Positions 1-64,000 of a stretch of DNA of 64,000 nt are shown here, one piece after another. The DNA is taken from contig WARS01000032.1 in NCBI GenBank assembly GCA_008933995.1, forward strand, positions 3,675,001-3,739,000. Reading direction: 5' to 3'. Below the pieces are notes generated by a model. The model worked only from the letters and a program-made list of their open reading frames with translations. It made no database searches and was not told where the DNA came from. The position numbers and the translations under genes are program-made. The stretch is from Datnioides undecimradiatus (lineage: Eukaryota > Chordata > Actinopteri > Lobotiformes > Datnioididae). Position 1 is the stretch's first letter. Every line of letters starts with the position of its first letter.

Positions 1-72
1 CACTGTAACCATGGGGCTTTGAATTACTTGTTCCTTTTGTCACATTACGGACAAGTTGTTTTTGTTGTGTAG

Positions 73-1291
<1,219 letters not shown>

Positions 1292-4200
1292 GAGGTGAAC
1301 TGACCTGGTGGAAAACGACAAATAAACAAACAAAAAATACAATCTGAAATCTCCACTGACCATCATCCTCTAATAAACATAGAACCATTACACATACAAC
1401 CATTTAAATAATCTTCTATATGAAATCCAACCTAAACGTCACCTGATCGCTCATCCTGAAACCCAACAACACTGTCCTTTTCTCTGTTTTTTGCAGTCGC
1501 CACCTGAAAAACCCTGCATGGCGTGCTCCCTCCTGACCTTTAGATGAAACATAAGACAAACTAACCACCCAGCCCTGTTATTTTACTTACTTGTGCTGGG
1601 CATTGGGGCTACTTTTGTAGATGTAGAGATCTGTCATCTGTAAGGCTACCAGTTCCCTGTACAGAGTTAGTGTGTGGTCAGTCCCTGCTACATTCATAAA
1701 AACTGAAAATAAGTTCCCACTTTTAAATCTGCCACTCATGTATTTATCATGTAAAAAAATAACAACAACGCCATCCGGTGTGAGGGGGTGGAATAAAAAC
1801 ATCAAGCTGGATGTTTCTCTGTGTAAGTGCAGGGATGACAGCTCAACATGCATCCATCATATACTGTACATTACCTCAGTTTGGATTGGCTTGGTGCTCT
1901 ACAGCATAGAGTATTTGTTTCGCCACAGAGGTCTCAAAAAGCAAACAGATGAGTCATTTTAACACTGAAGTAGCATGAGGGATTTGTTAAGACAAAAGGG
2001 TAAGTTGTTGTTGTCACTGTGTCATTTCTTTTTTAACTGGTTCCATGAAAATATTAAATTTGTCAGCTACATGAAGTCAAAATAATCCATTATTGGGAGA
2101 GAAAAATCATGTCCTTGTCTCATTCTTGGTATATGCTTTTTTGTTTTATACATAATTCCTTGTGTGTAGAACCATAAACATTATTTATTGTTGCTATTGT
2201 TATTTATTTGTGACAGGACCACTGACCAGTTTTGTTGCATTGCACTTTATTGTCTTTATTGAGTTAATGTATTGTATCATTTACTCAGTTGTTTTAACCA
2301 AAGCGTGCTTTTCTATGTTTATATCATTTCTAATAATTGTGCAGTTGTGTTAGCAGACATTTAGGATGTAAGTAATGCAGCATTTTGGGAAATACATACA
2401 TTCACTCTCTTGCCAAGAGTTATATGAGAGGATTGATACTATCTCTGTGGTCTGAACGGTAAATATGAAGCTACAGCAAGCAACCAGTTAGCTTAGCTTA
2501 ACATGAAGCCTGGAAAAACAGGAATAAAGAGCTATTGTAGCATAGCTCTACGTAAAAGGAACAAAATCTGTTACCAGCACCTCGAAACCTCACTAAAAAC
2601 ACATCTTGTCTGTTTGATCCAAATGAGATATAACTTTATGCTTCATAAGCTATTGTCACAAATTCTTTGTGTAGTATCAAATACTGATACTTTTTTTCCC
2701 TCCCCTGGGGGACATTGGTTATATTTGTAACCTCCACATGTAAGTTTTGGCCAGAATGTGAATAAACTCATTTCCCAAATGTTGAGTTATTTCTTTAAAC
2801 AAATCAGTTTAACTAAATTGACCTAAGATGTTTTTCATGATGATTTACACAAAGTGGACAATTGTTCTGTTCAGGAGTAGATTTACTTTAATGAAATAAG
2901 CACTTATTCTGTCTGTTAAGGGTCAGCAGAGTTTCTTGATTTAATGATTTTACTATTTAAGTCTCGTCTAGTAGCTAAATGGCAAGTTGTAATTGACCAT
3001 GGACCTGTAATCTGTTGAAGGCGGTTGCTTTGAGTGGGCAAGAGCGTTGTCCATGCACCAGATAGTGCCTCCCTTTCTCCACCTGTCTTTCTTCTTTCCC
3101 TCCTTCATTGTCTCACATCAACACCGAAGTTACTTACATGTGTCCAAGACTAAGCTTTTATGTAGAGTAAAAATAAATGCTATGGATCTTTTTTTAACAT
3201 ATTGACGATCTATGTTCAATTTGGAGAGTGAATATTATCAATAGGATGTTGGTATAGCCTGTAACAGTACAGTACACCATATATCTCATTATCATTCACT
3301 GTAAATGTTACATTTAAAAGCAATCCCTCCTCTTAGCTTTTGTACTGTAGCTGCTAGATATTTGACCGCCTGATGCTTGTGTCAGAGACCAGTACAGTAT
3401 GATTAGCTTGGTGTTTCTATGACTTTTATGTCCAGGGATGGTTTCTAGTTGCGTTTACCTGCTGTTTGTTATTTTGCACTATGCCAAGATGACCCAGAGT
3501 GTCGGTTTTGAATAAAAATATGCCTTTGCTATAAGGAATGTTTAAGGTGGACATTTAAAACAACGTTGTCTGTATTCTTTTTGGACATTTCTATCAAAGA
3601 CGTGGTCAGCCAACCACTTTGTCTTTTCCATTTTCCTTTTTTTCATGTCTGACTGGTTATAATCAGCTTTTTGTCAAACATGACTGATGATCAGTCCACA
3701 GAAAGTATTTAGGACTCTGCACGCCACAGGCCAAACAACCTGTTGAGCAAATGCAGCTTGATACTTTTGATAAATGGACTGTATTTTACATTTGACTGAA
3801 GATTTTATGTTATATGTAGTTTCAGGGCTTTTTTGGAAGATTTTCCGGGTTACCTGTGAAGAATTTGATGGGTTTACATATTTTATTTCTGAACATTTTG
3901 GGTCATCTTGGTATAATCAACTTTATTTGTTTTGTAAAAAGCCAAAAGATATATACTTTGTGTTGTCTGCTTGAACAGATTTAAAATTTTATTTATAAAG
4001 TTTAAAAGGATGGATTATGTTCCTAAAATACATTGCACTCATGCACAAAGCATCTTTATTTACTATGATTTTATATGATGATGTTTTAAGAATGTAGAGA
4101 AAATACTGGTTTGTGTTTCAAAAATTATTGCAGCCCTGTCCTGAGGGGAGGAAAGATTAGATTTGCAAACTGTGCCCTTTTTGCTTCAGCAATCACCAAC

Positions 4201-4990
4201 ACTGCTGCACCAAACTGCATTGATTTTTTTTTCTTTTTTACCTTAAAACTGGCAGATGACTTGCAATGCTTCCAGCCCTAATAGTTCAAGGGTATCATGT
4301 TTAAAAAAACATTTTGTGAGACAGTTTTAGTGCGATGGCCAATAATTGTTAAAAGTTAAATGAGTTTATTATTTTATATTTGGCCGCTTTTTAACTGTCA
4401 CAGCTCTGGATCAAAGCATGCAGGTCCACTTTCCGCTGAACTCTGTCCCTCTCTCCTGCCTTACCGCTTGCTAATGACAACAGCCACCCCCCCCCCCCCA
4501 AAGTGCTGCTTGTAAAGTATTGTCATTCATGATCCTTGTAATGACTAACTGGAAACCTTCCTCTTGGCTCTGTCTTGTATATAAATGGAGATTTTCTGTG
4601 TTGGGTCTCATCACACAGATGATATTAACTCTCTCTTCCTCTGTATACCATGATGAATAAGAATAACTGGCCTGCTGCTTCGTCAAGTGCTGCCTCAGAG
4701 CGAAGAGGGCTGATCAGGGATCAGTTTTGCACATTTCAGTTCAGTGTGGGTAAGGTGGTCTTAATGGACCTGTTCGATGGTCCCAGTTCTGCTCTTTTGC
4801 TCTGGGCTGCTTGACAGAAACAGGGACAGGTCCAACCTGTGATGAAGTCTTAATCTCAGTGCTCACGTTTATCTTTTTGGGTGTTCTGGAGTTCTTTCTC
4901 ATGTCTGTGGACACGTAACAAAAGTTGTCAAGAAAAAATAAGGCGAATAAATAAATGAGTGTTGAAACTTATGCAACACCTCAGTGTGAA
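1292..4990 (+). other. Probable long 3'UTR of kif1a plus downstream sequence
   Basis: No convincing coding exon. AATAAA hexamers occur at 1321, 1372, 2761, 3511 and 4946, so several 3' ends are possible; the cluster near 4940-4955 could be the distal poly(A) site of a long UTR, as is common for neuronal kinesin mRNAs (inference). A poly-C run sits at about 4487-4499, and a dispersed repeat copy at 2379-2785. The transcript end is not fixed by the sequence alone. Confidence 0.4.
2379..2785. repeat. Dispersed fold-back (MITE-like) repeat, copy 1
   Basis: The left end reads TTTTGGGAAATACATACATT and the right end carries the inverted complement (CATTTCCCAAATG). Inside are TAAATATGAAGCTACAGCA and GTTAGCTTAGCTTA, followed by a CTGGAAAAACAGG motif. 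The same ordered motifs recur at about 10498, 21285, 30395 and 38355, which marks a non-coding interspersed family with inverted ends. Its formal class is not assigned. Confidence 0.6.
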
Positions 4991-7900
4991 GTGATTTATT
5001 GTTACCTCTGTCACTTTTTGCCCACAGTGGTCATTACGGTTTGTTCAGTTTGTTCACAGGAAACCTCATAACATTTTAGATGGATGTGTAGATGTTTACA
5101 TTTCTGTGTTTCTGCGTCAAGTTTGCAGCACTACTGCGCACAGTTTCAATCGTCTTGTAGGACCTCTGTTTAATATATTGTCCCAGTGATTCACCACACT
5201 GCTGATATACCTTGAAATCCACAAAAGAAGCCAAGATATGAAAATACAGTAATGGCTGTAAATGTATTGGTCACATTTCCCTTGTCTTATTAAACTGTTA
5301 AACTGCATGTGCACCTACCTTTGTTCCTCTCTTTCAATGAGACAACATGATGGTCCATAAGCAACTCTTACATTAACATGGCATCAGATATAAATAAGAT
5401 ATCATCGTGCTAGAAATGCTGAAACCAAACCCCTCAGTAACATAAGTAAATCTGTAGTCTCATGGTCAATTCTGATAATGATGGTGATTGGCTGTACTTT
5501 GTTTAATCTGTAAAGCATGTTAAGTGTTTTTAGTGGGTGTGTGGACCATGTAGACTGGCTACTGCACTCACACAGAAGAGTCACCGGCATTCCCTCCATC
5601 TTCTAAGATCCTATTTTAAGATGGATGGAAGGTTAAGTCAACTTTCAAGTCAAATTGTGTTTTTTGATTGTCACTGCTCATAAATGTATGCATCTAACTA
5701 GATAACAATGTGCTTTTATATCCTGACAGATACCTGGAGGATATACATTGAATCTGTTCTCACTCGAGTTATTTTGTTGCATGCAGAGGCTGAGAAACGT
5801 GGTAATGTATACGAGCTGATGTGACTTTTGTGCAGCACATTAGATTTCTCACTTGACTCCATGGTAAATGCGGTAATGTCCATGGTAAATGCGTAAACGA
5901 AACTCTTTGCTCTGCCTTATAGACCAGTACCATCAGGTTTATCGCAGATAGAAAAAAAAACACATAACAAGACAGTGTTCTTGCTGACACAGCATCCTAT
6001 TAAATGGATAACATGACTCATAATGTTCTCCTCCTCCTGTTGCATAACAGTTTGTACTTTTGCTTGGGGTGAACACATGTGCTCATCTGTGTGAGACTGT
6101 TCTTCGGCGTTTGTGCAGCCTTCCATTATTGATTATGCACTCACCATGTGCTCAGCTGCAGCAAGGCCAGTCTGACTAATCCCATAATAACAGAGGCAGA
6201 AATACTGGGCTCAACACAAAGGCCTTGGACTGAGTGAGGGGCAGCTGCCTCCCATCAGGCACTGAGGTTACAGCACACCACTGATGAGCAATAAGTTTGG
6301 TAAGATGACTGATGGTCTTTTCCATGTAGTGAATGTTAAATATTTAACCATGTGTTATGTTTGTGTTCCTGTATCTCAATTTATCTTGCCCTTAATATGT
6401 TTGTACTGTAGGTGCACAGTTATGCAGCAACCCAAACACACCTCTAATAGAGTTTGAAGACAGCACCTGGTCTTTTATGTCTGTGGAAGCAGCTATTAGA
6501 CAAAAAAAAAAGATCATGATTATAAAACAAAGCAAAAATAGTAAGACACCATAAACAAGAGTTAATCTATTTTTTTTTTAATTAATAAAGTAATGAGTAG
6601 AAAAAGCATAGACTGTCATATTTGTTGGAGTGTGACACATATGAGGAATAAACATACGAAGAAACAAACAAAAGTGTCACTTGACAAACGTGAAAATAAG
6701 CTACTAACCATAGACATACTGTATTTATGCTCTGTATTTTACAGCCATTGAGGTAAAAACAGTCAAAACACAGTAAAATTAGACAGAAGTACAGTTAGCC
6801 CAACAAAAATTTGCCTAAATGACCAGTTCCATATGAAATTTACAGTTAGCATAACTGAGAATGCATTTGCAACACGAGCTGTTTGGTGGATGTAACAACA
6901 AGTAGCTTAACTGCACCTGTGCCAGTAGTTGCTAAAATAAAACACGTGTTTAACTGCAGCCGACTGCTGGTGGCAAAATAATTCAATATAATTAAATTAC
7001 AAGATCTTTTGTTCCCCTAAACTCAGATCTCTGCACCAGAAGAGGCCAATAACTCATGCTATAGGAGAGTCAAGCAGCCGTGGATGTACTATGACAGTAA
7101 TCTCATGTCATAAGCGTGAGCAGACTAACACACACGTGAACTCGTGAGGAGGTGTTCAAGCACAAGCACACAGACCTGTCTCACCAGCCTATAGTATGTT
7201 GTCTCCTACATACATTCACAGAGCTATTGTTCTATACTTCTAGGTGCCGGTCACCCTATCCCACTTCTTTAATTATGCACACTAAGAAGGCCCCCATCTG
7301 AGGTTTGCATCCCAGTGATGCAGCTCCTTGGTCTTACTGTGTATTGGCTGCTTCAGAGTAATGAGGCAGCAGCTGCTGGACTTTCTTTTTCATTATTTCT
7401 CCTTTTCCATTATTGTCACTTCTTCACTTCTGTCATTTTTTGAACATTCCAAACATTCATCCACTGTGACATTGTTAATGATTCGACAGTGTCTGGACCA
7501 CTTTGTAAGTACTGCATGTATTTCTGTTTTTGGACAGTGAGGAGATGTGTACAAGATCTAATGATGTAAGTTTTAATGGCAAATTAGGACATTCAGAAAA
7601 TAATAGTGAAATGTTAATCTATTTGCATAGAGGTAACATTAATCTTCATTGTTGACAACAGATTTTGTAATCTGCATTGCACTGGTAATATTGTAAGTTT
7701 ACCTTTCTGTTAAAGGAAAAGCCTGATAGAGAAAAAGTAAAATCCCTTTTTCAATCAAGAATGTTCTGGCTAAGCTGGACAGCAATAACAATGACTTACA
7801 GACAAACAACACAAGACAAATGAAACTATATTCTTGTGTCAAGTGTACTGCAAAGTTTTACCAGAAATAGGTGGGATGAAAACATTAGATAAATGCAATA

Positions 7901-8450
7901 AATACAATGTATCACACAAATAAAAAGTCACATATGTTTCCAGCCTTTCCCGGTCACTGATAGAAGGATGATAATAGATGTTTGTTGTGCATAAAGCATT
8001 TACAAAGCTGCTGTAAGCAAACTATACAACTTCCTAGAGTGCGGTATGCCTTTAATTGAAATAAACAATGTGACCGGCCGTGTAGTATTAAGGCTATTGT
8101 GTGGCATGGAGCTTGTGAATCAGTAAGGTTACCTGAAGCAGGATATCATGTCTCTCCAAACTCCAACACACTTTCTCCTGCACTCTGTGTGGGCTACGCT
8201 ACTTTCACTCATCAGGGTCCTGTTTCACCACTTCTTCTTGTTCAAGCTACTACAAGCTGACGCCTCTGTTCTTTACATTCTGTGTATGCGTGCGTGCACA
8301 TGCATGAACGGCATCAAGTGGGTCTCAGTCTCTTTAAAGATTACTTTGAAAATTTTAAGCTGTGAGCTGTGAGCTCCTCTGTGTCATGTTTCTCCCCACT
8401 CATTTATTTTTCTTATTTGTATATTCTTGTAACTCTTGTTAAATTTTCAG
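4991..8450. other. Intergenic region between kif1a and espnl
   Basis: No exon could be supported on either strand. The espin-like gene downstream should, in full-length family members, be preceded by ankyrin-repeat exons, so this stretch was read for ankyrin signatures (TPLHxAA-like); none was seen. The open frames are short, low-complexity and without family resemblance. A near-tandem GTCCATGGTAAATGCG duplication lies at about 5860-5893. Confidence 0.5.
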
Positions 8451-8485
8451 AAAGAGGAACTCCTGCCCCAAACTCCCACCTGTAA

Positions 8486-11400
8486 ATGAGCAAAGCCAAC
8501 ATGGAGAACAACAAGGTGACCAATCATCAGTTCAGGGACTGATAAAACAGTAGACTTTAAATAGTTTCACACAGTTGTAACAAATAACATTTTAATATTA
8601 CCAGTTAAACCTCTCTTCCTGTTACAGCAGGTACAAAATATTCTATGCAGGTCTCACATTTATTCAGCAGCCAATTTATTTCTATTAGAGCATGATAGAA
8701 ATACATCATACAATACAGTTACCTACTAAACTGAATGCACACTGTAAAGTCCTAAACATCATACCAGGAAATGCAAATCAAAAAACATCAGCATCTTATT
8801 AAAAGATCTTTGCACATACTTTACAGGATAAGCAGGAAATATGTTCATCTGTCCCTTTAAGCATGGCTCACCCCTGCTGTCGATATGTGTGTGTGTGTCC
8901 TCAGCAGCCAGTGAAGGAGGTGCTCCCCCTGCCTCGCCACCCTTCTCCACTTCCTGTGACCTCTTCCTCTCTGACCCCTGCTGCCTCCTCAAAGAAACAC
9001 ACCCCGGGCTCTATCCAGCATGTACAGGTGGCCTCCTCAGGTGATTAACAAAGACCACGTGTCTGCATTTAATTATGTAAATTAACATATTTCTCATGAA
9101 TGTGACTTACTATTTACTGATGGCAAACATAAATGCCACTAAAAGTAAACTAAAACCAACCCAAACATTACAAAAACATATATTGACATATAACTGGTAC
9201 TTTTTGCTTTTAAAAAAAATAAATAATTTTTTAAACTTGTTTGACTTGACTTGTTTTTCCTTACAGTGGTGACATCTTTCAACCACTTGAAGCCTCCAGA
9301 GAGGGATCTCACTCTAATGTCCCACATGAAGTCTGTTAAGTCTCTGAGGCACGCAGGCTTCACTGCGGTCTTCACTGGACAAACAGTGAGTGAGCTAGCA
9401 CTGCTATAGACATAAATATGAACCTGGTATATAGGCGCAAAAAAATAACATAAAAGACTAATAATGGCTAATATTGTTTTCAGGATAAATGGAAAATAAA
9501 ATGATTAAAAAGGTGTAGCTGTAGGTAGGTGTGTATAGAAAGTGGGCTGCTTGTGGATATGTTATATGCATAAACAGGCTCCATGCACACCATTTGTCAA
9601 ATTGACTTGTAAAGATTGTTTAGCTATCATTGTTTTAGGGAGGGGTGAAGCAAATTATTAATTAAGCCTCTGATCATTTTGCGGCTGAGTGGAGCTGTGC
9701 TAGGAACGCTGTGAGGTCGCGAAATGACAACGCATGTGTGGATGGACTATGGGAGTTTAGCGCCTGCATTAATATACATTTAGTGTCCATACACAACATA
9801 TGAAGAGCATTAGAAAATACACCTTTGCTATGTTTTTATTATATTTGTGATGATTTATGATACCAATCTTATTCTTTCAAATCTGGGTCCAGAATTTAGC
9901 AGAAGCAATCTGATTATCTGATTAACTGACAGAAGCTTGACAGTGAGGAGTTGTTGGAGGAGGTACCTATTGTCGATGTGATCCTGGCTGACATTGACTC
10001 CCTGGTGCCCACTCATGATGAAGCTGGCCGCCCCATAGCTGAGTGGAAACGACAGGTGATGGTGCGACAGCTGCAGGTCAGGCTGCAGGATGAGGAGGAA
10101 CAGAGGAGACAGGTGCTCATCTGTGCTATTGTGTTGCATGTGGTAGGTGTGAGTCTGCAGTGCAATATGTAAGTGCAAGACAGTGTGCAGGCCCAGGGGG
10201 AAAGACCGTATTCAAAGTTGCTGATCTTGAAGGAATAATTTCACAAAGAAAAAACTCTGATGCTGGCAAAGATATGAACACAGGCAAAATTTATTTGCAC
10301 AACAAAATGACATGTTAAGTACAAGATGCACTAACTTTCCACAAAAAGATATTACTCAAACCCAAAGTATGAAAAAAACACAAAGGAGGGAAGAGAGCAC
10401 TTGAGTCTGCATGCAAACACTTTTGCACAATAGGATGAAATGAGAAACGTGAGGAAAAAAAAGGCATTTTAGCCCAATCAGAAGAATACAGTAATTTGAT
10501 ATTTTAGGAAATACATTTTATTTGTTTTCTTGCCAAAAATGAGATATCACTCTTGATTATGTCTGCTCAGTTTGAAGCTTGGTTTAAATTGCCATTTAAC
10601 AGGAGTCATTGCTGGTTATGTACAGGACTATTTTTTGGCTTTGTGCGGTCATCTGCAACCTTATGATAACAACAAAACTCCAGGAAGTCAGTTGCCCAAA
10701 CAAGAAATAGTCCAACACAAAACCACCTGTAGTGCTGCACTGTGTCATCTCATCCAACACTTGTCTTATTTCCCCAAATTATTCCTTTAAAAAAAAAAAA
10801 ATCTTCTCATGATTATGTACTTAAATCTTGTCCCTCGAATAGGACATGACTAATGGCTTCACACCAGTGGATGGCTGGAAGTACTCACAAACCCACAACG
10901 CAGTCTTGGGCCCCTTTGGTGAGCTCCTAACAGAGGATGACCTGGTGTACCTACAGCAGCAGATTGAGACTGTTTCATTGCAGAAGCGATGCCAGGCTTA
11001 TGAAGTGGAGCTGACCAGGCTGACTGAGGAGCTGAGGTCAATTTTACCCGATCCAATTGTAAACATCTCCCTCAACAGAGAGGTCCTCCAGCAGATGGAC
11101 GCAGAGGGGGAAATGCAACTGACGTTGCCAGTGTGGTGCAGTCGTGTCTCAGAGATTGTGAAGAGCATGTCACTGCTGGTGGCTAATCTGACCCAAACCA
11201 CAGAAGATAGTGGTGAGAGGAGTACAGTGAAAGACATGATGGAGGAGATGAAAGGTTTGCAGGGGGTAAGAGATAACTTAGTCCAGGGATTGGTGCAACA
11301 GGGCCAAGGGACACTGGCAGCACATGGGGAGACCTCTAGTGGATGCAGGATTCCTCATATTGGAATGGCATCAGCTTTCAGCCATCGTCTGGAGACCAAC

Positions 11401-12450
11401 AGTTACAGCAGAGCACGGAGGGAAAGGGTAGCGAGGGAGATCCAGCAGTCTGGGGTGTCTGTCCGAGATCTCAGATCCAACTTTGAAGGTCAGATTGGTG
11501 GGATTTATCCATTTGCTGGGGTTGTGAAAGGAGGCCAGGTAGTGTTTGGAGCTTCGAGAGTAGAGAACCAAAATGCCAACACAGGCCTTGACCATGAGAT
11601 GAGCAACTGTGATCCTCCTAAAACACTTATACCAGTGATGGAGACGACCAGCTTAAGAAAAGAGCGAATAGTGGTGCTTTTCCTGAGCCACTGGAAGAAA
11701 TCTGCATATGCTATTTCAGTGAGAGCAGCAAGGCAGAGACAGGGACAGGAAGCGGTGTCAGGTAGAGTGATAGGAGCATTGCCCCCACAGAAAATCACCT
11801 CCATGTTTCAATTCTGCCAACGACGAGGTGCTGTAGACAGGATGCTAAACTCCTGGAGGAATAAACTAGAAGTCAAAGATGTGCAAACGCTGTGTTTATC
11901 CTCCTCGAAATCCTCACAAAATCCACCACAGCGAGAAACCTACTCACCGGAGCAATTCTTGCCAGATGTGGATGGTGTCGCAGTGACCCATGATAGCCTG
12001 ACCCTCGACCTCTTCATGCTGGGATACTTTCACATTTTAGAGCAGGAGCTGTCGCCTGACGAGAGGAAGATGAGGCACCTCCTCTGCTTTGAAGTCTTCG
12101 ACCATGTTGGCAGTTTTCCCTGGGAGACTGTAAGGGACTTCCACAAGGCTGTTTTGCAGGAGATCCGGGCTGGGAGGCGTCAGTGGAGCGACGGCTTCGA
12201 AGACATCAAAGTTCGCTTCTTTGGGGATGCAAGACCATGTCGTTGTCCGTCACCATCGCCATCATCATCTTTGTTGTTGTCAGATTCCAGATTAGTTCCC
12301 AAAGTTATAGTTCAAACCGCCACTCCGGATGAGTGCAGCAGTGATGCAGACTTCTCCCTTTTCAACAATGAAGACATTTGTAAATACATTGACCGCAGCT
12401 TTGCTTTCTGGAAAGAGAAGGAGGCAGAGCTGTTTGATTTTGAACAATAG
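8486..12450 (+). CDS. espnl: Espin-like protein (ESPNL), apparently without the ankyrin-repeat N-terminus
   Basis: Espin-like proteins are actin-binding partners of class III myosins in hair-cell stereocilia. Supported exons: 8905-9040, 9267-9385, 9933-10112 and a 1.6-kb last exon 10843-12450 (TAG), all in matching phase. They encode a proline/serine-rich stretch, a WH2-like actin-binding segment ([20 protein letters not shown], with [14 protein letters not shown]), the espin-family motif [20 protein letters not shown], and the ESPNL-type tail ([66 protein letters not shown]). A short first coding exon at 8486-8515 ([10 protein letters not shown], donor AAG|GTGACC) joins 8905 in phase 0 and would give about 690 aa, against roughly 1000 in mammals (from memory). 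That start is weak (0.35); the four downstream exons are strong. Confidence 0.82.
10498..10790. repeat. Dispersed fold-back repeat, copy 2 (in last espnl intron)
   Basis: Left end ATTTTAGGAAATACATTTTA and right end CTTATTTCCCCAAATTATT form degenerate inverted termini. The segment CAAGAAATAGTCCAACAC near 10700 matches GCCAAGAAATAGTCTAGCAC in the copy at 30395. It lies wholly in the intron before the long final espnl exon. Confidence 0.55.
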
Positions 12451-13132
12451 TATTATGGTTAATTTTGACATTTTTGCAGAAAATGATGATACCTGGGTGT
12501 GTTTATTTCAACCTGATGGGAGCTATTGAGAATGCATTTATTTAATTATTGCAAACTTTATTGACAATTTTAGTAAAGAAAAGTTAAAATTTTAGTGTAA
12601 TTTTATTGTAATTTTTTCTTTGACTGTGAAGGATGATATGAGTGACTGAAGTAAAGTAATCATTTGTTGAACTGCACTGCACACTGGGGACTTTAAAAAG
12701 AAAGAGCAGAGAGGATCTAGTAAAATAGCCACCTCGTTGCTTTATGGGAAGTGAAGAATCCACCATTTTACTTGACCTATAGAGAGTAAAAGTTAGGATT
12801 TCTCTGCCTTTGCTGCATCAATTTTGACCATTTTCCTTTCAATCCCCCTCCTCCCCCTCAAACCTGGTGAAAGTCCAGTATTAGATAACTGGGAGGTCCC
12901 TTTAAATCCTCACACAGTGACTGGTTTAGTAGTATAAAGAAAGCTATAGTTGGCTGGGTTTTAAATCATGTGGTGATGTGACTCTAACTTTAGAGTTGTA
13001 TAAATACTTTAAGCAGTGCTCAGCTCTTCTCCAACATTCCATCTTAAGGCTGTGATGTGTTTTATTGTTTCATCTCTTTAATGCCAAATGAAACTGCCTG
13101 AAAAGTTTAAGTATCAAAATGGGAGGAATAAA
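12451..13132 (+). other. espnl 3'UTR
   Basis: Non-coding sequence after the espnl TAG. An AATAAA hexamer at 13127-13132 is the best poly(A) signal before the rab6b promoter; the two genes are only about 1 kb apart, head to tail. Confidence 0.45.
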
Positions 13133-13160
13133 AGCCTAATGCACAAGTTACATAAGCCGT

Positions 13161-13201
13161 ACACCTGAGTAAATATACTCAGAGTAAATATACTCAGGTG
13201 T
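13161..13201. repeat. Compact inverted and direct repeat upstream of rab6b
   Basis: The 11-bp arms ACACCTGAGTA and TACTCAGGTGT are perfect inverted complements, and the centre holds two overlapping direct copies of GAGTAAATATACTCA. It lies about 240 bp before the rab6b start codon and about 85 bp before the NRF1-like site. It could be a dimeric factor site or a cruciform-prone sequence; no function is shown. Confidence 0.6.
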
Positions 13202-13284
13202 ACTCTGCTCATATCTGCGACATTACACACTTCTGCTTTGTTTCAGCTCCACCAGAGAGGTGACGGATTGAAATAGGTGAGGTC

Positions 13285-13294
13285 GCGCATGCGC
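13285..13294. promoter_or_regulatory. NRF1-like palindrome in rab6b promoter
   Basis: GCGCATGCGC matches the known NRF1 consensus (YGCGCAYGCGCR). It sits about 150 bp upstream of the rab6b ATG in a locally CpG-containing stretch (13260-13400) that contrasts with the AT-rich surroundings, consistent with a TATA-less promoter. Confidence 0.6.
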
Positions 13295-13416
13295 ACAGTG
13301 CCCTTAAATTGACAGGAGGATGCTGAGCTGCATTCCCATCATTCTGTGAGGAAAGGAGGATCCCCCTGCGCACCCACAACGGAGGAGACGCCGAGCGATA
13401 AGAACATATAAAATAA

Positions 13417-19551
<6,135 letters not shown>

Positions 19552-20507
19552 TGCAGAGCTGAAAACGGACAGCTCCCTTCACACCATAGGCTTGTTGTGT
19601 TGCTTACTACTGGTTAGCTTCCAGTTGACTTCTCTAATTGGATATAGGATGCGGGCCTTGTATCTGATTGGACAAATCAAATGTTATCTTTCAGTCTTGT
19701 TCAGTTGTAAAATATTGTATACTTTGTCAATATGTAAGTGACTGGAGGAGAAAAGGGAAGAAAAAACAAAAACAAATGTTGAAATGAAAACGAACAAAAA
19801 AAACAGTTTTGGAAAAATGAAAAAGGAGAAAAACGGGACAACCAATGGAATTCTTTTCGCTGTTATGTTTTGTATTTTTTATATATAAAAAGGGAAAGCA
19901 CCAAAAATGATGCCTAAACACAGAAGGAGAAATAATGTGGGGGGGCGGGGGGGTCGGCCATTTAGGAAAATGGCTGAACACGTCTGAATGTCTGCAGCAC
20001 GCATGCACGCTGATCTGATCTTTGACCTTTGACCTGCCCTCCAGGGTCTCTGCGCTCTGGAAGGAGGTCGACTATCTTAGAATGTTTTATAGCATCTCTC
20101 TATAGCATCTCATGACAAAATGTATCTCATTTGATATTCCCACAAGAGTCAACTTCCAGTAGGTTCACCTAACAGTAGCTGTGAAAATGTGGCACTCTAT
20201 CTCTCTATGGGTTTAACTTTTATAGAACAAACTGTACTGTGGTTAAAAAAAAAAGAAGTAATAAAAAGACAACTTACTATCACAACTCCCCTCCCTCCAA
20301 TCGCTCCTCTCCTCTTCTACCTCCCCTCTAAGCCTCTCTGCTGTCCTGTGTCCCCATCCCTCCATCCTGGTAATACACATATAACGATCCACTGTAATGC
20401 ACTGCACTGTATATAATAATGTAATATGTATGTTGTGAACGTCCCTCTGTAGAAGTGGTCCTTGTTCACCAGTATGAATAATGTAATAATGTTTAATGAT
20501 TAATAAA
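19552..20507 (+). other. rab6b 3'UTR with poly(A) signal
   Basis: Non-coding after the TAA. It includes an A-rich stretch (19750-19900) and a G run near 19937-19953. AATAAA at 20502-20507 is the most plausible cleavage signal. Confidence 0.5.
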
Positions 20508-22264
20508 TTACAGATTAAAGGGCTTCACTCTCCTAACCATCTACATTTACCTGGTAGCAAGATGGCCTACTCTATTTATCTTGGATTTTATTGATTTGAT
20601 CTAAAAAATTTCCCTTCTGCACACATTTTACTCCTTTACTGTTCAACAAAGTGAAACAAAAGCAGGCAGGTTTTTGGCAAGATTTCATACAAGGAGGTTT
20701 TTGTGTCTTTAATTACACCACCCGTTATTTTATTGTCTTCACCAGAGAAATGATAGACTCCCGTTGACAGCAGTGTATGGGTGTGTATGTGAAAGTAACA
20801 TGTAGGCTATCGTACAGCTCTCTGAGTGGTTGAAAGACAAATGCAACCTTTTATTTAAATGTAGCCAATTTACCATGACATAATCTAAAAAACCATATAG
20901 ACTATATTTATGTCTCATTTTAAAACATAGTATTCCAGCTAACATTAGTAAAATGAGCATTGACCTACACAACATCCTATCGGACTGATTTAATGGCAGG
21001 ACCTAGCTGGCTTCAATTGTTAGCCAGGTTAGTTTGTTGAAGTATCATCTTTTAAGTGAAAGATGACATATACGTCATATCATATCATTATGCTGTTTTG
21101 TGACCCACATTTAAGCTGTATTATGTTTACATTAGCACCTTTATAAGTCATTGGCTGTCAAACAGTCAGCTCTTCGTGAGCTTGACTGAGACATCAGAGA
21201 ATGGTTCAGTCATGTTTTCTGCCACATGAGTTGTGTACACTAAAGGAAGAGAGACAGATTCCTGGTTAGATTTTGGGACGGCCACTTTTTTGCTTTCTTT
21301 CTTTCATATCTCAATGAGGCTGCAGGAACCATGAGACAGTTAGCTTAGCTTAGCATGACTAATAATGGGTGAACGGCCTGCTTCTTTCTTTGCAAAGTAA
21401 ACACAATCTGGAGTTTAGACTGCCTGAAGGTAACAATATCTGCCTATGGGCATGTCTAAAATGTCTCACAAATTAATATTCAGTATCTAATTTGTTTAAT
21501 CTGTACAAAAAACAAAGTGCTGGCTGTAGCTTCATACTATACATTTTTACTTTATTCAGTGAGCAAAAAGCGACACAATAACAGCAGCTCAGGAAAATGG
21601 GTTTTAAGCCCAGCGATGAAATAACCATTCTATCAACTTGTCAATCAGTTAATTGTCTACCCTGTTAATTTTCTCATGCCTATTGCAAACAATGCTTCGC
21701 TGTGGTGAGTCAGTGTCTGAAACCTGATAGTTAGGGGGAAGTTGAGGTGGAAAGAACCTTTTAAGAAGGAAACTGTCACTGTGACGTGTCATGTCGCTTA
21801 CACTCAGCTCTCCTGATGTAAGAGGACAGGTATTCCCCTAGATGGACAACATGTCATTCGATGCCCCTGAGGGGTCGACAGGCGGACAGAGACAGTTAAT
21901 GCTGTAAGTGGACAGATGAACTCCACAGAGACAAGAAGGTCGAGGTTGGCCTTGCTTGTGGGTGAAACCTTCATTGTCCAGTTTCTGAAAATCTCAGTAT
22001 ACATGGCAATGTATAGTGATATATGTGTATAGATTATAAGCAGAAAGACTGTATGTAATGTATGACATATGAAAAAAAAGACAATAGGTTTAAATATGAA
22101 TGGTTAAAGATATTTATCATATCAACCCTCATGAAATGATGCACCTGTACAATATTTCCGTCCCTGAGAAGGACACACCTCTTCCATCCAAAATACCACT
22201 GGTATGATCTCAAGTCCTCTCAGGTCCAGATCACTTTGGTTTGCATTTACACACAAAGCAGATC
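20508..22264. other. Intergenic region between rab6b and aire
   Basis: No coding exon seen. About 21285-21605 holds a dispersed repeat copy (separate entry). The aire promoter and 5'UTR must lie near the right edge; no TATA box or CpG island is evident. Confidence 0.5.
21285..21605. repeat. Dispersed fold-back repeat, copy 3
   Basis: GACAGTTAGCTTAGCTTAGC occurs in the same order of motifs as copies at 2379 and 38355, followed by TTTGTTTAATCTGTACAAAA and, near the end, GCTGTAGCTTCATACTATAC. Boundaries are approximate. Confidence 0.5.
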
Positions 22265-27137
<4,873 letters not shown>

Positions 27138-28566
27138 CAGGCAAATGATCAGCCCTGCAGTCATGCATGAGCTCTCAGCTGCAGAAACAATAACAATGAT
27201 GAAATTTACTGAAACAAACAGAGATCACTGAATATACAGGAAATGATTTACTTGATTCCTGCTGTACCTGGAGTAAATGTCCCATCGTGTTTAATTTGAG
27301 ATTGATTGTTGTATTGTTTCTTTCCATTTAAATTCCTTCATTACAGTTCATTTCTGTATTCAATTTTTAGCACACACATAAACCAAGGAGTGTCTATTTT
27401 ACTCTATATCACACGGCCAGATTGACCTGTTTTGTGTCCCTGAGGTAAAGATTAGCAGTTCGGCTGCTTGTGACCCTCCATCTCCCACCCCCTGTGCAAT
27501 ATGTATGTACTCTGTTGCATCCAAATTCCCATTTAATCGATTTAATTCCCATTTAAGTAATGGTAATACTGGAATTCTTGAGAATTCAGTTTGAGTTAGT
27601 TTCTACAACTTTTATCAACCACATTTTAATTAAACACGGGACATTGTGACGGCAGAGCAAATTTTCAGAATTGTTTTTCTGACCATCATTGTCACCCCAA
27701 TGTGTGTGTAGCATAACAACAATAGGACTAACTGTGTCAAATACTGGGTCAGCACTGGTGAAGATTGGCTGTGGGCCTTGGGCGTCACTGCTCAGGCCAA
27801 AAATTTGTGAAGTAAGAATTAGTGTGTGAATGTGTTTATATCTTGAGGATAAACAGTGCACTTAACTCAATTTACACAATACTCTTTAAAACAAATAGTG
27901 CTTTGAATCAGGAATAGAAACATTTAGGGCAGCAATGAAACAAGCAATGAGATAAGTTAGGTCTGGAGCTCAGAACTGATCCTGGCTGTTAAACTAGGTC
28001 ACCTTAAGTCTTGGACTAGGACTGAGGAACATCCAGCAGGACCTGAGGGTGTGCTCTAGCTCATAAAGGAGCAGCAACTCAGCTAAACCATGATCTGCCT
28101 GAAAGGTGCTTAGTAAAAATCAGTTCATACTGGTAACAGTGAAGAGAGGATACAACACAACTGATACAATCTTATCTTTTGGTGTCTTTTGAAAAGCGAA
28201 CAGCTGCGCTCTGTTCCAGCTGAAGGCGTGAGATTGTTTTTTTATTGGCTCAACCCTGAATACAGTGAGTTATGATAATCTAAACAAGATGTCAGAAAAC
28301 CCTTCCCGTGATCAGGGAAAAGGCAACAGAGAAAAGAACAGATTTTTGAAATGCTGCTGAAACCCATTTTTTGAATGAAAGGTCACTGTCAAATATCACA
28401 CCCGGGTTTCTGGCTGCAGGTCTGACATTTGCAGACAGGCAGCCAAGATGTTTTTGATACACAGGAATAGACTTTGGAAGACCAAGAAGAATAATTTCAG
28501 ATTAGTTTACATCAAGTTGGAGTAAGTTTCTGGATATCCAACACTTTATCTTTTGACAGTCATGCA

Positions 28567-28600
<34 letters not shown>

Positions 28601-29789
28601 CATACATTTACAGTTACAAAGAAGGAACAATGCAAACTTCCACATGTGCACTCAAAGACCAAGAAATGTCTCTGTCGCTGTGCAGACCTGTAGAAGAATT
28701 CACATTCACACGTTACAGCAGATGGTTTCAATATGATGAGGTATGCACACTGAGAAATGCCTCTGTTTAACAGGAATTCCTTGAAGACTATCACTTAGAT
28801 GTGGAATGTTGTTTTTGTCATGGGATTCGAAAGTTTAAGCATGACTGCCAGAGGGATGGAGCTCGGCCAGGCAGCACACAGATTTTTCTCCCCCCGGTAT
28901 TCGGTTGCCATGACTCCCAGCTCCTACAGGCCCAAAACAGAGGATGAGAAACATGCGCATTCCAGCATGTGTGTCTGTGCGTGTGTGTGTGTGTCTTTGT
29001 TTGTTTATGAATCCACTTTCTAAATGGCTCATGAAACATCCTGCATAGTTGAGCTCTCTGTGTCCTTGTGGAGAAAGCAACATCCCTGACAGAGAGAGAA
29101 CAGTCTACTTTGCCAAAAATATGCAGGAGAAAAATCAAAGCACATTTAATACAATTAGAACTGTAAATCTTACATAAACTGGTGTCAAAGTATGTAAAAA
29201 TATCAGAAACCTTGCACTTCTTCACTCAACCTCCTGCCTTTTTGTGTCTAAATGCTGTTCTTAATGTTTTTTCTCATTCCTAGGTCCCCTCTGTGTGAGG
29301 GGTATAATTTGCATTAGAAATATGCTCCTGTTATTAACTTTTCGGTGCAGGTTTCAATCATGACTCTTACTTCACTATCACATAGTTTTCTCCTGGTTCT
29401 AGCTGCATACCACAAGAGAGACAACATGGAAAAACTGATAAAATACCCCAATAGCTCCCTCTCCTCTCAAAAAACAAACAAAAAAAAGATGCAAACAGCT
29501 TCTCACCACTAGGTGGCATTGGTCTGTGATTGATGTGGTGAAACAGTGTCGTCACACAGTATTTCACTAAGCAATGATTCTCAAGTAACCATCACAATCT
29601 GATAAGAGGAAGTATTTCTTTTCACAAAACAATGTTTGTGTTTGTAGAGAAGTGGGAACCACCCATATTTCACAAGAACAAAAGGGATTTCCGACACAAT
29701 TAAATCATATGGCGCAAAAACTACAGAGCATGAATAAAATATGTTTTGATGTTGGTCATCTTTAAAAAGATCAGTGTTGGGAAGGAACT

Positions 29790-29990
29790 AAATACCAAGA
29801 GTACCCAAGTACTTGTTTTCTCACTTTGAGAATTTCCATTTTGTACTTCTTCATGCTTATACGTTTATCTGACATCTGCTATTCAGAAGATCAAGGTTTT
29901 ATATAAAAAGCATATATGAACATTTAAATGAACATCAACTCAACCAGATGCACCATCAATTCTGCACTCATATTGAAGAGCCAGTAATAA
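29790..29990. repeat. Dispersed ACTTxxGTA-rich repeat, copy 2
   Basis: Contains GTACCCAAGTACTTGTTTTC, GAATTTCCATTTTGTACTTC and TTTATCTGACATCTGCTATT in the order seen at 18945. A further fragment (TTTACTCAAGTAACTTAAG) lies at about 31668. Confidence 0.45.
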
Positions 29991-30394
29991 CCATAACACA
30001 GTACTCTCTCACTGATCTTTTGAAAACCTTGTTAAAAATAAAATGTATCATAGTGGCTTTTTGTCTTCTTTATCTATTTGGATACAAAGACATGAGATAT
30101 CAAGTTACTCAGAGGTTTGAGTGCAAAAAGGGTTCAAAACGTAGTGCAGCATAATCACAAAGACTCAGTATGTCATGTACTGTGTTGTTGGCCTGGTTTA
30201 TAACCTCTGTTGCAGCATATCTTCTCTCTTATCGTAGATATCTTATTTCCTGACACACTGCATTCCTATATGATGTCTAATGAGGCAGAAATGTAACAAA
30301 GGTTATCAACAGTATGAGTTATGTGTTGTGTAACGTCTCTGTAATTTTGCACTCTCACCGACAGCTGTTTTGAAAGAAAAAACTCACCATTTTT

Positions 30395-30640
30395 GCAAAA
30401 CACGCTAACATGTATGGTAAATATATGTATGGCTAGCACAAAGACTGGACACAGGGGGAAACAGCTAGCCAGATACTGGCTATAAGTAACAGAACTGACA
30501 CCTGTGATGCTCACTAATTAACAGGTATCTTATGTAATCTAGACAAAGCTTATAATTAAAAATAACAAGTAACTTCCAGTCATTTGCTGAAGTTGCCTTA
30601 GAATTCTTCCCAGCCAAGAAATAGTCTAGCACACAGAACC
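30395..30640. repeat. Dispersed fold-back repeat, copy 4
   Basis: GGCTAGCACAAAGACTGGAC and GGGGGAAACAGCTAGCC, then GCTCACTAATTAACAGGTAT and GCCAAGAAATAGTCTAGCAC, match the internal order of the family seen at 2379 and 38355. Confidence 0.55.
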
Positions 30641-32394
30641 TTCCAACATGCTTAGATTAAATCTGTTGACCCGCACATTTCTGATGCATTAAAAGTCTGA
30701 TGAATAAATGCTTTTGAATTTATTTTGGGAGGCAGTTTCTCAGATGACACTTTCATGTGTGGGAACTGAGTGAGCAAGAGTTAAAAAAAACCCATATAAT
30801 ATTAGTAAGACACATGTAAACACCCACTTTTCTGTGTCAGTGTGAAAAGGCTAAATTCCTCAAATACACATAGACACACAAATACGCACGCACATCCTGT
30901 TATACCTCTGTTGGTCACAGGCCTGGAATCCTTTGGAAAAATATGATAGGTGAAATTCCCACGCTTTGGGCATCCTCTCCTCACATTTTTTGGCCCTTTA
31001 TGCGTGTGGGCAGCTTTCCAGTTTGTGTTCCTGCAGGAGCAACGATGGTCTGAAGGGTTTCTGAAGAGGTGAAGGCTGCTGGACTTCCAGTCAGGACCCT
31101 TCGCTCTTTGTTCATACTATTGTTGTGGGCAGGAAACTACGAGGGGCCCTCCATTATGTTGGCACGAGGTTTTAGAGCAGAAAGTGTTGCTTCTTTGAAC
31201 TACTGAGTCATAACAGCACATGGCACTGGAATCTTTGGAAGTTATCTCCGGTATAACTTATATATTTATTTGTAATATAGTGAATAATTATATTTTTTCA
31301 CTATTTATTGAATATTTAACCTGATAAGTCACTTTTTCATCTGCTGCTCAATCTGCTGTTTTTTCAGACAGAAATTATTATTCTACAAACCCTCAGGGTC
31401 ATTTTTATTGCCCCCATACATAGAGAACTTTTGCTCTTAAAACATGTGATATCCATCGGGAGACATATTCCACCCATCATATAATGTTAAGATGCTTTTG
31501 TGTTTATTTTAGGTCTTTAAGAGGTGACAGTATTATGTAGAGCTTCTTTGTATCTTTGTCCTGCACAGGCTTTTAAGTTATTGTGTTGTTTCATCTCAGT
31601 GTTTGTCATTAGCACTGTTGAGCCTTATTGTGAGCTTGGATGTCAGATGTTACTTATACCTGTACATTTACTCAAGTAACTTAAGTTCACAAGTACTATT
31701 CTGTTACATAAGTTTTAAGGGACCTCCACTGATTTACCACTGCACTTCTATAGTATTAATGGACAGTTTAAATTAAAATGATGCAGCTGAGCCAGAGATA
31801 TTGTCTATTTTATTCTTCTTTCTTCTGGGTTCTGGGTAATAAAATAACTCAAGTATCAGTAACAATACATAAAGTAATAATAATATGGACAGAAACCTTT
31901 CTATCCATACCTTGCAAGGTGAGTGTTTTTTCTTTTCATGCACACTTTTTTACTTACACTCAAGAAACAATATTAACTGCAGTTTTTGTGATTTCATTTG
32001 TACTTTTTCACCACTGCTAGAGGGAGTCTAAATCCAAACAAGTGTGAATACATATCATGATCTCTGTGCAAAATAACTCAATTAAAAACTAATAACATAT
32101 TAAACACTAAAGACATTCGTTGGAAGTGTCTTTAATTACAATAAAGGCTTTCCAGTTGTATATCTGAGAGGTGGTATCGTGGCATACATGAGATTGCAAC
32201 CTTTCCTTTTCTATGTAACATTTTGGTTTAGTAAGATGGTCCAGTTCCAACATTCCTGTGTTACATAAGTGTGGACTGAAGTCAATAAGGTCTGAGTTCT
32301 TAGTTGTGTTCCTGATTTCACTGAAGTACATCAGAACATACTTTTAGCTGGGGATGAACACAATGCCAACACACACTCACACACAAACACACAG

Positions 32395-32396
<2 letters not shown>

Positions 32397-32466
<70 letters not shown>
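32397..32466. repeat. (CA)n microsatellite
   Basis: Pure CA dinucleotide run of about 70 bp, flanked by imperfect CA-rich text from 32371 to 32484. Confidence 0.95.
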
Positions 32467-32470
<4 letters not shown>

Positions 32471-32892
32471 ATACACACACACACCACCAACACAGCTGTG
32501 TCACATGCGTTTCCCATTTGGCCAAGAAACATTTACCCTCATCTCTCTGGTTCCTGACATGAAGTTTCCACTTTTAGTAAAATGTCAAGGTCAGTTTTCC
32601 TTCCTGGTTTGAGTGATGCTCACTCTGTAACCTGACACGAGGCTGAAGTCAAAAAACAATGAGCACTACACAATGAGCAGGTGCCAGCATCTAGCTTTTT
32701 GTCTAGACATCTCCCTAATTTGAAGTGGTTTAGAGCAATTTATTAAAACTCATGAAGTCACTTTCTGTGGTTGCCTCTTGTCTCTGCCTTTGCCTCACTG
32801 TTTAGAGTAATATGGTCAGCTCTCAAGACAAACATCCAAACCTCTGGTTAGAAAACTCCTCTAACTCTCTCTGTTTCTGTGTGTGTCCCCAG

Positions 32893-33396
32893 AGGAGGCC
32901 AGATAATGATACGCTGGCAGGGCAGATTGCAGGGTTGCCATCGGTCTGGAACTGTAAACACAGCAGAGAAGGCTCGTTAGGACATTCCAGAAAGGTCCTC
33001 AACTGGGAATTCTTGGAAGAGCTTCTTGTGTGTTTGCATTCTTCCCTTTGGGACAGCAGCACTAACAGCGTCTCCTGTGATCACTGCCCTGTCCCAAGTG
33101 AGAATTATATGAGGAGAAATGAAGGCCAGCAGATGTTGAACATTCCTTTGCAAACTGTGAACTGGACAGTGGTGACGCAGGTACAGCCAGTAACTTCAGC
33201 ACAGTAAATATTTCCCCTTCTGTTATCTACTGAAATGCTAATTTAATTACAGGAATTTATGCAGAGTTTACCAAAGATTAAGTCGATAAAGTTTCTTTAA
33301 ACAAAGCATTTGAAGTGAGGGTGCTGGACTGCAGCCACAAGTGAGTTACAGTATAATGCTAAAAGCTAAAGATAGCATGGTAAGCTATCATAGCAG

Positions 33397-33428
<32 letters not shown>

Positions 33429-36400
33429 AGTAGCTCAAGTATGAAAGAGTCACAAAATCAAAGTGACTTATAAAGCTGTAGCTGTAGTAGCAAACATTAG
33501 CTCAATCAGAATCAATAAATAGTCTGTTTTATTATTAATTATTAATAATTAATAATAATAAATAAATAAGTTATAATAAAAAAGTTTTATATATGATTTT
33601 CTTTTCGAAAAGTTACCTACCACCACTGTATAGCTGCACTAATAACCAATGGGTCAAATAACCATATGTAATGTAAAGGGATAAGCTCAACATAATGAGT
33701 TATTGTCATACCATTATAGTTCCTCTCAGCTCTGCATAACACCTTAGCATCTCTCAGATCATTGTCTTGGTCTCACAGCCTGCAGCTTAACTTTTCATCA
33801 TCTTCCAGTGAAAGTTTTCATTGAAAAAGCTCAAAAAACCTCTGTACATCACTTACCAAGCACTAAACAGGTAGCATAGTGAGCATTTAACAACTCTTTT
33901 CCAGAGACACGAATACATATAAAGTAAATGTTGCTCCAGTTCACTGCCCTATAGTGGCCAAAAATCAATAATGGCTACTTTAAATCCTCAAACATATTTT
34001 ATCTGACCACAAAAAAATAAAATGTCAATAAAGTCAGAATTTGAATGTTAACATGTTAATCTCTATGAAGGCATCTTAGCACAACAGTGACCTCAGCGTC
34101 TCATATGTATGTCTTGAAACTGTATAATCAGGATAATTTCTGTCTGTTCTAAACATTGAAAGGATTCAACCTGAGTGAGTTCCAGCAAGTGAGCTACAGT
34201 ATAACATGGCTGATGCTGTGTCACTGTGCTGGTTTTTCCAAAAAGTAGCTCAAATAGAATAGAAATAATCAGTTGCTGCAGTTGTTATTCTGACCACAAA
34301 GTTTGCTGTAAGTTGAGTCTTTTATTTTTATCCCAATAGGCTCAAAGAGATCTTGACATTTTCTCCACATCAGAGGAAAGACACACTGAGATCTAATTTG
34401 TGTGAAGAATAAGGGTATGTTTACGGTCAAATGATAATGCCAGATCAGTGACGGTCATTATAAACGAGTCGACAACAGGGAGGGACACAATGAGGTTCTG
34501 TGAAGATCAAAAACATATTACTGATGCTGCCTGATTTCCAAGAACAGTAACTCCACAGCTGATCCAGTGACAGCGTTATCTATCTGGGTCAATGCACAAT
34601 GTGACTTTTCATTAACTTTAAAATGGTTCGAATAATTTTTTCTCCATCTTGTATTATTAGCCATTTAAACTCATCTCAGAATAGATCGTTTTGCCCTCAG
34701 CTCCCCCCTCAGCCTTAAAAATAGACTGTCTGTGTAAAATGAGACAATAAGCTTCTTCTAATCGAGACAGTAGAGTCTTTGTGTGTCAGCAGACACATCC
34801 AGGCCTTGAGTTGCAACCATTAACATATCTCACAGCTGAATCATCATCAGTTACTGGTAGTAATACCAAAGCTGGAAGTCATCCGCAAAATGATGGATTC
34901 TTCCAGTTGACACTTTAAGAAATTGTTTGATTTGCACAACAGGCTTAAAGCAAGACAAACAGAAGAACAAGCTGCAGCAGAGGGAGTTAACTATTAAAAA
35001 CATTACAGTGTGTGTTGGCATTATGAAAGGTGTCATTTAAGGACAACAACTTGATGCAACATGACCCCTATAATATCTATAAAGTGCCACTATTTATACA
35101 ATTATTTTTTAATACGAAAATATAGATATTCTTTTAAAGACATAACAGCAAAAGTCATAGTTTAAATAATGCAAATAAAAATAAAAAACATGAGATGAAT
35201 GTCTAACATTGTGACAGCTGTGGTACATTAATGAATATCTAAAATAGATTTATAGTTCTGACATGAATTCTAATGTAATTCACTCATTTTAGCAGGTATG
35301 AAAAAACAGCCTGACCAACACTGGACGTTCTGAGTCATGCTAATGTTGAAATATTGGAGAAAAATGGTAAAATATGATGATGACACATTGGCCATGAATG
35401 TAGTTTTGACATAAACTTCCTTGGGACAACAAATGTCCGTAATATGGGCCATACCAGTGTGTTGTTTTGGCTCTACTGCTGAACCATGATAACATAATAG
35501 TAGTAAAGTCAATAATAAAATCAGTCAATAAAATCAGTGACATCTCAAAGTAAATAATTTAAATAGAACCTACAAAAGCGGTTATTGCAAAGTTCTTTAC
35601 ACAGAGCTAACATGGACAATAGGAGAACTAGTAAACCTTTATTGTTTAAATAAGTTAAGAAGAATAACAAGAATTAAATGAGCATGCAGATGAGAGAGAA
35701 AAAAAACCACAAAGTTCACCATGAACCAGGACAGCCATCGTACTTCTTGACAAAGATTCTCCAGAAGTCCCTTGAACTTGCTGGAGGGAGAAAAGTGATT
35801 CTTCAAGACATTTCCTCATTTTGCATTTTGTGTTAAAGAGTTCTTTCTTAAGATTAATTTGTTGCCCCTGAACACTGTAACATATAATTTACCTCAGTCT
35901 CGTTCTCATAAAGACATTGAATTCAGTCAGAGAAAACATGCAGATCAGTGCTAGCTGCAGTGCTACTTGTCAATAAAATGCACTGTCTCTCATTGAATCA
36001 AATTGTTTTCCCCATATTTTGGTGCATACTCTACTCTAATAGATACACTGTGTTTACTCATGTTATGACAAGTAATAAATAAAAACTAAAAGTGTTTCAC
36101 AAGCAGAGAACTATTAAATTAGAATTTCACTCACTCAGCATCATTTATTCACTGCTTACAGACACTCACACATTGCTGTTTGTGAACCTGTTATCACATG
36201 AAAATTACCTTTGTCACAATAATGCAATAATTAACTTATGATCAGCAATAAAAAAAATGCTGTCAGCTTACATACATAAGTACAGTGTAATGAAGTCGAA
36301 TTTAAAAAAGGGCAAGAAGTCAATGATTTGGAGTGTGTGTACACAGTGTGTTAGTGAAGTACGTACCATTGCACAATATGCCATGGAGTGTTGCACAATA

Positions 36401-38916
36401 TGATTTATTAAAAACTACTATTGCACAATACCAGCATGGCAGCTGTAGGAGTGCACATAACTGAGTACTAACAAAGTAAAACAAACTAGAATAAGGGTTT
36501 GTTGATCATGTTTCAACTGCCAGAATGTAAACACCCTGATTAGAAAATAGTTCAACGTTTGTCATGTAATGTCCTGAGTATGAGCCCTGCTGGTAGTCAC
36601 ACACACATCTGTGGTCGGTCAGGCTGTAACATCATTATCACATTTCTTACTTATTTTAGATTCGAGACCTCCAACAAATTTTCAACCTCACTTCACATCC
36701 TGACCCCCTCCAGTCTGCATGTACATCACCTACCTGCTCACCCCCCTTGTTCTCACCCTTAACTGAACCCTCACACACACACCCACCACACCCCCCTATT
36801 CGCCATTGCAGCCCACATTCCCCTCATTGCTTCTGGACCATGGAAAGCCCCTGGTACATATTCAGAGCTGCTAAGCACCGTATACAGACACAGAGCCCCC
36901 TCTCTCTCTCTCTCTCTTGCTCTTGCTCTCTTTCCACTGTGCTGCCAGCCAAAGCCAGCCATCAGATCACATGCTATGTGCAGCCTCAGCAGCAGAGGAG
37001 CACAGCTATTTGCTGGGGGCACACATGCTGGGGCTCAAATGAATGACTGGCATTCTGGTGACCTCCCAGGATGGCAGCCGACCGTTGGGATGGAGGGCTG
37101 TTTTAGGACAGGGTGTCATGGCTAGTTGCTGTGTCATTCGTCTGTAGTACAGGCATGTCGTCTCCGGGGCAGAAGGCTGCACAATGTCTTCACACCTCTA
37201 AAGGGCAGCTTGGGCTGGTATTTATAAAGGGGCTCAGAGCCATGCCTCCGTGGTGCTCAGTGTGGTGCAGCTTCACCCTGAAGATGGGGATGACTGAGAC
37301 TTTAAGAGGATCTTTTTGTGATTTTATGCTCTGAGAGGCAGATACATGTGGGCTATTAGCCAAGGTTAAATCCTGGTTTCTTACACAATATATGAACATC
37401 TTGAAAGCTGAAATGTTTGTTTGTTGTCTGCTAGCCCCTGGCAGAGAAGTTTTGTTATACAACTGTATGACTTGTTTTCCATCTTGACACTTGACCTGCC
37501 AAGATTCCTGTCACATACCAGGGATACAGTTCAGTCAAGCAAAGCAATATCTGTGTAGTTCTGTGTTAAATCAAGGAGAAGTGAGAGAACAGAGGCAGGA
37601 GAAATAAGGGGATGGGAAAATGGAAAAGGGAACATCATTACAGTGACACTCAGCTATTTGCCCTCAGCGCTGTATGACTAATACGTCTGGGAGCAGAGGC
37701 CAAATATTCAGGGTGTTTTGAGACAAAAAGAAACAGCGAAGTTGCCATGGCGATGTCAACATGTAAATCTCATGTGTTAAAGGTGCAACATGTAAGCGTT
37801 TTATTGCCCAATAGCACAAAATTCCCATAAGATCTGTGCTGAGCAGGATTGTTGATGAATACTTCAGCCATTAGTTCACCAGGTGGGGGAGATTTCTGAC
37901 TTTCAAAACTCACATACCAATCTATATTCTTTGTTTTGTCAGGCATTTCTGTTTAATATCTCCTCTAATTGGCTTCCTTGTTCCTCTCCGTTGTAAGACT
38001 GACCACTATTTGCCAAAATTATAGGCCGCAGTGTGTTGTGTCACTTGCCAACAGAGGTCAATAAAAGTTTCTTACAGCAGTGCACTTTTAAAGCTTCCAG
38101 TCAAATGGAGCAGCTCTTATTTTTATCCTCTCTTATTGTTTCACTTTTGAATGTTTGAACAGTGACTTCCATGCAGCAGAGCACAATACAGACTTCTCAG
38201 ATATCATGACTGGGGAGAAAAATGTGGATTTTCAGGTTCTGCAGACAGACGGGGTTGGTGCATGGGATCTATTTGAAAACACACCTGAACATCACAGTGG
38301 GGGTCAACTGAGACAATGGTATGGGTATGTTGTAATTTTATTGTTGACAATTTAGAAAATGGGCCTGTTCACTTTCTTGCTAAGAGTTTCATGAGAAGAT
38401 CATGTGTGTGTGATCACTCTCATATGTGTACCACGAATATGTAACTACATCCAGACACTTCACTTAGCATAAAGACTGGAAAGCAGGGAGAACAGCTAGC
38501 CCAGCTCTGTCCAAGTGTAACAAAATCTGTAAGCTCCACATTGTGTTATATTTGTTTACCCCTAAAGTATTGAAATGATAAGTTGTGGCTTATGCATTGT
38601 TTTTGTTCTTGTGCTAAGCTAAGCTACCTGGCTGCAGGCTGTATCTTCATATTTAGGTTACATACATTAGAGTGGTACCAATCTTTTCCTCTAAATCTGG
38701 GCAAAAATAAGCATGCCACCTGAATTTTTCCTTTCATAACATTTGTGATTATTCCCATCTCTTGTCAATCAGCTGCGGGGGGCAATTCAACACAACATGC
38801 CCCAACTATGGCTGCACCATTCATCTGTTTTGTCATCTTTGCACACTTAACAGATTCATCTCTTGTGATTCATGTCTGAAGTCTGTTTGCTGTGAACGTC
38901 TGGAAATTCCCTAGAA
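32893..38916 (+). CDS. Unrecognised gene with cysteine-rich C-terminus (partial model)
   Basis: I do not recognise the family. Exon A, 32893-33180, follows a strong pyrimidine tract and CCCCAG and ends ACGCAG|GTACAG; it encodes LNWEFLEELLVCLHSS and a CDHC pair. Exon B, 38163-38319, encodes an acidic stretch (FQVLQTDGVGAWDLFENTP) and ends CAATG|GTATGG. Exon C, 38773-38916, completes its split Cys codon and gives 47 residues with 11 cysteines (CCGGQF, CPNYGC, FCHLCTLNRF, CDSC, SVCCERLEIP, stop), suggesting a small zinc-binding module. A and B do not share phase, so at least one exon is missing; 37153-37217 (phase 0 to 2) would fit but has a weak donor. No start exon was found. B-C is firmer than A-B; A could belong to a separate gene. 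Confidence 0.5.
33181..38162. other. Long putative intron of the unrecognised gene
   Basis: Mostly AT-rich non-coding sequence. Possible small exons seen: 34341-34397 (after CCCAATAG; 18 codons then TAA, so it could be an alternative last exon to exon A) and 37153-37217. A (TC)n run lies at 36898-36917. Neither small exon is established. Confidence 0.4.
33392..33428. repeat. (TATC)n microsatellite
   Basis: About nine TATC units, after which the sequence becomes AT-rich. Confidence 0.9.
38355..38725. repeat. Dispersed fold-back repeat, copy 5
   Basis: Left part has TTTCTTGCTAAGAGTTTCAT and CTTAGCATAAAGACTGGAAA followed by CAGCTAGCCCAGCTCTGTCC; right part has the inverted GCTAAGCTAAGCTACCTGGC and GCTGTATCTTCATATTTA. 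These are reverse complements of the left-end motifs of copy 1, so the element has long inverted ends. It lies in the intron between exons B and C of the unrecognised gene. Confidence 0.65.
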
Positions 38917-41105
38917 TGGAGCTCGACTTGCTGCAACATGCAGCGATTTCTTCACTTTTGGCCTTTAAATAAACAACCAATACCAGATTTCTTTTTTTCT
39001 TTATGCTCTTAAGGCATCAAGAAGGAATTAGGTTAAATCATACTCTCCTGCTTGCCTCAACATAATTTCATCTGGCATTGCAATTCAAGGTGTTGCGAAA
39101 TACAACAACATGGGAAGCTCGTTGTCAGTAATTTCCTGAGAACAGGATACTGCTTGAGTGTAGTGCACCTAGTCCTTGTCTATTGTGTGCTGTGTGAATG
39201 AGGAAGCTGGCTATGGATGTGAGAGCCAAGGAGAGGAATCCTTCCCACTCCTTCCATCACTATCAGTTACATTCCTCACCTATCCTGCCATATCAGATGA
39301 CCTTGTCTGCTATTCTGTGACACTCTTTCCCACACAATCCAACACTGTAACACGCATCCTGTTCTGTCCAGTCCCTTTAACTTTGCCTCAAGCCAGATAC
39401 AGACGTTGTAACCTCTGATCATCCAAAGTAATCTACAGACTTTAAGATAAAGAGAGATAAAAAGAGAGACAATGACTCAAACATCCTGTTGTTTTGTCTT
39501 TAGTTTAACAGAAATCTCTCTTCATATTATCACCTACATAGATTATGACAAGAGAAACAGCCTTCAGTCTTTATAAAGTGTCTTGATAAAAGAGCTATGA
39601 GCTCATTTTAAATCATCCGAGAGCAAAATACAGAACAAATTTGTTTTTAATTACTCGATTAATTACAAGCTTGCTGTGTTGTTGTCTCCGCTGTTTGGAG
39701 ACTGTTTGGATTGTCTTCAGTATCTTGTGTCTAAACAACTGCTGGTCTCACAATGATGGAAAGATAGCACCTCTGTTCATCATGTGCTGTACTTATCTAA
39801 ACATGTGAAGCCTGAACAGCAGCAAACAGGGCTGGCAGCACAAGTTCATCTATATCTAGTAATCAGTTTATGGTATAATTGGTTTGTTGGTTGTCATGTG
39901 AAGGTGGAGTGTTTACACTTCCAATGAAAGATTTTAATCAAAAATACAGTCAAGGTGGCTAAAATGGACATTAATGATGAATGTATTTGGACTTAAAGGT
40001 TGCCAGTACCTACATTATTCCTGTACCAAGTTTCACAGGTCTGAAAATGTGAAATCATCCAGTGCTTCACAAAAAAATCAGGCTGAAAAAAATATTTTAT
40101 GTCTTGTTGAAAAAAATCTGTTTTTCATCTTGTTGATCAACTCTTTACTGTAACTATGAGATTTATTTAGAAAAAAACTGTTTGAAATGTGATCTAAAAC
40201 TCTCTTCAGGCACTCAGACTGAACATTTTACAGTAATTATAAATACTACTGGGCAATGTTTGCTCACGTTTCATTGTATAGTATATACTTGCCATGTCTT
40301 GGTTCAGGGCAGCTGCTTAAAACCTCAGCCCTATTTGCCAGAAGGTGAATTAACCTGCCATTCATCAAAGACTTTACAGGGTTACTGTGCAAACATGCTG
40401 CCTGAAACTAAATCCAGGTGGCATGGCTGATGTTGCCTTAAACTGATGCTTTATTGGTGCTCTCAGTGTTGCTGAAATACTACGTGGACAGTTTTAGTGC
40501 ACATGAGTAGATCAAAAAACTATTAAAACTGGGAAATTTTGAATTTCCCTCCTGCTGGAAGATTGTACAGTTTAACACAGAAGCTGTGTGACAAACAGTT
40601 TTAGTGACATGTTGTATTTTGGCATTTGACATTTAGTGTGAATTATTTGTGTGGTTGCTTATTTCTGTTGCCAACAACGTCACATACAGGACACAGTAGT
40701 CTTTCTATGCCACTTTTCCTGTCAAAATCAATTGTTTAATCGATTACCAAATATAAGTCACTTCATTACTGAATGAGACAGGATGTGTTCAGGCCCACAT
40801 GGTCAGAAAACTGCTGAATGCATGACTGCTGAATTCATTATTTGCAACATAGAAATAAATCTGGGAGCCTGTTGGAAAACTGTAAATTGAATACAAATAA
40901 CTGGGTTTGTCTCCTTTAAGTTAACGCCACGGTAAAGTGTGTGTTACATTTAATGATATTGTTTTATTATTATGAACTGAATTTAAACTTTGTTCCGGAG
41001 ACACATAGATAGAACTTGATCTCAATAAAATTGCAAAAAGTGAATCAAAGACTTTATTAACAATGACAGAAACAGTAGTTTGTACCTTTAAGGGCTCTTC
41101 TCTGT

Positions 41106-41107
<2 letters not shown>

Positions 41108-41152
<45 letters not shown>
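41108..41152. repeat. (CA)n microsatellite
   Basis: Pure CA dinucleotide run of about 44 bp. Confidence 0.95.
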
Positions 41153-41154
<2 letters not shown>

Positions 41155-43019
41155 TTTTGTCTTCCTGCTTCCCTCCCTTTGACAAAGACATTTTTATTCT
41201 GACTTTAACTCAGCGCTCAGATGAGTAAATTTAGAGTCAGACTGTTTCCAATTGTGTAACTGGTAGTTTGAATACTCTCACTGTTGCCTCATTTGAGCTC
41301 ATGTTCCCACCAAAACCTCAAGAGCAATATGATTTTACTGCGCCAAGTGGCAACACAATTGTGTTTTATTTTGTAGGGTGTCCTCAAATATTCCTTAGCA
41401 CCACTCTTCTTTGCACAAACAAGGAATAACTCATGAAATTTAAAGTTTTGTCTGCTCCGGAGGGCCTCAGACCATCCGAATTTTTGTGGCACGCCATTTT
41501 AGATGTTTATCTCCTGTAATGACTTTTTGAAAGCGTCCATAATTTTCAAAGGGTCAGCCCTGCATTCCTCTGGAAGTTCACAGGAAGTGTGGCACAATGG
41601 AGGACAAAATGGCCTGAGGCGTTGTCCACCTCCAACAGACACACATACACACACATAGTGACACACAAACACAGGGAGGGAGCAGAGGAAGTCGTGAGGT
41701 GGTGTTAAATGACATGACCAGACTTTTAAAAAAGGTGGAGACGGTGCTGCTTCACAGTGTGGAACTGAAATGCAAACATGTTCCACTTTGCTGACCAGTC
41801 GCCTCCATGTGAGTGCCGCCCACAGAGACGTAGTGTCTGCATGTTTTTTTAAAAAAGAGCCTGTTTAAGAATACACAGCATCTGAGACATGATGGGAATG
41901 CGTGTGCCTGTGTGTGTGTGTGTGTGTGTCTTTCGGGGTGGTGTGTTTAATTAAGGAGAGTGAAAGCAATAGAGAGATGATTGTGGACACATACCATCAG
42001 CAGCTCAATACAGACTCATTGGGCCTATAGATTTTTAGGTCTAATGAGATAATCAGCCTGAGGCCAGTGCCACATACTGTACAACAATCAATTTCTGTGG
42101 CCTGTTGTGCTTTGATTGCACCCACCTCTTTACCAGTTCAGTTAGAGCATGCACGTGTTTTCTGTGCTATATTTGTTTAGACTTAAAATATAGATTATGT
42201 AGAAGCAGGACAGTATCTGTGACCCTGCCTTTTCTTTTCTGTCTCTCCCACCACCACCTCAAAGACATGATCGGTCTGTTATGACTGAAATCTTGGCTAT
42301 TTAAAGGGCCCACAGTAAAAGTCAGAGTCCCTGACTAAAGTCCTCAATATAGTAGCAGTCAGGTCCAAGCAGGTAATAAATAGCTCTGTCTTATCTTTTG
42401 GACTGGACAGAAATAAAAGCCTGTCATAAAGATTTGCTTTCTCCCTAGAGGCGGGAAGTTTATCTCATCAAGGAAACAAAAATAGACATGTGTGAAAAAG
42501 TGTTGCGATCCATCATCTGGAGACGATGCAGAAAAGAAACTGAACTGTGCGACCAATTTAATGACCTCATTGTGTGGAAGTAGGGAGGGTTAAAGATGTC
42601 CCAGACTGTCTATCCATCCGTGCATCTTGTGATTCTGTGCGTGACCTCTTCTCAGTGGGACAACAACCCCTGCATGTTTAAGATTTGAACCTGTAAATCA
42701 GCAGGAGGACGACTGGTGCCCATGTGTGGCACTCTCCAGCTCTGTTCTGCACCATGTAGTGTGATATTGTGTACAAAGAGCCACTGTGTTTGTAGTATAC
42801 AGGGCATACACGGACCTCAGATTCCAGTGGACAGCTGCCACACTCACCACACTGGGACACACGCACACACACACATCCACAGGCATGCACAGCCTTAACA
42901 CACTTGAACAGACAGACAGGCGTTATAATTTCCCACAGTGTTCTGCAGTGAATGTTAAGAGACCTAAACCTCATCATGAATGTAATATTATAAACAGACT
43001 TTATCAGAAGGGTAAAGTA

Positions 43020-43560
43020 AGTAAGTCAGTACATTTCTCAAGTAAAATACAATTTATTCTTTACTTGAGTATTTTCATATTATGCCCCTTTCCCTACTAG
43101 TCTTTCTTATTAAAAGTTACCATTATTACTTGCCAGATTAAGATTGCACATGCAGATCATGTGATCAATGAATAAAATGTTAAATATTGTTAAGTATTGT
43201 TGTTAAGTATTGTTATTGATTAACACCCAACAGTTCATAGAATAGATTAATTATATAGCTACATTTTGATCAGCTACACTGTGAAAGTACAGCTTATGTC
43301 AATGTATCAAAGTTACAAAGTTTTATGTAATTATTTACCTTCAAGTTTCACACAACTATACATACATACCACCTCAGTACTGTATTTAAATACACAACTA
43401 CTTCACTTTACACTTCTACTCCACCACTTACTTTAAAGGAAAAATGTTGCAACATTGCAAAATTGCTCCACTGTATTTATTTAGCAGTTACATTTCAGAT
43501 TAGATTACATGCAAAACTCTGTCAGTCTGTAAAATATGATTCATATGGTAAATTAAATAA
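43020..43560. repeat. Dispersed ACTTxxGTA-rich repeat, copy 3
   Basis: Contains TTTACTTGAGTATTTTCATA, ACTTCACTTTACACTTCTAC and CTCCACCACTTACTTTAAAG, the best-preserved copy of this family in the window. It ends less than 400 bp before the amotl2 promoter region. Confidence 0.5.
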
Positions 43561-43939
43561 GCATGGTGCCTTGATATAATCACACAAAACAAAAGCCACA
43601 AATCCAGGACGTTTACTTGTTATCAGGTAGTTCTACAGTGTGGTATTCTTCCTCTTTACTTAATTTAATGATCCGCATACTTCTCCCACCTCTGAATGAG
43701 TTAATCAGAGACACAGGAACAGTGCATCTGGGAAGGTCTGTTAAACTTCTGCAAAGCGGCGTTGGAAGGCGATTTTGCATGAATGCATTTGTATCTTAAA
43801 CACCTTCACTCAAAGCTTAAATACCCTCACCTATATTTTTTAACTCTTCATTGGTAACGTTAAAGCGGCATTGCAGCCTCCCTCCCTCCCCCTCCCGTGT
43901 GGTTTTACGCTTTTGATCCCAGAGGGACCTCGCGTTTTA

Positions 43940-43954
43940 CATTCCTGGCATTCC
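43940..43954. promoter_or_regulatory. Tandem TEAD-type motifs (CATTCC-3bp-CATTCC) at amotl2
   Basis: CATTCCTGGCATTCC holds two MCAT/TEAD core motifs in the same orientation with a 3-bp spacer. AMOTL2 is an established YAP/TAZ-TEAD target and a feedback inhibitor of YAP, so this pair, about 220 bp before the donor of the presumed 5'UTR exon, is a good candidate response element. Confidence 0.6.
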
Positions 43955-43979
43955 GACCTCAGTCCCTCCTCGGTTACTT

Positions 43980-44174
43980 ATTATCGCCGCCTGCTCTCTC
44001 CACAATCATTTCACAGCAAGAGAGGAGTGCGGCAGCTCGTCCGGGGGGGAGGAAGATGAGACACGTTTGACTCGACTTAGAAAAGAAAAACCTAATGGAA
44101 ATCGCGGAATTACTCTGAATTTTTGACTTATCGAGGTCGAGAACAGCGTTTGGAGACGATGAGAGCGTGAGCTG
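43980..44174 (+). other. Presumed amotl2 5' untranslated exon
   Basis: A relatively CpG-containing stretch ends at a strong donor, GAGCTG|GTAAGA (44174/44175). The next exon starts at 44717 after TCTCTTTCAG and carries the start codon at 44803. The 5' limit is a guess, because no TSS motif is clear. Confidence 0.45.
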
Positions 44175-44802
44175 GTAAGAAGAGCGTCTTTTCTGCTTTT
44201 TCCACAACAGAAAAACGAGCACAAAACATAAAGTCACGTCACTGTGACCTAATGTTGAAACTGCTGATAGTATAATGTGTTGGGAGCAATTTAAAGGTCG
44301 TTTATTGTATTTTAAACGCAACAATTGTGCTACAAGAGCAAACATGAAGTGACTTTAAAATGCGGTTTTGTGCGCTTTTGCTCCCCCGTGAGATTGGAAT
44401 TTTTGGCGCATGTATTTTGTGCCTGCTGTGGAAAATGTCTCCACAGCTCTGTGTTGTCGCTGTTGGTAAAGTGGACTCAAAGGCTGCTCTATTTTCATAC
44501 AATACTCGCACTTAAGTGATAACCAGAGAGCTCGATAGAGTTTCATATATAAAAGGGAATGTGTTTACATGATACTAAAGTGTTACTGCAAAGGCCTGCA
44601 TGCCTCAGACAGCCTTTCCTTCTGCATATGATTGTATTAACAGGGTATTCAAATATCAGTTGTCTCCTGTTATACATGTTTAACCTCAGACTGATTGTAC
44701 TTTGTGTCTCTTTCAGGTTCACAGCTGATTTATTTAAATACTTTGAAGATACGAAAGAACTCTCCTTGTCTTTAGAGAAGATAACTACGCACACAGAGAG
44801 CT

Positions 44803-50568
<5,766 letters not shown>

Positions 50569-51822
50569 AGAACTGAGAGATGGATTTTGAATGAGCAAAC
50601 AGAACAATCCCGAGAATCTGTGAAGAGTGCACGCCTTTGAATAGAGAACAGATTAAATATTGGATGCAAGAATGTGGTAAAAAGAGGCCAACGCACGTTC
50701 AATAAAGGACTGTTTTCACATTTTCGAGTCAGAGCTGTGCTCCGACTCACTCACTTACTAAGCTTGGACAGCTGCGGGCAGTTTGTCCGACCGCGAGAGA
50801 ATAGATGAATCTTCTGAGGTACTTGGACAGTATTGTGGATTGTAATAGGGCAACATGTTCTCAGAGAGTGTATGCCGAGATATAATTGCTGCTTTTCCCC
50901 CACTTTTCTCCCACCCCTTTATCTCATTGCCAGGTCCAGTGAATTAAGAACCTTCATATTTATCTTATCTGGCTTCCACATTCCCCAAATATTAACTTAA
51001 GGCTCATGCTCTTCTAGATAAACATTAAATAAAATGTGACCTCCAGTCCCCGCCTCCACCACCACCAAAAAAAAGTGGCATCAATCTGAGCAACTTCATT
51101 CCCATCACATGGTTTTTATTTTATTTGGAAAACTTCCCTTTGTTCAATAATTTAAGCTTATGAACCCATGAAACACTGCTGATTGAAATGCTCTTGCTGT
51201 CCATGTTTCTTAAGCTCTGGTAGCTGGTCCTGCAGAAGCTTGAAGGCGTGTGAACAGTGAGCTGCATCATATAAATATATGAAAAACAAACTATTTGTTT
51301 TGTTTTGTTGTTTTTTGCCAAACTGACACAAACCTGGTGTTGTTGGTAATTTTGGGAGGATGTTGCATCATGGTGTTGATTTCATCATCTGTTGCTTTTT
51401 TTCTGATAACTTCTCAAAGTGTGTTTGCTTGTGTGATTACAGTATGCGAGTGTGTTTCCTGATGTGGTGATTCTGCTGGTTTTGGTCACCACTGTGGGGT
51501 AAAAGTTGAAAACTTCACCGTGTTAGTTTGTTTGTTTTTTCTGTTTACTGTGAGCTTTGAACTAACAAACAGGTTAATTATTATAATTATTATTATATAT
51601 TTTATACAGATGTTTGTATTGTTATTTTAGATATAATAGTGCTTTGAGCAGGATGCCAAAGAGTTTATGTATGTATGTTGTAAATTATGTGCCGACAATC
51701 ACGGTCATGTCAAGCTGTACACAACCAACCGAGTGTTGACTTCAAACAGACATTTCTGTGAACTTCAAACAATATGAAGGTTCTTACAGTTGAATTCATG
51801 CAACATTTCATAAAGCAATAAA
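50569..51822 (+). other. amotl2 3'UTR with poly(A) signal
   Basis: AT-rich, non-coding, ending with AATAAA at 51817-51822. Its 1.25-kb length is typical for the gene family. Confidence 0.6.
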
Positions 51823-52411
51823 ATATTCTAATATACGTTAGCTGTCTCTCTGACTTGTGTCATTTAAACCTTTAAACCATAACTGGTTATTTTCTATTTT
51901 CCTGTTTGCTGATATAAAGTTGAGTTCCGATATGCTCATGAGTTATTCTCGTGAAATGTTGTGAATCTTCTCCTCCTGTCTCACAATCTCCTCTTGCTCA
52001 TTGTCACCCTATCTGCTCATTGCAGTCCTCTCGTTCCAGCACAGAGGAGAGTGCTCTTCATTAATGAATACCAGAGCTGCATTCTTTTGGGTTCAACTTT
52101 CTCGGGTGGCCTGCTCTCTTGTTCTCTTCTTGCAATGAAGAGCGTGCTTGACATAGATCACATTCTCATCAGGACACGTAACCCTAGAAGTGACAAAGGC
52201 AGGTTTTCTCCCAGATTAGCTGCTGCTGCCATTGGAAATTCCTGCGTGCCGCCATCCACCTTCACTAACATGTGCTGCGTTCCTTAAAGCTTTTACTGCC
52301 TCTGATTAAACACACACCCAGAGGTGTTTATGGAGTATTTCAGGGCGTTCTGGTGAATATGAAGATGAAGGATGGAGTCTGTTAAGTGTGCTATCTGTTT
52401 CAGATCTTTGT

Positions 52412-52477
<66 letters not shown>

Positions 52478-55460
52478 ACAGAGCCACAGATATCGACTTG
52501 TACCAGTTTGGGGCGGTTGAGCTGCACTGACAATGAGACTTCACAATGCAGAAAGACAAAGACAATGAATGTTATGTTGTCATCAGCGTCAACTGACATG
52601 ATTCACCATCATGTGCAACATGCGTTGAAATGATGAAGAATGAAACATGGCTGTAGACTGACACAAGTTTTCACACATTATATCTGATAAATGGAGCTGA
52701 TTGGAGCAATGACTAGTGAAACCCGGAGGACTTTGATTAAATATCTGTATGTTTTTTTTTAAATAACATGACTTCCAGTAAGATCCCCCTTGTAAAGGGG
52801 TGTAAGCTGTAACCAATAGCTTTATGTTATACGGTATACAAATGCCTCATAAATCAGTTATAAACTATTGAAAAGAACAAACTTTGGGTCGTCATGTAGA
52901 GAAAAAACGCTACAAGATGAGAAGATGAAACGATGTTCTGGATCACTATCCTTTTGTTTGCTTATTTAGACTTACACCTGAAAACTTGATATTAAACTTA
53001 TTGTTTCTTGTTTTCACATTCATTGAAAACATTTTCACTTTGAGACATGGGAAATCCACAAGCACTGACTTTATTACTAACATGTAATACTATTACTATT
53101 ACAACATGTTAGACTTCATCTGGACTTACTTCAATCACTGTCTCTGGTGTTTCCACAGCTCAAGTGTCCTTTATGCTAATGTGTCCTTGAGCAAGACACA
53201 GAGTCTAACCAGCTCCAAGGATGCTGCCGTGATGAAACCAAACAGCCAGTGTCTCTGCAAACATTACACCACAGTTTCTCAGCGTTACTGTGATTGAGAA
53301 AGAATAAAACAGTTGTGTGCACATCCATGAAACCTCAGGGGGACTGAAGCAGAATATCTTAATATGTAATTTGTCCTTGGACAAATAGACCTGTGCTGGT
53401 TTTATTACTTTTATTACAGTGTGGGAGTCATTTTCTATTGTATTCAAACAATAAAACATATAAGATATGTCAATGTACAAAGACAAAAAGTAGAAAACAT
53501 AGTCTCGTAAACTGTTGGTGTTATATTCAATCTAATAGCATGGTCTCATGATCTGTAGACACTGATTTCACCTTTCAACCCTAAATACCTATCTGTAAAG
53601 AGTGTAAGCATAGGTGTTTTTCAACATATCTGTTAATAATAAGTCTCCTTATTTCATGTAATTGAGCAGCATTGTGAGGCAAGTGCACAATATTTCAAAA
53701 TTAATCATTCACCTCAACCCATAACAAGTTATTTATGGTTCATTTTGTGTCAGCTTAGAAACATTTACTCATTCTCATTCACAACTGAGCAAGTAAAGGT
53801 TGAATGTCTCCTGCTGCAGTGCGGTTTGATAACTGAATGAGGGAAAATGTTAAAACACCTCAGCATGCCTGGACTTGGGCAGAGAGGATATGAGCTGGTG
53901 AGATGCGACGGATGCTTTTGACAGGGAAGCTTGTATGGGAAAACACAGAGCAGGAACTGGTGGTATGCAATGCCATCAATCTTATTTATGAACTGAGAGC
54001 TCTTATCTGGCGCACTGACTGACAACAGTGTGAGGACTCGCCAACATTCCTCTGTGAATGTGAAAGGCAGCTGACAAGTTTCGACTGTGGCTCCCTCTCT
54101 CTCTTTTTCCCAGAATTGATATGATGAAGGAGGATACAGCGTAAATGGGAGTCAGGGGTCAAATTCCATTGTGCTCAAACATTCAAGAAAATTACATTTT
54201 CTACACTCTTTGGAAGAGTTTTCCCTTCTCTCCAACTCAGTCACATGGGAACTTCATGTTGACCGCGCTCACCATGAAAGGAATGGCTTTGTTGCTGTGT
54301 AAACCATGGAAATGATCTTCTCACACTGTGTGTTTGTGTGTGCTGCCTGGCTTTATTGCCCCATCCTAATGTTTACAGTTTAACAGCGCATTCCTACCAG
54401 ACATCAGCCTTTGAAGTTTCAGCACATTCAGCAAATATGTTGATGGCAAATGATGATATCAAAGTCAGAGATTGCAGAGGAGGTTTTAGGAATGTGGACT
54501 GTCTTCCACTCACATTGGTACGGTAATTGATATGGCCTTGATTTGATTTCTGAATAAGGCCAAACACTCATTAAGAAAGAACAATTATAATCTGTGAGAC
54601 ACAAATTATAGTTGCTGTGTACATATCACAAGCAAAGCATATATACAAACACATGGACACAAATGAATATTGAGGCTGAGCGTGATGATTGATTGATTGA
54701 TTGACTGGGCTCCTCAGGGGCTGATATATGCAACTCTGATGAATGGACATGGAATAACTTGTCAGATAACACCCGGCGGGACAGCTAGTAAATCCTATAT
54801 AATTTCTTTCTCTTGTCATAACAAAACAAGCAGGTTTTTGGTTCTAGATAATGCATGTGTCGCAGCCAGAAGGACACGGGAGAGTAGCTTGTCACCACCT
54901 GCTACACAAGCCTGCTGGAGAGCCTGCAGTTGCGAATGTCTTTGCTCTTTGTTCAGGGTCCATATGTTCAAAACCACAGCCTGTACTCATGCCCATATTT
55001 CAGCCACACGTCCCTGCTGTGTGCTTGAGTGGAAAGACAGTATGATAAAATGTTATGCAGGCTTTTTTATGGTGAGGCTGTCTACTCATATTTGAAACAA
55101 AGCAGGGGTCCCAAACGTTCCAGGGGGGCTGCATAAATATGACTTTAAAATGAGGCCACATGATTTTTCTACTCTTTGCACTCTCACATGAATTCGTAAT
55201 CTGTTGATAATCACCTCCAAAGCATTTAGAAATGTCATAAGACTTGTACATCTTGTCAGTACATCAGCATGTTTTTGCTGACAAATAGCCCTGCAGAGGT
55301 TTAAAGACCGAATTCAATAACACTTGATAGTTATTAACACTTCCAGATCCTCTGAGACACAGAACATGAGATATGTACTGTAGCTACAGTGTGCGCTCCA
55401 CCCCCTGGAAAACATGTGTTCTTTGACTTGAGGCATTAGATCTGTTAACTGCTTTGTGAA

Positions 55461-55497
<37 letters not shown>

Positions 55498-56498
55498 CAA
55501 GTTTTGGTCATGTTATGTTTGACTGACTAAACTCAACTTTGAATCAGTGTAGGCAACTGTTGCAGGATGCATCTGCCTCTGATACCCAGATAACTAAGAA
55601 CAGTCAGCACATTGTTTAGATGGGAAATGTTATAATTGGATATCCCTGATAAAATCAGTTAGATCAAATTAAGCCTTTTAAACATGAATCTCACCCCAAG
55701 TTCCATGATTTTTAACAGGTAACATTAATACAAAGAAATAAATAAAGTAAAAAAATATCAGGCCTAAATATTTAATTTTCAAAATTAAGACATGGTTTTT
55801 AATATAATGTATTTTTGAATTATAAAATCACTTTATCATGGAGACTTACTGAAAAAAGCCACAGTCATGATACATAACCTTTGAAGCTGAACATCACCAC
55901 CTGCTGGAGTATGACCAGATCTGCACATTATTCGCATTTGCAATGTCCATTATCATCTACTTTAACTGAGGTTCAGGGCTGCACTCCACGTTATACAATA
56001 ACCCAATCAAACCAGAGGCAGTCGTGTAAGACTATGATGTAGCGCATTCATCCTGAATCTTTTTTTACATACGATTTATAAAAGGACACAAGAAGAAACA
56101 TTACATGAAGTTTAAACTCACTAGCACAGGACAGGACTACAGGGAATTAAGAAGGGTTGGTGATTTATATAATACAGACAGGATTTGGCAATAGGTCGTG
56201 ATTTCTTTTTAATTGGTTTGCGCTTTGCTTTTATTGATAAACCAGAAGTCAGACAATGTAGCGTAAGATCATGAATCAACACACTCCGGTACAGCAGGAG
56301 GCGATGTGCACCTTTAAAGTTGGTTTACGACCCGCCAACCAAAACAGAATAAAAAACACCTCCGCCAGAGCTCCATCATCCTGCCCTGTGTGTTGTTGTT
56401 ATTGTTGGAACTGTCCAACCTGTCTGTGTTTAAGTCTTTTCATGCATTAAATACAAGGCCTGTCATCTTTATTAGGCGGGGCAGAGCTTAAGTCCGGG
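51823..56498. other. Intergenic region between amotl2 and the THAP genes
   Basis: No supported exon. Contains (CA)n at 52414-52475 and 55462-55494, and a short (GATT)n at 54689-54704. The open frame at about 51961-52287 has no family resemblance. Confidence 0.5.
52414..52475. repeat. (CA)n microsatellite
   Basis: Pure CA run of about 62 bp; a second, shorter one lies at 55462-55494. Confidence 0.95.
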
Positions 56499-59400
56499 AT
56501 GTGCTCCGTTGTCGGATGTGGTTCGTGGCGTCGCAGTGCGCAACGGTTCAAGTTACCTGCAGATCCGGAGAGGAGACTGGAGTGGGTCCAGTTCTTGGGG
56601 ACAGTCAATAAACAGCGTTTTAAAGAGTCATCCTGGACTGACATTACTATCTGCAGCGAACACTTTAAAGATGACTCGTTTGAAAAGACGACACCGAGAC
56701 AGTCGGGCACGACAGTCAGACAGGTCCAGCTCACGTTAAAACCCAGTGCTGTCCCATCACTGTGTCTGCAGTCAGAGCCAGACGAGCCTCAGCCGAGCCT
56801 GCAGAGCCCAAAATGTGTGGTGGGTTTATCCTGACTTTGAGAGATGACGTTTAATTACCAAGCACTGTAAATCTGCTAAGTTAATGCACAATCATTTCCC
56901 TGTTAACAAATAGGTCACAATCAGAAGTGACAGTTGACATTTTGCTTGGCAATATAACGATAAACAAGAGATATGTGTCCATACATATGTTCCATATGTT
57001 TTGCAAATTACTGATTTATTCCCACAGAGACACACACCTGAGACTCATTTGTTGTAGAAGGAGTGATAGACAGTATGTAGTAAAAGAACATTATGATGTC
57101 GCGAGCCACTTAAAGAAGCATGTTTTAAACACACTGAGCACTGAGCAACAGAAATTTAATGTCCTGTCCGTCATGTACAGTTCAATAACTGTTAATAAGA
57201 AAAACAGAGCAGTAGTGTTCTTGCATGTTGCTTCAGATGTAGCTTGTACTTACAGGTGCATAACATGAATATAATTATTGACTAAGCTCTAAATGAGTTG
57301 CTGTGTTATCTCACTGTCCATATTTACATGCAAATATGGCCATTTACCACATATATTAATATATATTCAAAACATATGGTTCTGTAAAGTTGTTCAAACA
57401 TATCTTTAAGTGTATACAAGTGCATACGTGTCATGTTGATGTTAATTACAAGCTTTTGCTGTGTTCTGTTACTCTGTGCAGGAGACCGTGGAAACCACAG
57501 AAGTTGATAAAATGTGTGATTTCCCAACTTCCTGTTCTGAAGAATCAAGACTTACTTCACTGGGTAAATCAAATGTCACATGTTTTTACAAATGAAGCAA
57601 AGTGTAGAGTTTTCTCTCATATGCCTAAAACTTAATTTGTAGCTGCCCAAGGAAGCCCAAGCTCATCTGTGTATGGCCAGATGCATCCAAAAAATGTGAA
57701 TATTGATTTAATCAGAGAAAAGTAAGTTGTTGTTTTTTGTTTTTTTGTTTGTTTGGTTTTTTTTTTTACAAATTTGTGCATAACATTTTAGTTTACTCTT
57801 GCTGCTTTTTACATCAAGTTGGTATATTGATATTTCATTTTTATTGATTTTTAGAGCTGCGCTTCTACAGATGAAAGGGAAGTATGTTGTAAACGAAAAA
57901 CTCCTCCTCCAGCTGTTTAGCTGCAAGTGTCCCTCATGTGGCTGTAAACTCCAGATGGAGAAGGTCACCTATGGGGTGCTTGTCATCTTAAACCAACATT
58001 GTCTCCAGTGTGAGTACAGATACCAGTGGAAAAGCCAAGTCAATGCCAGCATCCCAACTGCTGACAATCATCACCTAAAAGGAAGAACTCCAAAGACCCA
58101 ACAGGTAGAACCTTTTATAGGGTATTGCAGAGTCTGTCATGTACAATCCTGATGGTCACATTGGGATTTTTTTCTCACATACTGAAATTTTGAATTTTGC
58201 GCTGCTTTTGTGTTATGTTGCAATGATTACTGTGTTTAGTTTGATTTTGTGTGTTTTACTGTGTCCTCTGTTTACTGCTTATGGTTTTTCTCTTGGTAAA
58301 TACAGTTACTAACTGTTGTAGTAACTGCTGTGCAGACTTAAACGGTAATTATATCCATATCCACTTTTGCCAATATATTATAGGAAGCCTCCACGCATGC
58401 CACCCAAAGCAGCCTCACAGCAGTCCCTGAGATTGTTGCTGTTATTGAGGAGGAGAGCGATCCCATGGCTGAAACAGAGGAATCAAGTGATGGTGACATG
58501 GATTCAGACGAAGATTGGAAACCAGTGAACGATTTTTTGCTGGCAAGAGTTCTTCAAAAGCAAACTGATCACAAAATCTTAAATGAAGAGGAAGGAGATG
58601 ATGATTATCCTCCACTTGCACCCAAACACAGTCAGCTCTGCACAGAGTGTGGTATTTTTTTCAATAAACGCAGGCCTCACACATGTGAACATAAAAGCAA
58701 ACCCTATTCTTGTAATATATGTGGAAAAAGATGTGTTACAGAAGTCGCTCTAAATTCTCACAACAGAGTTCACAATGAAAACTACGAGCATCGGTGCAAA
58801 TTCTGTCACATTACATTCAAAACAAAGGCTGACAAACACACACATGAACAGACCCACATCACTGAAGGAAAACCCTATAGATGTCCCGACTGTTCAGAGA
58901 CGTTTGCTACAAATAAGGAACGCAGAATCCACCTGGAGGACCACAGAGGTCCCCGACAGTTGAAATGTAACATATGTGGGATTGAATTTCGCTCACCACC
59001 GTATCTCCAGAGACACTTAGCTGTGCACACAGGAGTGAAGCCATATAAGTGTTCAGTATGCCAACGTGGCTTCAACCAGGCGGGCCACCTGAAATCCCAC
59101 ATGCGTCTGCACACAGGAGAGAGGCCTTACAAGTGTCAGCATTGTGACAAATGCTTCAATCACAATGTGAGCCTGAAGTGTCACGTCCAGCGTGAACACT
59201 CATCCACTTGTGGACATGAACAGAGAAAGGACACAATAAGCAATAGGGAAAGTAACACCAATAATGCTGACAGGAATGGGAACACGAGAGGTGCTGATTC
59301 AGGGCTTGACAATGTAGAGGAAGAACAGGACACAGAAGAGGAGCAACAGAGGGTCAGACCTAACAAAAAAAGGAGAAGCACAGGTCGACCCAGAGGAAGG

Positions 59401-59745
59401 CCAAAGAGCTATGAGTCAGGCAACTTAGTTGTGGCAGTTCAAGTTGAAGGCCAGTATTCAAACAGGAAGACTGGAAAACCACAGGCCCAGAAATCAAAGA
59501 GAGCTCAGTGCAGCGGTGAAGAAAGTGAGGATGAGCTGAGTGACAGAGACTCATCCCTTGAGTCAGCCGAGGAAGAGGAGAAAAGCAAGAGGGTGACAAA
59601 GAACCCAGCGAGATCAAGGGGGAGACAAAGAAATAGAGATAGTGACTCAGACTTTGAGCCAGAAGATGGAAAGAAAAGGAGGTACAACAGTGGTAAAAGT
59701 TTAGGGAAGCGCAGGGGAAGACCAAGAAAAACTCTAGTGGTGTGA
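56499..59745 (+). CDS. THAP domain plus C2H2 zinc-finger protein, copy 1
   Basis: Probable DNA-binding protein of the nucleus; no name is assigned. Exons: 56499-56819, 57482-57563, 57643-57721, 57855-58104, 58384-59745 (TGA); phases agree; 697 aa. Residues 1-90 form a THAP domain: CSVVGC, LEWVQFL, CSEHF and SAVPSL give the C2CH ligands and invariant W, F and P. Exon 4 (about 161-244) encodes KGKYVVNE and a CPSCG...CLQCEY pair, a zinc-ribbon-like module. After an acidic stretch, residues 329-520 hold a degenerate first finger (CTECGIFF) and six C2H2 fingers, with TGVKPYKC and TGERPYKC linkers. The basic tail has AT-hook-like GRPRGRPK and KRRGRPRK. ATG 56499 has purine at -3 and starts the THAP fold at once. 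The exon 1 donor (GTG|GTGGGT) is mediocre. AATAAA follows at 59772. Confidence 0.88.
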
Positions 59746-61214
59746 AGATCTTGAAATGAACGGAGTGAAACAATAAATTGATCAACTGTGGGAAGAAAGA
59801 AGACATCTAAAGCAGGCATTCACACAGGACTGATTTCCAAGAAAATTGCCTGCTTGACAAAACATGTACACCTAGGCCAGGATCTATATCAAATTGCATT
59901 GCCCTTTACTGTACTTAGAAACTGGGGCAATACTTTTGAATCCTATTACCGATTTGTATGTACAATGTATGCAAATTTGGATAAAGTATGTTAAATGGGG
60001 TCGATGTTAAGTGCCTGTGTTCCTTTCTTTTGCCCAATACTTTACTCTTTATATTATTGGAAAAGATAAAGATAACTGATCAGTAAATTGTCTGAAAGTT
60101 ATTTACACATTCTGCTGAGAGGAGAGGTACATTTATTTCTTCTGCCCATCAAACAGCTCATCTTCTTGTATGGTGCATGTGTGGATCTTAACAGTTTTGT
60201 GGCAACAGTATTGAAAAAACGTTCATTTTCTAGGCCAGTGAGCTAGTAAATGACATGGAAAGTGAAGCCATGTAGTAGGCAGATAGGAAAAATGTCTCCA
60301 TAGTGATATTTGGATATTATTCTGCCCAAAGCTGAAATGAGTTAATTTAATTTTTTTAAAGCCCATTTTCTCACTCTCCTGTTACGTCATACAGATAGGT
60401 CTACTTTAATTAAACACAGTTATAGTTTTGAGATACTTGCATTTCACCTGATTATTTCCATTTCAGGGTCAAATATTGTTAGTTCACTAAATTAACTGAA
60501 CACCCACAGTTGCCACTTATTTTCCACTGATTCAGATTAATGCAAAATACAATTGATATTCACCAATAATCAACAATCATGATTATTAATAAGATTTATA
60601 ATAAGACTTTAGGATTTTTACTTGTACCTGAGTTATTCTAGAGTGTGGTATTGTGTGGTGCCCAGTAAACTCTTTCCCAAACTGAAACTTAATGGTGAGC
60701 CACTGGCCAAACCAAAATCTTTTTGTGTTGCGTTGTTAAGATACAACCGATACCAGACTCTCAAGTCCTATTAAATTGACTGACTCCCTTCACAGTGTCA
60801 GTCTGCCCGCTGTTGAGATCATGAAAAATAAACAAAAGTAGTGATCCTCCATATTTAAAGAGCATTTTTACCTCACAGGAGATAAAACTAAAAAAACTGC
60901 AACAGCGACCTAAATAATAAGTCCGAAGACTGGACAGGTTTGGTATAGGTTTTAGTTTTTTTATTTAATTTTCTCAGTGTTTTCAACGTTTGACTTTATA
61001 GCCGGGATACGCCTGTTCTCAAACCACGCGAACCCATCTACGAAGCCCCGCCCACCTATTCACCGCTGGAGTGACACTAACAGCTAGCTGTTAGCTCGTG
61101 TGTGTTTGGGATACAGGAATAGGAGTGGACACAAAGCTGCATTCTCCAGTGCCTGTGCACGTCTAACGCCGTCCGCTCACTTTTAAAGCTGGAGGGAACA
61201 GGCTCAAACCCGGG
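59746..61214. other. Spacer between the two THAP-C2H2 genes
   Basis: An AATAAA at 59772-59777, 27 bp after the stop, could end copy 1. The remainder is AT-rich without exons. A locally more CpG-containing stretch at 61010-61210 is presumably the promoter of copy 2. Confidence 0.5.
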
Positions 61215-64000
61215 ATGTGCTCCGTTGTCGGATGTGATTCGTGGCGTCGCCGTGCGCAGCGGTTCAAGTTACCTGCGAATCCTGAGGAGAGACTGGAGTG
61301 GGTCCAGTTCCTGTTTGAAGTCAATGGGCAACGACTCAAAGAATCGTCCTGGACCGATATCACCATGTGCAGTGAACACTTTACTGATGACTGCTTTGAA
61401 AGAGTGAGTCAGAGTGGCGCGGTCCAGCTGAAGTCCAGTGCTGTCCCGTCACTGTGCGTCAAGTCAGAGTCAGAGGAACCTGAGCCCTCTCAGGTGAGCT
61501 CCAGATATGTGGCCGCGTTCATTCACACTCTAACAAACTTTTTCATTGACAAAGACACTTCAAACACATATTAACTGCTTGGGTGACAACTGAATCAACA
61601 AATAACTGATTCATTTTCTCAGGAACACAGTAAGAGTCATAAAAGCAGTGCTCTATGCGATATTTAGAGCACAGTATCTAAAAGTGATTCACACCTAAAG
61701 ATTTTTAATGTCCTAACTAAAATGTTGCTTGTACCTAAGTGTCTAACGGGCCTTGTTTGAAATAGCTATACAGTACTGCAGCGTAATGAGAACTTGCTGT
61801 AAAAATCAACAGATCATAGTATTTGTTTTGTTTTTGTGTTACTTTGCGCAGGAGCCTGTGAAACCCACAGGAAATGCTTCTCGGTGTACACTCGGAACAC
61901 ATGATAGTCCATCTTCCTGTTCTGAAGAATCAGGATTAACTTCAACAGGTAAGTAACTTGACATTGGTATAAGTTAATAACAGTGGAGTGGGTCTTCACA
62001 CAAATGTTTTCTTTTCATCTGAATAATAAACTTTAAATTTAACTTGCAGATGCCTGTGAAAGTCCAGTGCCAAGTGATACGTCAGATGCTTTCCTATCTG
62101 ATTATAGTCAGATGGTACAAAGAATTGTTAATATTGATATCATCAGGGAAAAGTAAGTTCCTCTTTTCTAACAGTTCTGTTAGACAACTTTTTAAAACCA
62201 GCATCTCACATTTTTTAGTTTGAATCATTTTCTAGAGCTGCACTTCTACAGATGAAAGGAAAGTATGTTGTGAATGAAAGCTGCCTCCTCCAGCTGTTCC
62301 GCCACAAGTGTCCGTCATGTGGCTTCAAACTTCAGATGGAGAAGGTCACCTATGGAGTGCTCATCGTCTTGAAGCAGAAGTGCCTTCAGTGTGAGTACAG
62401 ATATCAATGGAAAAGCCAAGTCAACGCTAGAGTCCCTGCAGCTAAAGATCAACACTTGACAGGACGCATGGGATTATCTCCAGAGACCCGGCAGGTTAGA
62501 ATGTATAGTCAGACCTACCACAACTCATCTAATGCTATCTTAAAGGTTTAGTCACAATGACTTTAAACTAAGAATTTTACATAATCTACACTATGTATCT
62601 ATCTATCTATCTATCTATTATTACTATTATTATTATTATTATTGTTGTTGTTTTTTGTAGCCTTTAGGTTTGTGCTGGTGTTGGTAAAGCTGATTAATTG
62701 ATTGGTTGATGCAGAGAAAAATTATCTGCAGCTATTTGGATAATTGAATAATTTTGGTCATTTATCAAGCAAAAATAGTGAAACATCTTGCAACTTTTCT
62801 ACTTCTGGGAACAGTAAAACATGTTATTGTGTTCTCTTTGCAGCTGTGCTTTACAGTTCATAGACCAAATGAATTATCAGTTCATTGAATAAATGATCTG
62901 CAGATTAATTGATAATGAAAATAACTGTCAGTTGCAGCATATGATTTAATGTTGAATATATAATTTAACCCAGACCTATTTATGTCATCATATCTTTCAC
63001 AGCCAGTGTCAACAGGTGACAAATGCAGCAGCACCACTGGTGTCTCTAAGATTGTTGATATTATCAAAGAGGAGATTGGTTCCCAGGATGAAACAGAAGA
63101 ATCAGGCGATGAGGGCAACATGGATTCAGATGAGGATTGGAATAACGGGATTCATAGTGACGAATCTGATGAGGAGAGTGATGATGAAAGTGATGATTAT
63201 CCTCCACTTGCACCCAAACACAGTCAGCTCTGTGCAGAGTGTGGGATGTTTTTCAATAAACGCAGGCCTCACATATGTGAACACAAACTCAGACCCTATT
63301 CCTGCAATATTTGTGGTAAGAGATGTGTCAGTGAGGTCGCTCTAAATTCTCACAACAGAGTTCACAATGAAAACTACGAGCATCGGTGCAAATTCTGCCA
63401 CATTGCGTTCAAAACAAAGGCTGACAAACACACACATGAACAGACCCACATCACTGAAGGAAAACCCTATAGATGTCCCGACTGTTCAGAGACGTTTGCT
63501 ACAAATAAGGAACGCAGAATCCACCTGGAGGACCACAGAGGTCCCCGACAGTTGAAATGTAACATATGTGGGATTGAATTTAACAGACCTCGTTCTCTCC
63601 AGAGACACTTAGCTGTGCACACAGGAGTGAAGCCATATAAGTGTTCAGTATGCCAACGTGGCTTCAACCAGGCAAGCCACCTGAAATCCCACATGCGTCT
63701 GCACACAGGAGAGAGGCCTTACAAGTGTCAGCATTGTGACAAATGCTTCAATCACAATGTGAGCCTGAAGTGTCACGTCCAGCGTGAGCATTCATCCAAT
63801 GCCGGACATGAACAGACGATGTACAATGACAATGTAGAAGAAAAGGCAAGGAGGGTACAGAAGGAGAGAACAAATATACCAAAAACTAAAAAGAGGGCCA
63901 CAGGCAGACCCCTAGGAAGGCCGAAGAGAAACGCAGCAGGAATTCAAAGCCAGTGTTCAAACACTAAGACTGCCAAAGTAAAGGAGGGTAAGTTAAAGAA
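61215..64000 (+). CDS. THAP domain plus C2H2 zinc-finger protein, copy 2 (runs off window end)
   Basis: Tandem paralogue of the preceding gene with the same five-exon plan: 61215-61493, 61852-61948, 62050-62152, 62236-62494, and 63003 onward, still open at 64000; phases agree. The THAP domain (CSVVGC, LEWVQFL, CSEHF, SAVPSL) and the CPSCGFKLQMEKVTYGVL zinc-ribbon module are clearly homologous but diverged from copy 1. The acidic linker differs (HSDESDEESDDESDDYPP). The finger array is nearly identical to copy 1 except for one recognition helix. GRPLGRPKR begins the AT-hook-like tail. The missing 3' end prevents judging whether the tail is intact. Confidence 0.86.
62596..62652. repeat. (TCTA)n-(TTA)n-(TTG)n compound microsatellite in copy 2 intron 4
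   Basis: Six TATC-type units run into TTA triplets and then TTG triplets within the last intron of the second THAP-C2H2 gene. The equivalent intron of copy 1 lacks it. Confidence 0.85.

Follow-up and report, generated by a model that had tools for sequence, protein, structure and literature searches.

A probable unconverted island at one recognition helix of two tandem THAP-C2H2 zinc-finger genes

In the window analysed here, a 64,000-nucleotide stretch of Datnioides undecimradiatus DNA, two neighbouring genes carry C2H2 zinc-finger arrays that are nearly identical over 380 bp, apart mainly from a block of 15 bp in the recognition helix of the fourth finger. We consider this block to be probably a retained unconverted island within a recent gene-conversion tract, as judged from one assembly. 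The pattern is best read as an old patch on a new background, which inverts the order of events proposed in a first-pass annotation of the same DNA.

Three tandem THAP-C2H2 genes

The locus holds two copies of the gene within the window, the second running past its end, and a third copy that was found by reading on downstream. Their exons are arranged as follows.

56499..56834, + strand: copy 1 exon 1, THAP domain (Pfam THAP PF05485, E=1.1e-13); starts MCSVVGC, frame open up to the stop at 56834
57853..58068, + strand: copy 1 exon 2, Cys-rich module (CPSC...CLQC); 72 compared codons in the three-copy alignment, within the open frame 57784-58152
58384..59745, + strand: copy 1 last exon (open frame); acidic stretch, C2H2 fingers 1-6 (58711-59199) and basic tail
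61215..61574, + strand: copy 2 exon 1, THAP domain (Pfam THAP, E=1.4e-10); frame open up to the stop at 61574
62234..62449, + strand: copy 2 exon 2, Cys-rich module; 72 compared codons
62964..64000, + strand: copy 2 last exon (open frame), which goes on to 64292, past the window end
Beyond the window, in continued window coordinates: copy 3, with its THAP exon at 65440, exon 2 at 66860 and finger exon at 67971-69458

All three copies encode six fingers of the form C-x2-C-x12-H-x3/4-H, and the two that were scanned match Pfam zf-C2H2 (PF00096) with E=3.7e-21 for copy 1 and 3.1e-22 for copy 2. The THAP domain (PF05485) is identified by Pfam in copies 1 and 2 and by alignment in copy 3. From the repeated exon order we infer that the THAP, Cys-rich and finger exons are spliced together. 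Among the matches listed (the best 60 of 241), solved relatives of the array are headed by ZNF568, Aart, CTCF and PRDM9, which are general C2H2 arrays and point to nothing specific. The Cys-rich module of exon 2 (KCPSCG...CLQCEY.YQWKSQ) is common to all three copies, and the Pfam scan assigned it no family at threshold, with sub-threshold matches only.

In intron 2, alignment scores lie inside the shuffle range for all three copy pairs, and intron 1 yields short matches only, the best spanning 73 columns between copies 1 and 2 and another 44 bp. Since the introns are mostly unalignable, the sequences indicate that the three tandem genes stem from old duplications.

Upstream of copy 1, the open frame 48593-49189 (+) matches Pfam Angiomotin_C (1.7e-46). 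Ten of the 14 open frames were scanned, and nine of these ten had no Pfam match; the frame at 10843-12450, of 535 aa, had none at E 0.001.

The near-identical tract and the finger-4 patch

The comparison of copies 1 and 2 centres on the following features of the finger exon.

58816..59195, + strand: near-identical tract, copy 1 side; 380 bp, of which 370 equal copy 2, with 8 of the 10 differences in finger 4
63408..63787, + strand: near-identical tract, copy 2 side; offset 4592 from copy 1
58990..59004, + strand: probable unconverted island, copy 1; finger-4 helix positions -2 to 3, RSPPY, 8/15 differences
63582..63596, + strand: probable unconverted island, copy 2; finger-4 helix positions -2 to 3, NRPRS
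59082..59083, + strand: second small difference, in the helix of finger 5, with a silent change at position 1 and Gly/Ser at position 2; the copy 2 bases equal the copy 3 bases
58806..58815, + strand: three left-edge differences, in finger 2 outside the recognition helix; possible further unconverted remnant

Copy 1 reads CGCTCACCACCGTAT (RSPPY) at 58990-59004 and copy 2 reads AACAGACCTCGTTCT (NRPRS) at 63582-63596, in each case directly 5' of LQRH. Reading the two copies base by base confirmed the annotated 8 differences in 15 bases, with no change of length. In C2H2 helix numbering, position -1 is the residue seven ahead of the first His. The first-pass annotation had applied this numbering correctly in stating that contact positions -1, 2 and 3 are changed; position -2 changes too, the change at position 1 (Pro) is silent, and positions 4 (Leu) and 6 (Arg) are the same in both copies. 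Six of the eight differences are replacements, and the two silent ones are CCA/CCT and the third base of CCG/CGT. Fingers 2-6 otherwise form nearly the same scaffold in copies 1 and 2.

The near-invariant 5' flank likewise shows no difference, but it is 174 bp long (58816-58989) rather than the 171 bp first given, the nearest upstream difference being at 58815. In the 191 bp on the 3' side (59005-59195) the sole differences are those at 59082-59083, giving QAGH versus QASH, as had been described. The patch (8/15) thus stands apart from the rest of the tract (2/363; Fisher p = 3e-11), and it ranks top among the 208 five-codon windows of 58588-59223. The broader statement that all visible change falls on contact residues is accurate within the near-identical stretch but fails directly outside it, where 58588-58815 and 59196-59223 carry 30 differences, many of them silent.

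Silent divergence between copies 1 and 2 drops sharply and locally in the finger exon. With segment borders that were picked after the differences were seen, it amounts to 0.69 in the THAP exon, 0.71 in exon 2, 0.78 in the acidic stretch and 0.59 in 58588-58743, then 0.16 in the bordering 72 bp (58744-58815), 0.00 in 58816-58989 (34.7 sites) and 0.027 in 59005-59193, before returning to 0.82 in 59194-59223 and 1.39 in the loosely aligned tail. For the tract as a whole outside the helix-4 patch (58816-59193) the value is 0.014, and within the patch it is 0.77 (2 differences in 4.2 sites). The longest run of agreement between copies 1 and 2 covers 56 of 189 polymorphic sites, a length reached in 0 of 20000 permutations. 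Relationships among the copies are also discordant: in exons 1 and 2 copies 2 and 3 are closest (0.175 and 0.194), and in the fingers copies 1 and 2 are. Such a local drop in silent divergence, a significant permutation test and discordant copy relationships together are the mark of interlocus gene conversion, which appears to have recently homogenised copies 1 and 2 over about 380 bp of the finger exon.

Intrinsic constraint on silent sites was considered as a source of the near-identity and can be ruled out. In 58816-58989, 56 of 174 bases separate each of copies 1 and 2 from copy 3; in 59005-59193 the counts are 26 of 189 for copy 1 and 24 of 189 for copy 2. Because copy 3 diverges freely there, the silent sites of the tract are not frozen. 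The earlier argument that conserved silent sites betray selection on the contact residues does not survive this result, since gene conversion explains the missing silent differences. More generally, gene conversion can mimic selection on silent sites. The converted stretch may extend further left, because copies 1 and 2 also agree at all 62 bases of 58744-58805; the stretch 58806-58815, with its three differences, would then be another remnant.

The patch itself is most likely older than the homogenisation of its flanks, because its silent differences, only two in number, fit the flank rate and not the tract rate. Two silent differences in about four sites have a probability of 0.54 at the flank rate, against 0.001 at the tract rate and 0.023 at the upper bound of that rate. 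Divergence on contact positions -1, 2 and 3 that appears to predate conversion (0.77 vs 0.014 around, on two silent differences) is what is found in islands of the opsin type discussed below. The idea of a duplicated factor gaining a new target is accordingly upheld as to the difference in contact residues at the sequence level, but the order looks reversed, with recent flanks (about 0.01 vs 0.59-0.82) and an old patch (0.77). The limits of the island are inexact, because the flank carries only about one difference per seven bases; the unconverted stretch need not be exactly 15 bases, and 30 additional clean unconverted bases on one side would be improbable (P = 0.013).

Selection, chance and other origins of the island

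The sequence of events that we favour can be put as follows. Old duplications would have produced three tandem THAP-C2H2 genes, and recent interlocus gene conversion would have homogenised about 380 bp of the finger exon of copies 1 and 2 while sparing positions -2 to 3 of the finger-4 helix, an island of about 15 bp, and perhaps a further 2 bp in the helix of finger 5. The two copies differ at DNA-contact residues and hence probably in target, and would read different DNA at the finger-4 subsite. Converted alleles that erased the helix difference may have been lost, the two factors needing different targets, and the eight-mismatch block itself perhaps helped to stop strand exchange. That selection rejected conversions erasing helix 4, so that the tandem factors keep different targets while the rest of the array is recycled, is a reading we hold tentatively, at somewhat below even chances. 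If true, it would make these genes a paralogue pair whose scaffold and target-reading residues run on separate clocks.

Helix 4 is variable across the family. The copy 3 helix reads KDVHH, so that three copies carry three different helices. Pairwise comparison gives 8, 12 and 10 differences in 15 bases, a level equalled or exceeded in 1, 2 and 5 of 208 windows, and comparison with the rest of the tract gives p = 3e-11, 7e-6 and 4e-4. The helices of fingers 5 and 6 are almost unchanged across the copies. The island sits on the most diverged (or tied) stretch in two of the three pairings. Between copies 1 and 2 the patch has dN 1.0 and dS 0.77 (Fisher p = 1.0 on rounded site counts), and because dN about equals dS, the 15 patch bases alone do not demonstrate positive selection. 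Between copies 2 and 3 the values over five codons are dN 4.0 and dS 0.51, and the comparison of copies 1 and 3 is saturated. The replacement rate of the patch exceeds that of the 5' flank (p = 2e-4). Diversifying selection before conversion and relaxed constraint both fit the patch and are both possible.

Measured against copy 3, the altered bases at helices 4 and 5 are mostly those of copy 1 (5 sites to 1), and in 58588-58815 they are mostly those of copy 2 (14 to 5). The contrast in direction is significant when both helices are counted (Fisher p = 0.023) and not when helix 4 is taken by itself (p = 0.10). Of the flanks, this test used the 5' one; the 3' flank leans the same way as the 5' flank, at 3 to 1. 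With few sites and a distant reference, these counts give a hint that copy 1 shifted to a new target.

The location of the island in a helix is by itself a weak argument for selection. Of 364 random placements of a 15-bp island, 65 put at least 12 of its bases inside one of the helices; for a 2-bp island, 100 of 377 placements fall in a helix. Moreover, retained islands are visible only where the copies already differed, which is a bias towards variable helices. A neutral explanation, in which conversion was patchy and left the island behind by chance, within one discontinuous tract or between two adjacent ones, or in which the dense mismatches blocked heteroduplex formation, shares the retained island with the selective one and differs solely in its cause. 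We regard it as possible, with a probability of about one in three put in round terms. It draws support from the placement counts, from the differences at 58806-58815, which lie at the tract edge outside any helix, and from a review in which discontinuous tracts are reported to occur at low frequency (PMC3924818); most interlocus tract estimates given there run from 50 to several hundred bp. Set against it, and not decisive, are the coincidence of the island with contact residues and with the most diverged (or tied) stretch in two of three pairings, and the position of the second island, 59082-59083, which is also in a helix.

Two further explanations place the change after homogenisation. Had selection altered the helix of copy 1 (or copy 2) by one point change after another, the predominance of replacements (6/8) would be expected, as would the direction of change, copy 1 being altered at helices 4 and 5 (5 to 1) yet conservative in 58588-58815 (5 to 14). 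The rate speaks against this: 8 changes in 15 bp vs 2 in 363 bases has a Poisson P of 5e-14, and selection could raise the replacements but two silent changes in about four sites would still be needed (P = 0.001, or 0.023 at the upper bound). Point-by-point change after homogenisation is thus disfavoured by both the rate and the silent-site counts, and we rate it very unlikely. Import of the patch from another paralogue, or its creation by a one-step templated complex mutation, would account for the eight clustered changes, silent ones included, by one event. We searched the 581-Mb assembly, a single assembly, for a possible donor. The finger-exon DNA query (633 bp) returned, among the candidates scored, five matches: each of the three copies and, on two contigs, a match of 133 bp at 72%; 102-bp DNA queries round either helix returned two matches each, copies 1 and 2, again among the candidates scored. 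A 209-aa protein query (best 150 of 1075 candidates) recovered the copies at 100, 93 and 67% identity and a next match at 37%. Neither the DNA searches nor the protein search within those best 150 of 1075 candidates gave a fourth close family member in this assembly.

Copies 1-3 are therefore the only close family members among the candidates scored, and the third paralogue carries KDVHH and neither RSPPY nor NRPRS. We looked for a local template or inverted copy on either strand of 79.8 kb, made up of the window and the 15.8 kb that follow it downstream, and counted matches that were 10 bases or longer and shared 9 or more bases with the patch. The copy 1 patch had no exact match of at least 10 bases elsewhere in the 79.8 kb; in the same 79.8 kb the best match was 12 bases for the copy 2 patch, a length reached by 4 of 50 shuffles, and 11 bases for the copy 3 patch, reached by 13 of 50. 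No likely local source was thus present in this interval. The bases directly round the patch are unchanged, and agreement at those would be unexpected if the donor came from outside the family. The first-pass suggestion of a patch copied from another paralogue accordingly finds no support, and we consider an imported or templated patch unlikely.

Near-identical tandem exons are a known difficulty in assembly. Consensus building or polishing could have made the arrays falsely identical or misplaced a patch, and allelic contigs seem to have been kept elsewhere: two contigs (C471 and C472) carry 99.2% identical stretches (L015 vs L016) at similar positions, and for some regions both alleles may be present in the assembly. 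The locus of the three genes, for its part, was found on one contig only, each copy turning up at a single place in the DNA searches. The finger frames are uninterrupted, no indel accompanies the patch difference, both versions of the patch make a sound C2H2 helix, and the diverged flanks and introns should let long reads separate the copies. An artefact is to us the least probable of these explanations.

Known divergence islands and minor features of the locus

We compared the locus with published systems on the basis of titles, abstract openings and cited passages. The closest likeness is to the red and green opsin genes, for which a divergence peak at exon 5 under gene conversion is described (Teshima and Innan 2008, via the review PMC3924837). 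There, too, neighbouring duplicates are homogenised except for a short stretch of specificity-setting residues; unlike here, the effect of two residues is known and human and macaque were compared, whereas our case consists of one genome, sequence only and an island of about 15 bp (PMC3924837). The escape of helix 4 fits selection for two targets, in the manner of the opsin genes (PMC3924837); it also fits mismatch-blocked or discontinuous conversion (PMC3924818). In the copepod Tigriopus, divergence islands of the GOT1 paralogues adjoin converted regions (PMC3728101). Those islands, too, lie in otherwise converted paralogues, with selection suggested only, but the gene is of another kind and several populations were sampled, compared with a DNA-binding helix in one genome here (PMC3728101).

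Among zinc-finger genes, the PRDM9 array resembles the present pair in combining homogenisation with divergence at DNA-contacting helix positions (PMC2779102). It differs in that the fingers are homogenised within the array of one gene and vary in number, whereas here homogenisation would act between two genes with the same finger number, and in that PRDM9 has KRAB and methyltransferase parts where our genes have a neighbouring THAP exon (PMC2779102). Lineage-specific poly-zinc-finger families share with our case C2H2 paralogues, short gene conversions and a selection signal in the family, but converted genes were removed there before the selection test, and the cited passages do not take up an interplay of the present kind (PMC2604467). 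We found no plain precedent for this pattern between tandem zinc-finger paralogues in the titles, abstract openings and cited passages surveyed. On that footing, the locus would be a small, good example of a known phenomenon, the island of divergence between gene-converted paralogues, and its setting in one C2H2 recognition helix would have no plain precedent in the surveyed literature.

As a natural experiment, the pair offers nearly the same finger scaffold with one helix different, so that a difference in target could be assigned to few residues. If selection is the true cause, this would be an opsin-like case in a DNA-binding factor, and the spared residues should predict the changed DNA motif.

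Two conserved stretches lie in intron 1 ahead of exon 2 of copies 1 and 2: 57665-57736 and 62096-62167 are 76% alike, and 57524-57567 and 61909-61952 are 84% alike. Both stretches may be elements that act in regulation or splicing. The first two exons of copies 2 and 3 are much alike. The THAP exons (61156-61481 vs 65382-65709) are 92% identical, with a silent divergence of 0.175, and the second exons (62225-62514 vs 66849-67140) are 87% identical, with 0.194; despite this, the two copies are strongly diverged in the finger exon and mostly unalignable in the introns. Copy 2 has the look of a mosaic, perhaps produced by separate exon-sized conversions with copy 3.
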